Part shown: positions 1-64,000 of the stretch, one piece after another
Numbering within the stretch: the first letter of the stretch is position 1
How the letters are laid out: every line of letters starts with the position of its first letter
From: Chromatiaceae bacterium
Lineage (GTDB): Bacteria > Pseudomonadota > Gammaproteobacteria > Chromatiales > Chromatiaceae
NCBI GenBank assembly: GCA_026984455.1
Contig: JALSSC010000020.1
Location: forward strand, 1-64,000
Reading direction: 5' to 3'
Length of the DNA stretch: 64,000 nt
Made by a program: the position numbers and the translations under genes
The notes under the pieces: generated by a model
Database searches by the model: none
Told to the model about the DNA's origin: nothing
What the model saw: only the letters and a program-made list of their open reading frames with translations

Positions 1-86
1 AGGGGCGCCAGCTCGAAGACCCGGCCGACTTCGTGCACCGCCTCAACGATCTCCTGTTGCGTATGGAGGGTGGCAAGGGCGAGTGA
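1..86 (+). CDS. C-terminal end of an unrecognised protein (partial)
   Basis: The window opens inside a coding frame that ends with TGA at 84-86. About 27 residues are visible, rich in Leu, Arg, Asp and Glu, and they end in MEGGKGE. The tail is probably helical and carries no motif I recognise. A hairpin with a pyrimidine-rich trailer follows at 144, which is consistent with the end of a transcription unit. The family cannot be assigned from so little sequence. Confidence 0.45.
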   Translation, partial: GRQLEDPADFVHRLNDLLLRMEGGKGE

Positions 87-143
87 GGTCCGTGATCGCC
101 GGCGGGGCCTGCGCGGTCACGCCGGCGCGGCATCGCATCGGGT

Positions 144-171
144 GGTCTCGGACATCGAGACCCCTTTCTTC
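144..171 (+). terminator. Probable terminator after the partial first gene
   Basis: A perfect 7-bp inverted repeat GGTCTCG/CGAGACC with a 5-nt loop (144-162) is followed by a C/T-rich run (CCTTTCTTCC). It sits between the end of the first gene and the DUF2892 gene. The T tract is interrupted, so termination strength is uncertain. Confidence 0.45.
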
Positions 172-289
172 CTCTGGCGCAAGGGTCTCGGTGACTTAAT
201 CACAGACAAGTCGGCCCGATGTCTCTATGCTGACGGCTCATGGAGTGACGAACCCTTGTCCCGACAACCAAAGAAATGGAGAGACGATC

Positions 290-475
290 ATGAAAACGAA
301 CGTTGGCGGCATTGACCGCATCCTGCGCATCCTGGTGGGCCTGGCTCTGATCGGTTGGGGCTGGTGGGCCCAGAACTGGTGGGGCGCCGTGGGCCTCATC
401 CCCTTGCTCACCGGTCTGGTGAGTTGGTGCCCCGCCTACACCCTGTTTGGGATGAGCACCAAGAAGGCGTCTTGA
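290..475 (+). CDS. DUF2892 (YgaP-type) small inner-membrane protein
   Basis: This 61-residue protein has the DUF2892 pattern: a short N terminus with GGIDRILRILVG, a first hydrophobic helix with GWGWW (about residues 12-28), and a second helix ending in CPAYTLFG. These proteins insert in the cytoplasmic membrane. Some are fused to rhodanese in YgaP, but the role of stand-alone forms is not established. The ATG at 290 was chosen because GGAGA lies about 10 nt upstream; an in-frame extension back to 227 has no family support. It is probably transcribed alone and converges with the permease gene to its right. Confidence 0.85.
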   Translation: MKTNVGGIDRILRILVGLALIGWGWWAQNWWGAVGLIPLLTGLVSWCPAYTLFGMSTKKAS

Positions 476-495
476 TTCCCGCGCCGCGGCTGCCG

Positions 496-1566
496 TCAGG
501 CGACCGCGGTGTTCTTCTCGTGCTCCCTCCGTGGCCAGGCGGAGATCACCGCCTGTACCAGGGTGGCCAGGGGAATGGCGAAGAAGACCCCCCAAAAGCC
601 CCAGAGGCCACCGAAGAACAGGATCGCCACGATGATGGCGACCGGATGCAGATTCACGACTTCGGAAAACAGCAGGGGCACCAGGAGGTTGCCGTCCAGG
701 GCCTGGATGACGAAGTAGGCGGCCGCGAGCCAGGCCAGGTCCTGGGTCCAGCCGAACTGAAACCAGGCGATGAGCAACACCGGGATGGTGACGACGGTGG
801 CGCCGATGTAGGGGATGATCACCGAGAGGCCCACCAGCACCGCCAGGAGCATGGCGTAGCGCAACGAGAAGGCGCTGAAGGCGGCATAACAGGCCGCCCA
901 CACCACCAGGATCTCCCAGAACTTGCCACGCACGTAGTTGGCCAGCTGGCGGTCCACTTCCTGCCACACCCGGGTGGCGATACGCCGGTGCTGGGGCAGC
1001 ATGCCCTTGAACCAACCGATGATGACGTCCTTGTCCTTCAGAAAGAAGAACACCAGCAAGGGCATGAGCACCAGGTAGACCAGGACCGTGATGATACCCA
1101 TCACCGAGGCCAGGGAAATGGACAACACCTGTTGGCCGAAGTTGGCGAGTTCGGTGCGAATACTGCCGATGATGTCCTGCACCTGGGCGGCGGTGAGCAG
1201 CTCGGGGTAGCGCTCGGGCAGCTGCATCAGGGCCTTCTGGCCGCGCCCGAGCATGTCCGGCAGCTGTTGCACCAATTCCGTCACCTGCCGTGAGACCAAG
1301 GGCAGGATGCCGAACAGGATCAGGGTGACGAAGGTGAGGAAGGCGCCAAACACCAGGATCACCGCCGCCAGGCGGGGCAGCCCCAGACGTTCGAGCCACT
1401 TCACCAGGCCCTCCAGGAGATAGGCGATGACGACGCTCGCCAACACCGGCATGAGCATGTCGCCCAGGGTGAGCACGACGGCGAAGCTGACCACCAGGAA
1501 CAGGGCCAGGAAGACCACCTGAGGGTCTGAAAAATAGCGCTTGAACCAGGCCGCGACGATATCCAT
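496..1566 (-). CDS. AI-2E/PerM family inner-membrane permease
   Basis: The 356-residue polytopic protein has about eight hydrophobic segments. Three lie in the first 90 residues, a loop with amphipathic helices covers roughly 90-145, and the rest lie at 150-340. The conserved C-terminal region GGLWGFWGVFFAIPLATL is typical of the family. Members are proposed exporters of AI-2 or other small solutes; the substrate here is unknown. The ATG at 1566 lies 4 nt after the stop of the upstream gene, so the two are probably cotranslated. A longer reading from 1602 would overlap that gene. Confidence 0.85.
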   Translation of the reverse strand: MDIVAAWFKRYFSDPQVVFLALFLVVSFAVVLTLGDMLMPVLASVVIAYLLEGLVKWLERLGLPRLAAVILVFGAFLTFVTLILFGILPLVSRQVTELVQQLPDMLGRGQKALMQLPERYPELLTAAQVQDIIGSIRTELANFGQQVLSISLASVMGIITVLVYLVLMPLLVFFFLKDKDVIIGWFKGMLPQHRRIATRVWQEVDRQLANYVRGKFWEILVVWAACYAAFSAFSLRYAMLLAVLVGLSVIIPYIGATVVTIPVLLIAWFQFGWTQDLAWLAAAYFVIQALDGNLLVPLLFSEVVNLHPVAIIVAILFFGGLWGFWGVFFAIPLATLVQAVISAWPRREHEKNTAVA

Positions 1567-1570
1567 GGCG

Positions 1571-1951
1571 TCAGTCCCCGAAGCGCGCGCGGTAGCGGGC
1601 ATAGCGTTCCGCGAACAGGGCCTCCAGGTCGTCGATCACCGCCGGCGCGGGGCGGCCCTGGAGCACGTGGGCGTTCATCAGGGCCGCGGTGTCGTGCAGC
1701 AGGGTATCGCGTTCGAGCATGAAATAACTGTCCGAGAGCCTGCGGATGGCAGCCACCACGGATTCCTCGGGAGGGCGGGGGTGTGTCCGGGGGGCCTCCG
1801 GTCTCTGCGGCGGCGTTGGGGACGACGCCCGGGTGCGGCTGGCGAGGAATTCGGCAAAGGCCGTGAGGGTGGCGCGGTCGGCCGTATCGAGTCGTCGATA
1901 GAGGGCCATCAGGCCTTCGCTGTCACTGTCTGTGTGGACTGGGGGCGGCAT
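1571..1951 (-). CDS. Conserved-looking hypothetical protein, 126 aa
   Basis: I do not recognise the family. The predicted soluble protein has a helical N-terminal part (LMALYRRLDTADRATLTAFAEFL), a low-complexity Pro/Arg/Thr linker at about residues 42-60, and a helical C-terminal half ending in FAERYARYRARFGD. The ATG at 1951 follows the LysR stop by 4 nt and precedes the permease by 4 nt. This points to a three-gene operon in which it acts with the regulator or the permease. The downstream Met is preferred over an in-frame extension to 2014, which would lie inside the LysR gene. Confidence 0.65.
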   Translation of the reverse strand: MPPPVHTDSDSEGLMALYRRLDTADRATLTAFAEFLASRTRASSPTPPQRPEAPRTHPRPPEESVVAAIRRLSDSYFMLERDTLLHDTAALMNAHVLQGRPAPAVIDDLEALFAERYARYRARFGD

Positions 1952-1955
1952 GGCT

Positions 1956-2876
1956 TCAAGCGGATATGGATTCGACCGAGGGGTGGGTCTCGCAATAGTC
2001 GTGGGCAAAGGCAAGGAGTTCCTCCATGACCCGTATTCTGAACTTCTGCTTCTGATGGACGAAGGAGAAGGGGCGCGTGAGGGGTGGATCCAGCGCCACC
2101 GCCACCAGGGTGCCCAGTTTGAGTTCCTTCTGAATGGTAGCAGAGGATACCAGAGAGACCCCCATGCCTGCCTCCACTGCGCCTTTCACGGCCTCCGGAC
2201 TGCCCAACTCCATGGCAATGTTGAGTCCGGGCTGGCAGCCCTCCATGCGCCCCATGTACTCGTTGATGACCTCGCGCGTGCCGGAGCCTTCCTCGCGGCA
2301 GATGAAGGGGTATTCCAGCAACTGCGCGATGTGGATGGTGCCCTCTCCGGACAGGGGGTGGTTCGGGGGCATTATGGCCACCAGACTGTCCTCCCGACAG
2401 CTCTCCACCACCAGGTTCTTGTTGCTCACCGGGGCCTCCACGATACCCAGGTCGATGGTGTTGTTCTCCACCATGGAGACCACGCCCTCGGTATTGGATA
2501 CCTTGAGATGAATCACGATCTCGGGATAGCGCTTCCTGAAGCGGCCCAGCAACGTGGGCAGCATGTATTCGGCGATGGTGGTGCTGGCGCCCAGGGTGAG
2601 GGCACCGGAGACCTCGCCGGTGAGTTCGCGGATGTCGTTCTCCATCTCCCCATAGAGCTGAAAGATCTTGTCCGCGTAACCGAATACGAGCTGTCCCGCC
2701 TCGGTGAGGCTGATGCGGTTGTGGGTGCGGTCGAACAGGCGGGTATTGAAGTATTCTTCGAGCTGGCGGACCTGAAAGGTCACCGCCGGCTGGGTCATGT
2801 GCAGGGCCTCGGCGGCCTTGGTGAAACTGAGCAGGCGGGCTACGGTGTGAAAGACTTGAAGTCTGCGGTCGGCCAT
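1956..2876 (-). CDS. LysR-type transcriptional regulator (CysL-like)
   Basis: This 306-residue protein has the LysR layout. A winged HTH occupies residues 1-60 (FHTVARLLSFTKAAEALHMTQPAVT), followed by a linker helix and a periplasmic-binding-like effector domain from about residue 90. The sequence recalls the CysL/YeiE/CbbR-like branch, which controls sulfur or carbon assimilation; that subfamily call is an inference. The gene is divergent from the GT4 glycosyltransferase across an AT-rich spacer and heads an operon with an unknown gene and the PerM permease. LysR proteins usually regulate a divergent neighbour and themselves. Confidence 0.85.
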   Translation of the reverse strand: MADRRLQVFHTVARLLSFTKAAEALHMTQPAVTFQVRQLEEYFNTRLFDRTHNRISLTEAGQLVFGYADKIFQLYGEMENDIRELTGEVSGALTLGASTTIAEYMLPTLLGRFRKRYPEIVIHLKVSNTEGVVSMVENNTIDLGIVEAPVSNKNLVVESCREDSLVAIMPPNHPLSGEGTIHIAQLLEYPFICREEGSGTREVINEYMGRMEGCQPGLNIAMELGSPEAVKGAVEAGMGVSLVSSATIQKELKLGTLVAVALDPPLTRPFSFVHQKQKFRIRVMEELLAFAHDYCETHPSVESISA

Positions 2877-2899
2877 GGGGCGCTTCGACTCGTTGGGCT

Positions 2900-2936
2900 T
2901 GGATAAAAAACCTTTATATCACACCTTCATTATATG
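2900..2936. promoter_or_regulatory. AT-rich divergent promoter/operator between LysR gene and GT4 gene
   Basis: The 78-bp gap between the divergent genes holds a sharply AT-rich patch in an otherwise GC-rich region. TTATAT (2914-2919) and ATTATAT (2929-2935) form an interrupted palindrome with a spacing that could suit a LysR T-N11-A box. Promoter elements for both directions probably lie here. The exact boxes are inferred. Confidence 0.4.
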
Positions 2937-2954
2937 CAGGAAGGGGGGCAACAG

Positions 2955-4262
2955 ATGCCGGAAAGGGCGCAGATGTTCGAAGGCAAGCGGATTGCGTTCG
3001 TCTCCACGCGCATCGCGGGGACCGACGGGGTCTCTCTGGAGATTGCCAAGTGGGCCCGGGTCCTGGAAGGCCTGGGGATCGAATGCCGCTACGTCGCCGG
3101 CGAATGCGACCGGCCTGCGGCGGACAGCGCGGTGATCGAGGGCGCCCACTTTCAACATGACGAGATCGCCGATATCGGCGTTCGGGCCTTCCGTCCAGGG
3201 CCGCGGCCTCCCGCCCTCACCGAGGACATCGAGCGGTGGGCCCGGCGCCTGCGGGGGCACCTGCGCGAGGCCCTCGGCGATCTGGGTGCCGACGCGGTGA
3301 TCGTGGAGAACGCCCTCACCATCCCCATGCATATCCCCTTGGGGCTCGCCCTGGTGCAGGTCCTTCAGGAGACCCGGTTGGGTTGCATCGCCCACCATCA
3401 CGACTTCCACTGGGAGCGGGCGCGATTCCAGTCGAGTTGTGTGGAAGACTATCTGCGCTATGCCTTTCCCCCGGCCCTGGGTTCCATCCAACACGTGACC
3501 ATCAACCGGGTCGCGGCCGAGGAGTTTGCCCGGCGCACCGGCCTTCACTGTCGGGTGGTGCCCAACGTCATGGACTTCGGCCATCCCCCATCCCCGCCGG
3601 ATGCCTATGCCCAGGAGTTGCGCCGGGCCCTTGGCATAGGCGAGGGCGATCTGCTCATTCTGCAACCCACCCGGGTGGTGGCGCGCAAGGGGATCGAGCA
3701 CGCGGTGGAGCTGGCCCGACGCCTGAAGGACCGCGGAGCGAGGCTGGTCATCACCCACCGCGCCGGCGATGAAGGCGCGAGCTATGCCCATTTCCTCGGC
3801 CTGTTCTCCGATCTCATGGGCGTGGACCTCGTCTACGCCACGCCCTGGATTGCCGAGCGGCGTGGCACGGGGGCCGACGGCCGGCCCCTGTTCACCCTGG
3901 AGGATGCCTACATGGCCGCCGATCTGGTGACCTATCCTTCAGAGAACGAGGGCTTCGGCAACGCCTTCCTGGAGGCCGTCTACTATCGCCAGCCCGTGGT
4001 CTGCAAGCGTTATCCCATCTTTCGCAGCGACATCGAACCCTGTGGGTTTCGGGTGATCACCTTCGACGACTATCTCACCCAGGGCACCCTGGAGGCGGTG
4101 GAGGGACTGTTCAACCGGCCCGGGCGGCGTCAGTCCATGGTGGAGCACAACTATCAGGTCGCCGAGCGTTGTTTCAGCTACCAGGTATTGGAGGAGGAAC
4201 TACGGCCCATGTTGCGGCGGGCGTTCTTCTTCGGCGGCCGTGACCGGGGGGGGTCGCAGTAG
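2955..4262 (+). CDS. GT4-family glycosyltransferase
   Basis: The 435-residue protein has a GT-B fold pattern. The N-terminal Rossmann domain begins KRIAFVSTRIAGTDGVSLE, the middle contains HHHDFHWER, and the C-terminal donor site contains EGFGNAFLEA near residue 330 with its conserved glutamates. GT4 enzymes transfer sugars from NDP-sugars with retention. Similarity to glucosylglycerate-type compatible-solute glycosyltransferases is possible but unproven. The ATG at 2955 is preferred because GGAAGGGGGG lies 6 nt upstream; an ATG at 2934 lacks this. The stop codon (TAG) falls within a repeat element at 4254, so the native C terminus may have been altered. Confidence 0.8.
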   Translation: MPERAQMFEGKRIAFVSTRIAGTDGVSLEIAKWARVLEGLGIECRYVAGECDRPAADSAVIEGAHFQHDEIADIGVRAFRPGPRPPALTEDIERWARRLRGHLREALGDLGADAVIVENALTIPMHIPLGLALVQVLQETRLGCIAHHHDFHWERARFQSSCVEDYLRYAFPPALGSIQHVTINRVAAEEFARRTGLHCRVVPNVMDFGHPPSPPDAYAQELRRALGIGEGDLLILQPTRVVARKGIEHAVELARRLKDRGARLVITHRAGDEGASYAHFLGLFSDLMGVDLVYATPWIAERRGTGADGRPLFTLEDAYMAADLVTYPSENEGFGNAFLEAVYYRQPVVCKRYPIFRSDIEPCGFRVITFDDYLTQGTLEAVEGLFNRPGRRQSMVEHNYQVAERCFSYQVLEEELRPMLRRAFFFGGRDRGGSQ

Positions 4263-4326
4263 CGGGGAGTGGCACAGGGAAGTGCCGTTTACGGACCGAA
4301 GGACGGAAATATTCACGTATCTACGG
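4254..4326 (-). repeat. Partial copy of dispersed MITE-like repeat (copy C)
   Basis: This stretch matches, in reverse orientation, the left half of the intact element at 55191-55374. The match includes the blocks GGAGTGGCACAGGGAAGTGC, TACGGACCGAA and GGAAATATT. It lacks the other terminal repeat. It begins on the last codons of the GT4 gene, and the remaining 170 bp before panD hold no gene that I can support. Confidence 0.7.
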
Positions 4327-4497
4327 GCTTGCGGGGCAACCACCCAATGCGGCACGCGATGCAGCTCCTTGGCGATCGCCTCGAGTCGCGCGTGAGCCGG
4401 ATATGCCGGTGGGTCCATCGCCGGTTCATTGGCGTCACCGGCAGCAGAAGCAGAGGGGTCTGTTTCGGCTTCCATTCCTGAGTCGCGGCGTCTGCCC

Positions 4498-4878
4498 TCA
4501 AGCGGCCTGGGCGGGAATGTGATGGCCGATCCGTTGCACCCGGTTGTGCTCGTCGAGATAGACCAGGGTGGGTTCGAAACGGGCCGCTTCGGTCTCTTCC
4601 ATGGCCGCATAGGCACAGATGATGACCCGGTCTCCAGGTCGCGCCTTGTGGGCGGCGGCACCATTGACGGAGATCACCCGCGAGCCGGCCTCGGCGCGAA
4701 TGGCATAGGTGGTGAAGCGTTCGCCGTTGCTGACGTCGTAGATCTGGATCTGCTCGTATTCACGCAGCCCGGCGCGGGCCATGAGATCGGCGTCGATGGC
4801 GCAGGAGCCCTCGTAGTCCAACTCCGAGTGGGTCACACAGGCACGATGCAGCTTGCATTTGAGCAGGGTGAGGTGCAT
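4498..4878 (-). CDS. panD: Aspartate 1-decarboxylase
   Basis: PanD makes beta-alanine from aspartate for pantothenate and CoA synthesis in the cytosol. The 126-residue length matches the family. The N terminus [16 protein letters not shown] and the self-cleavage site Gly24-Ser25 (YEGSC), which yields the pyruvoyl cofactor at Ser25, are intact, as are Lys9 and Tyr22. The ORF ends in GHHIPAQAA. It stands apart from panB/panC here, downstream of yacG and zapD on the same strand. Confidence 0.96.
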
Positions 4879-4908
4879 GGATTTGGGCCGGATTCCAACA
4901 GGTTTGAT

Positions 4909-4914
4909 ATTATA
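4909..4914 (-). promoter_or_regulatory. Possible -10 box of panD promoter
   Basis: A perfect TATAAT lies on the minus strand about 30 nt upstream of the panD ATG, in a locally AT-rich pocket. No good -35 hexamer is visible 16-18 nt upstream, so the assignment rests on the -10 alone. Confidence 0.35.
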
Positions 4915-5020
4915 TCCGGGGCGGGGGTGATTTGCCTAATCGGCGTCCGGCAGAACACCTGGGGCGGGGGGGTCGCCGCCGGAGGGGAAGGATGCGGTCT
5001 CCTCGGACTCCTGTTCTTCG

Positions 5021-5239
5021 TCAGTCGTCCGATGGTTGCGGGGCACGCTGATCGGAAGGCCCGGTATGCCCAAAGCCTTCCTCCGCCGGCGCGGACAGGC
5101 GGTGCTCTTCGGCCAACCATGCGCCCAGGTCGATGAGCTTGCAGCGCTTGCTGCAAAAAGGCCGCCAAGGGGATTCCGGGGTCCAGTCCACCGCCCCGCC
5201 GCAGGTAGGGCACCTGACCCGGCGTGCCGTCCTGGCCAT
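5021..5239 (-). CDS. yacG: DNA gyrase inhibitor / zinc-binding protein YacG
   Basis: This 72-residue protein carries the YacG zinc site. A CPTCGG pair near the N terminus is followed by FCSKRCK, giving C-x2-C-x15-C-x3-C, and then the [13 protein letters not shown] helix. In E. coli YacG binds GyrB and inhibits gyrase. The start overlaps the zapD stop in TGATG at 5237-5241. A 4-codon upstream extension exists but lies inside zapD. The zapD-yacG pairing is the usual gammaproteobacterial order. Confidence 0.93.
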
Positions 5240-6006
5240 CAGATGACACAACGGGTGAGCTGGAAATCCACGTCCCTCTCGGTCTTGATGGGACGTCCCG
5301 CGGGCCCGGCCTGGAGAAAGCGGATGCTGAATCGATGTTTGTGACCGCTCACCTCGGGGTACAGGTCACTCCCTCCGTCGAGGACGATGCGCAACATCTG
5401 GATCGGGGCCTGGGTATCCATGGCATCCTGGAAGAAACCCTCTTTGGCGGTGGTGGGCATGGGTTCGCTGCTGCCGCGCACGAGGGACAGCAACAGGCCG
5501 ACGGCCTCGCCGACGGGCTTGAGGTCGTATGTCCATTTCTCCAGCTGTTGCCGGCGCGATGCATGCGGTTGGCTCAACCATTGGTGATATTGGGGCAGAT
5601 CGAAGCTACAGGTACCGCCTGGGATGCTGGCACGTTGGGCAATGGCCTTGAGAAACTCGTCTTCACGGGCGGCGTGGCCCAGTTGACCTGTGATGTCGTA
5701 GATCTCGGCGGAGGTCCGCTCCAGTTCCTCGAGGATCCGGCTGAGGGTGGTCATGTCCACTCCGGGCTGGCGGCTCAGGCGCCTGAGCAGACCGAGATTG
5801 CGGTCCAATTCTTTTAGAATATCGCTCTTGACGTCGGCGCGGGCGGTGATGGCGAGCATTTCCAGCAGGATCCCGACCGTAGCGCGGCTCGCCCAGGGGT
5901 CGTCTCCGGCGAGGAAGTACTCGAACCCCTGGTAGAGATGCTCCAGACGCAGAAAGGTACGGATGCGTTCATGCAAAGGGTGTTCGTAGACAATGGATTG
6001 GGGCAC
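5239..6006 (-). CDS. zapD: Cell division protein ZapD
   Basis: ZapD crosslinks FtsZ filaments through the FtsZ C-terminal peptide and stabilises the Z ring. The 255 residues match family length (about 250). The family opening [20 protein letters not shown] and the LPQYHQWL and RFSIRF regions are visible. The gene is first of the zapD-yacG pair and divergent from the sigma-54 regulator at 6188. The ftsZ gene it would serve lies 5 kb to the right in this window. Confidence 0.95.
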
Positions 6007-6187
6007 TGGAAGTCCACGCGGGCTGTGGCAAGGAATTTCATTTTCCTCTATTTCCCGTCCGCTTTAAATAGGAAACGTCCCGTCGTCTCATCCGCTTGCG
6101 ATCGGTATCGATGGGCCCTTTCATAGCCCCTTGCATCCCACGTCTCCAAGGTGCAATTTGGGCAATTTCTGCAATGGAAGACCGTTC

Positions 6188-7507
6188 ATGAAGCGTATCC
6201 TCATCATCGAGGACGAGGCGGTGATTCGCGACGCCTTGGTGCGCCTCCTGGAGCGCCGCGGATTCTCTCCCAAGGGGGTGGATTCGGTGGAACAGGCCCG
6301 TAGTCGCGGGGTGCTCGACGCCTGTGATCTGGTCATCGCCGATCTCCGCCTCCCCGGGGCCCCGGGGACCGAGGTGCTGCGCCTCGCCCCGGGTCTGCCG
6401 GTGCTCATCATGACCAGTTACGCCAGCGTGCGTTCGGCCGTGGAGGCCATGAAACAGGGCGCCGTGGACTATATCGCCAAGCCGTTCGATCACGACGAAC
6501 TGGTCCTGCAGGTGGAGCGCATCCTGCGCGAACGGGCGCGGCAGCGGCGCGAACGCCAGCTCGCCGAGGAGTCTTCGCGAACCTGGCCGGTGGACGGTAT
6601 GGTGGGAGATTGTCCCGCCATGCAGAGTGTGGGTGAGGCCATTCGCCGGGTCGCGCCCACCGACTCGACGGTCCTGATCCTGGGTGAGTCGGGCACCGGC
6701 AAGGAGTTGGTGGCGCGGGCCTTGCACGCCCACAGCAGACGCAACGACGGCCCCTTCGTGGCGGTGAATTGCGCCAGTATCCCCGAGGGCCTGATCGAGT
6801 CGGAGCTGTTTGGGCACGAGAAGGGCGCCTTCACCGGCGCGGACCGTTCCCGCACCGGTCTGGTGGAGAGCGCCGATGGGGGGACCCTGTTCCTGGACGA
6901 GGTGGGTGACCTGCCGGCGGCGGTCCAGGTCCGCCTGTTGCGCATGCTGCAGGAGCGCGAGGTCCAGCGCCTGGGGGCCAATCGGCCACGGGCGGTGGAT
7001 GTGCGCATTCTCGCGGCCACCAACCGCGACCTCAAGGCCGAGGTCCAGACCGGGCGCTTTCGCAGTGACCTCTATTTCCGTCTGCGGGTCGTGGAGATCG
7101 TCCTCCCGCCCCTGCGTGAGCGGGGCGAAGACATCCTCTCCCTCGCCCGCTTTCTGCTGAAGAAGGTCTGTCGGCGTCTGGACCGGCCGTTGGTGTCCCT
7201 CGGCCCCGCGGCCGAGGCCGCCATCCGCGCCTACTCCTGGCCGGGCAACGTGCGGGAGCTGGAGAATGCCCTCGAACGGGCCGTGATCCTGGGCGACGAC
7301 GGGCCGCTGTGCGCCGATCTCCTCTCTCTCGGCGAGGTGCGGCGGCGCCCTGGGCCCGAGGTGGAGTGGTCGCTGGAGGAGTACTTTCGCCAATTCGTGC
7401 TCGCCCACGAGGATGAGATGACCGAGACCGAGCTGGCGCAACGCCTGGGCATCAGCCGGAAGGCCCTGTGGGAACGGCGGCGGCGTTTCAATCTGCCCCG
7501 CAAGTGA
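6188..7507 (+). CDS. Sigma-54-dependent response regulator (NtrC family)
   Basis: The 439-residue protein has three domains. A receiver (residues 1-120) has the acidic pair Glu8/Asp9, phosphoacceptor Asp52 (VIADLRL) and YIAKPF. An AAA+ sigma-54 domain (about 135-365) has Walker A GESGTGKE and the GAFTGA loop that contacts sigma-54. A C-terminal Fis-type HTH has [21 protein letters not shown]. It activates transcription from sigma-54 promoters when phosphorylated. No histidine kinase is nearby, so the partner is unknown. The start [10 protein letters not shown] at 6188 fits the receiver; the codons upstream do not. Its stop overlaps the next gene's GTG. Confidence 0.92.
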
Positions 7508-8379
7508 GCGGTTGGCTGCCGCTGACCCTGCTGTGCGCCTTCGCTCTGGCCAGTTCCGATGCGGCGGCCAAGGCCTGGCTCCAGGGATACCGCGCGCGCG
7601 AGCTGGTGCTGGTGCGCTTCGGCCTCGCCGGACTGCTGCTTGCACCCCTGCTGGCGCTCTGGCCACCGGGCGCCCAACCGGCCCCCTTCTGGGGATGGCT
7701 GGCCCTGCTCACGCCCTTGGAGATCGGGGCGATGCTGCTCTACATGAGGGCCATCCGCGACCATCCCCTGGCCTTGACCCTGCCCTATCTGGCCTTTACG
7801 CCGGTGTTGACGATCCTCACCGGCTGGTTGTTTCTGGGTGAGACCGTCACTGGGAAGGGAGTGGTGGGGATACTCCTGGTGGCCGTGGGTGGCTGGCTGC
7901 TCAATGCCGACGAGGCCGAAGGCGCCGATTGGCGGACCTGGCTGCGGCCCTTCGCCGCCATCCTCCACGAGCCGGGAGCCCGCCTCATGCTGGGCGCGGC
8001 CCTGATCTACAGCGTCACCGCCGCCCTGAGCAAGAAGGCGATGGGGTATACGGATCCGTTGGCGTTCGGGGTGCTCTACTTCGTGGTCGTGGGGACAGGC
8101 ACGGTGTTGCTTTTCGGGGTGCGCGAGCCGGCGCTGTGGCTGCGCATCTGGCGCCGCCCGGGAGCGGTGCTGGCGGTGGCAGGGCTCATGGCCTTGATGG
8201 TGGTGACCCACTTCCTCGCCCTGGCGCGGGTGGAAGTGGCCTACATGATCGCGGTCAAACGTTCCAGCCTGGTCTTCGGAGTGCTCTATGGGGCCCTGTG
8301 CTTCGGCGAACGCCACCTGAGGGGACACCTGCTGGCGGTGGCGCTGATGTTGGCGGGAGTGTGGGCGATCTTGCTGTGA
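7504..8379 (+). CDS. EamA/DMT-superfamily permease
   Basis: The 291-residue membrane protein has about ten predicted helices in two EamA halves, with an internal repeat boundary near residue 150. The first half contains [16 protein letters not shown] and the second ends in [27 protein letters not shown] permeases export amino acids, metabolites or other small solutes; this substrate is unknown. The GTG start at 7504 overlaps the TGA of the response regulator (GTGA). The coupling suggests the regulator and permease form one functional unit. Confidence 0.85.
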
Positions 8380-8399
8380 GGAGACTGCAGGACCCTCCC

Positions 8400-9338
8400 T
8401 CAGCCCGTCTCGCGTCTTCCCTTCCGCGACGCCACGAAGCGCCGCGGATCCAGGGTCTTGTCGTCACGGATCACCTCGAAATGGAGGTGAGTGCCGGTGG
8501 CGCGACCGCTGTGGCCCATGAGGGAGATGGTCTGTCCCTGGCGGACGAAGTCACCCCGGTGTACCAGGATCTTGCGATTGTGGGCGTAGCGGGTCACATA
8601 GCCGTTGCCGTGGGCGATCTCCACGGTGTTGCCATAACCCGAACGCTGGCCGACGAAGGTGACGATACCGTCCGCGGCGGCGAGGATCTCGGTGCCGAGC
8701 TTGCCGCTGAAGTCCAGGCCTTTGTGGAAGGTGCGCTTGCCCGTGAAGGGATCGGTGCGGTAGCCGTAGCCGGAGGTGATGATGCCGGCCTTCACCGGCC
8801 GGCCGTACGGGGCGCCCCGCTGGCGCAGTTCGTCGCCCAGCATCAGTTCCTGGAGCAGATCCAGCTTGCTCTCACGGTCGGCGATGCGTTGCGCCAGGGC
8901 GGTGAGTTCGGCATTGAGTTCCGGGGCCTGGATGGAGCGTCCCGCCGGGTCCTCGGGGCCGCCCAGCGCCGGGGGTTCGGAGAAGTCGAATTCATCCCTG
9001 TCCAGCTTGGCCCGGGTGACCAGATCGCTGCCCAGGGCCTCCATTCGCAAGAGCCGTGCCTCCAGGTCGCCCGCCTTGCGGGCGAGGGCGTCGATGTGCG
9101 CCTGAACCTCACCGCGGGCATCGTCGAGGGCGCGGCGGTCGGCGTCGAGGAGGCCGCGCAGGGCGAGGCGGATGCGGTTGCCGTCGGCATGAACGCTGCT
9201 CAGCCCCGCCTCATAGCCCCCCCAGCCCGCCAGACCGGCCGTCAACACCAGGGCGGTAAGGGTGGGCAGCAGGCGCGTGGGCCGGAATCGGGGGGGATGG
9301 CAACACATCCGGGCCTTGACTCTGATGGGGCGTTTCAT
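8400..9338 (-). CDS. M23 (LytM-type) peptidoglycan endopeptidase or EnvC/NlpD-like activator
   Basis: The 312-residue envelope protein has one N-terminal membrane anchor (about residues 24-46) and a coiled-coil/linker stretch to about 180. The C-terminal LytM domain has the zinc motifs HKGLDFSG (HxxxD) and HLHFEV (HxH), so it should be catalytically active on peptide crosslinks. The ATG at 9338 has AGAGG about 8 nt upstream; a longer frame to 9473 lacks signal features. In many gammaproteobacteria this gene sits beside dciA and lpxC, as here, but secA is not seen next to it. Confidence 0.88.
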   Translation of the reverse strand: MKRPIRVKARMCCHPPRFRPTRLLPTLTALVLTAGLAGWGGYEAGLSSVHADGNRIRLALRGLLDADRRALDDARGEVQAHIDALARKAGDLEARLLRMEALGSDLVTRAKLDRDEFDFSEPPALGGPEDPAGRSIQAPELNAELTALAQRIADRESKLDLLQELMLGDELRQRGAPYGRPVKAGIITSGYGYRTDPFTGKRTFHKGLDFSGKLGTEILAAADGIVTFVGQRSGYGNTVEIAHGNGYVTRYAHNRKILVHRGDFVRQGQTISLMGHSGRATGTHLHFEVIRDDKTLDPRRFVASRKGRRETG

Positions 9339-9551
9339 GCGATCGACCTCTGTTATAGTGAAGAGACGAATGGCCTGTACGACAATCTGCCTTCCTGCGG
9401 ACGGCTTCCGCCGCGATTCGGCGTGGCCACTCCGTGCAGGAGTCATCGCCGCTGAAGCCGCTCCCACGTCCATGCCTATATGGATTCAGGGCGTCCCAAA
9501 TGTTTCGGGGTGCCTTCCGGCAATTCCTGATGTCCCTGGAGACCCCGTTCT

Positions 9552-9995
9552 GTGGCCCTGAAACCGCTCCCGGTGCGCCGCTATCTGCGCAGGAACCGAC
9601 GACTCGGCCGCTGGCTGAGCCAGGCGGACGAACAGGCGCGCCTGTTGGTAGAGGTGCGCGCCCTGTTGCCGGCCGCTCTGGCGCCCCATCTTGCCGCGGT
9701 TGCGCGCCACGGGCGGAGGCTGACCTTGATGGCGCTGTCGCCGGTCTGGGCCAGCCGTCTGCGCTATCAGACCGGTGCCTTGGTGGGCCGTATCCGAGGC
9801 ATCGACCAAGTGCGGGTCAAGGTGACCCCCCGTGGTGACCCTGCTCCTCCGGCCCGCCCCCTGCCGCCTCTGCCCCGCCCCGGCCCGGCCGCCCTCGCGA
9901 ATCTGTCGGCCTTGGCCAGGATCCTCGACGACCCCCGCCTCGCCGCCCGGGTGAGTCGTTTGCGGGCCCATGCCCGGCCCGAAGGCGATTCCTAG
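9552..9995 (+). CDS. dciA: DciA-like DUF721 protein (helicase loader candidate)
   Basis: The 147-residue basic protein has a DUF721-type KH-like core (LLVEVRALLPAALAPHLA, VWASRLRYQTGALVGRI) and a Pro-rich linker before a final helix. DciA recruits the replicative helicase DnaB in bacteria that lack DnaC. The location next to lpxC and an M23 peptidase is the common genomic context of DUF721 in gammaproteobacteria. The GTG start at 9552 begins just before the core. The gene is divergent from the M23 gene and convergent with lpxC. Confidence 0.75.
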   Translation: MALKPLPVRRYLRRNRRLGRWLSQADEQARLLVEVRALLPAALAPHLAAVARHGRRLTLMALSPVWASRLRYQTGALVGRIRGIDQVRVKVTPRGDPAPPARPLPPLPRPGPAALANLSALARILDDPRLAARVSRLRAHARPEGDS

Positions 9996-10053
9996 CCGGC
10001 CGTCGAAAACGAAGGAACCGGGGCGGGGCATCACGCTTTCCGGTTTCGTGGTT

Positions 10054-10079
10054 GAAAGAGTCCAGGGAAGGACTCTTTC
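10054..10079. terminator. Hairpin between convergent dciA and lpxC
   Basis: A perfect 10-bp inverted repeat GAAAGAGTCC/GGACTCTTTC with a 6-nt loop lies between the convergent stops of dciA and lpxC. Position and symmetry suit a bidirectional terminator. Neither side has a long T tract. Confidence 0.5.
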
Positions 10080-10088
10080 GATATCCTG

Positions 10089-11003
10089 TCAGAACCCGGC
10101 CGTCACCGGCCGCATGTAGGATATCGGCGCCTGCTCCGTACGGTCGAAGGTGACCTCTTCCCAGGCGGAGCGATCGGCCAGGAGAGTGCGCAGGAGGTGG
10201 TTGTTCAAGGCGTGCCCCGACTTGTGGCCGGTGAAGGCGCCGATCAAGGTGTGACCGAGCAGGTAGAGATCGCCTATGGCGTCGAGGATCTTGTGCTTGA
10301 CGAACTCGTCTTCGTAACGCAATCCATCCTCGTTGAGCACCCGGTAGTCGTCCACCACGACGGCGTTGTCCATGCTGCCGCCCAAGGCCAGGTTGTTCTG
10401 GCGCAAGCGCTCGATGTCACGCAGAAAACCGAAGGTGCGCGCCCGGCTCACCTCCTTCACGAAGGAGGTGGAGGAGAAGTCGATGTGGGCGGTCTTGCTG
10501 TGTTCGGTGAAGGCGGGATGGGGGAAGTCGATGCTGAACCCTACTTTGAAGCCGTCGAAGGGTTCGAGGCGCGCCCATTTGGAGCCGTCTTCTACGCACA
10601 CCCGGCGCTTGATACGAATGAACCGCTTGGCCGCGTTCTGTTCCTCGACCCCGGCCGACTGGATCAGGAACACGAAGGGGGCCGCGCTCCCGTCCATGAT
10701 GGGCACCTCTTCAGCGCTGACATCCACGTAGGCGTTGTCTATGCCGAGCCCGGCGAAGGCCGAGAGCAGGTGTTCGACCGTGGAGATGCGGGTTCCCTGC
10801 TGCGTCAGGGTCGTGGAGAGGCGCGTGTCTCCCACGTTGTCGGGATGGGCCCTGATCTCCACCGCGGGGGTCAGGTCGACCCGGCGAAAACGGATGCCGG
10901 TGTCGGCCGGCGCCGGGCGTAACGCCAGATAGACCTTCTTCCCACTGTGCAGACCGACGCCGGTGGCGCGAATCACGTTCTTCAGCGTGCGCTGTCTTAT
11001 CAT
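10089..11003 (-). CDS. lpxC: UDP-3-O-acyl-N-acetylglucosamine deacetylase
   Basis: LpxC catalyses the committed zinc-dependent step of lipid A synthesis in the cytosol. The 304-residue protein has the N-terminal [19 protein letters not shown], zinc ligand His78 in TVEHLLSA, and the second zinc pair in [10 protein letters not shown]. The GHKSGHALN segment near the C terminus carries the general acid histidine. The gene is the last of the division cluster but is separated from ftsZ by about 225 bp with a terminator, so it probably also has its own promoter. Confidence 0.97.
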
Positions 11004-11186
11004 GAGGTCTCCCGCTTATTGCACACAGGACCCCGTCCGGCCGCGGCCCGGCACCCAACTGGGGGCCCCAAGATCGTCGGCACGCCGGTATTCGCATCCC
11101 CGTATCCTGGGTGATCCAGGATCGAAACCTAGGGATTTCCCGCATATTTACCAGGAACGTCCCGTAATTTCAAGCCATGGATGGTG

Positions 11187-11222
11187 AAATAAAGCTGATG
11201 CGGAGTCCCTTGCCGCATCAGC
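11187..11222 (-). terminator. Rho-independent terminator after ftsZ
   Basis: Reading the minus strand, a perfect 10-bp stem GCTGATGCGG/CCGCATCAGC with a 9-nt loop is followed at once by TTTATTT. It begins 8 nt after the ftsZ stop. It should end or attenuate the dcw transcript before lpxC. Confidence 0.8.
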
Positions 11223-11229
11223 GGAGACT

Positions 11230-12414
11230 TCAATCGACCTGTTTGCGCAAGAAGGCCGGCACGTCGAATTCGGCGTAATCGGCCTCGGCCTCCTGGCCGG
11301 AAAGGGGTGCGGTGGCCACAGCAGCCGCCGCCGCCCCCCCCTGGCGGGTCACCGTGGGGCGTTCGTATTCGCGGTAGTTGGGTGCGGCGTTCTCCACCGG
11401 CTGGCTGGAGACCAGGGTGAGTTCGGGCTCCTGCGGCTCACGCATACGGCCGCGCGCGTCCAGGGGCAGGCCGGTGGCCACAACGGTGACATGCAATTCC
11501 TCGTCCAGGTCCATGTCGATGGACGTACCCACCACGATGGTGGCCTCTTCGTCGGCGAAGTCGCGCACCGTGTTGCCTACTTCGTCGAATTCGCCGATGG
11601 AGAGGTTGGGGCCGGCGGTGATGTTGACCAGGACACCGCGTGCCCCGGCCAGCTTGATGTCCTCCAGCAGGGGGCTCTTGATGGCGGCCTCGGCGGCCTC
11701 GCGGGCACGGTCCGGGCCGCTGGCGCGACCGGTACCCATCATCGCCATGCCCATCTCCTGCATCACCGTGCGCACGTCGGCGAAGTCCACGTTGATGATG
11801 CCGGGCCGGGTGATGAGTTCGGCGATGCCCTGCGTGGCGTTGAGGAGCACATCGTTGGCCGCAGCGAAGGCCGACAGCAGGGTCATCTCCTTGCCCAGTA
11901 CCGCGAGCAGCTTTTCGTTGGGGATGGTGATGAGGGAGTCCACGTGCTTGGCCAGCTCATCGATCCCGTCCAGGGCCACCTTCATGCGCTTGGGGCCCTC
12001 GAAGGGGAAGGGCTTGGTGACCACGGCCACGGTGAGGATGCCCATCTCCTTGGCGGTCTGGGCCACCACCGGCGCGGCGCCGGTACCGGTGCCGCCGCCC
12101 ATGCCGGCGGTGATGAACACCATGTCGCTGCCCTCCAGGGCCTCTTTGAGGTTGTCGCGGTCCTCCTCGGCGGCCTTGCGTCCGATCTCGGGGTTGGCAC
12201 CCGCGCCCAGGCCCTTGGTGACCTCGGCACCGATCTGCAGGGTGGATTTGCAGGAGGATCGCTTGAGGTCCTGACAGTCGGTGTTCGCGCAAATGAATTC
12301 GACCCCTTCGACGCCCTGCTCCACCATGTGATTGACCGCATTGCCGCCGCCTCCGCCGACGCCGATGACCTTGATGACCGCATGCTGGGTGGGGGTGTCC
12401 GCTAATTCAAACAT
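11230..12414 (-). CDS. ftsZ: Cell division GTPase FtsZ
   Basis: FtsZ is the tubulin homologue that forms the Z ring. The 394-residue protein has the GTP-binding GVGGGGGNAV, the tubulin signature GGGTGTGAAPVVA, the T7 loop NVDFADVRTVM, a variable linker after about residue 320, and a C-terminal peptide FDVPAFLRKQVD that binds FtsA and ZapD. The ATG at 12414 follows GAGGAGAAAAGCC, a strong ribosome site; an upstream in-frame start at 12468 is not needed. A terminator follows. Confidence 0.98.
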   Translation of the reverse strand: MFELADTPTQHAVIKVIGVGGGGGNAVNHMVEQGVEGVEFICANTDCQDLKRSSCKSTLQIGAEVTKGLGAGANPEIGRKAAEEDRDNLKEALEGSDMVFITAGMGGGTGTGAAPVVAQTAKEMGILTVAVVTKPFPFEGPKRMKVALDGIDELAKHVDSLITIPNEKLLAVLGKEMTLLSAFAAANDVLLNATQGIAELITRPGIINVDFADVRTVMQEMGMAMMGTGRASGPDRAREAAEAAIKSPLLEDIKLAGARGVLVNITAGPNLSIGEFDEVGNTVRDFADEEATIVVGTSIDMDLDEELHVTVVATGLPLDARGRMREPQEPELTLVSSQPVENAAPNYREYERPTVTRQGGAAAAAVATAPLSGQEAEADYAEFDVPAFLRKQVD

Positions 12415-12552
12415 GGCTTTTCTCCTCTGATTGCCGCTCGTTATCGTCTCGCCTGGAAGGGATGGCATCCGCGGGGACGCCGATCCGTGATTGTCGGTCG
12501 AAGAGGCCCGCGCCTCTCTGATCTGTAAGGAACTTTGTCAGGAAAATACGCA

Positions 12553-13776
12553 TCAGAAATGGCCCTGGAACCAGTCCCTGAACCGCCGCCACAGGCCGCT
12601 GCCGCCGGTCCCCCGGTCGCTGTCGCCGTGACGGCCTTCGGCGAACAGCAGCAGGCCCACCCCGGTGGCGTAGATGGGATCGCGCAGCTCGTCGCCGAGG
12701 CCCGCGACGCCTTCCGGCAGGCCCGGGCGCACGGGCATGTGGAACACCTCCTCGGCGAGGTCCACCAAGCCCTCCATACGGGCGCTGCCGCCGCTGAGCA
12801 CCACCCCACCCGCCACCAGGTCTTCGTAGCCGCTACGCCTGATTTCCGATTGGATCAGGCCGAGCAGTTCGGCATAACGCGGCTGCACCACCTCGGCCAG
12901 GGTCTGGCGGCTGAGTTGGCGGGGGGGGCGTTCGCCGATGCTGGGCACCTCGATGGTCTCGTCGCTGCCGGCGAGCTGGGTGAGGGCGCAGGCATAGCGG
13001 GTCTTGATCTCTTCGGCGTGTTGAGGGGGGGTGCGCAGGGCCACGGCGATGTCGTTGGTGACCTGATCGCCGGCGATGGGGATCACCGCGGTGTGGCGGA
13101 TGGAGCCACCGGTGAAGACCGCCAGGTCGGTGGTGCCGCCGCCGATATCCACCAGGCAGACGCCCAGTTCCTTCTCGTCGTCTTCCAGCACCGCCTGGGC
13201 GGAGGCCACCTGGTTGGCCACCAGGTCGTCCACCTCCAGGCCGCAGCGGCGGATGCACTTGCGGACGTTCTGGGTGGCGCTCACCGCGCCCACCACCATG
13301 TGCACCCGGGCCTCCAGGCGCACTCCGCTCATGCCGATGGGTTCGCGGATGCCGTCCTGACCGTCGATGATGAACTCCTGGGGGAGGATGTGGAGGATGG
13401 TCTGGTCGGCGGGAATGGCCACGGCCCGGGCGGCGTCGATCACCCGGTCCAGGTCGTCCTGGGCCACCTCGCGGTTCTTGATGGCCACGATGCCGTGGGA
13501 GTTGAGGCTGCGCAGGTGGCTGCCGGCGATCCCCGCGGTCACCGACTGGATCTCGCAGTTGGCCATGAGTTCGGCCTCTTCCACCGCGCGTTGGATGGAC
13601 TGGACGGTGGACTCGATGTTCACCACCACCCCACGCTTGAGGCCGCGCGAGGGGCTGCGCCCGAGACCGACGATCTCGAGCCCGCCTTCCGGGCGGCGTT
13701 CCGCCACCAGGCAGGCGATCTTGTGGGTGCCGATGTCCAGCGCCACCACCAGGTCCTTGTCTGTTCTCTTGGTCAT
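12553..13776 (-). CDS. ftsA: Cell division actin-like ATPase FtsA
   Basis: FtsA tethers FtsZ to the membrane and activates the divisome. The 407 residues begin KDLVVALDIGTHKIACLVAE, the first phosphate loop of the actin/Hsp70 fold, followed by the 1C subdomain. The second phosphate motif is VDIGGGTTDLAVF, and the nucleotide pocket GGVVLSGGSARMEG follows. The end WRRFRDWFQGHF is the amphipathic membrane-targeting helix. The start overlaps the ftsQ stop by 4 nt (ATGA). Confidence 0.97.
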   Translation of the reverse strand: MTKRTDKDLVVALDIGTHKIACLVAERRPEGGLEIVGLGRSPSRGLKRGVVVNIESTVQSIQRAVEEAELMANCEIQSVTAGIAGSHLRSLNSHGIVAIKNREVAQDDLDRVIDAARAVAIPADQTILHILPQEFIIDGQDGIREPIGMSGVRLEARVHMVVGAVSATQNVRKCIRRCGLEVDDLVANQVASAQAVLEDDEKELGVCLVDIGGGTTDLAVFTGGSIRHTAVIPIAGDQVTNDIAVALRTPPQHAEEIKTRYACALTQLAGSDETIEVPSIGERPPRQLSRQTLAEVVQPRYAELLGLIQSEIRRSGYEDLVAGGVVLSGGSARMEGLVDLAEEVFHMPVRPGLPEGVAGLGDELRDPIYATGVGLLLFAEGRHGDSDRGTGGSGLWRRFRDWFQGHF

Positions 13777-14492
13777 TGGCTGTGGTTTTCAGGGTCAGGG
13801 GGATGCCAGGCCACGGCGAAGCCGGCGGCGTAGCGCAGGTCGATCCGCGCGGGGCGGCCCCCGGCGCGGATCGCGTCCAGATGATTCAACAGGCGCTCCA
13901 GGCGGGCCTCCAGTGCTTCGGCCCCCAGTTCGATGCGGGTGCCGTCGCCGAGGCGCGCGCTCCAGGCGCCGCGTGGGCTGCGTTGCAGGGCCGTCAGTCG
14001 CAACGCCTTCTCCGCCAGGCGCCGGGCCAGGCCCTGGTAGGCGGCCACCACCAGCGGGGCGCTGCCGGGGGGGCCGTCGAGCCGGGGCAGTCCGTGGGGA
14101 ATGCTGGCCCGGCGGGGTTGGAAGACCTCGCCGTTGGCCGTGACCAGGGCCGCATCGCCCCAGCGGGCGAAGGCCCGGCGTTCGCGCACCCTCACCACCA
14201 GGGTCCGGGGCCAGACTCGGCGCAGGCGTACCTCGGCCACCCAGGGCAGGGCCTGGATGGCGGCCCGCACCCGTTCCAGGTCGAGGGCGAAGAAGCCCCG
14301 GCCCAGGAGCGGGTCCAGGGCCGCCTTCACCTCCGCCGTGTCCAGGCGGTCGAGGTGGCTCTCCACGCGCACCCGGCTCACCGGCACGTACAGGGGATCG
14401 AGCAGGCGCGCGCTCCCCCAGGCCAGGCCCCCGGCCAGGGCCAGGAACAGGATCGGGCCCCGCTTGCGGCGCAGGAAGGCCGCGGGCTTCAT
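13773..14492 (-). CDS. ftsQ: Cell division protein FtsQ
   Basis: FtsQ is a bitopic inner-membrane divisome scaffold that binds FtsL and FtsB. The 239-residue protein has a short basic N terminus, one membrane helix (about residues 12-30), a POTRA domain (RVRVESHLDRLDTAEVKAAL) and the FtsQ beta domain with WVAEVRLRRVWPRTLVVRVRERR. Arginine content is high, as in neighbouring genes. It shares ATGA overlaps with both ddl and ftsA. Confidence 0.95.
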   Translation of the reverse strand: MKPAAFLRRKRGPILFLALAGGLAWGSARLLDPLYVPVSRVRVESHLDRLDTAEVKAALDPLLGRGFFALDLERVRAAIQALPWVAEVRLRRVWPRTLVVRVRERRAFARWGDAALVTANGEVFQPRRASIPHGLPRLDGPPGSAPLVVAAYQGLARRLAEKALRLTALQRSPRGAWSARLGDGTRIELGAEALEARLERLLNHLDAIRAGGRPARIDLRYAAGFAVAWHPPDPENHSQ

Positions 14493-15409
14493 GGTCTCTC
14501 CTCCAGGGTCTCGGCCAGGATGGCCTCCACCAGATCGTCGAAGGCCAGGCCGGCGGCCCGGGCGGCCATGGGGACCAGGCTGTGGGAGGTCATTCCCGGG
14601 ACCGTGTTCACCTCCAGGAGCCAGGGCTCGCCGCGGGCGTCGGTGAGCAGGTCCACCCGCCCCCAGCCCGAGGCCCCGACGCCGGCGAAGGCCGCCAGGG
14701 CGAGGGCCTGAAAGGCCCGTTCACGCTCCGGGGGGAGCCCGCACGGGCACAGATAACGGGTGTCCCCGGCCTGGTACTTGGCGGCGTAGTCGTAGAAGCC
14801 GTGCGGGGTCTCCAGGCGGATCAGGGGCAGGGCGCGGTCAGCGAGGAGGGCGCAGGTGTATTCACCGCCCTGGATCCAGCGTTCGGCCAGGATCAGGCCA
14901 TCGTAGGACTGCGCGGCCCGCCAGGCCGCCTCCAGGGCGGTGCGGTCGTCGGCCCGGGCCATGCCGATGCTGGAGCCCTCGTGGGCCGGCTTGACCATGA
15001 GGGGGAAGCCGAGGGCGGCGGCCCGTTCGAGGTCGGCCTCCTCCCTCAGGAGCACCCACTCCGGGGTGGGCAGGCCGAGGCCGCGCCAGAGCAGCTTGCA
15101 GCGGTACTTGTCCATGCCCAGGGCCGAGCCCAGGACGCCGCTGCCGGTATAGGGCAGGCCCAGTGCCTCCAGGGCGCCCTGAAGGAGGCCATCTTCGCCG
15201 CCCCGCCCGTGCAGGGCGATGAAGGCGCGCGCGAAACCCTCCTCCAGGAGGGCCGGCAAGGGGCGCTCGGCCGGATCGAAGGGGTGGGCGTCCAGGCCGC
15301 GGCGGCGGAGGGCGGCGAGGACCGCCGTGCCGCTCTGCAAGGAGATCTCCCGCTCGGCCGAGCGGCCGCCCAGCAATACCGCCACCTTGCCATAGGTCTC
15401 AGCCTTCAT
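14489..15409 (-). CDS. ddl: D-alanine--D-alanine ligase
   Basis: Ddl joins two D-alanines with ATP for the peptidoglycan stem peptide. The 306-residue DdlB-type enzyme has KVAVLLGGRSAEREISLQSG at the N terminus, the HGRGGEDG loop, the ATP-grasp PLMVKPAHEGSSIGM, and the metal site LEVNTVPGMTSHSL near the end. The ATG at 15409 overlaps the end of murB by 11 nt. It is followed directly by ftsQ (ATGA). Confidence 0.97.
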   Translation of the reverse strand: MKAETYGKVAVLLGGRSAEREISLQSGTAVLAALRRRGLDAHPFDPAERPLPALLEEGFARAFIALHGRGGEDGLLQGALEALGLPYTGSGVLGSALGMDKYRCKLLWRGLGLPTPEWVLLREEADLERAAALGFPLMVKPAHEGSSIGMARADDRTALEAAWRAAQSYDGLILAERWIQGGEYTCALLADRALPLIRLETPHGFYDYAAKYQAGDTRYLCPCGLPPERERAFQALALAAFAGVGASGWGRVDLLTDARGEPWLLEVNTVPGMTSHSLVPMAARAAGLAFDDLVEAILAETLEERP

Positions 15410-16313
15410 GGCGGGCCTCCCCGACGATCCGGACCTCGGTCTGCAAGTCGATTCCGAAGGCCCTGGCCACCCGTTCGCGCACCGTCTCGATGAGGGCCTC
15501 GATGTCGGCCGCCGTGGCCCCGCCGCGGTTGACGATGAAGTTGGCGTGACGCGGCGAGACCTGGGCGCCGCCCTGCCGCAGGCCCTTGAGCCCGGCGGCC
15601 TCGATGAGGCGGGCGGCATGGTCTCCGGGGGGGTTGCGGAACACCGAGCCGCAACTGGCCTCGGCGGTGGGTTGGGTGGCGGCGCGCCGTTCCAGGAGTT
15701 CGCGGATGCGCCCCTGGGCGGACCGGACGTCGCCGGGCTGGAGTTCCAGTTCGGCCGCCAGGAACCATTCCCCGGCGGGGCCCTGTACCGAACGGTAGCC
15801 CACGGCGTAGTCCGCGGGGGTCCGCGCATGGCTGCGCCCGCGGCGGTCCAGGGTCTCCACGCCCCGCACCAGGGGCCAGATGGTACCGCCGAAGGCCCCG
15901 GCGTTCATGGCCAGGGCCCCGCCCAGGGTGCCGGGGATCCCGGCCAGGAATTCGGCCCCCGTCAGGCCCTGGCGGGCGGCGAAACGGGCCACCAGGGCGC
16001 AGGGGGTCCCCGCCTCGGCGTAGAGACGGCGCGGGCCGTGCATCTCGATGGCGTCGAGGCGACCGCGGGTGGCCACCACCAGCCCCGCGAAGCCACCGTC
16101 GCGCACCAGCAGGTTGCTGCCCAGGCCGAGCCAGAGGAGGGGGGTGTCGTGGGGCAGGGCGGCCATCAGGGTGGCGAGGTCCGCGCGGTCGGCGGGGCGC
16201 AGGAACCAGCGCGCCGGGCCACCCACCCGCCAGGTGGTATGGCGGGCCAGGGGCTCGTCGGGGCGTAGTTCCCCGCGCACCGGGGGCAGTCTCAGGGCGG
16301 TCGCGGCGCTCAT
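15399..16313 (-). CDS. murB: UDP-N-acetylenolpyruvoylglucosamine reductase
   Basis: MurB is the FAD enzyme that makes UDP-MurNAc using NADPH. The 304-residue protein shows the FAD-binding LWLGLGSNLLVRDGGFAG, NAGAFGG, and the active-site serine in CGSVFRNP. The ATG at 16313 has GGAG about 11 nt upstream and overlaps the stop of a 41-codon ORF (ATGA). An extension to a TTG at 16400 is less likely. The placement of murB between murC and ddl occurs in part of the gammaproteobacteria but not in E. coli. Confidence 0.95.
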   Translation of the reverse strand: MSAATALRLPPVRGELRPDEPLARHTTWRVGGPARWFLRPADRADLATLMAALPHDTPLLWLGLGSNLLVRDGGFAGLVVATRGRLDAIEMHGPRRLYAEAGTPCALVARFAARQGLTGAEFLAGIPGTLGGALAMNAGAFGGTIWPLVRGVETLDRRGRSHARTPADYAVGYRSVQGPAGEWFLAAELELQPGDVRSAQGRIRELLERRAATQPTAEASCGSVFRNPPGDHAARLIEAAGLKGLRQGGAQVSPRHANFIVNRGGATAADIEALIETVRERVARAFGIDLQTEVRIVGEARHEG

Positions 16314-16435
16314 CGCGGGCGTTCTCCAGGGAGCGGACGGGGGGGTGGCGGCGGTGGGGCCTTGGCGCGCTGGGGCAGGGGCCTGAGCGTCTCGCCGCAA
16401 CCCATGCGCAGATGGCGGGTGCGTCGGGGCGTCAT
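16310..16435 (-). CDS. Small 41-codon ORF coupling murC to murB
   Basis: The ATG at 16435 overlaps the murC stop (ATGA), and the TGA at 16310-16312 overlaps the murB ATG (ATGA). The frame therefore fills the 118-nt gap with no untranslated base. The product would be a 41-residue basic peptide rich in Arg and Pro, with a [15 protein letters not shown] tail and no known domain. No clear ribosome site precedes it, so translation would depend on murC ribosomes. It may be a coupling device, or a real micropeptide of unknown function. The perfect overlaps at both ends are what I see; the role is inference. Confidence 0.45.
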
Positions 16436-17859
16436 GGCGTCTCTCCGGGTTGCCAGCGCGCGACCAGCCGCGCCGCCGCCCGGCCGATGTCTCCGGCGCC
16501 CAGGGTGAGGACCAGATCGCCGTCCTCGATCAGGGGGTCGAGCAGCCCGGGCAGGTCGGCGAGGGAGGCGTCGAACACCGGTTCGATCCGCCCCCGGGCG
16601 CGGATGGCGCGGCTCAGGGCCCGCCCGTCGGCGCCGGGGACAGGCGTCTCGCCCGCCCCATAGACCTCGCCCAGGATCAGCCGGTCGGCGCTGGAGAGGA
16701 CCTGTACGAAGTCCTCGAAGGCGTCCCGGGTGCGGCTGTAGCGGTGGGGTTGGAACACCAGCACCAGACGCCGGCCGGGCCAGGCCGCGCGCGCGGCCTC
16801 CAGGGTGGCGGCGATCTCCCGCGGGTGGTGGCCGTAGTCGTCCACCAGGGTCGCCGTGCGTCCGTCGGCCAGGGCCAGGGGATGGATCTGGAAGCGTCGG
16901 CCGATGCCCGCGAAGCGGGCCAGGGCGCGCTGGACGGCCGCCGTCTCCACGCCCAGTTCCAGGGCCAGGGCGACGGCGGCCAGGGCGTTGGCGACGTTGT
17001 GCCGCCCGGGCAGGGCCAGGTCCACCTCGAAGGCCGGCCGGCCGCGGCCGGGCTCCACCCGGAAACGGGTGCGCCCGGCGGCCTGGCGCAGATGGGTGGC
17101 GCGGATGTCGGCGTCGGCGGCGAGGCCGTAGGTGCGTACCGGGCGGGTCACCCGGGGCAGCAGGGCACGTACCTCGGGATCGTCGATACAGAGCACCGCC
17201 AGGCCGTAGAAGGGCAGGTGGTGCAGGAACTCCAGGAAGGTGGCACGCAGGCGGTCGAAGTCGTGACCGTAGGTGCCCATGTGGTCGGCGTCGATGTTGG
17301 TGACCACCGCCACCATCGGCAGGAGATAGAGAAAGGAGGCGTCGCTCTCGTCGGCCTCGGCCACCAGGTAGCGGCCCTGGCCCAGGCGGGCGTTGGCCCC
17401 GGCGCTGTTGAGGCGGCCGCCGATGACGAAGGTGGGGTCCAGGCCGCCCTCGGCCAGGAGGCTGGCGACCAGGCTGGTGGTGGTGGTCTTGCCGTGGGTG
17501 CCGGCCACGGCGATGCCGTAGCGGAAGCGCATCAGTTCCGCCAGCATCTCGGCCCGCGGGACGACGGGGATGCGCGCCGCCCGCGCCGCCCGGACCTCGG
17601 GGTTGGTCTCGTCCACGGCGCTGGAGGTCACCAGGGCATCGGCGCCCCGGCAATGCTCCGCGCGGTGACCGATATACACCCGGATGCCCAGGGATTCGAG
17701 CCGTCGGGTGACCTCGCCGGCACGCAGATCCGAGCCGGTGACCCGGTATTCCAGATTGTGCATGAGTTCGGCGATGCCGCTCATGCCGGCCCCGCCGATG
17801 CCCACGAAGTGGATGTGGCGGATGCGGCCCAGGGGATCCATGGGGGTCAGGCCGTTCAT
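16432..17859 (-). CDS. murC: UDP-N-acetylmuramate--L-alanine ligase
   Basis: MurC adds L-alanine to UDP-MurNAc with ATP, the first amino acid of the stem peptide. The 475-residue protein has the Rossmann-like [18 protein letters not shown], the P-loop [14 protein letters not shown], the central EADESDASF, and the C-terminal [17 protein letters not shown] and QPHRYSRT regions. Start and murG stop overlap in ATGA at 17856-17859. Its own stop overlaps the small ORF that leads into murB. Confidence 0.98.
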
Positions 17860-18926
17860 CGGCGCATCACCTCGTCGCAGGCGTCGGCGATGGCCGCGGC
17901 GGCCCCGGGGCGGTGCCGGGCGCGCGCCGCCCGGGCCATGGCCCGGGCGCGTGCACGGTCGATCCCCCGCAGCAGCCCGGCCAGGGTCTCGGGGCTCAGG
18001 GTCGCCTCCGGCGTCAGGCGGGCCGCCCCCGCCTCCACCAGCCAGGCCGCGTTGCGGGTCTGGTGGTCGTCCACGGCGTGGGGATAGGGCACCAGGATCG
18101 CCCCCAGCCCGGCCGCGGCCAGCTCCGACAGGGTGAGGGCGCCGGCGCGGGCCAGCGCCAGGTCGGCCCAGGCATAGGCCGCGGCCATGTCCTCGATGAA
18201 GGGGCGGAGATCGGCGCTCACCCCGGCCTCGGCATAGGCCGCGCGGCAGTCCGCCCATGAGCGCTCGCCGGCCTGGTGCAGGACCTGCGGGCGCTGCGCG
18301 GCAGGGATCAGGGCCAGGGCCCGGGGCAGGGTCAGGTTGAGGGTACGGGCGCCCTGGGAGCCGCCCAGGACCAGCAGGCGCAAGGGGCCGCTGCGCCCAC
18401 CCAGGCGTTCGCCGGGCGGGGGCAGGGCCTCGATCCCGGGACGCACCGGGTTGCCGCAGGCACGCGCCCCCAGACGGGCGGGGAAGCTGCCGGGGAAGGC
18501 CTCCAGCAGGTGCGTGGCGAAGGGCGCCAGGAGACGGTTGGTGAGGCCGGGTATGCGGTTCTGCTCGTGGAGCACCAGGGGCCGGCCGCTCAGGCGGGCG
18601 ATGACTCCGCCGGGGCCGGAGGCGAAGCCGCCCATGCCCAGGACGACCCCCGGACGATGGCGCCTCAGGGCGCCGTGGGCGGCCAGGAGGGCGCGGCCGA
18701 GGCGCCAGGGGGCGCGCAGCTTGCGGGCCAGGCCCGTCCCGCGCAGGCCCTCCACGGGCAGCCATTCCATGGGGATGCCGGCGGCCGGCACCAGGCGCGC
18801 CTCCAGGCCGCGGCGGGTGCCCAGCCAGACCGTCTCGTGGCCGCGCTGGCGCAGCACCTCGGCCACCGCCAGGGCCGGGATCACGTGACCGCCGGTACCG
18901 CCCGCCATGATCATCACCTTGCCCAT
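17856..18926 (-). CDS. murG: Undecaprenyldiphospho-muramoylpentapeptide beta-N-acetylglucosaminyltransferase
   Basis: MurG adds GlcNAc to lipid I to make lipid II at the inner face of the membrane. The 356-residue GT28 enzyme has the N-terminal [19 protein letters not shown] loop, [13 protein letters not shown], the C-terminal [13 protein letters not shown], and the donor site [25 protein letters not shown]. The ATG at 18926 has GAGAGGGGGCC just upstream and overlaps the last codons of ftsW by 13 nt. Confidence 0.97.
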
Positions 18927-20101
18927 GGCCCCCTCTCCCCGCCGCTCCCGGGTCCCGCCACACGCTGCTCGTGGTCGATGCGCAGGAGTATGCCCATCGC
19001 CATGCAGGCCATGATCAGGCTGTTGCTGCCGTAGGAGAGGAACGGCAGGGTCAGGCCCTTGGTGGGCAGCAGGCCCATGTTCACGCCCATGTTGACGAAG
19101 CCCTGGAGGCCCAGCCAGAGGCCGATCCCCTGGGCCAGGTAGGCGCTGAACTCCTGATCCCGTGCGCGCGCCCGCCGGGCGATGGCGAAGGCCTTCCAGG
19201 TGATGAAGGCGAAGGCGAGGATCACCGCGGCACTGCCCGGGAGGCCGAATTCCTCGCCGATCACCGCCATGATGAAGTCGGTATGGGCCTCCGGCAGGTA
19301 GAACTGTTTCTGGATGCCGTTGCCCAGGCCGACCCCGGTCCAGTGGCCGCGGCCGAAGGCGATCAGGGCCTGGGTGAGCTGATAGCCGGCGCCGTAGACG
19401 TGTTCCCAGGGGTCCACGAAGGCGGTGATGCGGCGCAGGCGGTAGTCGGCGGTGAGGACCAGCGCCGCCAGGGCCCCCAGGGTCAGGCCGAGGAGGGCGG
19501 CGAACTGCCACAGGGGCGCCCCCCCCAGGAACAGCAGGCCGAGGACCGTGGCCAGGATCACCGCGGTGGTGCCGAAATCGGGTTGGGCCATGATCAGGGC
19601 GCAGGCCAGGCTCACCAGCAGCAGGGGGTTGAGGAAGCCGGACAGGTAGTGGGTGACCTCCTCCTTGCGCCGCACCAGGTAATCGGAGACATAGATCACC
19701 GCGAACAGCTTCATGAACTCGGAGGCCTGGAGATTGAGGGGGCCCAGGCGGATCCAGCGGGTCGCGCCGTTGGCGCCGTGGCCCAGGCCGGGCACCAGGA
19801 CCAGCACCAGTCCGCCGATCCCCAGGAACAGCAGCAGGGTCCCGTGGCGCTGCCAGCGCTGCGGCGGGACGCCGTAGGCGAGGGCCCCGGCGGGCAGGGC
19901 CAGGGCCAGGGCCAGGAGGTCGCGGAACAGATAGTGGAAGGGGTCGCCGAAGGCGTGGTCGGCGGTGGCCAGCGAGGCGGAGCCCACCATGACGAGGCCG
20001 AAGGCGAGCAGGCCCAGGGTGACCCCCAGCAGACCCCGGTCCAGGGGCGGGAGGACCAGGGCGTGGCCGCCTCGGCGGGCCGGGGTGCGGCGGGCGCTCA
20101 T
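18914..20101 (-). CDS. ftsW: Septal peptidoglycan glycosyltransferase FtsW
   Basis: FtsW is the SEDS polymerase that works with FtsI at the septum. The 395-residue protein has about ten membrane helices, the catalytic-loop region [44 protein letters not shown], and [13 protein letters not shown] near the end. Its start overlaps the murD stop (ATGA). The C-terminal tail GGERGPWAR overlaps the murG start and may vary for that reason. Confidence 0.97.
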
Positions 20102-21474
20102 GGGGCGAGGCCCTCCACGGCCTGGGCGAACACCCGTCCGCGGTGCGCGAAGCCGCTGAACATGTCGAAGCTGGCGCAGGCCGGCGAGAGCAGCACGCGC
20201 TCGCCAGGGCGGGCGATGTCGGCGGCCTGGGCCACCGCCGCCTCCAGGGTGGGGGCGCCGAGCAGCAGGGGTATCCGGCCGTGCAGGGCCTGGCGCAGCA
20301 CGGGGGCGTCGCGGCCGATGAGGATCACCGCCCGGCAGGTGCGCGCGGCCGCCTCGGCGAGGGGGCCGAAGTCGGCGTCCTTGCACAGGCCGCCGGCGAT
20401 CAGGAGGGTGCCCGGCCGGCCGTCGTGGAGCCCCTCCAGGGCGGCGATGGTGGCCCCCGGATTGGTCCCCTTGGAGTCGTCGTACCATTGTACGCCCCGG
20501 CGCTCGGCCACCCGCTGGGTGCGGTGGGGGAGGCCGCGGAATCGGCGCAGGGCCTCCAGCATGGCCGGCATGGGCAGACCCACGGCCTCGCCCAGGGCCA
20601 GGGCGGCGAGGGCGTTGGCCAGGTTGTGGCGGCCGGACAGGCCCATCCGGGCCACCGGCAGCAAGGGGGTCGCGCCGCGCCAGAGCCAGTCCTCGTGGTG
20701 GCGGCGGCCCAGGCGGAAGTCGTCGGGGCCGGCCCGGTCGAGACCGAAACCCAGTTCCCGCGAGGCGCGGCCGCGCATGGCCCCGACCCGCGGATCGTCG
20801 CGGTTGATCACTCCGGTCCCGGCGCCCCGGTAGATGCGTGCCTTGGCCTGTGTGTAGGTCTCCAGGTCGGGGTAGCGGTCCAGGTGGTCTGGAGAGACGT
20901 TGAGCACCGCCGCCGCCCGGGGGCGCAGGGATGCGGTGGTCTCCAACTGGAAGCTGGAGAGTTCCAGGACGTAGAGTTCGTGTTCGGGCGCGAGCAGATC
21001 CAGGGCCGGTGTGCCCAGGTTGCCGCCCACCGCGGCGTCCCGGCCGGCCGCCCGGGCCATCTCCCCGAGCAGGGTCACGACGGTGCTCTTGCCGTTGGAG
21101 CCGGTGACCGCCACCACCGGCGCCCGCACCTCGTGGGCGAAGAGTTCGATGTCCCCGATCACCGCCGTCCCGCGGGCCAGGGCCGCCTGGATCGTGGGCG
21201 TGGCCAGCGGCACCCCGGGGCTCGCCACGATCCTTTCGGCGCGGGCGAAGGCCTCCGCCGGGAAACCGCCCAGGAACACCGGCACGTCCGGCAGTTCCTC
21301 TTGCAGACGGGCCAGGGCCGGGGGGCGCTCGCGGGTGTCGGCGACGGCCAGGGGCACGCCCCTGCGGGCCAGGAAGCGGGCACAGGACAGACCGGTCTCG
21401 CCCAGGCCCAGGATCAGGGTCCGGGGGGGCGGGGTGAGGAGGGCTGCGCCGCTCTGTTCCGTGGGGGCGTTCAT
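20098..21474 (-). CDS. murD: UDP-N-acetylmuramoylalanine--D-glutamate ligase
   Basis: MurD adds D-glutamate to UDP-MurNAc-L-Ala. The 458-residue protein has [19 protein letters not shown], the P-loop [40 protein letters not shown], and the C-terminal [19 protein letters not shown] with the ATP and UMAG contacts. ATGA overlaps join it to mraY upstream and ftsW downstream. Confidence 0.97.
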
Positions 21475-22553
21475 CGGATCTTGAGACTCGCCAGGCCGAT
21501 GAGGACCAGGATCACGGTGATGATCCAGAAGCGCACGATCACCCGCGGCTCCGGCCAGCCCTTGAGTTCGAAGTGGTGGTGGAGGGGGGCCATGTGGAAG
21601 ATGCGGCGGCCGGTGAGCTTGAAGCTGGCCACCTGCAGGATCACCGACAGGGTCTCCACGACGAACACCCCACCCATGACCAGCAGCACCAGTTCCTGGC
21701 GCACCATCACCGCCACCGTCCCCAGGGCCGCGCCCAGGGCCAGCGCCCCCACGTCGCCCATGAAGACCTGGGCGGGATAGGTGTTGAACCACAGGAAGCC
21801 GAGTCCGGCCCCCACCATGGCCGCACAGAAGACCACCAGTTCGCCCACGCCGGGGAGATAGGGGATCTTCAGGTATTCGGAGAAGGCGGCGTGACCGGAG
21901 ACGTAGGCGAAGATGCCCAGGGCCCCGGCCACCATCACCGTGGGCAGGATGGCCAAGCCGTCCAGGCCGTCGGTGAGGTTCACGGCATTGCTCGCGCCCA
22001 CGATCACCAGATAGGCGAAGGGGATGAAGGCCAGGCCCAGGGGGATCGAGACATCCTTGAGATAGGGGATCAGGAGGGCGGTCCCGGCCGGGTCCTGGGC
22101 GCCCGCGTAGAGCATCCCCGCAGCGGCCAACCCGACCAGGGACTGCCAGAAATACTTCCAGCGCGCGGGCAGGCCGGTGGGGTCTCTGAGCACGAGTTTG
22201 CGGTAGTCGTCCACCAGGCCGATGGCGCCGAAGGCCAGGGTCACCGCCAGGGCGATCCACATGTAACGGTTGCCCAGGTCCGACCAGAGCACCGTGGCAA
22301 GGGTGATGGCCACCAGGATCAGGGCCCCCCCCATGGTGGGGGTGCCGGACTTGGCGAGGTGGGACTGGGGGCCGTCGTCGCGCACCGTCTGGCCGATCTG
22401 GTGAAAGCTCAGGCGGCGGATCATGGCCGGACCGGCCAGGAAAGAGATCACCAGGGCGGTGAGGGTTCCCAGGATCGCCCGCAGGGTGAGGTATTGGAAG
22501 ACGTGGAAGGCACTGTGGTAGTGGGCCAGCCATTCGGTGAGCCAGAGCAGCAT
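21471..22553 (-). CDS. mraY: Phospho-N-acetylmuramoyl-pentapeptide-transferase
   Basis: MraY moves phospho-MurNAc-pentapeptide to undecaprenyl phosphate, forming lipid I in the inner membrane. The 360-residue protein has ten predicted helices, the catalytic pair in GLVDDYRK, the [10 protein letters not shown] motif, [11 protein letters not shown], and the histidine-rich [15 protein letters not shown] loop. The ATG lies 2 nt after the murF stop. Confidence 0.98.
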
Positions 22554-22555
22554 CC

Positions 22556-23971
22556 TCAGCCCTCCCGGTCGTCTGTGCGGGGGGATGCCCCGCCCACGGC
22601 GGAGGGTGTCGGGCGCGGATCTTCCCGTAGGGGCCGGACCACCCGCTCCATGGCGGCGGCGCGGGAGCCCTTGACCAGGACCCGGTCCTCCTCCCCCAGT
22701 TGTGTCTCCAGGGCCGCGGCCAGGGTCTCGGCGTCCGGGAAGTGGCGCCCCTCGGGACCGAAGGCGGAGGCCGCCTGGGCGGCCAGGGGGCCGGTGGTCC
22801 AGAGGTGGTGGATGCCGCGTTTCCGGGCCAGGACGCCCACTTCGTGGTGCAGGGCGGGGGCCCCGGGACCCAGCTCGGCCATGTCTCCGAGGACCAGCCA
22901 GCGGCGTCCGGGGAGGTCGGCCAGGACCTCCAGGGCGGCGGCCACGGACTCGGGATTGGCGTTGTAGCTGTCGTCGATGATCCAGGCGCCACCGCGTCCG
23001 GGCAGGAATTCGAGCCGTCCCGGGGCGGCCCGCAGCCCCGCCAGGGCGGCGGCGATGAGGTGGTCGTCCACCCCCAGGGCCGAGGCGGCGGCGACCGCCG
23101 CCAGGGTATTCATCAGGTTGTGCCGGCCGGGCAGCGGCAGTTCGATCTCCAGGGTGCCCTGCGGGCGGTGGATCCGGTGCCGCCGGTGGTAGCCGCGGGC
23201 GTCCCAACGGCCCGGCCCCAGGGCCTCGGCGCGGACCTGGGCGCGACGGCCCAGGCCGAAGCCCAGGGTCTCGCGGGTTCCAGCCAGCTCCCGCCAGAGG
23301 TCGGCGTAGGGGTCGTCGGCATTGAATACCAGGAGGCCGTTGCGGGCCAGGCCCTGAACGATCTCGCCCTTGGCCCGGGCCACCCCCGCGATGCTCCCGA
23401 AGCCCTCCAGGTGGGCGCGTCCGGCGTTGAGGAGGAGGGCCAGGTCGGGCCGGGCGATGCGCGACAGGGCGGCGATCTCGCCGGGATGGTTGGCCCCCAT
23501 CTCCAGCACCAGCCAGCGGGGGGCGTCGGCGGCGAGCAGGCTCAGGGGCAGGCCGATGGCGTTGTTGAGGTTGCCCCGGGTGGCCTGGACCTCGCCCGCG
23601 GCGCCCAGGATCCGGGCCAGCATCTCCTTGGTGCCGGTCTTTCCGGCCGAGCCGGTGAGGGCGACCACCAGGGCCCCCAGGCGGGTGCGCCAGACGCCGG
23701 CCAGGCGGCCGAGGGCGGTCAGGGTGTCGGCCACCCGCAGTACCGGCACGTCCAGGTTCAGGGGGCAGTCGGCGATCACCGCCACGCCACCCCTGGCCAC
23801 CGCCTCGGCGGCGAAGGCGTGGCCGTCGAAGCGTGGCCCGCGGAGGGCCAGAAAGATCTCGCCCGGGGCGATCCGGCGGCTGTCCGTGGAGATCCCGCGG
23901 ACCTCGGGGTCTGCCGTCCCGGCGAGGGGGACGCCCAGCCAGCGGGCGATCTCGTGTAGGCGCGCCTTCAT
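22556..23971 (-). CDS. murF: UDP-N-acetylmuramoyl-tripeptide--D-alanyl-D-alanine ligase
   Basis: MurF attaches D-Ala-D-Ala to the UDP-MurNAc-tripeptide. The 471-residue protein shows [20 protein letters not shown], the P-loop [42 protein letters not shown], and the C-terminal [18 protein letters not shown]. The P-loop has Gly where most homologues have Thr after GKT, a mild change. It overlaps murE by ATGA. The C-terminal tail past [10 protein letters not shown] is Pro/Thr-rich and unconserved. Confidence 0.97.
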
Positions 23972-25485
23972 GCCCCCACCCCCAGCAGCTCGGCCACCCG
24001 TTCCCGGTCGGAGAAGGGGATCTCCAGGTCGCCGATGTGTTGCACCCGCTCGTGGCCCTTGCCGGCCACGAGGACGATGTCCTCCGCCTGGGCCGAGTCG
24101 AGGGCCTGGGCGATGGCCCGCCCGCGCTCGGGCTCGATGGTCGCCGCCTCGGGATGACAGAGGCCGCCGAGGATGTCTTCGATGATGCGCTCGGGGGCCT
24201 CCCGGCGGGGGTTGTCGTTGGTGATCAGCAGGCGGTCGGCCAGGCCCTCGGCGGCCGCCCCCATCTCCGGGCGCTTGCCGCGATCGCGTTCGCCGCCGGC
24301 GCCGAACACGCAGATCAGGCGCCGTGGGCCATGGGCGCGCAGGGCCGCCAGGGCCTGGGCGAGGGCGTCTGGGGTGTGGGCATAGTCGACCACCACCCGC
24401 GGCCGGCCGGGGGCGTGGAAGGCCTCCATCCGGCCCGGAGCGCCGTGCACCCTGGCCAGGCGGGCCAGGGCCGCGTCCAGCTCCAGGCCGCCCATGAGGA
24501 GTTCCCCGAGGACCGCGAGCAGGTTGAGGGCGTTGAACCGCCCCAGCAGCGGGGCACGCAACCGGCCTCGACCGAAGCTGCCCGTCACCTCCAGTTCCAG
24601 GCCCTCGGGCGCGAGGTGGAGATGACGCCCCCGGAGCCAGGGACCGTCCTTCCTCGGCACAATGTCGCCGAGGCCGTAGGCCACGCTGGTTGCGGGATCG
24701 AGCCCGGCCAGCAGGCGCCGGCCCTCGGGGTCGTCGGCATTCACTATCGCCCGTTGCAGACCGGGGTGGCGGAACAGGCGCGCCTTGACCGCGGCATAGG
24801 CGGCCATGTCGCCGTGGTAGTCCAGGTGGTCGCGGCTGAGGTTGGTGAACAGGGCCGACCGGAAGACCAACCCCTCCACCCGGTACTGGTCCAGGGCGTG
24901 GGAGGAGACCTCTAGGGCGGCGCCGCGGCAACCGGCTGCCAGGAGTTCGGCCAGCAGCGCCTGGGTGCGGATGGCGTCCGGGGTGGTGTGGGCGGTCTCG
25001 CGCAGGCGCCCGGGGAGGCCGTAGCCCAGGGTCCCCACCAGGCCCCAGTCCGGGGCCAGGGCCTGGGCCAGATACCAGGCCACGCTGGTCTTGCCGTTGG
25101 TGCCCGTGACCCCGGCCAGCTCCAGACGCGCCGAGGGCTCGCCGTAGAAGCGGCCGGCCAGGGCGCTGAGGCGGCGATCCAGTCCCGGGACCGGGATCAG
25201 CGGCACCTGGATCTCCGCGGCCAGGGCCTCCAGGCGGCCGCGTCCCCAGGCGGGATGGGGTTGGTAGATCACGGCCGCGGCCCCCCGGGCCGCCGCCAGA
25301 GGGGCGTACTCCAGGCCGTGGCCGCGGTGCCCGGAGAGGGCGCAGAAGAGCGCGCCCGGGGTCACCTCGCGGCTGTCCAGGGTCAGGGCGCTGAAGTCCC
25401 GGTCCGCACCCGCGGGGATCTCCACCAGGTCGTGGAGCAGGCGGCGCAGGGTCCAGGGGGCGCGGTCCAGGGCGGCGGCCGTCAC
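23968..25485 (-). CDS. murE: UDP-MurNAc-tripeptide synthetase (meso-DAP adding)
   Basis: MurE adds the third residue of the stem peptide. The 505-residue protein has [18 protein letters not shown], the P-loop [36 protein letters not shown], and [24 protein letters not shown] carries the DNPR motif that marks meso-diaminopimelate specificity, as expected in Gram-negatives. The start is GTG at 25485, preceded by GGAGGTGAG and overlapping the ftsI stop (GTGA). Confidence 0.97.
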
Positions 25486-27233
25486 GGGCTCACCTCCGCC
25501 CGGGCGAGGCGGCCGCCGGCGTCGTCGAGGGCGTCCGGGGCCACCCCCAGGAGGCGCAGGGCCCCGGCCATCACCCGCGCGAACAGGGGCGCGGCCACCA
25601 GGCCGCCGTAGTAGGCCTTGCCCCGCGGGTCGTCGATCATCACCGCCATCACCAGGCGCGGATCGCTGGCGGGGACCAGGCCCACGAACAGGGCCTGGTA
25701 GCGACGCCGGGCGTAGCGGCCGTTGACTACCTTCTTGACCGTGCCGGTCTTGCCGGCCACCCGGAAACCGGGGATGGCGGCGCGGGTGGCGGTGCCGCCG
25801 GGGCCGGTGACCGTCTCCAACATGCGCCTCAGGGTGCGCGCGGTGGCGGCGGAGAAGACCCGTTCGGGCGCGGCGGCGTCCTGCCCCGCCACCAGACGGA
25901 CCGGCAACAGGCGACCGTCTCCGGCCACCGCCGTATAGGCGCGGGCCAGCTGCAGGGTGGAGAGGGAGAGGCCGTAACCGAAGGCGTGGGTGGCCTGCTC
26001 GAAACGGCCCCAGCCCTGCCAGGCGGGGAGTACCCCGGCGGTCTCTCCAGGCAGGCCGCTGGCCGGGACCTGGCCCAGGCCCAGGCGGTGGAACGTCTGC
26101 CACAGGTCCTGGGGCGGGAACTCCAGGGCGATCCGGGTGATCCCCACGTTGCTGGACTTGGTGAGCACCGAGGTGGCGTCCAGGAGGCCGTAGTTGCGAT
26201 GGTCCCGGACCAGGTTGCGGCCGACCTTCAGGTAACCGGGATCGGTGTCGATGGGGGTGTCCGGGCGCACCCGGCCAGCGTCGAGGGCGCTGGCCATCAC
26301 CAGCGGTTTCATGGTGGAGCCGGGTTCGAAGCGGTCGGTGACCGCACGGTTGCGCAGCCCCTTGGCGGTGAGGTGCCGGCGGTCGTTGGGGTTGTAGGCG
26401 GGCTGGTTCACCAGGGCGAGGATGTCGCCGTTGCGGGCGTCCAGGACCACGGCGCTGCCCCCCTGGGCGCGATGTTCCCGGACTGTCCGCTTGAGTTCCC
26501 GGTAGGCCAGGAACTGGATGCGGCGGTCCAGGGTCAGGCGCAGGTCCCGGCCGTTGCGGGCCGGGCGGACCTGTTCCACCTCGGCGAGGATGCGGTGTTG
26601 GGCGTCGCGGATCACCCGCCGTAGTCCGGCGTGGCCGGCGAGCAGGGTGTCATAGCTCTTTTCCAGGCCGGCGATGCCGTGCTCGTCGGTGTCGGTGAGG
26701 CCCACCACCTGGGCGGTGACCTCCCCGGCCGGGTAGAAGCGGCGGTAGGTACGCTCCCGTCCCAGCCAGCCGGAGATCCGCTGGCGCCGCGCCAGTGCCG
26801 CGATCCGGGCACTGATCTCGGGGCGCACAGCGTGGCGGAGGTAGACGAAGCCCCGCCCGGCGGCCTCGCGCAGACGTTGGCGCAGGGCCTCGGGGGTGAG
26901 GTCGAGGAGGCCGGCCAGTTCGGGGATCAGGGGATGGTCCGGGCGCAAGTGGCGCGGATCGGCCCAGATGTCGTCCATGGGGGTGCTCACCGCCAGGGGC
27001 TCGCCGTGGCGGTCGAGGATCTGCCCGCGGTGGGCGGGCAGCGGCAGGTCGCGCAGGTAGCGACGCTGGCCCTGTTCCAGGAGAAACTCGTGTTCCAGGA
27101 CCTGGCGCTCGAAGGCGCGCCCCAGGAGCAGCGCAAAACCCACCAGCAGGAGCCCGAGCACCAAGGCCTGGCGCCGGGCGTAGTCCGGTTCCGGGGCGTG
27201 ACGGGCGCGCGCCTTGCGTTGCCGGCGACTCAC
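25482..27233 (-). CDS. ftsI: Septal peptidoglycan transpeptidase FtsI (PBP3)
   Basis: FtsI crosslinks septal peptidoglycan with FtsW. The 583-residue class B PBP has an N-terminal anchor (about residues 24-42), the RGQILDRHGEPLAVSTP start of the dimerisation domain, and the transpeptidase motifs STMK (catalytic serine), SSNVG and KTGTVKK in order. It overlaps ftsL and murE by 4 nt at each end. Confidence 0.98.
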   Translation of the reverse strand: MSRRQRKARARHAPEPDYARRQALVLGLLLVGFALLLGRAFERQVLEHEFLLEQGQRRYLRDLPLPAHRGQILDRHGEPLAVSTPMDDIWADPRHLRPDHPLIPELAGLLDLTPEALRQRLREAAGRGFVYLRHAVRPEISARIAALARRQRISGWLGRERTYRRFYPAGEVTAQVVGLTDTDEHGIAGLEKSYDTLLAGHAGLRRVIRDAQHRILAEVEQVRPARNGRDLRLTLDRRIQFLAYRELKRTVREHRAQGGSAVVLDARNGDILALVNQPAYNPNDRRHLTAKGLRNRAVTDRFEPGSTMKPLVMASALDAGRVRPDTPIDTDPGYLKVGRNLVRDHRNYGLLDATSVLTKSSNVGITRIALEFPPQDLWQTFHRLGLGQVPASGLPGETAGVLPAWQGWGRFEQATHAFGYGLSLSTLQLARAYTAVAGDGRLLPVRLVAGQDAAAPERVFSAATARTLRRMLETVTGPGGTATRAAIPGFRVAGKTGTVKKVVNGRYARRRYQALFVGLVPASDPRLVMAVMIDDPRGKAYYGGLVAAPLFARVMAGALRLLGVAPDALDDAGGRLARAEVSP

Positions 27234-27508
27234 GGCCTGGCCTCCAGGTATCTGATCTCCCCGGGGCGGGGCAGGCGCATGTGTAGGTGGTGGCGCGCCA
27301 AGCGCTCCACCCGCGCGTAGGCGGCCAGGGCGCTCTCGTCCAGACGCAGGCGGTTGCGTTGGATCTCGAGGCCATCGGCCTCCTGACGCAGGCCCTGGAG
27401 TTCGGCGAAGGCGCCGCGGCTCAAATACTTGACATAGGCCACGGCAATCGCCGAGCCGAGCACCGCGGGCACCAGCAGGCCGAGCAGGATCAGCTCACGG
27501 GTACTCAC
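27230..27508 (-). CDS. ftsL: Cell division protein FtsL
   Basis: This 92-residue bitopic protein has a short cytoplasmic N terminus, one membrane helix (about residues 6-28) and a periplasmic coiled coil with [26 protein letters not shown]. FtsL forms the FtsQLB complex that activates FtsWI. Sequence conservation is low in the family, so identity rests mainly on size, topology and position between rsmH and ftsI. Confidence 0.92.
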
Positions 27509-28434
27509 GGCCGGCGCTCCGCCACCCGCAACAGGGCGCTGCGGGCACGTGGATTGGCCGCCACCTCCGCGGCTCCGGGACGGATCGGCCCGGCGATGGG
27601 GCGCAGGCGCGGCGTCAGGGCGTCGGCGGTCACCGGCAGGTCCTTGGGCAGGTCGCCGCCACGTGTCTCGCGGCGGATGAAGCGCTTGACCCGACGGTCC
27701 TCCAGGGAGTGGAAGGCGATCACCGCCAGGCGTCCTCCTGGCTTCAGGGCCTCCAGGGCCGTGTGCAAAGCGGTGTCGATCTCTTCGAGTTCGTTGTTGA
27801 CGTGGATGCGGATGGCCTGAAAGCTGCGTGTGGCCGGGTGCCGGCCCGGTTCCCGGCGCGGCGCCGCGGCCGCGATCAGGTCCGCCAGTTGGCGGGTGCC
27901 CTGGATGGGGCCACGGGCCCGCGCCTGCACCAGGGCGCGGGCGATACGGCGCGCCCGGCGCTCTTCACCGTAGACGCGCAGCACCTGTTCGATCTCGCGC
28001 TCGGGGGCGTCGGCCAGCCATTCGGCCGCGCTGATGCCGCTGTGGGGGTCCATACGCATGTCCAGGGGCCCGTCGTGCAAGAAACTGAACCCCCTCTCGG
28101 GGGCATCCAACTGGGGGGAAGAGACCCCCAGGTCCAGGAGGATGCCATCGACGGCACCTCTGAGGCCCTTTTCTTTCAGGGCCTCATCCAGCATCGAGAA
28201 GGGCCCGGCCAACATCTCGAAACGGGGCTCTTCGGCCGCCAGCCTGCGGCCTTCGGCCACCGCCTCCGGATCGCGGTCCATGGCCAGCAGCCGGCCCTCC
28301 GGCCCCAGGCATCCCAGGATCGCCCGGCTATGGCCGCCGCGCCCAAAGGTGGCGTCCAGATAGATCCCGTCCGCGCGCACCGCCAAGCCGGCCAAGGCCT
28401 CTGCCAAAAGCACGGGGAGGTGTGTGCCTGTCAT
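27505..28434 (-). CDS. rsmH: 16S rRNA (cytosine(1402)-N4)-methyltransferase
   Basis: RsmH methylates N4 of C1402 in 16S rRNA using SAM. The 309-residue protein begins [11 protein letters not shown], with the SAM motif [16 protein letters not shown], and has [40 protein letters not shown], and the C-terminal [14 protein letters not shown], all family hallmarks. It lies 1 nt after mraZ and overlaps ftsL by ATGA. Confidence 0.97.
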
Positions 28435-28435
28435 C

Positions 28436-28894
28436 TCAGATGGTCACCGGGCTGCCGTCGGCGGCCTGCAATTCTCCGAGGGCGGCGGTTTCCATCCAGG
28501 CCTCCAGCTTGTGGTTCCAGGCGTCCTCGTCCCAGATCTCGAATTTGTTGCCCTGGCCCACCAGGGCCACCTTGTGCTCCAGGCGGGCGAAGGTGCGCAG
28601 GCTGCCCGGAAGCAGCACCCGGCCCTGGCCATCCATGTCCACCTCGTGGGCATGGCCCAGGTAGACCCGCTGGTAGGCACGGGCCTGGGGATTGGTGTTG
28701 GGCAGGGATTGGAGGCGGCCGCGCACCACTTCCCAGTTGGGGCGTGGATACAACAGCAGGCAGCGCTCCGTATCGATGGTCACCACGAGATGGCCGTCGC
28801 AGTCCTCCCGCAGCCGTTCGCGATAGCGCGACGGCAGGGTCAACCGGCCCTTGGCATCCAGGCTCAATGGCGTGATGCCCTCGTAGACATGCAA
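28436..28894 (-). CDS. mraZ: Transcriptional regulator MraZ
   Basis: MraZ is an AbrB-fold ring-forming repressor of the dcw operon. The 152-residue protein has the two duplicated halves, with [17 protein letters not shown] and [16 protein letters not shown]. The start appears to be TTG at 28894: GAGGGGG lies 7 nt upstream, and the only nearby ATG (28890) is in another frame. A non-AUG start would keep MraZ levels low. Three MraZ boxes lie 100-125 nt upstream, which implies autoregulation. Confidence 0.93.
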
Positions 28895-28993
28895 CGGATC
28901 GCCCCCTCGTGGTCCCTAGAATTCCCTGCTTCCCGGCGCTTCACGACGACGCCCTCGGATGTCCTGCGGATCATTGCTGACCATGGGTGATTT

Positions 28994-29019
28994 CCCACTT
29001 TGTCCCACTTCCCCCCACT
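28994..29019 (-). promoter_or_regulatory. MraZ operator: three AGTGGG boxes at 10-bp spacing
   Basis: On the minus strand AGTGGG occurs three times, at exactly 10-bp intervals (29019-29014, 29009-29004, 28999-28994). This fits the known MraZ site of three or more TGGG(A/G)-N5 direct repeats. It lies just downstream of the predicted promoter, overlapping the start of transcription, so bound MraZ should repress the whole dcw operon. Confidence 0.9.
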
Positions 29020-29028
29020 AGAAATGGG

Positions 29029-29057
29029 ATGATAGGGGGCCTCCATGCATGGGTCAA
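29029..29057 (-). promoter_or_regulatory. Sigma-70 promoter of the dcw operon (PmraZ)
   Basis: On the minus strand TTGACC (29057-29052) and TATCAT (29034-29029) are separated by 17 nt, a near-consensus sigma-70 promoter. Transcription would begin near 29020, next to the MraZ boxes. The transcript would cover mraZ to ftsZ. Confidence 0.8.
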
Positions 29058-29462
29058 GCAGCGCGCGGGCAGACATCGTTGCTGGGTCAGGGGGCCGGCG
29101 ATCTTGTCGTGCCCTCTTGGTAGACTGCCTGAAAAACATTGTAAATCAATTTATTGAGGGCCCAACTCACAGTACGAGGTCAGTGGCTGTAGGGTGTTGT
29201 GGAGGCCCGGGTGGGACGGTGTGGGGGGATCTCCGGCCAGGGCAAAGGGGCTGGCCGATCTACTGCGGGACGGCTGTTATGGGCGAGGGAGCGGGCCTGG
29301 ATGGCACGCAGGAATCCCTGTTGCCGGTGGCACATTCTTGCGCCATCGGGAGGGTGTTCGAGGTTCGGGGCTTCTGTCTCTATTGTGTGGGCGTGCGCCG
29401 GTACCCTGGGGCGAATGGGTACGGGCCGGGCCGGCCCGTCCGGTGGATCCGTGCGGTCTCGC
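29058..29462. other. Gene-free stretch upstream of the dcw promoter
   Basis: About 400 bp between PmraZ and the CDGSH gene hold no supported gene. An AT-rich pocket (ATTGTAAATCAATTTATTG, about 29139-29157) stands out. I looked for the RNase P RNA often found upstream of mraZ and saw no match to its conserved core. Confidence 0.5.
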
Positions 29463-29723
29463 TCAGTCCTTACCGCCCAACCCGGGGATGAAGCGCTTGT
29501 GGGCACCGTCGCAGTGCGGTGGGGTCGCGGTGTGCTTGCAGCCGCACAGCCAGACCTTCTGCGGCCGTTCCAGGCGGAGGCGGACAGGCTCGAAACCGGT
29601 CCCCTGATGGGAGCCGTCGCAGAAGGGCTGATCCTTGGATCGGCCGCAACTGCACCACCAGTATTCGCCGGCGTCGAGTTCCAGGGTGTAGGGGCCTTTC
29701 TTCGCGATCACGGGTTCGGTCAT
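29463..29723 (-). CDS. CDGSH-type iron-sulfur protein with two clusters
   Basis: The 86-residue protein carries two CDGSH signatures. WCSCGRSKDQPFCDGSH is in the first half and LCGCKHTATPPHCDGAH in the second, each with the 3-Cys-1-His ligand set for a [2Fe-2S] cluster. Such double-CDGSH small proteins occur widely in bacteria and are probably redox or Fe-S carriers. The exact role is unknown. It stands between the dcw promoter region and a GGDEF gene on the same strand. Confidence 0.9.
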   Translation of the reverse strand: MTEPVIAKKGPYTLELDAGEYWWCSCGRSKDQPFCDGSHQGTGFEPVRLRLERPQKVWLCGCKHTATPPHCDGAHKRFIPGLGGKD

Positions 29724-29777
29724 GGGGGGTCTCCTGGATGAAATGCCGGGCCAGTCTGGCAGACCCCTGGGAACGGC

Positions 29778-30839
29778 TCAACCCCCGTCCGTTTCCAGCT
29801 GGCGCTCCGATACCACCCGGTTGCGCCCATGGTTCTTGGCCCAGTACATGGCGCGATCGGCGCGTTCGAGCAGATCGTTGGGGGTCTCCCCGGGCTTGAG
29901 GTTGGCGACGCCCATGGACACGGTGACCTTGGGCAGGCGTTCCTGGCTGCCCTTGCGGATCAGGCTGAGCCGGGAGATGGATTTGTGGATGCTTCCGGCG
30001 ACAGTGAGCGCGCCGATGAGCGCAGTCTGCGGCAAGACCACCACGAACTCCTCGCCGCCGTAACGGGCGGCGAGGTCGTTGCCACGGATCTGTTTGCGCA
30101 GGATCACCGCCACCCGGCGGATCACCTCGTCGCCGATGGCATGGCCAAATTGGTCGTTGAAACGCTTGAAGTGATCGATGTCGAGCATCAACACGGAGAG
30201 TTGCCGCTCATTATCGTGGGCCTCTTTCACCAGGGCCTCCAGGCGTACGTCCAGGGCGCGGCGGTTGAGCAGCGAGGTGAGGCCGTCGGTGAGGGCCTGT
30301 TCGCGGATCCGGCGCAGTTCCTGGTGTAGCTGGTCGCTCTCCTTGCGGGCCTGGGCCAGGTCGCGCTGCAGGGCGCGGTTTTCGGTGGTGGCCCTTTCCG
30401 TGGCCTGGATCAGGGTCTCGGCGATGCGTCGCAGGTCCTCGGGACCGGGATCGTGCTGGAGGTCGCGCAACTGGGTCTCCAGGACCCGACCGTATTCGCC
30501 GGCGCCCTTGCCGGCGCGGGCGATGCCACGCATCACCTCCACCAGAAGGCGCCTCAGATCCCCCAATCGCTCTTCCGCGGCCATGTCTTCCAGGTCCTGG
30601 AAGTGGGTCTCGAACAGTTCCCCGATCAGCTGCTCGTCGGGGCGTTGCTTGCGCGCCAGTATGCGTTGCAGATCGTGGTGCAGGGCCGGGTTCCGTTTGC
30701 ACTCGAAGTCATAGGCCACAGCGAAGCAGGCCGGATTCGGTGGCAGTTGGAAGCGGGAAAGGAAGTCGAGCGCCTGGACGGAGTAGATCTGGGACTCTTC
30801 GAAGGTGTGCGCGAAATGGCAGGTGGCGCGTTGTGGCAT
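29778..30839 (-). CDS. Diguanylate cyclase (GGDEF protein)
   Basis: The 353-residue cytosolic protein has an N-terminal helical region (residues 1-150, no known sensor) and a coiled-coil stretch (about 130-180) that probably mediates dimerisation. The C-terminal GGDEF domain has DGLTSLLNRRALD, MLDIDHFKRFND and the active RYGGEEF. RGND sits 5 residues before GGEEF, matching the inhibitory RxxD c-di-GMP site. It should be an active, feedback-inhibited c-di-GMP synthase. The input signal is not apparent. Confidence 0.92.
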   Translation of the reverse strand: MPQRATCHFAHTFEESQIYSVQALDFLSRFQLPPNPACFAVAYDFECKRNPALHHDLQRILARKQRPDEQLIGELFETHFQDLEDMAAEERLGDLRRLLVEVMRGIARAGKGAGEYGRVLETQLRDLQHDPGPEDLRRIAETLIQATERATTENRALQRDLAQARKESDQLHQELRRIREQALTDGLTSLLNRRALDVRLEALVKEAHDNERQLSVLMLDIDHFKRFNDQFGHAIGDEVIRRVAVILRKQIRGNDLAARYGGEEFVVVLPQTALIGALTVAGSIHKSISRLSLIRKGSQERLPKVTVSMGVANLKPGETPNDLLERADRAMYWAKNHGRNRVVSERQLETDGG

Positions 30840-31009
30840 GGAATTCGCCCTTGAGGGTCGTTTACTGTTGTTTTCAAGTCAACCGAAAAGCGGGCACGTA
30901 ACGCCTCAGGCCGCAGCGCGCCCTCCTTGCACGCCTGCAGCGGCCGCGTGTCTCTTAACTTTACAGGATTTGGATGGTGCCTTGAAGGAGCGGTCCGAAC
31001 GGCGTGTTC

Positions 31010-31040
31010 TTGAGAGGTGGGGAACGGCTTCTGCTAGACT
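31010..31040 (+). promoter_or_regulatory. Weak candidate promoter upstream of the SprT-like gene
   Basis: TTGAGA (31010-31015) and TAGACT (31035-31040) lie 18-19 nt apart, about 30 nt upstream of the gene's ATG. The spacing is a little long. The remaining 230-bp gap to the GGDEF gene holds nothing else I can identify. Confidence 0.3.
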
Positions 31041-31070
31041 GCTTGCGGCCTGCACTACCCATCACCCGCG

Positions 31071-31580
31071 ATGACATCCACCGACCTCCGTCCCCAGGCC
31101 CGGATCCGTACCCGGGTGTTGCTCCGCCAGGCGCGGGACACCTATGGACTGCAAGAGGCGGGGTGCGAGGTGCGTTTCGATCTGCGCGGAACGGCCGCCG
31201 GACAGGCCCGGCACCTCGGGCCGCAGGGCTTTGTGATCCGTTACAACCCGATCCTGTTGCGGGAGAACGCCGGGGCCTTCATTGCCCGTACCGTTCCCCA
31301 CGAGGTCGCCCACGTGATCGTCTGGCAGGCCTTCGGTGCTGGCGTCCGCCCCCACGGCGAGGAGTGGCGGCGGGTCATGGCCTTCTTCGGCGCCGACGCC
31401 AGCCGTTGCCATGGGTTCGATCTGAGCACCGTACCGCGCCGCCGGCAGAGACGTTTCCGTTATCGTTGTGGCTGCGAGCAGCACCTGCTCAGCAGCATCC
31501 GTCACAACCGCGTCCTGCGCGGCGAACGGGTTTACTTGTGCGTGAGGTGTGGCGAGCCCTTGGTGGCGGTGACGGACTGA
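31071..31580 (+). CDS. SprT-like zinc metalloprotease domain protein
   Basis: The 169-residue protein matches the SprT family. HEVAH gives the gluzincin HExxH, with a later histidine (HGEEW) as a third ligand candidate. A C-terminal zinc-ribbon-like region has CGC and CVRCGE. Eukaryotic relatives (Spartan) degrade DNA-protein crosslinks; the bacterial role is not settled. It is predicted cytosolic and probably monocistronic. It converges with the ferredoxin-type reductase at 31585, only 4 nt away. Confidence 0.85.
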   Translation: MTSTDLRPQARIRTRVLLRQARDTYGLQEAGCEVRFDLRGTAAGQARHLGPQGFVIRYNPILLRENAGAFIARTVPHEVAHVIVWQAFGAGVRPHGEEWRRVMAFFGADASRCHGFDLSTVPRRRQRRFRYRCGCEQHLLSSIRHNRVLRGERVYLCVRCGEPLVAVTD

Positions 31581-31584
31581 ATGC

Positions 31585-32601
31585 TCAGCCGCTCCGGTCG
31601 CTGGGTGCGGCGTATTCGAAGGCGTCCGAGAACATGCGCCCGCCGGGCATCCCGGCGGCGAGGAAGCCCGTGCGGGCGGCCTCGATCATAGGTGGGGGGC
31701 CGGCCAGATAGGCGTCGTGGCCGCTGAGATCCGGGTGGTCTGCGAGTACGGCCTGGTGTACAAATCCGCGGCGTCCCTTCCAGTCCGGGCCCGGCTCGGA
31801 GAGCACCGGGTCATAGGCGAAGGCGGGGCGCTCGGCGGCCCAGCCGCGTGGCAGGTCGGGTAGATAGAGGTCGGCCTCGGTGCGCACGCCCCAATAGAGG
31901 TGCATGGGACGCGCGAAGCCGACGTGGAAGGCGTGTTCGATCATGGCCTTGATGGGGGCGAACCCGGTTCCGCCGGCCACGAACAGAATGGGGCGGTCCG
32001 AGCCCTCGTCCAGGGTGAAGCGGCCCAGGGGGGCCTGGATGCGCAGCAGCTCCCCTTCCTGCATCTCGTTGAATACGTGCTCGGTGAAGGCGCCCCCCTC
32101 CACATGGCGGATATGGAGTTCGATGAAGGCATCGTCATGGGGGGCGTTGGCGATGGAGAAGGCGCGCCGGCGTCCATCGGCGAGGATGAAGTCCAGGTAC
32201 TGGCCGGCCAGGAATTGCAGGCGCTGGCCCTCGGGGAGTTTGAGTTTCAGGCGCATCACGTCGTGATTCAGGCGTTCCTTGGCCGCCACCTTGCACGGAA
32301 GGGTGCGTGGCTCGATGGCCTCGGCCTGCTCGGTCAGTTCCACCACACAACGCAGGTCGGAGCGGGGCACGGCCTGGCACAGGATGGCCATGCCTTCGGC
32401 CTGCTCGGTGAGGGCCGGGGGCTCCCCCTGGGGGTAGTCCACCACTCCCGCCGACACCCGGGCGGCGCATTGCCCGCACTGCCCGCTGCGGCAGCCGTAG
32501 GGGATGCCGACCCCCTGGCGTAGAGCGGCTTCGAGTACGGTCTCGCTCGCCTCTACGCTGAACTGGCGGCCGCTGGGTTTGAGGGTGACGGTGAAGCTCA
32601 T
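31585..32601 (-). CDS. Plant-type [2Fe-2S]/FAD NAD(P)H oxidoreductase (AscD/RfbI-like)
   Basis: This 338-residue protein fuses a [2Fe-2S] ferredoxin domain (ligands Cys37, Cys42, Cys45 and Cys75) to an FAD-binding domain (about 105-200, RRAFSIANAP) and an NAD-binding domain (VAGGTGFAPIKAMIE, LAGPPPMIEAA). Similar proteins are annotated as CDP-6-deoxy-delta-3,4-glucoseen reductases, but many in this group serve other oxygenases or electron acceptors. The start MSFTVTLKPSG at 32601 fits the domain. No deoxysugar genes are nearby, so the partner is unknown. Confidence 0.85.
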   Translation of the reverse strand: MSFTVTLKPSGRQFSVEASETVLEAALRQGVGIPYGCRSGQCGQCAARVSAGVVDYPQGEPPALTEQAEGMAILCQAVPRSDLRCVVELTEQAEAIEPRTLPCKVAAKERLNHDVMRLKLKLPEGQRLQFLAGQYLDFILADGRRRAFSIANAPHDDAFIELHIRHVEGGAFTEHVFNEMQEGELLRIQAPLGRFTLDEGSDRPILFVAGGTGFAPIKAMIEHAFHVGFARPMHLYWGVRTEADLYLPDLPRGWAAERPAFAYDPVLSEPGPDWKGRRGFVHQAVLADHPDLSGHDAYLAGPPPMIEAARTGFLAAGMPGGRMFSDAFEYAAPSDRSG

Positions 32602-33106
32602 GGACGTTTTCTTCCGGGTTGGAGCGGCTGTGGATCGCGGATTCTGCACCAACGAAGTTGGAATGAGAAGGCGGAGAGGCTTGCGCTGTGCCGATCGCCG
32701 GGTGCAAAGCTGCTCCGGCAGGGGGTGGGGTGGCCCGAACGAGGGGGAGAAAAACGGCCGGTCGTGCCGAGTTCAGAGCGGACGAGGCTGTTCTTGTGGG
32801 GAGTTCGCAATAACAGAGGGCCTGGCGCGGACAGGGGCCTCAAGGGCCAAGCCCCGATGAGAAAAGGTGTCCATCGAAGGGGTCTGACTAACCCCGTCAC
32901 CGGTGTCGCTCTGGCCAGGGTCCCCGTCTGCCCGGCCCGCCTTTGCCGCCGGTGACCCAAGGCCATGGCCGTCATGACCGCCGGGGCGAGTCCGACGCGG
33001 GCCTTCTGCGTACAGCGCAAAAGGTACTCATCGTGAATATCTCGCGACTATGGCCGCCCTGCGGATGTCTCCGGGGGTCGTCGATGGTGTGGATGTTCGG
33101 GGCGGA
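32602..33106. other. Intergenic region, no gene found
   Basis: About 500 bp between the reductase and ttcA (both minus strand). I see no ORF with homology, RNA gene or clear terminator. A short piece near 33024-33060 matches the end of the dispersed repeat family and is listed separately. Confidence 0.5.
33024..33060 (+). repeat. Fragment of the dispersed MITE-like repeat (copy E)
   Basis: CGTGAATATCTCGC followed by GACTATGGCCGCCC aligns with the right arm of the element at 52303-52364 (read on the minus strand), with a few mismatches. Only this end is recognisable. It lies 50 nt downstream of the ttcA stop. Confidence 0.5.
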
Positions 33107-33892
33107 TCAGGCGGATGCATCCCCTTCCGCCAACGGCGCCGGAGTCAGTCCGTCCGGATTCGCCTCCTGCATGACGGGCCGCATGGCGTGCAGCAGACTG
33201 GCGAAGAGGTGGGGATTGTGTTGTTCCTCGCGGGCCAGGAGCTGTTTCATGCGCGCCCGCTCGGTGGGGGTGGCGAAGCAGGCGGGGCAGGAGTCCGGCA
33301 CCACCGGCAGGCCGGCGCGGGTGGCGAAGTCGGCGGTCTGGGCCTCGCGGCAGAAGACCAGGGGGCGGATGATGCGCAGGTCGCCGGCATCGTTCAGGTA
33401 GTGGGCCTTCATGGTGCGGCACTGTCCCCCGTGGAACAGGGACATGAGCAGGCTCTCGGCCAGATCATCCAGGTGTTGGGCCAGGGCAAGGACATTGAAG
33501 CCCTCACGCCGGCACACCGAGTAGAGGATGCCGCGCTTGACCCGGGCGCAGTAGGCGCAGAAGGAATCGCCGCGCATCCGTGTCCGGGCCTCCTCGGCGA
33601 TGGGCTGGGACTCGTAGTACCAGGGCAGGCCCAGTCCGGCGTAGTAGGCGCGCAGGGGGGCGGGGTCGAAGCCCTCGATCTGCGGGTCCACGGTGACGAT
33701 GCCCAGATCGAACCGCACCGGGGCATAGCCTCGCAACCAGCCGAGGACCTGGAGCAGGGACAGCGAGTCCTTGCCGCCGGAGACCCCGAGGAGGATGCGG
33801 TCGCCTTCGCGGATCATGGCGAATTCCGCAAGGGCGCGGCCCACCTTGCGCATCAGGCGGCGGGGTGGCTTGGCGAAGGGAGAGGCTTTCAT
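33107..33892 (-). CDS. ttcA: tRNA 2-thiocytidine biosynthesis protein TtcA family
   Basis: TtcA thiolates C32 of some tRNAs using ATP and an Fe-S cluster. The 261-residue protein has the PP-loop SGGKDS at residues 38-43, a CAYC pair in MRGDSFCAYCARVKRG, LAQHLDDLAESLLMSLF and a C-terminal CPAC. The two CxxC motifs match the TtcA cluster site. The ATG at 33892 begins the conserved region; an upstream in-frame extension would enter the divergent spmAB gene. That gene starts only 44 bp away. Confidence 0.88.
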   Translation of the reverse strand: MKASPFAKPPRRLMRKVGRALAEFAMIREGDRILLGVSGGKDSLSLLQVLGWLRGYAPVRFDLGIVTVDPQIEGFDPAPLRAYYAGLGLPWYYESQPIAEEARTRMRGDSFCAYCARVKRGILYSVCRREGFNVLALAQHLDDLAESLLMSLFHGGQCRTMKAHYLNDAGDLRIIRPLVFCREAQTADFATRAGLPVVPDSCPACFATPTERARMKQLLAREEQHNPHLFASLLHAMRPVMQEANPDGLTPAPLAEGDASA

Positions 33893-33936
33893 GGGATCAT
33901 GGGTGAATCGAAAGACGCCAACTATACCGCGTATCC

Positions 33937-35223
33937 ATGAATGCCCTCTTCTTCTGGATGATCTCCATCGCCTTCGGCTTCGCCGCCTGGCAGCAGCTCG
34001 CCTGGGTCCCGGCCACACCCGGGGCGGTGGCCCCCATGCAGGCCTTCAGCAGCGCCATGATCGAGGCGGCCAAGGCCTCGGTGACCCTGGCCCTGGGCCT
34101 GGTGGGGGTGATGGCCCTGTTCCTGGGGCTGATGAAGGTGGCCGAGGCGGGGGGCCTGTTGCGCATCATCGCCCGCCTGCTGCGCCCCCTGATGGTGCGC
34201 CTGTTCCCTGACGTGCCGCCCGCACACCCGGCCATGGGGGCCATGGTGATGAACCTCTCCGCCAACGCCCTGGGCCTGGGCAACGCGGCCACCCCCTTCG
34301 GGATCCGTGCCATGCAGGAGCTGGACCGGATCAATCCCCATCCGGGGACGGCCAGCAACGCCATGGTCCTGTTCCTGGCCATCAACACCTCCAGCGTCAC
34401 CCTCCTGCCCACGGGGGTGATCGCCCTGCGCGCCGCCGCCGGTTCCCAGGATCCGGCCGGGATCGTCGCCACCACCCTGTTCGCCACCCTCTGTTCGACC
34501 CTGGCGGCGGTCCTGGCGGCCAAGGCCTATGGACGGTTCTTTCCCCTGCCGGCGGCGGGGGAGACCCGGGCCGCGGCACCGGGAGAAGGCGAGGCCCTGC
34601 CGGCGGAGGCGGGTGAGAGCTGCCGGCCCTGGGTGTCCTGGCTCGCCTTGGGCGGACTGGTCGCTTTGGTGCCCCTGGCGGTGGTCTTCGGGCGGATCGT
34701 GGGGCCCTGGGTGGTGCCGGTCCTGGCGTTGGCCCTGCTGGCCTTTGGTCAGGTCCGCGGGGTGCGGGTCTACGAGGTCTTCGTCGAGGGCGCGCGCGCG
34801 GGTTTCGAGGTGGCGGTGAAGATCATCCCCTATCTGGTGGCGATCCTGGTGGCGGTGGCCATGTTCCGGGCGAGCGGAGCCATGGACCTGATCGTGGGTG
34901 GTCTGGGGCGCTTCACGGCCCTTGTAGGCCTGCCGGCCGAGGCCCTGCCCATGGCCCTGTTGCGTCCCCTTTCGGGCTCGGGGGCCTACGGGGTGATGGC
35001 GGCCGTCATCGAGGACCCGGCCATCGGTCCGGACTCCTATGTCGGCTATCTGGTGAGTACCCTCCAGGGTTCCACCGAGACCACCTTCTACGTGCTCGCG
35101 GTCTATTTCGGGGCGGTCCAGGTGCGGCGGGTGCGCCATGCCCTGGCTGCGGGTCTCACCGCCGATCTGGTGGGGGTGGCGGCGGCGGTGGCGGCGTGCA
35201 GCTATCTCTACGGCGGTCCCTGA
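33937..35223 (+). CDS. Fused SpmA-SpmB (nucleoside-recognition) membrane protein
   Basis: The 428-residue polytopic protein joins two halves that are separate SpmA and SpmB proteins in Bacillus. The first (about 1-190) contains MNLSANALGLGNAATPFG and NTSSVTLLPTG. The second (about 225-428) contains KIIPYLVAILVAVAMFRASGA and STETTFYVLAVYFG. The halves are split by an Ala/Glu-rich linker (about 205-225). In spore formers these proteins affect core dehydration; in non-sporulating Gram-negatives the function is unknown and probably transport-related. It is divergent from ttcA. Confidence 0.88.
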   Translation: MNALFFWMISIAFGFAAWQQLAWVPATPGAVAPMQAFSSAMIEAAKASVTLALGLVGVMALFLGLMKVAEAGGLLRIIARLLRPLMVRLFPDVPPAHPAMGAMVMNLSANALGLGNAATPFGIRAMQELDRINPHPGTASNAMVLFLAINTSSVTLLPTGVIALRAAAGSQDPAGIVATTLFATLCSTLAAVLAAKAYGRFFPLPAAGETRAAAPGEGEALPAEAGESCRPWVSWLALGGLVALVPLAVVFGRIVGPWVVPVLALALLAFGQVRGVRVYEVFVEGARAGFEVAVKIIPYLVAILVAVAMFRASGAMDLIVGGLGRFTALVGLPAEALPMALLRPLSGSGAYGVMAAVIEDPAIGPDSYVGYLVSTLQGSTETTFYVLAVYFGAVQVRRVRHALAAGLTADLVGVAAAVAACSYLYGGP

Positions 35224-35459
35224 TCGCGCGGTCGGCGTTCCCTTCGGGGTCCGCAGCGGGGTGTCGGTTCCAGCCCGGCCTGTCCCCCATGTCTCGCCCG
35301 CCACCCCTGTTACCCGTGTGAATCCCTCGGGCGGGGCATCGATCTCCAGCCCCGCCCAGTCCACCAGGGGGCGCCGGCGGGCGGCCTGGCCCCTGAGTTG
35401 CCTGGGGGAAACGTGGTAGACTGGGTGTTTTTCCCATGTCCCGTTTTGCAGGGAGCCCC

Positions 35460-37997
35460 ATGGCCGAGTTCGCCAGAGAGGTCCTCGACATCAACCTCGA
35501 GGACGAGATGCGCCAGTCCTACCTCGACTACGCCATGAGCGTGATCGTGGGCCGTGCCCTGCCGGACGTGCGCGACGGGCTCAAGCCGGTGCATCGGCGC
35601 GTCCTCTTCGCCATGCACGAGCTCGGCAACGACTGGAACCGGCCCTACAAGAAATCGGCGCGCGTGGTGGGCGACGTCATCGGCAAGTATCACCCTCACG
35701 GCGACACCGCGGTCTACGACACCATCGTGCGCATGGCCCAGCCCTTCTCCATGCGCTACCTGCTGGTGGACGGCCAGGGTAACTTCGGTTCGGTGGACGG
35801 CGACGCCCCGGCGGCCATGCGCTACACCGAGGTGCGCATGTCGCGCATCGCTCATCTGTTGTTGGAGGACATCGACAAGGAGACGGTGGACTTCGCCCCC
35901 AACTACGACAACAGCGAACAGGAGCCGGTGGTGTTGCCGGCGCGTTTCCCGAATCTGTTGGTGAATGGCTCGGCGGGGATCGCGGTGGGCATGGCCACCA
36001 ATATCCCCCCCCACAACCTGCGTGAGACCATCGACGCCTGCCTGGCCCTGATCGAGGAGCCGGAGATGGGCATCGACGACCTCATGCGTTACTGCCCGGG
36101 GCCGGATTTTCCCACCGCCGCCATCATCAATGGGGCGGCTGGCATCCGTGAGGCCTATCACACGGGGCGCGGCCGCATCTACCTGCGCGCCCGCGCCGAG
36201 ATCGAACACGACGACAAGCACGGCCGCGACGTCATCGTGGTCACCGAATTGCCCTATCAGGTGAACAAGGCGCGAATGCTGGAGCGCATCGCCGAGATGG
36301 TGAAGGAGAAGCGTATCGAGGGCATCGCCGAGATGCGTGACGAGTCCGACAAGGACGGTCTGCGGGTGGTGTTCGAGTTGCGCCGCGGCGAACTGGGCGA
36401 GGTTGTGCTCAACAACCTCTACCGTCACACCCAGATGCAGACCGTGTTCGGCATCAACACCGTGGTGCTGGTGGACGGGCGGCCCCAGTTGCTGAACCTC
36501 AAACAGGTGCTGCAATACTTCCTCCGCCACCGCCGCGAGGTGGTCACCCGGCGCAGCCTGTTCGAGCTGCGCAAGGCGCGCGCCCGCGCCCATGTCCTGG
36601 AGGGCCTGGCGGTGGCCCTGGCCAACATCGACGAGGTGATCGCCCTGATCAAGGCCTCGCCCGGTCCGGCCGAGGCCAAGGCTGGTCTGGTGGCGCGTAC
36701 CTGGCGTCCGGGGGCGGTGGCGGGGATGCTGGAGCGCGCCGGCGCCGACCAGACCCGCCCGGAGGACCTGGCCGCGGGCTGCGGTCTGAGCGAGGCCGGT
36801 TACCGCCTGAGCGAGACCCAGGCCCAGGCGATCCTCGATCTGCGCCTGCACCGCCTGACCGGCCTGGAGCAGGAACGGATCATCCAGGAGTTCGAGGAGA
36901 TCCTGGAACGTATCGCCGATCTGTTGCGGATCCTCTCCGATCCGGACCGCCTGATGCAGGTGATCCGCGAGGAACTCACGGAGATCCGCGAGGCCTTCGG
37001 CGACGATCGCCGCACCGAGATCGTGGTCAGCCGCGAGGACCTGGAGCGGGGCGATCTCATCACCCCCGAGGATGTGGTGGTGACCCTCTCCCACGCCGGT
37101 TACGTCAAACGCCAGCCGTTGGACGAGTACCGCGCCCAGCGCCGCGGCGGGCGCGGCAAGAGCGCCGCCAGCACCCGGGAGGAGGACTTCGTGGAGAACC
37201 TGTTCGTGGCCAACACCCACGACACCATCCTGTGCTTCTCCAACCGCGGCAAGGTGTACTGGCTCAAGGTCTACGACCTCCCCGAGGCGGGCCGCAACGC
37301 CCTCGGCCGGGCCATGGTCAACCTCCTGCCCCTGGAGGCGGAGGAGCGGATCAATGCGGTGCTGCCGGTGCGCGAGTACGCCGAGGGCTGCTACGTGTTC
37401 ATGGTCACCGCCGGCGGCACCGTCAAGAAGACCCCGTTGACCGATTTCTCCCGGCCCCTGGCGCGCGGGCTCATCGCCCTGGATCTGGCGGACGACGACC
37501 AACTGGTGGGGGTGGCCATCACCGACGGCAGCCGCGAGGTGATGCTGTTCTCCAGCGACGGCAAGGCCATCCGCTTCAAGGGCTCCGAGGTACGCCCCCT
37601 GAGTCGCCTGGCGCGCGGGGTGCGCGGGATGCAACTGGCCCCGGGGCAGCGGGTGATCGCCCTGATCGTGGCCGACGAGGGAGAGATCCTCACCGCCACC
37701 GCCAACGGTTACGGCAAGCGCACCCCCATCGGTGAGTTTCCCCTGCGCGGGCGCGGCGGCAAGGGGGTGGTGTCCATCGTCACCAATGCCCGCAACGGTG
37801 AGCAGGTGGGGGCGGTGCGGGTGCGCGCGGGCGACGAGATCATGCTCATCACCGATGGCGGCACCCTGGTGCGCACCTCGGTGGATGGGATCCCGGTACA
37901 GGGGCGCAACACCCAGGGGGTGCGCCTCATCCGTCTGGGCGAGGGTGAACGCCTGGCCGGCATCGAGCGCATCGATACCCTGGAGGGCGAGGCCTGA
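35460..37997 (+). CDS. gyrA: DNA gyrase subunit A
   Basis: GyrA cuts and reseals DNA during negative supercoiling. The 845-residue protein has the winged-helix domain with catalytic Tyr122 (AAMRYTEV), the quinolone-determining region [13 protein letters not shown] with Thr83 and Asp87, the coiled coil, and a C-terminal beta-pinwheel starting with the GyrA box QRRGGRGKS. Thr83 also occurs naturally in Pseudomonas. The ATG at 35460 follows GGGAG; an upstream in-frame start at 35436 is less likely. TAGACT near 35417 may be a -10 box. It precedes the serC-to-tyrA genes. Confidence 0.98.
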
Positions 37998-38095
37998 TCC
38001 CGGCCCGGGTGGGTCGGGCCCGGCGGGCCTCGCCGGGGCCATGGTGGGGCTGACCCGTCCTCCGAATTTGTCTTATCCAAACCAGAGTGGAAGCA

Positions 38096-39178
38096 ATGAG
38101 TCGAGTGTACAATTTCAGCGCGGGTCCGGCCGCGCTCCCCGAGACGGTGTTGAAACAGGCCCAGGAAGAGATGCTGGACTGGCGCGGCAGCGGCATGTCG
38201 GTGATGGAGATGAGCCATCGTGGCAAGGCCTTCCTGTCCATCGCCGAACGGGCCGAGGCCGACCTGCGCGAACTCATGGCCATTCCGGACCGCTACAAGG
38301 TCCTGTTCCTCCAGGGCGGGGCCACGGCCCAGTTCGCCATGGTGCCCATGAACCTGTTGCGCGGCAAGGATCTGGCCGACTACATCAATACCGGCGCCTG
38401 GTCCAAGAAGGCCATCGCCGAGGCCAAGCGCTACTGCCGTGTCCATCGCGTCGCCGACACCTCCGAAGAGGGCTTCACCCGCGCCCCGGCCCAAGAGGAA
38501 CTGAGTCTCTCGCCGGGGGCGGCCTATGTGCACTACACCCCCAACGAGACCATCCACGGGGTCGAATTCCCCTATGTCCCGGAGACCGGCGCGGTGCCCC
38601 TGGTGGCCGACATGTCGTCCTCCATCCTCTCCCGGCCCCTGGACGTGACCCGCTACGGGCTGATCTATGCCGGGGCGCAGAAGAATGTCGGCCCGGCCGG
38701 TCTGACCTTGGTGATCGTGCGCGAGGACCTCATGGGCAAGCCCATGGCCGGCACCCCCACGTTGTTCGACTATGAGGTACAGGCCAAGGCCGGTTCCATG
38801 TACAACACGCCCCCCACCTATGCCTGGTATCTGGCCGGGCTGGTGTTCCAGTGGCTCAAGGGCCTCGGCGGCCTGAGTGCGGTGGGCGAGATCAACGCCC
38901 GCAAGGCCCAGGCCCTGTATGCCGCCATCGACGGCTCCGACTTCTACCACAACCCGGTGGAGCCCGGCAGCCGCTCGCGCATGAATGTCCCCTTCACCCT
39001 CGCCGACCCCGCGCTGGACCCGGTGTTCCTGGCCGAGGCGGCGGATGCCGGCCTGGTGACCCTCAAGGGCCACCGCTCGGTGGGTGGGATGCGCGCCAGC
39101 ATCTACAATGCCATGCCGGAGGAGGGCGTCCAGGCCCTGATCCAGTTCATGGCCGAATTCGAGCGCCGCCACGGCTGA
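38096..39178 (+). CDS. serC: Phosphoserine aminotransferase
   Basis: SerC makes phosphoserine (and a pyridoxal phosphate precursor) from 3-phosphohydroxypyruvate. The 360-residue PLP enzyme begins RVYNFSAGPAALPETVL, has WRGSGMSVMEMSHRGK, the PLP lysine in IYAGAQKNVGPAGLT, and a VGGMRASIYNAM C-terminal region. The ATG at 38096 lies 98 nt after gyrA, with a hairpin-rich GC stretch between them. It is followed by serA 14 nt later. Confidence 0.97.
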   Translation: MSRVYNFSAGPAALPETVLKQAQEEMLDWRGSGMSVMEMSHRGKAFLSIAERAEADLRELMAIPDRYKVLFLQGGATAQFAMVPMNLLRGKDLADYINTGAWSKKAIAEAKRYCRVHRVADTSEEGFTRAPAQEELSLSPGAAYVHYTPNETIHGVEFPYVPETGAVPLVADMSSSILSRPLDVTRYGLIYAGAQKNVGPAGLTLVIVREDLMGKPMAGTPTLFDYEVQAKAGSMYNTPPTYAWYLAGLVFQWLKGLGGLSAVGEINARKAQALYAAIDGSDFYHNPVEPGSRSRMNVPFTLADPALDPVFLAEAADAGLVTLKGHRSVGGMRASIYNAMPEEGVQALIQFMAEFERRHG

Positions 39179-39192
39179 AGGACGACCACCCT

Positions 39193-40377
39193 ATGAACTA
39201 CAAGATCCTGACCTTGAACAACATCTCCGTGGCCGGCCTCGACCGCCTGCCGCGGGAGCGCTACGAGGCGGCCTCGGAGATCGCCCACCCGGACGCCATC
39301 CTGGTGCGTTCCTACAAGATGCACGACATGGAGATCCCGGAGACGGTGAAGGCCATCGGCCGCGCCGGTGCGGGGGTCAACAACATCCCCGTGGAGCGGA
39401 TGACGGAGCGGGGCATCCCGGTGTTCAACGCCCCGGGGGCCAACGCCAACGCGGTCAAGGAACTGGTCCTGGCGGCGATGCTCATGGCCGCCCGCAACAT
39501 CGCCCCGGCCTGGGCCTTCGCCCGCGGCCTGGAGGGCGACGACGCCGCCATCCACAAGGCGGTGGAGTCGGGCAAGAAGCGGTTCGTGGGCTTCGAACTC
39601 CCCGGTCGCACCCTGGGGGTGATCGGTCTCGGGGCCATCGGCGTGCGGGTGGCCAATGCCGCCGTCGGCCTCGGCATGAGGGTGCTGGGCTATGATCCCA
39701 CCATCACCGTGAAGCGCGCCTGGCAGCTCTCCTCCCAGGTGGAGCAGGCCCTGTCGGTGGACGACCTCCTGGCCCGGGCCGATTTCGTCAGCTTCCACGT
39801 GCCCCTCACCGACAAGACCCGGGGGATGATCGACGCCGAGCGCCTGCGCCTGATGAAGTCCGGGGCGGTGCTGCTCAACTTCGCCCGCGACGGCATCGTG
39901 GACGACGAGGCCGCCTGTGCCGCCCTCGACGAGGGCCGCCTGTATGCCTATGTCTGCGACTTCCCCAACAACCGCATCAAGGACCACCCGCGGGTGGTGG
40001 CCCTGCCGCACCTGGGCGCCTCCACCCGGGAGGCCGAGGACAACTGCGCGGTCATGGTGGCGGACGAGGTGCGCGAGTATCTGGAGAACGGCAATATCAG
40101 CAACTCGGTCAACTTCCCCGAGATCCATCTGCCACGCGAGACCGGTTACCGGATCGCGGTGGTCAACGCCAACGTGCCCAACATGGTGGGACAGATCTCC
40201 ACCCACCTGGCGGAGGTCGATCTCAACATCCAGGACCTGCTCAACCGTTCCCGCGGGGACATCGCCATGACCCTGATCGACGTGGACCGGCCGCCGCCGG
40301 ATGCCGTGCTGGACCATATCCGCGCCATCGACGGGGTCAAGTCGGTGCGCTGCCTGGGGTGTGCGCGGCGCGATTGA
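39193..40377 (+). CDS. serA: D-3-phosphoglycerate dehydrogenase (short form with ACT domain)
   Basis: SerA oxidises 3-phosphoglycerate, the first step of serine synthesis, supplying SerC next door. The 394-residue protein has the NAD motif TLGVIGLGAIGVRVANAAV, substrate-site NFARDGIVDDEA, and LPHLGASTREAE with the catalytic histidine. A C-terminal ACT domain (about 325-394) is the usual site of serine feedback. Its place between serC and pheA is an insertion relative to the usual serC-pheA order. Confidence 0.93.
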   Translation: MNYKILTLNNISVAGLDRLPRERYEAASEIAHPDAILVRSYKMHDMEIPETVKAIGRAGAGVNNIPVERMTERGIPVFNAPGANANAVKELVLAAMLMAARNIAPAWAFARGLEGDDAAIHKAVESGKKRFVGFELPGRTLGVIGLGAIGVRVANAAVGLGMRVLGYDPTITVKRAWQLSSQVEQALSVDDLLARADFVSFHVPLTDKTRGMIDAERLRLMKSGAVLLNFARDGIVDDEAACAALDEGRLYAYVCDFPNNRIKDHPRVVALPHLGASTREAEDNCAVMVADEVREYLENGNISNSVNFPEIHLPRETGYRIAVVNANVPNMVGQISTHLAEVDLNIQDLLNRSRGDIAMTLIDVDRPPPDAVLDHIRAIDGVKSVRCLGCARRD

Positions 40378-40378
40378 G

Positions 40379-41464
40379 ATGCCCGAGGATCCGCGCCTGC
40401 AGGCCATTCGCGAGCGCATCGACGCCATCGACGGCCAGCTCCTGGAACTGATCTCGGCGCGTGGCCGGGCCGCCCGGGAGGTGGCCGAGATCAAGCTCGT
40501 CGCCGACCCCGGGGCCGAGTTCTACCGTCCCGAGCGCGAGGCCGAGATCCTGCGCCGGGTCAAGGAACGCAACCCCGGGCCCCTGGAAGGCGAGACGGTG
40601 GCGCGCCTGTTCCGCGAGATCATGTCGGCCTGTCTCGCCCTGGAGGAGCCCCTGCGCATCGCCTTCCTGGGGCCCGCGGGCACCTACACCCAGGCCGCCG
40701 CCCTCAAGCACTTCGGCCATGCCGTCGGCAGCGTGCCCCTGGGCTCCATCTCCGACGTCTTCCGCGAGGTGGAGGCAGGGGCCTGTCATTACGGGGTGGT
40801 GCCGGTGGAGAACTCCACCGAGGGGGTCATCAGCCACACCCTGGATCGCTTCATGACCTCGCCCCTGGCCATCTGCGGCGAGGTCACCCTGCGTATCCAC
40901 CACCACCTGTTGCGCCGGGGGGGCGGCCTGGAGGGGATCCGGCGCGTCTACAGCCACTACCAGTCCCTGGCCCAGTGCCGGGGCTGGCTGGACGCGCACC
41001 TGCCCCAGGCCGAACGCATCAGCCTGCCAAGCAATGCCGAGGCCGCCCTGCGCGCCCAGGCGGACGGCGATGCCGCGGCCATCGCCGGCGAGGCCGCGGC
41101 CGACCTCTATGGCCTGGAGGTGCTGGCCCGCAACATCGAGGATGAGCCGGAGAACACCACCCGCTTCCTGGTCATAGGTCCGCGGGACGCCCCGCCCAGC
41201 GGCGAGGACAAGAGCAGCCTGGTGCTGGCCTGCCGCAACGAGGCCGGGGGGCTGCATGCGCTGCTCTCGCCCCTGGCCAGACACGGCATCAGCATGACCC
41301 GCATCGAGTCGCGCCCCTCGCGCGTGAACCTGTGGGAATACGTCTTCTTCGTGGACATCGAGGGCCACCGCAGCGACCCCCGGGTGGCCGAGGTCCTCGC
41401 CGAATTGGACCGGGAGGCGCGTTTCTTCCGGGTGTTGGGTTCCTATCCCGTGGCGGTGTTGTGA
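40379..41464 (+). CDS. pheA: Bifunctional chorismate mutase/prephenate dehydratase (P-protein)
   Basis: PheA converts chorismate to prephenate and then phenylpyruvate for phenylalanine. The 361-residue protein has an AroQ mutase domain (about 1-85, RIDAIDGQLLELISARGR), a dehydratase domain with GPAGTYTQAAALKHFG and ENSTEGVISHTLDRF, and a C-terminal ACT domain with the ESRPSRVNLWEYVFFVD feedback motif. The ATG lies 1 nt after the serA stop and its TGA overlaps the hisC start. Confidence 0.97.
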   Translation: MPEDPRLQAIRERIDAIDGQLLELISARGRAAREVAEIKLVADPGAEFYRPEREAEILRRVKERNPGPLEGETVARLFREIMSACLALEEPLRIAFLGPAGTYTQAAALKHFGHAVGSVPLGSISDVFREVEAGACHYGVVPVENSTEGVISHTLDRFMTSPLAICGEVTLRIHHHLLRRGGGLEGIRRVYSHYQSLAQCRGWLDAHLPQAERISLPSNAEAALRAQADGDAAAIAGEAAADLYGLEVLARNIEDEPENTTRFLVIGPRDAPPSGEDKSSLVLACRNEAGGLHALLSPLARHGISMTRIESRPSRVNLWEYVFFVDIEGHRSDPRVAEVLAELDREARFFRVLGSYPVAVL

Positions 41465-42564
41465 TGACCCTCGATCTTGCGCCCATCGCCCCCGGGGTGG
41501 GGGAACTCCGTCCCTATGTCCCGGGCAAGCCCGTCAGCGAGCTGGAGCGGGAACTGGGGGTCGAGGGCTCGGTGAAGCTCGCCTCCAACGAGAATCCCCT
41601 GGGACCGGGGCCCGAGGCCCGCGCCGCGGTACGGGCCCATCTGGCCGAATTGGGCCGCTATCCCGACGGCGGCGGTTACGCCTTGCGCCAGGCCATCGCC
41701 CGTCATCAGGATATCGATCCGGCCCGGGTGATCCTGGGTAACGGCTCCAACGACTGTCTCGACCTGGTGGCCCGGGTCTTTCTGTGGCCGGGCCGGGAGG
41801 CGGTGTTCTCCCAATACGCCTTCGCGGTCTACCCCATCTCCACCCAGGCCGTGGGGGCCCGCGCCCGGGTCGCCCCGGCGCGGGAGTATGGCCACGACCT
41901 GGAGGCCATGGCCGCCCGGGTGGGCGAGGACACCGGGGTGGTCTTCATCGCCAATCCCAACAATCCCACCGGGACCTGGCTGGGCGCGAATGAACTGGAG
42001 GCCTTCCTCCGCGAACTCCCCTCCCGGGTGATGGTGGTGGTGGACGAGGCCTACTTCGAATACGTCCAGGAGCCCGACTACCCGGACGCCCGCCAGTGGC
42101 TGGATCGGTATCCGAATCTCATCGTCACCCGTACCTTCTCGAAGATCCATGGCCTGGCCGCCTTGCGGGTGGGTTACGCCCTGGCCCATCCCCGGGTGGC
42201 GGACTGGCTCAACCGGGTGCGTCAGCCCTTCAACGTGAATTCCCTGGCCCAGGCCGCGGCCGAGGCCGCCCTCGGCGACCGGGAGCACGTGCTCACCTCG
42301 GTGGGGCTCAATCGCGAGGGCCTGGGACAACTCGCCGCCGGCCTGGAGGCCCTGGGCCTCGCCTATATCCCTTCGGTGGGCAACTTCATCACCCTGGACC
42401 TGGGCCGTCCGGCGGGGCCCGTGGACCAGGCGCTGCTCCGGCGCGGGGTCATCACCCGCCCGCTGGCCAACTATGGGCTGCCCCGGCACCTGCGGGTGAG
42501 TGTGGGCCTGCCGGAGGAGAACCGGCGCTTTCTCGCGGCCCTGGGCGAGGTCCTGGGGGCGTGA
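41464..42564 (+). CDS. hisC: Histidinol-phosphate aminotransferase family (HisC, likely aromatic role)
   Basis: This 366-residue fold-type I PLP enzyme has KLASNENPLGPG, NPNNPTGTW, DEAYFEY, and the PLP lysine in TFSKIHGLAALRVGY. HisC enzymes in a pheA-tyrA setting are thought to act on histidinol phosphate and on phenylpyruvate and hydroxyphenylpyruvate, closing phenylalanine and tyrosine synthesis. That dual role here is inferred from context. It is tightly coupled to pheA (start in the pheA stop) and tyrA (GTGA). Confidence 0.93.
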   Translation: MTLDLAPIAPGVGELRPYVPGKPVSELERELGVEGSVKLASNENPLGPGPEARAAVRAHLAELGRYPDGGGYALRQAIARHQDIDPARVILGNGSNDCLDLVARVFLWPGREAVFSQYAFAVYPISTQAVGARARVAPAREYGHDLEAMAARVGEDTGVVFIANPNNPTGTWLGANELEAFLRELPSRVMVVVDEAYFEYVQEPDYPDARQWLDRYPNLIVTRTFSKIHGLAALRVGYALAHPRVADWLNRVRQPFNVNSLAQAAAEAALGDREHVLTSVGLNREGLGQLAAGLEALGLAYIPSVGNFITLDLGRPAGPVDQALLRRGVITRPLANYGLPRHLRVSVGLPEENRRFLAALGEVLGA

Positions 42565-43424
42565 TCGAGCGCCTCGCGGTCATCGGCGTGGGCCTCATCG
42601 GCGGTTCCCTCGCCCTGGCCCTGAAGGCCGTGGGGGCGGTGGGCGAGGTGGTGGGCTGCGGGCGTACCCTGGCCAACCTGGAGACCGCGCGGGATCTGGG
42701 GATCGTCGATCGTTACCACCGCGATCCGGGCACCGCCGTGGCCGGGGCGGATATGGTCTTCGTGGCCGTCCCTCTGGGGCAGATCCGTTCCGTGTTCGCC
42801 GCCATTCGCGGCCACCTCGCCGAGGGGGCGGTGGTCACCGACGGGGCCAGCGTCAAGGGCACGGTGATCGACGACGCCCGCGCCGTATTCGGCCAGGTAC
42901 CGCCCTGGCTGGTGCCGGGTCACCCCATCGCCGGTACCGAGCACAGCGGGGCGAAGGCCGCCTTCGCCGAACTCTATCGCCGGCGGCAGGTCATCCTCAC
43001 CCCCCTGGAGAGCACCGACCCCGGGGCCGTGCGGCGGGTCGAGGCCATGTGGCGCCGGTGCGGGGCCAAGGTGGACCGGATGCCGCCCGGGCATCACGAC
43101 GAGGTCCTGGCCGCCACCTCCCATCTGCCCCACATGCTCGCCTTCGGCCTGGTGGACCTGCTCGCGCGGATGCGCGAGAACGACGAGATCTTCCGCTACG
43201 CCGCCGGCGGCTTCCGTGACTTCACCCGCATCGCCTCCAGCAATCCCGAGATGTGGCGTGACATCTGTCTGGCCAACCGCGAGGCCCTGGGGGCCATGTT
43301 GCGCCGCTTCGCCGGTGAACTCGAGGGCCTGGCCTCGGCCCTGGACGCGGAGGCCGGCGACGAACTCTACGCCATCTTCAGCCGCGCCAAGGCGGCCCGG
43401 GACCGGTGGATCTCCGGAGAGTAG
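42561..43424 (+). CDS. tyrA: Prephenate/arogenate dehydrogenase
   Basis: TyrA oxidises prephenate or arogenate for tyrosine synthesis. The 287-residue single-domain protein begins with the NAD motif AVIGVGLIGGSLALALK and contains PGHPIAGTEHSG, the HHDEVLAATSHLPHMLAF catalytic histidines, and GGFRDFTRIASSNPEMW. It lacks a fused mutase or ACT domain. The start is GTG at 42561 overlapping the hisC stop. The usual next genes, aroA, cmk and rpsA, are absent; a repeat element lies 28 bp downstream. Confidence 0.95.
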   Translation: MIERLAVIGVGLIGGSLALALKAVGAVGEVVGCGRTLANLETARDLGIVDRYHRDPGTAVAGADMVFVAVPLGQIRSVFAAIRGHLAEGAVVTDGASVKGTVIDDARAVFGQVPPWLVPGHPIAGTEHSGAKAAFAELYRRRQVILTPLESTDPGAVRRVEAMWRRCGAKVDRMPPGHHDEVLAATSHLPHMLAFGLVDLLARMRENDEIFRYAAGGFRDFTRIASSNPEMWRDICLANREALGAMLRRFAGELEGLASALDAEAGDELYAIFSRAKAARDRWISGE

Positions 43425-43451
43425 GGTGTCTTGCGTCCTCGGGCCAAGCGG

Positions 43452-43615
43452 GGTACGAATATAAATCCATACCCACCTTACTGCGGCCGCCCCTCACACC
43501 CCTGGGTGGTGTGGCGATTGTTCGCCATAGTCCACGCGATGACTCGCTCCCGCGCCTTGTCCAGGGGCACGAGGAACACCCTCGAAAAACGAAATATTTC
43601 CGTGCGACGGGTATA
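43452..43615 (+). repeat. Dispersed MITE-like repeat (copy A)
   Basis: From ACTGCGGCCGCCCCT (43480) to the right terminal repeat CGTGCGACGGGTATA (43601-43615), this tracks the element at 55261-55374. It has about 22 extra bp in the middle. The left end is degraded to GTACGAATAT. Orientation matches the 55-kb copy. It sits between the tyrA end and the PIN remnant. Confidence 0.75.
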
Positions 43616-43710
43616 CCCATGTCCTGCCCGATGTCCTCGGGGCCGACGGGACATTCGGGCCGGCGTCGCGGGCTTGTCTCGCACGTTGTTCCGACGGCTC
43701 CCCCCGGACC

Positions 43711-43917
43711 GTGTTTCGTCGAGACGCAATCCCGTGGGAAGCGGCGTGGCTCGCGGGTCAGGCATTATGCCGTTATCGTCGCATGGGGGGCGGCTGGGAT
43801 CCTGTCCTGGCGATCTGCCTCATTGCCGCTCAGGCCGCCGCAGCCGGGATGACCCTGGTTTCACGTGACCAAGGTATTACCAAGCATTTTCCGATCACCC
43901 TATTGAGGCCAGACTGA
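43711..43917 (+). pseudogene. Remnant of a VapC-type PIN-domain toxin
   Basis: The 68-codon frame matches only the C-terminal half of PIN toxins: AAWLAGQALCRYRRMGGG, then LAICLIAAQAAAAGMTLVSRD, then a HFP end. In intact toxins the segment reads roughly LPDFLIGAHA, with a catalytic Asp; here that position is Ile. The N-terminal half with the first catalytic Asp is missing, and no antitoxin gene is seen. I judge it a decayed, inactive fragment next to repeat copy A. Family assignment rests on pattern recall. Confidence 0.6.
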
Positions 43918-43964
43918 GCGTCGCAGGTGATTCACCTCTTGGCCTCAACCGCCTCAGGTGGCAC

Positions 43965-44480
43965 CTACCAGTGCCGTACCCGCCCCGTGTCCAGATGCAC
44001 GAAGTCCGACCGCGGGTAGTAACCCACCCCGCCCTCGGCCAGTTTCAGGGCGCAGTCGCGCAGATGCCGGGTGGTGGTGCCCCGCAGGCGCACGTCCACG
44101 GCCTTGCCGAGCAGGTGCTGGCTGTGTCTGGCCACGCCCTTGCTGCGTCTGCGTAAGGCGGCGTTGGTCTTGGGGGAGCGGTAGCCGCTGATCACCTCGA
44201 AGCGGCCGTCGTGGTGTCCGGCCTCCTGCTGTATCTCCCACAGAATATCGAACAGGTGGGGGTCCATGGCCTTCACCTCCCCGGTGCGGAAGTCGCGCAG
44301 GAAGTGATCGAGCCGCCTCAACCCCCAGGTGTGGTAGCGGCTGCCCTGGCGATAGGTTACGGCGAGGGATTCTTCGGTGTGGGTATGGTGAAGTCTGAGC
44401 ACCCGGCGGCGGGCGGCAAGGACCAGACCGGGGGCGGTGGCCAGGGTGAGGCCGGCGGCGAGGAGATCACGTCTGCGCAT
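43965..44480 (-). CDS. DUF882 (peptidase M15_3/MepK-like) exported protein
   Basis: The 171-residue protein begins MRRRDLLAAGLTLATAPGLVLAA, a twin-arginine style signal. The mature part has RFEVISGYRSPKTNAALRRRS and HSQHLLGKAVDVRL, the HxxGxAxD zinc site, and ends in SDFVHLDTGRVRHW with another metal histidine. Relatives such as E. coli MepK cut peptidoglycan crosslinks in the periplasm. Enzymatic activity is plausible but inferred. The ATG at 44480 is favoured because the signal begins there. Confidence 0.88.
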   Translation of the reverse strand: MRRRDLLAAGLTLATAPGLVLAARRRVLRLHHTHTEESLAVTYRQGSRYHTWGLRRLDHFLRDFRTGEVKAMDPHLFDILWEIQQEAGHHDGRFEVISGYRSPKTNAALRRRSKGVARHSQHLLGKAVDVRLRGTTTRHLRDCALKLAEGGVGYYPRSDFVHLDTGRVRHW

Positions 44481-44542
44481 AGTGATGAGGCGGGAGGTGG
44501 TCAGTAAGTAAAGGCGTATCCTCGCAAAAGAGATATCTTGAA

Positions 44543-45076
44543 TCAAGGGCTTGTGCGGGCTACTTTGAGCCATATGTGAATTCGGTCGCGGGCCCGGGTG
44601 GTCCGGTGGACACCGTCTGCGGGCGGGGCGCCCTGGCCGGCGATCTCTGTCCAGCGATCCGGCGGTAGCTCCAGGCGGGTCCTGAGGCGGATGGCGCCCG
44701 AGTCGTCCGGGTAGGTGCCCGAGGTCTCCAGTTCCACTTCGATCCTGCCGTTGCCGAGTTGGCGGGGGCGTACCCAGAGCCCGCGACGGGCACCCCTTCC
44801 GGGGTCCATGGGCATGGCCCCGACACCCCCCAGGGGGCCGCTCATCACCGCCCAATCCCTGGGGGGCAGGAAGCGGATGCGCTCCAGGCCTGCCCAGGCC
44901 CCTTCCCGGATGCGCACGGACTGGATCGTGCCACGGCGGGTGCCCAGGCCGGAGGAGGGGGGCCGTGTCCCCTGATACAGCTCGACCCTGAAGGAGAGGG
45001 GACCGGCCAGGCCGACCGTGACCGGCCCCGGAAGGCAGAACAGCAGGGCGATGATGACCATGGCTGGATGTCTCAT
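44543..45076 (-). CDS. Secreted hypothetical protein
   Basis: I do not recognise the family of this 177-residue protein. Residues 1-24 form a likely Sec signal peptide (MVIIALLFCLPGPVTVGLAG). The rest looks beta-rich, with no cysteines in the mature part and strands such as GRIEVELETSG. Its start overlaps the stop of the upstream PLD-like gene (ATGA), so it belongs to the roxA operon. A periplasmic or surface role is inferred from the signal alone. Confidence 0.7.
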   Translation of the reverse strand: MRHPAMVIIALLFCLPGPVTVGLAGPLSFRVELYQGTRPPSSGLGTRRGTIQSVRIREGAWAGLERIRFLPPRDWAVMSGPLGGVGAMPMDPGRGARRGLWVRPRQLGNGRIEVELETSGTYPDDSGAIRLRTRLELPPDRWTEIAGQGAPPADGVHRTTRARDRIHIWLKVARTSP

Positions 45077-45576
45077 AGGTGCAGTCGCCTCAAGGCCGGG
45101 TCTTCCACGGAGCGTTGCCAGCGTTCCTCGAATTCGTCCCAGTGGCGGGCCACCTCCAGGGGGGCGTGGAAGTCCGCCACCCCGTCACGCAGGCGGCACG
45201 AGGGGCGGCGAAGGTAACCATGACGATCTGCAAGCAGCAGACATGCCTGGATCTCCGCGTCCAACTCGGGCAGGCGCCGGATGAAGATACGGGAACTCAG
45301 GCGTTCGGCCAGATAGGGCAGACGATGGCCCGAAAGCAGGGCGGGCTTGGGGTCCTTCACCAGGATCCGGATGCGGCGGCGGGGGCTGGCGAGGGCGAAT
45401 GTCTTGAGCGCCTGGATGAACTCGACGCGGTCGTACAGGGCGGCGTCCAGGTCCAGACTGAGCAGGGCGATCTCCTGGCGGGCCCGCCGTACCAGGGTGT
45501 CGCCGGCCCGGCGCAGGTCTTCCAGGCCGGGCGCGTCGAAGGGGCCGGTATGCGGGGCAGGCAGGGAGGCCCTCAT
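45073..45576 (-). CDS. PLD-like hypothetical protein (DUF7931-type)
   Basis: The 167-residue protein has a helical N-terminal part and the pattern AGDTLVRRARQEIALLSLDLDAALYDRVEFIQAL, seen in short phospholipase-D-like proteins with no complete HKD motif. RRIRILVKDPKPALLSGHRL follows. It is probably cytosolic. A catalytic role is doubtful because no HxKxxxxD is visible. It is cotranslated between roxA and the secreted hypothetical. Confidence 0.65.
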   Translation of the reverse strand: MRASLPAPHTGPFDAPGLEDLRRAGDTLVRRARQEIALLSLDLDAALYDRVEFIQALKTFALASPRRRIRILVKDPKPALLSGHRLPYLAERLSSRIFIRRLPELDAEIQACLLLADRHGYLRRPSCRLRDGVADFHAPLEVARHWDEFEERWQRSVEDPALRRLHL

Positions 45577-46784
45577 TCGTGTTCCAGTGGGCCGGCGTCC
45601 CAGACCAGGGCGCCCAGGTCGTGCAGCCGGGCGAGCAGGTCCGGAAATGGCGGCCGGTCCAGCCAGGGACGCAGGTCCTCGCGGCACAGTTGCCGCCTGT
45701 CGGTGATGCGGCGCAGGAAGTTGTGCATGCCCTGGGGGCAGGGGATGGCCTCGCCGTTGACACACAGCCAGTCCTGGCGCCCGCTGCCGCGCACGAAGGC
45801 GAAGCGCGTGTAGGGATGGCGCCAAAGACAGCCGCCACGGAGCAGGGCCCGGCGTATCTGGGCGCCGCTCAGCGGATGGGCCGCCGGTTCCAGCTGGAGG
45901 TTTTCCTTGGGTTCGGTGAGGAAGCGCCCGAGCCATTGGCGCAGCAGGTCCGGGTCCTGGTGGCGCAAGGGCGCGAACAGGTGTTCGAACTGGGCCACCA
46001 CCGCCTCGGGGATCTCCGCGCCCGCCCGGGGTGGGCTGCTGCGGGGGTCGCGGTAATGCGCCGCGGGGATGGCGTGTTCCACCAGGGTGTCGGTCCAGCT
46101 CTGGGCCAGTTCGCGCAGTCCGGGGGCGCGAAAGCCCACGGAACAGGTCATGCATTCCCCTTGGGCGACGCCCCAATGGGCCACCCGCGGGGGCAGGTAG
46201 AGGACGTCGCCGGGTTGGGTCAGCCAGTCCTCCTCCGGCTCGAATTCCGGGAGCAGACGCAGGTCGAGCCCGGGAATGAAGGCGTCGTCCGCCACCGGCC
46301 GGGTGTGGATGCGCCACCGCCGTTGCCCCCGGACCTGAATCAGGAAGACATCGTATTCGTCGATGTGAGGCCCCACCGAGCCCTGGTCGGCGGCGTAACT
46401 CACCATGAGGTCGTCGAAGCGCCAGTCCGGGACGAAACGGAAGGGTTCCAGAAGAGCGGCGGCCCCCGGCAGGTGCTTGTCCACGTCCTGTACCAGCAGG
46501 GTCCAGTGGCTCCGAGGCAGATCCCGGAAGGCGTCCTCGGGGAAAGGCCCATGACGGACCTCCCAGGGATATGCGCCCCCACGTTCCAGCACCAGGCGGG
46601 ACTCCACCTCGGGTTCGCACGCCAGGCCCGCCAGTTCGTCGGCGCTCAACGGGGGTTCGACCCCGGCCAGGGCCTGGGGCATGAACAGGGGCCGGCGATG
46701 CCAGTATTCCGACATGAAATCCCCGGGGGTGAGGCCTGCGGGCAGGGTCAGATCCATACTGGTCTTGCTTCGTGCCGGAGGCAT
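45573..46784 (-). CDS. roxA: Cupin ribosomal protein uL16 arginine hydroxylase (RoxA/YcfD-like)
   Basis: RoxA is a 2-oxoglutarate/Fe(II) oxygenase that hydroxylates ribosomal protein uL16. The 403-residue protein has FMSEYWHRRPLFMPQAL at the N terminus, then a JmjC cupin core with the HxD iron ligand in VGPHIDEYDVF and a distal histidine in PPRVAHWGVAQGE. The C-terminal winged-helix region ends in LHDLGALVWD. An internal Met at 46757 could be the true start, as neither has a strong ribosome site. It heads a three-gene operon. Confidence 0.88.
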   Translation of the reverse strand: MPPARSKTSMDLTLPAGLTPGDFMSEYWHRRPLFMPQALAGVEPPLSADELAGLACEPEVESRLVLERGGAYPWEVRHGPFPEDAFRDLPRSHWTLLVQDVDKHLPGAAALLEPFRFVPDWRFDDLMVSYAADQGSVGPHIDEYDVFLIQVRGQRRWRIHTRPVADDAFIPGLDLRLLPEFEPEEDWLTQPGDVLYLPPRVAHWGVAQGECMTCSVGFRAPGLRELAQSWTDTLVEHAIPAAHYRDPRSSPPRAGAEIPEAVVAQFEHLFAPLRHQDPDLLRQWLGRFLTEPKENLQLEPAAHPLSGAQIRRALLRGGCLWRHPYTRFAFVRGSGRQDWLCVNGEAIPCPQGMHNFLRRITDRRQLCREDLRPWLDRPPFPDLLARLHDLGALVWDAGPLEHE

Positions 46785-46934
46785 TTCGGTTCAATAGACA
46801 AAAAAAACATGTTAGGCTTCGGATCGGATTTGGTGGGGGTCGCCCGGACTCCGGCTGTCCCGTGGCGTATTCGCGGGGCTACGGCGCCAGCGTACCAAAC
46901 TTCCGGATAACCTAGCTTTTAAGGATTGCAAACA

Positions 46935-47768
46935 ATGCATGAGAAATTCAAATTGAGCCGTCTTCTGACCGTGGCCGCTCCGGCGGCGCTCCTCGTCTCC
47001 CTGGGGGCCGGTGCCCCCGCCTTTGCCGGGAAGGATATGGGCTATGTGGCCCACAAGGCCTCCAACGGTGTGGTCAAGACCAGCTACGGCGAGTGCTGGA
47101 AGGTGGCCGACGGTCTGCGCCAGCCCATGAAGGAATGCGGTGACGTGGTGGACTCCGACGGTGACGGCGTCACCGACGACAAGGACAAGTGTCCGGGTAC
47201 GCCGAAGGGTGTCAAAGTAGATGCCGTGGGTTGCCCCATCGATTCCGACGGCGACGGCGTGCCGGACTACCTCGACAAGTGCCCCGGTACCCCCAAGGGC
47301 GTGAAGGTGGATTCCATCGGTTGTCCGCTCGACTCGGACGGCGACGGCGTACCGGACTATAGAGACAAGTGTCCGGGTACCCCCGCCGGTGCCAAGGTTG
47401 ATCACGACGGCTGTCAGATCATGGGTAACGTCACGATCGATCTGGTCAACGACGAGTTCGATTTCGACAGTGCCCGGCTCAAGCCCGCCATGAAGGCCGC
47501 CCTGGACGAGATCGCCGACAAGATCGCGGCCAGCGCCGGCGATGAGCACCTCACCGTCATTGGTCATACCGACAGCGTCGGGCCGGAAAGCTACAACATG
47601 AAGCTCTCCCTGCGGCGCGCCCGGGCCACCGCCGACTATCTGATCCGCAAGGGCGTGGCGGCGGATCACATCACCATCAAGGGCATGGGTGAGAGTCAGC
47701 CAGTGGCCGACAACAGCACCCGTGCGGGCCGAGCCAAGAACCGCCGGGTGGAGATCGTTACCGAGTGA
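46935..47768 (+). CDS. OmpA-family protein with thrombospondin type 3 repeats
   Basis: The 277-residue protein has a Sec signal (about residues 1-31) and a short N-terminal region. Three calcium-binding TSP3 repeats follow, each DSDGDGVxD with DKCPGTP. The C-terminal OmpA peptidoglycan-binding domain contains FDFDSARLKPA, HTDSVGPESYNMKLSLRRA and NRRVEIV. It should bridge the outer membrane and peptidoglycan. ATG at 46935 has AGGA upstream. A terminator follows immediately, so it is probably a strong single-gene unit. Confidence 0.93.
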   Translation: MHEKFKLSRLLTVAAPAALLVSLGAGAPAFAGKDMGYVAHKASNGVVKTSYGECWKVADGLRQPMKECGDVVDSDGDGVTDDKDKCPGTPKGVKVDAVGCPIDSDGDGVPDYLDKCPGTPKGVKVDSIGCPLDSDGDGVPDYRDKCPGTPAGAKVDHDGCQIMGNVTIDLVNDEFDFDSARLKPAMKAALDEIADKIAASAGDEHLTVIGHTDSVGPESYNMKLSLRRARATADYLIRKGVAADHITIKGMGESQPVADNSTRAGRAKNRRVEIVTE

Positions 47769-47775
47769 TCTCTCC

Positions 47776-47846
47776 TCAGCGCCCCGGCAGGGGCGCTGGG
47801 TCCGGTTGAGAGACCGGGGGCCGGAGTGATCCGCCCCCGGTTTTTT
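47776..47846 (+). terminator. Tandem hairpins and rho-independent terminator after the OmpA gene
   Basis: A first hairpin CAGCGCCCC/GGGGCGCTG (47776-47798) is followed by ACCGGGGGC/GCCCCCGGT (47813-47841) and then a run of six T. The second hairpin is a textbook intrinsic terminator beginning about 45 nt after the OmpA stop. Confidence 0.9.
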
Positions 47847-47925
47847 GTGTGCCACCGTGCCTGGTTCGGGGACGAGAGCAACGCCCTCGCCTAGCAGATA
47901 CCGGGGCCTGATGCAGGAACATCCG

Positions 47926-47973
47926 TCTACGGACCGGAGGTTGCCGAAGACGCCTGTGCGGCGGACGCACAGG
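47926..47973. other. Short repeat-like piece and hairpin between OmpA gene and orn
   Basis: CCGTCTACGGACCG near 47927 matches 14 bases of the dispersed repeat, possibly by chance. A perfect 8-bp hairpin CCTGTGCG/CGCACAGG (47953-47973) lies just beyond the orn stop. It has no T run. Confidence 0.3.
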
Positions 47974-47983
47974 TATGCGTGGC

Positions 47984-48553
47984 CTAACGCCGGTCGCTGC
48001 TCCGCTGGCCCGTCTTCAGGAAGTATTCCCGGTAATAGCGCAGCTCGTCTATGGAGTCCTCGATGTCGTTCAGGGCAAGGTGCTGGGAGTCCTTCTCGAA
48101 TCCCTTGGCGATCCCCGGGGCCCAGCGCTGGGCGAGTTCCTTGAGCGTGCTCACGTCCAGATTGCGGTAGTGGAAATAGGCCTCCAACTTGGGCATGCAA
48201 CGGGCCAGAAAGCGCCTGTCCTGGCAGATGCTGTTGCCGCACATGGGTGACTTTCCCGCCGGGACGTAGTCCTCCAGAAAGGCCAGGGTCTCACGTTCTG
48301 CGCGTTGTTCGTCGTATTCACTGGCGCGAACACGTTCGATCAACCCGGACTGCCCGTGTTGTTTGCGGTTCCATTCGTCCATGGCCTCGAGAATGTAGTC
48401 GGGTTGATGGATCGCGATGGCCGGTCCCTGGGCGCGAATGTTCAGGTGGGCATCGGTGACCACGGTGGCGATCTCGAGGATTTGATCGCGGAAAGGGTCG
48501 AGCCCGGTCATCTCCAGGTCGATCCAGATCAGACTGTCTTCCGTCTGAACCAT
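47984..48553 (-). CDS. orn: Oligoribonuclease
   Basis: Orn degrades 2-5 nt RNAs and pGpG in the cytosol and is essential in many gammaproteobacteria. The 189-residue DEDDh exonuclease has [20 protein letters not shown] (first acidic pair), [32 protein letters not shown], and [21 protein letters not shown] with the final acid. It lies downstream of the tRNA-Leu terminator, so it probably has its own promoter. pGpG hydrolysis links it to the c-di-GMP enzyme at 29.8 kb. Confidence 0.96.
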
Positions 48554-48581
48554 CAGGTGCTCCTTACGATAGGGGTCAAAA

Positions 48582-48615
48582 GAAAAAACCCGCTGATCCT
48601 GGAAGGATCAGCGGG
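48582..48615 (-). terminator. Terminator after tRNA-Leu
   Basis: On the minus strand CCCGCTGATCCT/AGGATCAGCGGG is a perfect 12-bp stem with a 3-nt loop, followed by TTTTTTC and more T. It ends the tpiA-secG-tRNA-Leu transcript. Confidence 0.93.
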
Positions 48616-48646
48616 TCGTCTCTGCCCGTGTGTGACAGGCATGAAA

Positions 48647-48731
48647 TGGTGCCGATGGCCGGAGTCGAACCGGCACGGCTTGCGCCACTGCCCCCTCAAG
48701 ACAGCGTGTCTACCAATTCCACCACATCGGC
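48647..48731 (-). tRNA. tRNA-Leu (anticodon GAG)
   Basis: The acceptor stem GCCGATG pairs with CATCGGC, and the 3' CCA is encoded. The TTCGACTC T loop (T54-A58 pattern), a long variable arm and a 5-bp anticodon stem CTGTC/GGCAG around the loop TTGAGGG are present. The anticodon is GAG (reads CUC/CUU). Class II size of 85 nt fits leucine. It sits 20 nt after secG, the usual gammaproteobacterial linkage. Confidence 0.95.
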
Positions 48732-48751
48732 GTCAATAACGAACAAGCATT

Positions 48752-49171
48752 CTACTCCGAGGCGCCTTTCTTTGCATCCGTTCCCGCGGGCGGGACCGGT
48801 GGCCCCTCCGCCCGTTTGGGGGGCGCAGCAATGGGCGGCAGGTCGCTGATGTCGGCCTTGGGCGCCTGCTTCATCGGCGCGGCGGGGGGCTGGGACGCCG
48901 GTGCGGTGGCGACATCCTCCACCAGACTGCGTTGTTTGCCCGCCTGGCTGGCATAGTAGGCCAGCGCCAGGCTGGTGGCGAAGAACAGTGCGGCCAACAC
49001 CGCGGTCGCGCGGGAGAGGAAGGAAGCGGAGCCGCGGGCGCCGAACACGGTGGCGGAGGCGCCGCTGCCGAAGGCCGCTCCGGCGTCGGCGCCCTTGCCG
49101 TGTTGCATCAGCACGAGACCGACGATGCCGATGGCCAGAAAGACATGGAATACGACCAGGATGGTTTGCAT
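48752..49171 (-). CDS. secG: Protein translocase subunit SecG
   Basis: SecG is the small SecYEG subunit that assists SecA-driven export. The 139-residue protein has two membrane helices (about 1-20 and 55-73), the conserved LMQHGKGADAGAAFGSGAS loop, and FGARGSASFLSRATA. The C-terminal 60 residues form a Pro/Ala-rich tail, long for the family. The gene lies 7 nt after tpiA and 20 nt before tRNA-Leu. Confidence 0.95.
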   Translation of the reverse strand: MQTILVVFHVFLAIGIVGLVLMQHGKGADAGAAFGSGASATVFGARGSASFLSRATAVLAALFFATSLALAYYASQAGKQRSLVEDVATAPASQPPAAPMKQAPKADISDLPPIAAPPKRAEGPPVPPAGTDAKKGASE

Positions 49172-49178
49172 GGGGGCC

Positions 49179-49934
49179 TCAGGCGTTGGCGGCCGTGCAG
49201 ATGGCGAGGAAGTCGGCCGCCTTCAGCGAGGCCCCGCCGATGAGGCCGCCGTCTATGTCCGGCTTGGCCAGGAGTTCGGCGGCGTTGCCGGGTTTCATGC
49301 TGCCCCCATAGAGGATGCGCACCTCGGCGGCTGCCTCCGGGTCGTGGGCGGCGATGCGGGCGCGGATGAAGGCATGGACGTCCTGGGCCTGTTCGGGACT
49401 GGCGGTACGCCCGGTGCCGATGGCCCATACCGGTTCGTAGGCGACGACGCCCTGGGCCAGGAGACCGACTCCGCCCCGGCTGATGACTGCATCCACCTGG
49501 CGACCCACCACCTGCTCGGTGATGCCCTGCTCGCGTTCTTCGAGGGTCTCGCCGACGCAGAAGATGGGGATCAGGCCGGCCTTGCGGGCGGCTTCGAACT
49601 TCTCCGCCACCAGGGTATCGCTCTCGCCGTGGTAGGTGCGTCGCTCCGAGTGGCCGACGATGACGTACTTGCAATCGTAGTCGGCGAACATGGAGCCGGC
49701 GATCTCGCCGGTGTAGGCGCCGCTTTCATGCACCGAGACATCCTGTCCGCCCCAGGCGATGGGGGTGTCGGCGAGGGTGCGCCAGGCGAGGGGGATGAAG
49801 ATGCTGGGGGGGCACACCGCCACCTCCGCGGTGGTGACTTCGGAGATCCCCGCCTTGATCCCGTTCAGCAGCTCGATTGCGCTCTGGCGCGAGCCGTTCA
49901 TCTTCCAGTTGCCTGCTACCAAGGGTTGACGCAT
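49179..49934 (-). CDS. tpiA: Triosephosphate isomerase
   Basis: TpiA interconverts DHAP and glyceraldehyde-3-phosphate. The 251-residue TIM barrel has the catalytic lysine in VAGNWKMNG, histidine in VGHSERR, glutamate in AYEPVWAIGTG, and the phosphate loop YGGSMKPGNAAEL. The ATG at 49934 is at the family start; an upstream in-frame extension is not needed. It is cotranscribed with secG and tRNA-Leu. Confidence 0.97.
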   Translation of the reverse strand: MRQPLVAGNWKMNGSRQSAIELLNGIKAGISEVTTAEVAVCPPSIFIPLAWRTLADTPIAWGGQDVSVHESGAYTGEIAGSMFADYDCKYVIVGHSERRTYHGESDTLVAEKFEAARKAGLIPIFCVGETLEEREQGITEQVVGRQVDAVISRGGVGLLAQGVVAYEPVWAIGTGRTASPEQAQDVHAFIRARIAAHDPEAAAEVRILYGGSMKPGNAAELLAKPDIDGGLIGGASLKAADFLAICTAANA

Positions 49935-49993
49935 CGCTGACTCCCAACAAAATCGAGCGCGCAAGCATAGCCCCCGCACAGGGCGAAATCAAC

Positions 49994-50701
49994 TCAATCC
50001 TCGGCGATGCGCCTGAGGTTGGGGACGTCCAGCAGGAAGTGATTGGGACGGGTCTCCACCAGCAGGCTGCGGCGCTTGAAGTCGGCGATGGTGCGGCTGG
50101 CGGTCTCGGTGGTGATGCCGAGCATGGCGCCCATGTCCTCGCGCCCGAAGAGGTCGCACTCACTGTCGTCGGTTTCTCTGATCAGGCGCAGCAGCAGCCG
50201 CGCCACCCGCTGGCGGGCGGATCCGGTCGACAGTTCGGTGAGCCAGGCGTGCGCCTGGCTCAGGGCACGCTGCCAACGGCGCATCAGTTCTTCGTGCAGG
50301 TGGGGGTTCTCCTGGGCCAGACGGCGTACCACTTCGGTAGGGAAGCGGCACACCTCGGTCTCTTGCAGGGCGGTCGCCTGGTGGTGGTAGACGGACTCGA
50401 CCAGGGCCTCGAGGCCGATGACATCGGTGGTGCGGGCCAGACGGACGATGCGTTGGCCGCCGTCGGGCAGAAACTGGACCAGTTTGAGCAGCCCGTGGCG
50501 CACCGTGTACATGTGGTCAGCGGAGTCTCCGGTACGATACAGGGTGGCGCCGGGCTTGAGCACGAATTGATCGATGGGTTCGTGTATGTGCTCGAAATCC
50601 CCTTCGTCCAGGCCTGCGAACAGGACCGATGTGCGCAGGGTGCAATTGAGGCAATCGGCCTCACCCGACCAGGCCTCGCGGAGAGTGACGTTCTTGACCA
50701 T
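49994..50701 (-). CDS. Crp/Fnr-family transcriptional regulator
   Basis: The 235-residue protein has an N-terminal CLNC pair (Cys17, Cys20), a cyclic-nucleotide-fold sensor (about 25-140), a dimer helix, and a C-terminal winged HTH with REDMGAMLGITTETASRTIADF. The SR in TASRT resembles the FNR recognition helix. FNR itself needs four cysteines for a [4Fe-4S] cluster. Here only two lie at the N terminus plus one later (ETEVCRFP), so oxygen sensing is uncertain. The ATG at 50701 is 20 nt after the trpB2 stop. Confidence 0.82.
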   Translation of the reverse strand: MVKNVTLREAWSGEADCLNCTLRTSVLFAGLDEGDFEHIHEPIDQFVLKPGATLYRTGDSADHMYTVRHGLLKLVQFLPDGGQRIVRLARTTDVIGLEALVESVYHHQATALQETEVCRFPTEVVRRLAQENPHLHEELMRRWQRALSQAHAWLTELSTGSARQRVARLLLRLIRETDDSECDLFGREDMGAMLGITTETASRTIADFKRRSLLVETRPNHFLLDVPNLRRIAED

Positions 50702-50720
50702 CGTCTTTATGGAGCGGATA

Positions 50721-52076
50721 TCAGCCGTCGCCGAAGTGGGGCAGGTGGGCAAGGGATTTCTCGATGGCCTCGGCCGGATACTCGAAGTCCTTGAGATCGC
50801 CGGCAAAGTAGCGTTCGTAGGCGGCCATGTCGAAGTGTCCGTGCCCGGACAGGTTGAACAACAGAGTCCGGGGTTCACCGGAACGGGCGCATTCGCGTGC
50901 CGAGCGTATCACCGCGGCGATGGCGTGGGTGGATTCGGGGGCGGGGACGATGCCTTCGGTGCGAGCGAAGAGGACACCGGCCTGGAAGGTCTCCAACTGC
51001 GGAATGGCCACGGCGTCCACTAGGCCCTCCTCGTGCAACTGGCTCACCAGGGGGGCGTCGCCGTGGTAGCGCAGGCCCCCGGCATGGATCCCCGGGGGGA
51101 CGAAATCGTGGCCCAGGGTGAACATCTTGAGCAAGGGTGTAAGGCCGATGGCGTCGCCGAAATCGTAGGTATAGAGGCCCTTGGTGAGGGTCGGGCAGGA
51201 GGTGGGTTCCACGGCCACCAAGCGCACCTCGCGGCCCGTGGCCTTGTCGGCGAAGAAGGGGAAGGCGATGCCGCCAAAGTTGGAACCGCCGCCGCAAGGG
51301 GCATAGACCTCGTCGGGATAGGCACCGATTCGTTCCATCTGCTTCCTGGCCTCCAGGCCGATCACGGTCTGATGGAGGAGGACGTGGTTGAGGACCGAGC
51401 CCAAGGCATAGTTGGTGTCGGCGCGCCCGGCGGCCTCTTCGGCGGCCTCGGAGATGGCGATGCCGAGAGAGCCGGGGGTGTCCGGATCCCGGGCGAGAAT
51501 CTTGCGGCCGGACTCGGTCAGGTCCGTGGGGCTGGCGAAGACCTCCCCGCCCCAGGTCTGCATCAGGGTACGGCGGTAGGGCTTTTGCTCGTAGCTCACC
51601 CGGACCATGAACACGCGCACGTCGAGGCCGAACAACTGCCCGGCCAGGGACAGGGCGCAGCCCCATTGACCGGCCCCTGTCTCGGTGGTGAGGCGTTTGA
51701 TGCCGGCCTGGCGATTGTAGAAGGCCTGGGCCACGGCGGTGTTGGGTTTGTGGGAGCCGGCCGGGCTCACCGACTCGTTCTTGTAGAAGATCCGCGCCGG
51801 GGTCTCGAGGGCCTGCTCCAACCGATGGGCACGGTACAGGGGCGAAGGGCGCCACAGACGCAGGACCTCGCGCACGGCGTCGGGGATGGTGATCCAGCGC
51901 TCGGCGCTCGCCTCCTGTTCGATCACGCCGGGCGGGAAGATGGCCTCCAGGGCCTCGGGTCCCACCGGTTGGCCGTCCGGCCCCAGGGGTGGGGCGGGCG
52001 GATTCGGCATGTCCGCGACCACGTTGTACCACTCGCGGGGGATGTCGGATTCGTCGAGCAGGATCTTGGTATCCAC
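50721..52076 (-). CDS. TrpB2-type PLP-dependent tryptophan synthase beta-like protein
   Basis: The 451-residue protein is a fold-type II PLP enzyme. It shows [10 protein letters not shown] with the PLP lysine, [14 protein letters not shown], and the phosphate site CGGGSNFGG. Length and insertions are those of TrpB2, the stand-alone beta subunit that works without TrpA in indole salvage or serine reactions. No trpA or other trp gene is adjacent. It probably leads an operon with the Fnr-like gene. Its promoter region carries repeat copy D. Confidence 0.9.
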
Positions 52077-52116
52077 CGTTGTCGTTCTCCCGGGTTGGAT
52101 GGCGCGAAGGAAGAAC

Positions 52117-52364
52117 TATACTCGCCGCACGTGAATATGTCGTGTTGCGAGGGGCGGCCCAGGGCTCCGTCATCTAACCGTCCCTCTGCCAGTGGCCTTC
52201 CCTGAAAAACGCCGTGAATACCTCCCTGTAGGCTTGACTGCGGCATCCCTGCCGCAGACATTTTCAGGGAAGGCCACTGGCGCGGTTTTCAATGACTTGA
52301 GTGGTTGGATGACGTGGTCCTGGGGCGGCCGCAGTAGCGAGATATTCACGTGCCACGGGTGTAT
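52117..52364. repeat. Inverted-repeat MITE-like element with long arms (copy D), carrying a nested insertion
   Basis: Left arm 52117-52179 begins TATACTCGCCGCACGTGAAT. Right arm 52303-52364, read on the other strand, begins CATACACCCGTGGCACGTGA and tracks the left arm to GTCATC(T/C)AACC. Together the arms pair over about 60 bp with gaps. GCACGTGAATAT is shared exactly. The middle (52189-52280) is a different palindromic element. This copy lies 41 bp upstream of trpB2. Confidence 0.7.
52189..52280. repeat. 92-bp palindromic element nested in copy D
   Basis: A perfect 20-bp inverted repeat, CCAGTGGCCTTCCCTGAAAA (52189-52208) and its complement (52261-52280), encloses a second 8-bp hairpin CTGCGGCA/TGCCGCAG (52238-52257). 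It resembles short dispersed palindromes I associate with other gammaproteobacterial genomes, though I cannot confirm copies here. No coding capacity. Confidence 0.75.
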
Positions 52365-52560
52365 GAACCCTCGGGCGCCGAGAGGGCCAGAGGAGGGCAT
52401 GAGGATTCGTGAGCGTGCGGATCCCCGCCGGATCATGCCCCTCATGCAGGGGTCTTCGCCTATGGGGCACCTCTATCACCCCGCCCTCGGGCCCCGGGGC
52501 GGCCTCGAAAAACGGTATAGAATGCCCGTCTTTCGGCCTTGGTGTGGAGAGAGGGGACAG

Positions 52561-53154
52561 ATGAGTGACGATGCGACGCCCTGGGAGCAGATGTACCGCG
52601 AGGGTCGGACCGGATGGGATCGCGGCGGGCCCAGCCCGGCCCTGGATGAATGGGTCACCCCGGGCGGCCTGGCCGGGCGGCGGGTCCTGGTCCCGGGCTG
52701 TGGCCATGGCTATGAGGTGGAGGCCCTGGCCCGCGCCGGGGCCCGGGTGACGGCCCTGGATCTGGCCGCGACCCCCATCGAGTGCCTGCGGAAGCGCCTG
52801 GCGGAGGCGGGTCTGGCGGCGGATCTGGTCCAGACCGATGTCCTCGCCTGGGAGCCGGAGCGCCCCTTTGCCGCCATCTACGAGCAGACCTGCCTCTGCG
52901 CCCTGCCGCCGTCCCGCTGGACGGACTATGCCCGACGCCTGTGGCGCTGGCTCGAACCGCGTGGGACCCTGTTCGCCCTGTTCATGCAGACCGGACGCGC
53001 GGGCGGCCCCCCCTTCCACTGTGCCTTGGAGGCGATGCGCGGGCTGTTTCCCGAAGGGCCCTGGCACTGGCTCGATGGCGAGCCGCTGGAGGTGCCACAT
53101 CCCAACGGCTTGTGGGAGCTGGGGTATCGCTTGCAAGCCCGGAAGGAGGTCTGA
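52561..53154 (+). CDS. TPMT-family SAM-dependent methyltransferase
   Basis: The 197-residue protein has the thiopurine methyltransferase layout: WEQMYREGRTGWDRGGPSPAL at the N terminus, SAM motif I RVLVPGCGHGYEVEALARAG, and IYEQTCLCALPPSRW. Bacterial relatives methylate selenium, tellurium or thiol compounds; the substrate here is unknown. ATG at 52561 follows GGAGAGAGGGGACAG. The stop lies 2 nt before the Uup TTG start. TATAGA near 52515 may be its -10 box. Confidence 0.87.
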   Translation: MSDDATPWEQMYREGRTGWDRGGPSPALDEWVTPGGLAGRRVLVPGCGHGYEVEALARAGARVTALDLAATPIECLRKRLAEAGLAADLVQTDVLAWEPERPFAAIYEQTCLCALPPSRWTDYARRLWRWLEPRGTLFALFMQTGRAGGPPFHCALEAMRGLFPEGPWHWLDGEPLEVPHPNGLWELGYRLQARKEV

Positions 53155-53156
53155 CC

Positions 53157-55040
53157 TTGGCCCTGCTGGAATTGCGCAATCTGCATCTCGCCTATGGCGC
53201 GGAGCCCCTGTTGGACGGGGTGGGTCTCGGCCTGGAGAGGGGCGAGCGAGTGGCCTTGATCGGACGCAATGGCGAGGGCAAGTCCACCCTGCTCCGGGTG
53301 CTGGCCGGCGAGGTCCAGGCCGACGAGGGTGAGCGGGTGGTGGGGCAGGGGGTGCGGATCTCGGCCCTCTGGCAGGAGGTCCCCAGCGATCTCGAAGGCA
53401 GCGTCTTTGAGGTGGTGGCGGGCGGGCTCGCCGACCGCGCCCATCTGGTGCGTGCCTATCACCAGGCGGGTCGGGCGGTGGCCGCCGATCCCTCGGAGGC
53501 GAATCTGGCGCGGCTTGCCGCGGCCCAGCACGACCTGGAGGCGGCCGATGCCTGGCGCCTGGAGCAACAGGTGGAGCAAGTGATCTCGCGCCTCGGCCTG
53601 GATCCGGATCTGCGCTTCGAGCAACAGTCGGGGGGGCTGAAGCGCCGCGTCCTGCTGGCCCGTGCCCTGGCCGGCGATCCCGATCTGTTGCTCCTGGACG
53701 AACCCACCAATCACCTGGATATCGCCGCCATCGACTGGTTGGAGGGCTTTCTGGGGGGCTTCCCCGGGGCCATCCTTTTCGTCACCCACGACCGTCGCTT
53801 CCTGCAACGGCTCGCCACCCGCATCCTGGAATTGGATCGGGGCATACTCACGGATTGGCCGGGGGACTATGCCAACTATCTGCGCCGGCGGGAGGAACGG
53901 GCCCATGCCGAGGCCCTGGAACGGGCGCGCTTCGACAAGCGCCTGTCCGAGGAGGAGGCCTGGATCCGCCAGGGGATCCAGGCGCGGCGCACCCGCAACC
54001 AGGGCCGGGTACGCAACCTCCAGGCCCTGCGCGAAGAACGCCGCCGGCGCCGTGACCCGCAGGGCCGGGCGCGGATCCGGATGTCGTCGGGCGAGGCCTC
54101 GGGCCGCCTGGTCGTGGAGGCGGAAGGGGTGAGCTTCTCCTGGTCCGGGCGCCCGGTGGTGAAGGACCTGTCCACCTCGATCCTGCGCGGCGACCGGGTA
54201 GGTATCCTTGGGCCCAATGGTTGCGGCAAGACCACCCTGATCCGCCTGTTGTTGGGGGAACTGCCCCCGGACAGGGGCCGCATCCGCCTGGGCACCCGTC
54301 TGGAGGTGGCCTATTTCGACCAGCAGCGGGCCCGGCTCGACCCCGAGGCCCGCGTGCGCGACAGCCTCGCCCAGGGTGGCGATCAGGTGGAGGTGGGGGG
54401 GCGCAAGCGCCATGTGCTGTCCTGGCTTCAGGACTTCCTGTTCACCCCGGCGCGGGCCCAACAGCCGGTGAAATCCCTTTCGGGGGGTGAACGCAACCGC
54501 CTGTTGCTGGCCCGCCTGTTCCTGCGTCCGGCCAACCTGCTGGTGCTGGACGAGCCCACCAACGACCTCGATATCGAGACCCTGGAACTGCTGGAAGAGC
54601 GCCTGGGGGAATACGAAGGGACCCTGTTGCTGGTGAGTCACGACCGTGACTTTCTGGATCATCTGGTCACCGCTTGCCTGGTGCATGAGGGTGATGGTCA
54701 TTGGGGCGAGTACGTGGGTGGCTACAGCGACTGGCTGCGGCAACGGCCGCCCCCCGAGGCCCCGGCCCAGCCTCGGGCCAAGGCGCCATCCAGACCGCGT
54801 CGGCGGGAGCCGGCCCGCATTTCCTACCGGGAGCGCAAGGAACTGGAGGTCCTGCCGGGGCGGATCGAGGCCCTCGAATCCGAGAAGGCCGGCCTGGAGG
54901 GAGAGTTGGCCGATCCGGCCCTGTACCGGGCGGGGGGCGGACGGATCGCGGAGTTGCAGAGGCGCCTGCACGCCCTGGAGGGGGAGCTGGCCACGGCCTA
55001 CGCCCGGTGGGAGGATCTGGAGTCCCGGGATGCCCATTGA
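53157..55040 (+). CDS. uup: ABC-F family ATPase Uup
   Basis: Uup is a cytosolic ABC-F ATPase linked to ribosome and DNA-transposition phenotypes. The 627-residue protein has two ATPase domains. The first (from residue 1) has Walker A GRNGEGKST and LLLLDEPTNHLD; the second (from about 318) has GPNGCGKTT, SLSGGERNRLLLARL and LVLDEPTNDLD. A C-terminal coiled coil (about 565-627) is the Uup DNA-binding tail. The start is TTG at 53157, preceded by the strong AAGGAGGT (53143-53150). Confidence 0.93.
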   Translation: MALLELRNLHLAYGAEPLLDGVGLGLERGERVALIGRNGEGKSTLLRVLAGEVQADEGERVVGQGVRISALWQEVPSDLEGSVFEVVAGGLADRAHLVRAYHQAGRAVAADPSEANLARLAAAQHDLEAADAWRLEQQVEQVISRLGLDPDLRFEQQSGGLKRRVLLARALAGDPDLLLLDEPTNHLDIAAIDWLEGFLGGFPGAILFVTHDRRFLQRLATRILELDRGILTDWPGDYANYLRRREERAHAEALERARFDKRLSEEEAWIRQGIQARRTRNQGRVRNLQALREERRRRRDPQGRARIRMSSGEASGRLVVEAEGVSFSWSGRPVVKDLSTSILRGDRVGILGPNGCGKTTLIRLLLGELPPDRGRIRLGTRLEVAYFDQQRARLDPEARVRDSLAQGGDQVEVGGRKRHVLSWLQDFLFTPARAQQPVKSLSGGERNRLLLARLFLRPANLLVLDEPTNDLDIETLELLEERLGEYEGTLLLVSHDRDFLDHLVTACLVHEGDGHWGEYVGGYSDWLRQRPPPEAPAQPRAKAPSRPRRREPARISYRERKELEVLPGRIEALESEKAGLEGELADPALYRAGGGRIAELQRRLHALEGELATAYARWEDLESRDAH

Positions 55041-55190
55041 CGGATATCCGTCAGACCCGGAATCTGCATTTCAGGGACACGGTCCCGCCCCCAGGGTGTC
55101 CTTGTCTCTGCCTGCCATGGCCCCCTATGACGCGTCGTGCTGCCCGGCCCCTGGGCGCGAACGAACGCAACTCCCTGTGCCACGGGTTTA

Positions 55191-55374
55191 TATACCCGTC
55201 GCACGCAAATATTTCCGTTCTTCGGTCCGTAGACGGCACTTCCCTGTGCCACTCCTCGCCACTGCGGCCGCCCCTCGCGCCCCTGGGCGGCGTGGCGATT
55301 GCTCGCTTCCGCGCCTTGCCCAAGGGCACGAGGAACACCCTCGAAAAACCAAATATTCACGTGCGACGGGTATA
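55191..55374 (+). repeat. Dispersed MITE-like element, best-preserved copy (copy B)
   Basis: Terminal inverted repeats of 24 bp (55191-55214 and 55351-55374) match at 22 positions. They begin TATACCCGTCGCACG and end CGTGCGACGGGTATA. The 184-bp element has no ORF and a GC-rich middle (ACTGCGGCCGCCCCT). TA bases at both ends suit a TA target-site element. It lies between uup and a coiled-coil gene; its right end forms TATAAT. The rest of the 448-bp gap holds no gene. Confidence 0.85.
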
Positions 55375-55488
55375 ATGTAATCGTCTGGGCCGGGCGACGT
55401 GGGAGTGATCGCCGTAGGCTTGTATGAGAGTGTTTCATCCCTGCGGGCGCAGGAAGTGAATTCCTCTCATGGTGGAGGTTGGATATCT

Positions 55489-55965
55489 ATGTTGGCGCAA
55501 GAAGATCTGGAGCAGATTCGGCATCTGGTTCAGGAGCAGATCCGTGAGGAATTGGGTGGGCAGTCGGTCCAGGCGGTGGCGAACGTCCGTTATGAGCTGG
55601 AGCTGCGTGATCGGATGCTGCACGTGGAGGAGGGATTGCGGCATCAGAGAGAGCTGATGGAGCAAGGCTTTCGCCTCATGGAGAAGCGTTTCGAACAGGT
55701 GGACAAGCGTTTCGAGCAGGTGGACAAGCGTTTCGAAGAGATGCGCGAGGACATGAATGCCCGTTTCGAGCAGGTGGACAAGCGTTTCGAAGAGATGCGC
55801 GAGGACATGAATGCCCGTTTCGGGCAAATGGACAAGCGTTTCGTGGAGGTGAACGCCAGTATCAAGGATCTCGCGCACCGTATGGACCGGTTCATGTACT
55901 GGACCTTCGCGATGATGGTCACGATTGCGGGTGTGGTGGTGGCCGTCGTCCGTTTCATCCCCTGA
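55489..55965 (+). CDS. Coiled-coil protein with C-terminal membrane helix
   Basis: The 158-residue protein begins with a helical part (LEQIRHLVQEQIREELGG). A long heptad coiled coil (about 45-130) follows, built from repeated RFEQVDKRFEEMREDMNA units. A single C-terminal membrane helix (WTFAMMVTIAGVVVAVVRFI) ends it, like small tail-anchored coiled-coil proteins of unknown function (DUF1640/Bdr-like). ATG at 55489 follows GGTGGAGG. Its coding DNA contains an exact tandem duplication. The function is unknown. Confidence 0.78.
   Translation: MLAQEDLEQIRHLVQEQIREELGGQSVQAVANVRYELELRDRMLHVEEGLRHQRELMEQGFRLMEKRFEQVDKRFEQVDKRFEEMREDMNARFEQVDKRFEEMREDMNARFGQMDKRFVEVNASIKDLAHRMDRFMYWTFAMMVTIAGVVVAVVRFIP
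55708..55815 (+). repeat. Exact 54-bp tandem duplication inside the coiled-coil gene
   Basis: Bases 55708-55761 and 55762-55815 are identical over 54 bp (18 codons). Partly matching 21-bp units flank them. Perfect identity in a coding repeat points to a recent duplication by slippage or recombination. Copy number may vary between strains. Confidence 0.9.
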
Positions 55966-56062
55966 GGGTGGCTCGCTCGATTCCCTGATTGTCCTTCCTC
56001 CGCGTAACCGCCCCAGGCGGCATCGACCGGTCTCTTTCATTCCCCAGTCAAGGGATTCTTGC

Positions 56063-57139
56063 ATGCAATTCATAGACCTTCAGGCCCAATACCGGGCCTT
56101 GAAACCGCAGATCGACGCCGGCATCCAGGCGGTCCTGGAGCACGGCCGCTATATCATGGGGCCGGAAGTGGAGGAACTCGAACGGCGTCTGGCCGAATAC
56201 GTGGGGGTGAGGCACTGTATCGGCGTGTCGAGCGGTACCGACGCCCTCCTGGTGGCGATGATGGCCTTGGGCATCGGCAGGGGGGACGAGGTCATCACCA
56301 CGCCCTTCACCTTTATCGCCACGGGGGAGACGATCGCCCTGCTCGGGGCGACACCGGTATTCGTGGATATCGACCCCCGTACCTGCAACATCGACCCGCA
56401 GGCCGTGGCTGCGGCCATCACGCCCCGCACCCGTGCCATCATGCCGGTGAGCCTCTACGGCCAGTGTGCGGACATGGACGCCATCGCGGCGGCGGCCGGG
56501 GAGCTTCCGGTCATCGAAGACGCGGCGCAGAGCTTTGGTGCCACCTACAAGGGACGTCGTTCCTGCGCGCTGTCCACCATCGGCTGCACCAGTTTCTTCC
56601 CCTCCAAGCCCCTGGGGGGCTATGGCGATGGCGGTGCCTGTTTCACCGACGATGACGATCTGGCCGAACGTATGCGCCAGATCCGTGTGCATGGCCAGGA
56701 CCGGCGCTACCATCACCCCCTGCTCGGCATCAACGGTCGTCTGGACAGCCTGCAGGCGGCGGTCCTGCTGGCCAAGCTCGAGGTCTTTCCGGATGAGGTG
56801 GAGGCCAGGCGCAGGATCGGTGAACGCTATAGCGAGCGGCTCGCCGGCTGCGTGGAGACCCCCTATGTGGAACCCTGCAACACCAGCGTCTATGCGCAGT
56901 ATACGGTGCAGGTGGAGGACCGCGACAGGGTGGCCGGGGCGTTGCGGGAGCAGGGGATCCCCACCGCGGTGCACTATCCGGTGCCCCTGACCCGGCAACC
57001 GGCCCTGGAGGCCTTCGCCGCGCCGGTGCCTCGTGCCGACGCGGCGGCCGCAAGGGTCCTGAGTCTGCCCATGTCGCCCTGGTTGAGCGTATCGGATCAG
57101 GATAGGGTGGTGGCGGCGTTACAGGCCGCGGTGGGCTGA
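56063..57139 (+). CDS. DegT/DnrJ/EryC1 sugar aminotransferase
   Basis: The 358-residue PLP aminotransferase of the WecE/WbpE type begins MQFIDLQAQYRALKPQID and has GVSSGTDALLVAMMALGIG and DAAQSFGATYKG. The PLP lysine is in SFFPSKPLGGYGDGG. Such enzymes aminate keto-sugars for surface glycans or antibiotics. No other nucleotide-sugar gene is adjacent, so the pathway is unclear. ATG at 56063 has AGGGA upstream. It converges with the GT2 gene. Confidence 0.88.
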   Translation: MQFIDLQAQYRALKPQIDAGIQAVLEHGRYIMGPEVEELERRLAEYVGVRHCIGVSSGTDALLVAMMALGIGRGDEVITTPFTFIATGETIALLGATPVFVDIDPRTCNIDPQAVAAAITPRTRAIMPVSLYGQCADMDAIAAAAGELPVIEDAAQSFGATYKGRRSCALSTIGCTSFFPSKPLGGYGDGGACFTDDDDLAERMRQIRVHGQDRRYHHPLLGINGRLDSLQAAVLLAKLEVFPDEVEARRRIGERYSERLAGCVETPYVEPCNTSVYAQYTVQVEDRDRVAGALREQGIPTAVHYPVPLTRQPALEAFAAPVPRADAAAARVLSLPMSPWLSVSDQDRVVAALQAAVG

Positions 57140-57164
57140 GCGGCCCCGTCCGGGGTGGGTTTCC

Positions 57165-57842
57165 TCAACCGTAGTAGCGCCGTGCTAGCCGTCTGGGATC
57201 GGCCCCCAGGGCATAGGCCAGGCGCAGACGCCACATGAGCAGGATGGTACGGACCACCCCATCTCGTTCCCAGCGGCGGCTGGATGTCACCAGGGGGGGG
57301 CGCAGGCAGGCGGGCCGGGCGAGGGAGCGCAGACGCCGGCTCAGGGCGATGTCCTCCATCAACGGCAGGGGCGGGAAACCGCCCACCCGGCGAAAGGCCT
57401 CGGCGCGCACGAAGATGCCCTGGTCACCGGTGGCGATCCCGGTCAGGCGGGAGCGCAGGTTCATCGCCCGTTCCACCACCCGCAACAGGGGCTGGGCGCC
57501 GCTCAGGCGGACGTCGAACCGGCCCCAGGGGCGGCCCGCCTCGATGGCCCGTTCCAGGGCGCGCAGGCCGTCCGGTGGGACCCGGGTGTCGGCGTGCAGG
57601 AACCAGAGGGTATCACCGCCGGCGGCCTCGGCGCCCAGGTTCATCTGCAACGCCCTTCCGGGCGCGGACCGCAACACCCGGTCCACGCACCCCGCCGCCT
57701 GTTCAGGGGTGCCGTCCGTGCTGCCGCCGTCCACCAGGATGAGTTCGTGGCCGGCGGCACGCAACGGGGCCAAGTCGTTCAGGGCCGACGTCAGATGATC
57801 GGCCTCGTTCAGCGAGGGGATCACCACCGAGATCCGGCTCAC
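57165..57842 (-). CDS. GT2 glycosyltransferase of the TIGR04283 (arsenosugar-associated) type
   Basis: The 225-residue protein begins ISVVIPSLNEADHL and has the donor site LVDGGSTDGTPEQA and the DxD-like LWFLHADTR. The C-terminal GGFPPLPLMEDIALSRRLR pattern is typical of TIGR04283 proteins. Family members are annotated as arsenosugar biosynthesis glycosyltransferases because they sit beside ArsS, as here. The GTG start at 57842 overlaps the arsS stop (GTGA), so the two are coupled. The real substrate is unproven. Confidence 0.83.
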   Translation of the reverse strand: MSRISVVIPSLNEADHLTSALNDLAPLRAAGHELILVDGGSTDGTPEQAAGCVDRVLRSAPGRALQMNLGAEAAGGDTLWFLHADTRVPPDGLRALERAIEAGRPWGRFDVRLSGAQPLLRVVERAMNLRSRLTGIATGDQGIFVRAEAFRRVGGFPPLPLMEDIALSRRLRSLARPACLRPPLVTSSRRWERDGVVRTILLMWRLRLAYALGADPRRLARRYYG

Positions 57843-58819
57843 TGCTGAGGGGGTTCCTCCGCGAGGGCGCCACCGCAACTGGAGCCCTGACCGGCGGTGC
57901 AGCCATAGCAGTGCTCGGCCACCCGGATGGGGTTGCCGCCCAGTTCGCGCCCGATCAGGTCACGCAGGTGCGGACGTTCCACGCCCTTCAGGTTGAGGGG
58001 CAGGTCAAGCATCTGGTTGAAGTCGCAGTCGTACAGGTAGCCCCGCCAGTCCACGCTCACCAAGGTGCGGCACATGACCCGGGAACGGTTCTCGTCACGG
58101 TGGGCCTGACGCAGCAGGTCGAGGTATTCCTGAAAACGCCCGGCGGAGAGCAGGCGGCTGCCGAAACGCTGGATGGGCAGATTGGCGAGGGCACGCAGGT
58201 GATTGAAATGGACGCCATGGCGTTCGCTCAGGACACGGCGGTAGTCGTCCTCCAGCCCGGCCTGGGGAGGCGGGAGCTGGGCATCCTGGGGGTTGTATAC
58301 CAAGTCGAGCCGGAGGCCTGTGGCAGGATCGCCGTAGCCGAGGGCGTTGAGCCGGCGCAGCCCGGCGATGCTGCGCACGAAGGCACCGGCGCCCCGCTGA
58401 CGATCCACGTTCTCCTCCAGATAGCAGGGCAGGGAGGCCACCACGGTCACCCTCTCTGCGGCGAGGAATTCGGCGAGGTCCTCCTGGCCTGGCTCGGAGA
58501 GGATGCTAAGGTTGCAGCGGTCGATGACCTCGATGCCGAGGGCGCGCGCCCCACGTACCAGATCGCGGAAACCCGGATTGAGTTCAGGGGCGCCGCCCGT
58601 GACGTCCAGGGTGTGGAATTTCCCCTGGGCGAGGGTCTCCAACACCAGGGCGAGGATGTGGGAATCCATCTGTTCGTTGCGGTGGGGACCCGCGGCCACG
58701 TGGCAGTGGATGCAGCGCTGATTGCAGCGGTAGCCCAGGTTGACCTGGAGGGTCTCCAGGCCCATCCGGCGCAGGGGTTCGAACGAAGTGGGGAGGAGGT
58801 GAGGCAGCGTCGGCAACAT
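57839..58819 (-). CDS. arsS: Radical SAM protein ArsS (arsenosugar biosynthesis)
   Basis: ArsS is a radical SAM enzyme that forms 5'-deoxyadenosyl-arsenic compounds from methylated arsenic. The 326-residue protein has the cluster motif CNQRCIHC (Cys32, 36, 39), DVTGGAPELNPGF, and NLSILSEPGQEDLAEFLA. The C-terminal region has CRTLVSVDWRGYLYDCDFNQML and CYGCTAGQGSSCGG, likely for a second cluster. No arsM methyltransferase is visible nearby. It is divergent from ubiC. Confidence 0.87.
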   Translation of the reverse strand: MLPTLPHLLPTSFEPLRRMGLETLQVNLGYRCNQRCIHCHVAAGPHRNEQMDSHILALVLETLAQGKFHTLDVTGGAPELNPGFRDLVRGARALGIEVIDRCNLSILSEPGQEDLAEFLAAERVTVVASLPCYLEENVDRQRGAGAFVRSIAGLRRLNALGYGDPATGLRLDLVYNPQDAQLPPPQAGLEDDYRRVLSERHGVHFNHLRALANLPIQRFGSRLLSAGRFQEYLDLLRQAHRDENRSRVMCRTLVSVDWRGYLYDCDFNQMLDLPLNLKGVERPHLRDLIGRELGGNPIRVAEHCYGCTAGQGSSCGGALAEEPPQQ

Positions 58820-59075
58820 GGGTGTAGGATCTCAAATCCGGGCCCCTTTGTCTCCCCTGCTTTTTGCGGACTTCATCTGTGCCATAATCTTGGGCTCCGT
58901 TTTCGATCGGGTACGGTTCGCGGCGGGGTGGGGCGGCCCCGACAGTTGCTTCCGCGGGAAGCCGTCGAAAAATGGCGGGAAGAGGCCCGCGCCTTCCCTT
59001 TCCGTCGGCAGACAACCCGATGGGAGGCCTTGCCGTCAGACATTCAGTGACCTCTTGCGATGAGAAAGGCGCATA

Positions 59076-59612
59076 TTGAAACCCAAGCCTTCACGAGAAC
59101 CCCGCTGGTTGCCCTGGCCCCGCCTCCGTCTTCTTCGCCCACCGGCGGACCTGTGCCCCTGGCTGGTGGACGAGGGTTCGCTCACCCGTCGCATCCTGAC
59201 CCGCTGTCCGCGGCGTTTCCGAGTGGTCTTGCTGGACCAGGCTTGGGGCCGTCCCCTGCCGGGAGAGGCGCGGATCTTAGGGCTGCGTTTCGAGGCTCGG
59301 GTGTTGATTCGTGAGGTGGAGTTGCATTGTGACGCCACCCCTTGGGTCTACGCGCGGACCCTGATTCCCGTGGCGACCTTGAGGCGGGGTGCCCGTTTGG
59401 GCCGCTTGGGTACCCGGCCCTTGGGGGAGGTCCTGTTCTCCGACCCCGCGGTGCGGCGCGGGTCCATGGAGATGACCCGCTTCGGTCCCGCTGAAGGGCC
59501 CATGCGCATCCAAGGGCATCGGGGTGTACTCTGGGGGCGGCGTACCCTGTTCTATATTGCGGGGCATCCCCTCTTGGTGAACGAGATCTTTCTGCACGGT
59601 CTGCCGAGATGA
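59076..59612 (+). CDS. ubiC: Chorismate--pyruvate lyase
   Basis: UbiC makes 4-hydroxybenzoate for ubiquinone from chorismate. The 178-residue protein shows the family layout: [20 protein letters not shown], then [18 protein letters not shown] with the product-site arginine, and [19 protein letters not shown] at the end. The start is TTG at 59076, as no suitable ATG or GTG is in frame near the family start. A CATAAT near 58883 may be the promoter -10. It is followed by ubiA. Confidence 0.9.
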
Positions 59613-59730
59613 ACCCGGTGTTCGACATGAGAATCGCAACGTGCGCGTTGCCGACCCCCCCCCGCTTTTTGGGCGGAGGAGCGGGAGCGCGTCCCTCCGA
59701 GGTGGCCATATCCTGCGATGTCCCGGCGGG

Positions 59731-60630
59731 GTGCGGGCGTTGGTGAAGGTGGCCGGGGAGATCAGCCCCCCCGATTGGCGGGAACGTCTGCGCCGTTATG
59801 CCCTGTTGGTGCGCCTTAACCGGCCCATCGGCATCTTCCTGCTGCTCTGGCCCGCGCTTTGGGCCCTGTGGATCGCCGGGGACGGCAGACCGCCCTGGCA
59901 GGTGGTGCTGGTGTTCGTGCTCGGGGTGGTCTGTATGCGCTCGGCGGGCTGTGCCATCAATGACTACGCCGATCGGCATTTCGATGGCCGGGTGGCGCGC
60001 ACCCGTGACCGGCCCCTGGCTACCGGTCTGGTATCGCCCCGCGAGGCCCTGTGGGTGTTCGTGGGCCTGAGCCTGGTGGCTTTCGCCCTGGTCCTCACCC
60101 TCGACCGCCAGACCGTCCTGCTCTCACTGGGGGCCCTGGCCCTGGCGGCGGCCTATCCCTTCATGAAGCGCTTCACCCACCTTCCTCAGGTGGTCCTGGG
60201 GGCAGCCTTCGGTTGGGCCGCCCCCATGGCCTTCAGCGCCGTCCAGGGCGTGGTGCCGCCCTTGGCCTGGTGGCTGTTCCTGGCGGCCGTGCTTTGGGCG
60301 CTGATCTATGATACAGAATATGCCATGGTGGACCGGGAGGATGATCGGGCGATCGGCATCAAGTCCACCGCCATCCTGTTCGGTCGGTATGACCGCCTCA
60401 TCATCGCCCTGCTGCAACTGCTTCTGCTGGGCTTGCTGGCCTGGATCGGATGGAATGCGGCGAGGGGGGCTGGATATTGGGCTGGCCTGGTGGTCGGGGC
60501 GGGGCTGTTCGCCTGGCAACAGTACCTGATCCGCGAGCGGCGCCCGGCGCGTTGCTTCGCCGCTTTTCTCAACAACAACTGGTTCGGGATGTCGGTATTT
60601 CTCGGCCTGGCTTTGGACTATGCGCTCTGA
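59731..60630 (+). CDS. ubiA: 4-hydroxybenzoate octaprenyltransferase
   Basis: UbiA attaches the polyprenyl chain to UbiC's product in the inner membrane. The 299-residue protein has nine predicted helices and the two Asp-rich motifs [20 protein letters not shown] and [19 protein letters not shown]. The N-terminal [20 protein letters not shown] is typical. The start is uncertain: GTG at 59731 is chosen, GTG at 59743 is possible, and an upstream extension looks non-conserved. It overlaps the C26-like gene by 11 nt. Confidence 0.93.
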
Positions 60631-61342
60631 GGTTCCCCTGATTGGCATCACCGCCGCCAACGATCCCGAGTACCGCGGCCTCTATGTGGTGCGTTGGGAC
60701 TATGCCCGTGGGGTAGAGGCGGCTGGGGGTATTCCGGTGATTCTCGCCCCCAGCCTGAAGATTCCCGTGGGGCGTGTTCTCGATCGCCTGGATGGGTTGA
60801 TCTTTTCCGGTGGAAGGGATATCGATCCCTCACTCTACGGCGGGCGCCCCGCGGGGAGCGAGCCGGACGAGGGGGACCGCGAGCGGGACGCCTTCGAACT
60901 GGATCTCATGCGCCGTGCTTTGGAGCGGGATCTGCCGGTGTTGGGTATCTCCCGGGGGATGCACATGCTCAACGTCGCCCGTGGCGGCGATCTCATCCCC
61001 GATATCGACAGCCATCTGCACACCGCCGTGCATCACGACGACCCCAACCGGCCGCGCCACCGCCTGGCTCACCTGGTGGAAGTGGAGAAGGGTTCCCGCC
61101 TCTACCATGTGAGTGGTGCCGGGCGTTTCCAGGTGAACAGTTTCCATCACCAGGCCGTAGACCGGTTGGGCAGGGGCCTGCGTGCCTCGGCCCATGCCTC
61201 CGACGGTGTCGTGGAGGCCATCGAGATATCCGACCGGCGTCTGGTGTTGGGCCTCCAGTGGCACCCCGAGGCCTTGGTGTGGCAGGGGCGGCCCTATTCC
61301 TCCCAACTCGCCGCGGTAGTGGAGGCGGCACGCGCGGCTTGA
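60620..61342 (+). CDS. Class I glutamine amidotransferase-like (peptidase C26) protein, nucleophile Cys replaced by Ser
   Basis: The 240-residue protein has the C26 fold of gamma-glutamyl-GABA hydrolases (PuuD-like): [38 protein letters not shown] and LQWHPEAL with the catalytic His-Glu. The nucleophile elbow, usually GICRGMQ, reads GISRGMH with Ser111 (TCC at 60950). Cysteine hydrolysis is therefore unlikely; it may be inactive, act with serine, or have another role. It overlaps ubiA by 11 nt. Confidence 0.88.
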
Positions 61343-61613
61343 GGCCGGGTAGACGAGGTCGAGCGTTCTCAGGGCGGAACCATCCACTGGGTGAGGCCTC
61401 AAAAGGTCTGGTCCTGAAGGCGGGTCGGGCAGGGCCCCCTTCCATGGAGGCCCCGGTCGCCGAAAGGGGTGATGCGTCTTCCCTCTTCCTCCCAGGGTCC
61501 AACGGATCACGATCCTTGGCGAATGCCGCGATTGTCCTGCGTCGTATATCCGCTGGACGGAACCCGCGTTTTCTTCCAGCGACGAACGTTACATCATCAG
61601 AGGAGTGAGCTGA

Positions 61614-62255
61614 ATGAGCAGATCCCGATACAACCTTTTCGTCTTCGGCTGGGTGCTGTCCATGGCCTTGGCGGCGACGCCGGTCCTTGCCTTGGAGGAG
61701 GGGTTCGATTACCAGCTCTTGGCCCAGCCCCAACCCACGGAGACCGGAGACAAGGTGGAGGTCCTGGAACTCTTCTGGTATGGCTGCCCCCACTGCTACC
61801 ACCTGGAGCCCGTTATCGACAAGTGGTTGGCCCACAAACCGGCCGAGGCCGCCTTCAGGCGCATGCCGGCGATCCTCGGCCCCAGTTGGGAGCCCCATGC
61901 GCGGGCCTACTACGCCATGCAGGTGATGGGGGTCCTCGACCGCTTGCACCCCAAACTGTTCACCGCCCTGCACCGGGAGCGCAAGCGCCTGTTTACCAAG
62001 CAGGCCCTGGCCGACTGGGTGGCGAGCCAGGGGGTGGATCGGGATGCCTTCCTCTCGGCCTACGATTCCTTCGAGGTGGACATGAAGGTACGCAAGGCCA
62101 AATTGATGACCCGCCGTTACGGCATCGACGGCGTGCCCAGCGTCATCGTGGCCGGCAAATACCGCACCAGTCCCACGCTGACCGCCGGCAGCGAGCGGAT
62201 GTTCAAGGTGGTGGAGGCATTGGTGGCCAAGGAGGCGGGGAAGGGTGAGCCATGA
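61614..62255 (+). CDS. dsbA: Thiol:disulfide interchange protein DsbA
   Basis: DsbA oxidises cysteines of exported proteins in the periplasm. The 213-residue protein has a Sec signal (about residues 1-26), the CPHC active site at Cys58-Cys61 (WYGCPHC), a helical insertion, and the cis-proline loop GVPSVIV. ATG at 61614 follows GAGGAGTGAGC. Its stop overlaps the phosphatase ATG (ATGA), an unusual partner for dsbA. Upstream is a 270-bp gap with no gene. Confidence 0.95.
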   Translation: MSRSRYNLFVFGWVLSMALAATPVLALEEGFDYQLLAQPQPTETGDKVEVLELFWYGCPHCYHLEPVIDKWLAHKPAEAAFRRMPAILGPSWEPHARAYYAMQVMGVLDRLHPKLFTALHRERKRLFTKQALADWVASQGVDRDAFLSAYDSFEVDMKVRKAKLMTRRYGIDGVPSVIVAGKYRTSPTLTAGSERMFKVVEALVAKEAGKGEP

Positions 62256-62761
62256 GCAAGGTGCGGGTACTGTTCGTGTGTATGGGTAACATCTGCCGCT
62301 CTCCCACGGCCCAGGGGGTGTTTCAACACCTGCTGAGGCAGGAGGGGCTGGCCGCGCAGGTGGAGGTGGATTCCGCGGGGACCCACGCCTATCACGTGGG
62401 CGAGCCGCCGGATCGGCGGGCCCAGGAAACGGCGGCCCGGCGGGGGATCGACCTGAGCGCGCAGCGCGCGCGTCAGGTCGTGGCGGAGGATTTCGAGGGT
62501 TTCGACTACGTCCTGGTGATGGACCAGGACAACTACCATGCCATCAGCCGGTTGTGTCCGTCCGGACAGGAGAAGAAGCTGGGCCTGTTCATGGATTTCG
62601 CTCCCGACTGGCGTACGCGGGAGGTCCCGGATCCCTACTATGGTGGGGCCAACGGCTTCGAACGGGTGTTCGACATGGTGGAGGATGCGGCCCGCGGGCT
62701 CCTCGAGGATATCCGGCGGAGGTATCGGATCACGAAGGACGGGCGGGAGACGGCGGGATAG
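62252..62761 (+). CDS. Low-molecular-weight protein tyrosine phosphatase
   Basis: The 169-residue protein has the LMW-PTP loop VCMGNICRSPTAQG (C-x5-R-S) at the N terminus and the catalytic aspartate in VPDPYYGG near the end, as in active enzymes. VDSAGTHAYHVGEPPDRRA is a typical middle segment. Bacterial members act on polysaccharide kinases or on arginine phosphate; the target is unknown. It is coupled to dsbA by ATGA and converges with the next gene 6 nt away. Confidence 0.92.
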   Translation: MSKVRVLFVCMGNICRSPTAQGVFQHLLRQEGLAAQVEVDSAGTHAYHVGEPPDRRAQETAARRGIDLSAQRARQVVAEDFEGFDYVLVMDQDNYHAISRLCPSGQEKKLGLFMDFAPDWRTREVPDPYYGGANGFERVFDMVEDAARGLLEDIRRRYRITKDGRETAG

Positions 62762-62767
62762 AGGGCC

Positions 62768-63067
62768 TCATCCATCATTTCCATTGCCTTCCGTCCATTG
62801 CCTCAGGGCCTTGACGATGGCCTCGGCCTGGGCCTTGCTGGAGATGTTGAAGCGTGACTGCTGGCGGTATTCTCCGGCACGTTTCTGATAGCGGCGGATG
62901 CTGTATTTCTCCGGGCCGTATTCCTGCTTGTTGCGGTTCCATTCCTGGTAGCGGTAGAGGATGGTGCACCAGGCACCCTTGGACAGAATCACCCGGTCCA
63001 GCTCCTTGACGACGTCGATGCCGTCCTCGTGATAGGCGATGGTGAGGTCTTCAACGGTCTGACTCAT
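62768..63067 (-). CDS. Conserved-looking hypothetical protein, 99 aa
   Basis: I do not recognise the family. The small, soluble, highly charged protein has a beta-rich centre (RVILSKGAWCTILYRYQEWNR) and an Arg/Lys/Gln-rich middle. The helical C terminus is SSKAQAEAIVKALRQWTEG. One cysteine is present. The ATG is at 63067. It is probably a single gene lying between the phosphatase and the ankyrin lipoprotein. Confidence 0.7.
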   Translation of the reverse strand: MSQTVEDLTIAYHEDGIDVVKELDRVILSKGAWCTILYRYQEWNRNKQEYGPEKYSIRRYQKRAGEYRQQSRFNISSKAQAEAIVKALRQWTEGNGNDG

Positions 63068-63148
63068 TCTGGATATAACCCTCTGAACTGCGCCGCAGGC
63101 GCGTTGAATTCCCTCTCTCCCCTGCAGAGAGGTCCGGGGTGAAAATCT

Positions 63149-63853
63149 TCACGGTGTCCGCGTCTTCACCTCATCATTCGGAATGGCGCGGGCGCTGGAC
63201 GGGTCTCCTTTGGATCGGGCGCCATAGTCTCGGAGCAGGCGGACCAGCTCGGGGATGCCGGTGAGGCGTGCGGCGTCCAGGGGCAGGCTGCCGTCGGGTA
63301 GGGGTTGGTTCGGGTTCGCGCCCATGATCAAAAGGCGCTTGCCGAGACGCAGATTGCCCCGCACGATGGCGATGTGCAAGGGGCTGAAGCCCTCTTGGTC
63401 CGTCCCGTCCAGGCGGGCCCCCGCATGTATCAGGAAGCGCAGCACATCGCGGTCGGCGACGCCCCGGTCGGCCATGAGCAGGAGCAGGGCCTGGGGATCG
63501 AAGGCCGCGCCGCGTTTCGCCAGTACCCGCGCCACCTGCACCTTGCCGGCCAGCAGGGCCAGTTCCATGGGGGTACGGTCGTTGTGATCGCGGGCATCGA
63601 TGGAGGCGCCATGCTTCAGCAGCAGCTCCACCATGGCCACCCGTCCGTCACGGGCGGCCACATGTAATGGCGTTTCCCCATCGGGGCCTGTTTGGTTGAT
63701 GTCCGTGCCCTGGCGGAGGTGGCGTTTGACCTGGTCCAGATTACCGGTGTGGATGGCCCGAAACAGGGGCATGGTGGGGGGTTGGGAGGGGCCGCACGCG
63801 GTGAGCAGACAGGTTGTCAGTACCAGCCAGGGTGCAAGGCGCTGTGGGGTCAT
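63149..63853 (-). CDS. Ankyrin-repeat lipoprotein
   Basis: The 234-residue protein begins with a lipoprotein signal ending in LLTAC (lipobox, Cys20), so it should be anchored in the envelope. About five ankyrin repeats follow, with the GETPLHVAARDGR and GFSPLHIAIVRGN motifs and 33-residue spacing; the middle repeat (FDPQALLLLMADRG) is degenerate. Ankyrin repeats bind proteins. Bacterial periplasmic examples are sometimes linked to catalase or metal stress, but the partner here is unknown. Confidence 0.85.
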   Translation of the reverse strand: MTPQRLAPWLVLTTCLLTACGPSQPPTMPLFRAIHTGNLDQVKRHLRQGTDINQTGPDGETPLHVAARDGRVAMVELLLKHGASIDARDHNDRTPMELALLAGKVQVARVLAKRGAAFDPQALLLLMADRGVADRDVLRFLIHAGARLDGTDQEGFSPLHIAIVRGNLRLGKRLLIMGANPNQPLPDGSLPLDAARLTGIPELVRLLRDYGARSKGDPSSARAIPNDEVKTRTP

Positions 63854-64000
63854 CTGGATTCCTGCAATCGGGACGGGGCATGGTAAGTCGTCGTCTCTAC
63901 TGGGTCAAAGAAAAGGTGACCTCGGGCAATCTCCGGAAACACCCTGAAGGGTTGGCCGGATAGTGGGCGCTCTGCGGACCGTGGTGATGATCTGGTTCAA

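Follow-up and report, generated by a model that had tools for sequence, protein, structure and literature searches.

An ERIC-like hairpin MITE with a conserved core in the Chromatiaceae

Introduction

ERIC elements, also known as IRU or RU-1, have been in use for strain typing for decades; we know of no mechanism of ERIC movement, nor of a reason for which its structure has been kept. The ERIC consensus is 127 bp long, with TATACCC...GACGGGTATA ends (PMC2759123, Table 1a); its hosts are the Enterobacteriaceae and Vibrionaceae according to a 2024 review (PMC10969869), and effects on mRNA stability have been reported for ERIC in Yersinia (PMC2229807). Yersinia is also the host of the YPAL (RU-2) hairpin repeats of ~168 bp (PMC2759123, Table 1b). 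The Correia (NEMIS) elements of Neisseria have 24-26 bp terminal inverted repeats (TIRs) starting with TATA, a TA target, long and short forms, and hairpin transcripts (PMC2229807, PMC2649163). The RUP elements of Streptococcus pneumoniae are short, target TA and are present in many copies (PMC2229807), and the MITE of Thiomargarita nelsonii dsrA, in a group I intron, has TATAG termini, a long hairpin and many intergenic copies (PMC4853749).

The element described here lies in a window of 64,000 nucleotides (the whole stretch of DNA that was analysed) from a genome of the family Chromatiaceae (2,828,167 bases in 79 contigs, 94% complete, with several contigs ending inside repeats). It has the generic properties of a MITE: it is short, is bounded by terminal inverted repeats, encodes no transposase and is present in many copies. 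A preliminary description made from the sequence of the window had already recognized it as MITE-like. The feature that was overlooked, and that is more interesting than MITE status, is a conserved hairpin core, through which it is linked with other elements throughout the class Gammaproteobacteria and probably with ERIC.

The element and its copies in the window

The inverted ends of the element, TATACCCGTCGCACGCAAATATTT and TATACCCGTCGCACGTGAATATTT, both have TATA at their edges, and the sequence agrees with the preliminary description of 24-bp ends, identical to each other at 22 positions and with TA outermost (Table 1). The absence of an open reading frame is likewise borne out: there is no gene in the element, and no transposase reading frame fits inside its 184 bp. 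This copy, which folds at -117 kcal/mol (z -9.8), differs from the family's standard form in being a 206-type copy minus the 22-bp apical loop. The related copies that had been noticed elsewhere in the window are also there, one of the four as a possible copy; the core-only covariance model R2 (see below) matches only the two window copies that retain the core.

Table 1. Coordinates of the element, its copies and other features in the window
Feature	Position	Strand	Basis
Hairpin MITE, 206-type with apical deletion	55191..55374	minus (structured core strand)	Sequence, genome BLAST, covariance model match, folding
Left terminal inverted repeat; outer TA is the target duplication	55191..55214	+	219 genomic matches to the end motif
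Optional arm module, ~42 bp; in one arm only, the side varying among 206-type copies	55213..55258	+	Alignment of 206-type copies
CACGC, counterpart of AAC(G/A)C, 3' side of internal loop	55290..55294	-	
Deletion point of the 22-bp apical stem-loop, lost between short repeats of GCGAG	55301..55302	-	Comparison with full copies
AAGGC, 5' side of conserved internal loop	55313..55317	-	(Nearly) invariant in core alignment A2
Right terminal inverted repeat	55351..55374	-	22/24 match to left end
Possible decayed copy adjoining the element	55043..55190	-	Weak covariance model match, E=0.004
Copy with an internal deletion, split by an unrelated MITE	52117..52363	+	Covariance model
Second copy, 3' arm decayed	43468..43615	-	Covariance models R1 (E=2e-26) and R2 (E=1.4e-10)
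Fragment with arm module	4247..4313	-	BLAST, 91% over 67 bp
Second MITE (other sites: L022, L033, L083, L152-L157)	52158..52325		
tRNA gene	48650..48731	-	Sole Rfam match in the window at the gathering threshold

The second MITE, which splits one copy of the first, is ~164 bp long, and at least 32 sites carry it at 99-100% identity. It is bounded by CAGGACCACGTCATC / GATGACGGAGCCCTG and has target duplications of ~10 bp. Many contigs end in it, and for this reason, at such identity, it looks recently active; its ends resemble those of the ISAs1 family.

Copy number and genomic setting

BLAST with the element returns 77 matching pieces in its own genome, so that further copies exist, as its dispersal in the window had suggested. 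The end motif TATACCCGTCGCACG (the end of the element is also written as TACCCGTCGCAC) is matched 219 times (105 + 114) with at most 2 mismatches, in comparison with 5 (3 + 2) for the reversed control, which puts the family at ~100 copies in this genome. Most copies have one of two lengths; among the full copies collected, ~20 are 164 bp long and a similar number 205-207 bp. Addition of a 42-bp arm module to the 164-bp form gives the 206-bp form, the module lying on one side in 19 copies and on the other side in 9. Identity between copies ranges from 98.8% for the closest pairs down to ~75% for the most divergent, a span that argues for a long-lived family. Of the active or recently active non-autonomous element that was originally proposed, the high copy number and the non-autonomy stand; recent activity does so only in part, since the same span of identities speaks of a long history, and the family is perhaps recently active.

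By a crude gene call, ~45 of 57 copies lie between genes. Their orientation with respect to the genes shows no preference, with 24 tandem, 11 divergent and 7 convergent settings. RPE-like in-frame insertion into proteins was considered and rejected: the net insertions, 162 and 204 bp, are divisible by three, yet the copies are mostly intergenic. Spread by plasmids or viruses was also set aside, plasmid and viral searches with the element having given no matches. A 36-bp copy (L074, 2081-2116) is almost just the two terminal repeats. A REP-like palindrome, CCCGTAGGGCGGGAAAGCGATAGCGCATCCCGCC, lies near or inside damaged copies of the element (L086, ~560-606; L091, ~1575-1620 and 2005-2051).

Insertion at TA and the search for an autonomous partner

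The flanks of the copies are mutually unrelated, save in one segmental cluster (L055/L063/L091) and at sites of second-MITE insertion; segmental duplication, the alternative to insertion that the preliminary description had named, accounts for copies in that cluster only. The copies show no target duplication beyond the terminal TATA, but their outer bases are AT-rich. The informative site is in a relative, G082, in which one copy (L251) sits within another repeat that has three unoccupied paralogues (L250, L266 and L288; G082/G083). The unoccupied paralogues read ..G-TA-A.. and the occupied one ..GA-TA[element]TA-AA.., the left flank differing by one base. Two adjacent copies in tandem, moreover, have one TA in common. 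The empty paralogues and this tandem pair with its single TA support insertion at TA with duplication of the TA, in keeping with the TA edges given in the preliminary description. Congeneric empty sites were also sought: the genus of the own genome is represented by one genome, and comparison of G082 with G083 stretches gave one shared site and none empty. The repeat family that hosts the TA-element insertion, GTAACTACTCAGC...GCTGAGTAGTTAC, is found in G082/G083 at L250 11275-11396, L266 1-127 and L288 648-825.

A TA (CTAG) target is what an IS630/Tc1-derived MITE would have; the cognate IS630 DDE_3 transposase domain (PF13358) is absent from the own assembly of 79 contigs and 94% completeness. 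Single ends followed inward led to no autonomous element among the 100 of 219 end matches listed, nor in the fetched loci. The absence from the own assembly carries little weight, given a listing of 100 out of 219 end matches and the breaks in the assembly at repeats: with several of the 79 contigs ending inside repeats, high-copy IS elements may have escaped assembly. The absence from three complete genomes of genus g24 is stronger: pairs of ends with these genomes' own TIR enclose neither an autonomous element nor a transposase. The transposase gene with the same termini, for which the preliminary description had advised a search, is thus not found in three complete related genomes.

Relatives across the Chromatiaceae and Gammaproteobacteria

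An exact-match search of named genomes locates the end motif, as a C/T variant, in Candidatus Thiosymbion of the family Chromatiaceae, and the genome search gives the own genome the same family label. The Thiosymbion copies are ~70% identical to those of the own genome and their length is still near 164 bp. Covariance model R1, built from both sets of copies, matches 98 of 210 genomes of the family in 37 of 61 genera, some single weak matches possibly being unrelated hairpins; the matches number 143 in G082 and 106 in G032. In most of the R1 matches inspected, an internal loop lies 57-60 nt from each end. The terminal repeats of these matches vary by lineage (TATACTCGTCGC, TATACCGAGCGCAC, TAGGGGGYGTTCTCAAT, TAGGGCYCGCGCAAGAAT and others), and so do the arms of the element, unlike the internal loop. 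Several related lineages have CTAG at the element edges.

The core-only model R2 (E <= 1e-4) reaches further, with matches in 119 of 369 gammaproteobacterial genomes; the 250 genomes of the class without a match serve as its specificity control. In the lineages of L190, L225, L227 and L228, the same core is found inside longer, differently ended repeats, GGACGGGG...CCCCGTAGCG.

A hairpin core conserved on one strand

The 164-bp consensus forms one long hairpin at -118.9 kcal/mol, compared with -58 for shuffled sequences (z -14). In core alignment A2, which comprises 25 elements from ~20 lineages, the internal loop, 5'-AAGGC / 5'-AAC(G/A)C, hardly varies, whereas in 21 of the 25 core pairs both partners have changed in a compensatory manner. 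The core covariation score is 0.71, against 0.23 for shuffled alignments and no more than 0.17 when the pairings are slid. Such controls err somewhat on the favourable side, the structure having come from the same alignment and the members having been found by a structure model, but the margin is large.

Non-Watson-Crick pairs on the core strand are predominantly G-U (54, with 10 A-C): the lean is to G-U in 21 sequences and to A-C in none of them, with strand orientation for this count fixed by the motif rather than by stability. The copies of the own genome lean likewise (150 G-U to 65 A-C), and of 65 copies 62 fold more stably on the core strand, the remaining 3 having been mis-oriented. The excess of G-U over A-C pairs argues that the fold of one strand has been selected. 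What is selected is most likely a predicted RNA fold in read-through transcripts; single-stranded DNA would equally generate a strand bias, through G-T pairs. The bacterial families of Rfam do not match the element; two microRNA matches to hairpins lie below the threshold.

Mode of spread and the meaning of the core

The facts about insertion and about the core are best explained, we believe with a good measure of confidence, by a MITE that inserts at and duplicates TA, is mobilised in trans, and carries a single-strand hairpin core that is under selection. A Tc1/mariner-IS630-type transposase, suggested by the TA and CTAG targets, would act on the terminal repeats in trans, presumably by cut-and-paste, with insertion at the TA dinucleotide and duplication of the TA. 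One strand would fold into the long hairpin, and selection would act on the central part of this hairpin in single-stranded nucleic acid, in all likelihood read-through RNA. A conserved protein, of the host or of the mobilisation machinery, is predicted to recognize the fold; recognition may then alter either the spread of the element or, as ERIC reportedly does in Yersinia, how stable neighbouring mRNAs are.

An ordinary IS-derived MITE, that is, an internally deleted IS whose hairpin results from its symmetric ends alone and whose core is without function, would have just the terminal repeats, TA target, lack of an open reading frame and intergenic location that are typical of MITEs. Recognition by a transposase alone, however, predicts the opposite of what is found, since it is the terminal repeats that vary and the core loop that is constant; strong covariation inside the core and the strand-specificity of the G-U/A-C bias also argue against such an origin, which we consider unlikely. 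Marginally less probable again is a single-strand DNA hairpin serving as the substrate of a strand-specific recombinase, with the terminal repeats secondary: the strand bias and internal loops do recall hairpins that are read as single-stranded DNA (attC sites, REP/RAYT), but the TA duplication and the symmetry of the TIRs, which are edged by TA or CTAG, better suit a double-strand transposase, and single-strand insertion of the IS200/IS605 type gives, to our knowledge, no target duplication. It is highly improbable that the family is a dispersed non-coding RNA gene or a transcription terminator amplified for its function. A stable intergenic hairpin with a conserved loop is what such a gene would look like, but the copies have no preferred orientation relative to genes (and no convergent bias, on which account a terminator role was rejected), no Rfam bacterial family matches, and the elements insert at TA and side by side.

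Comparison with ERIC and other known elements

The preferred reading, a TA-inserting MITE with a selected core, finds partial counterparts in several described systems. Correia elements share TATA-starting TIRs, the TA target and the existence of long and short forms; their TIR begins TATAG..., different from the sequence of the present TIR. RUP is similarly short, TA-targeting and present in many copies, with the difference that a cognate IS, IS630-Spn1, has been proposed for it, whereas none was found here. The Thiomargarita nelsonii dsrA MITE is, by its description, alike in its long hairpin, its intergenic copies and its host, a sulfur gammaproteobacterium, and differs by its group I intron. 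YPAL resembles the present element in consisting of hairpin repeats of ~168 bp, but its published sequence has no TATA ends and, by eye, no AAGGC/AACGC loop.

ERIC comes closest: it has the TATACCC / GACGGGTATA ends, the TA duplication, the single long stem-loop, the mostly intergenic location and the lack of a known transposase. The ERIC consensus (PMC2759123) also contains the exact AAGGC/AACGC loop that is found in most members of the present family, flanked by a 13-bp outer and a 3-bp inner arm; the chance of such an arrangement in one random 127-bp element is ~1e-5. Global alignment of the element to the ERIC consensus exceeds shuffles, with z 7.1 when the element is in its core orientation and z 3.5 when it is reversed. 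The differences are those of length (127 bp as against 164/206 bp), of the apical part, and of the distance of the loop from the ends (27/28 nt in ERIC and 57/57 nt here), and identity to the ERIC consensus is below the level of the ERIC family. The element is kept apart from ERIC proper because neither R1 nor R2 recovers the actual E. coli ERIC copies, whose loops have drifted (on the ERIC of L188, R1 scores 8.4 bits, within background, and R2 gives no match).

Membership of the element in ERIC is accordingly a strong lead, and the comparison of sequences suggests that it is probably related to ERIC and probably works like it. More tentatively, and with doubt slightly outweighing belief, ERIC and the present repeats might constitute one gammaproteobacterial hairpin-MITE superfamily, defined by a strand-specific core with an invariant loop rather than by its terminal repeats. 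The loop would be read by a predicted conserved factor, and the core would persist while terminal repeats, and hence the mobilising transposases, were swapped. A related group that reaches ~100 copies in a sulfur-bacterial genome provides comparative data for ERIC-like elements, and the loop, kept in roughly a third of the sampled gammaproteobacterial genomes, offers a bait for its predicted recognition protein. The best reading of the element is that of an ERIC-like orphan hairpin MITE.
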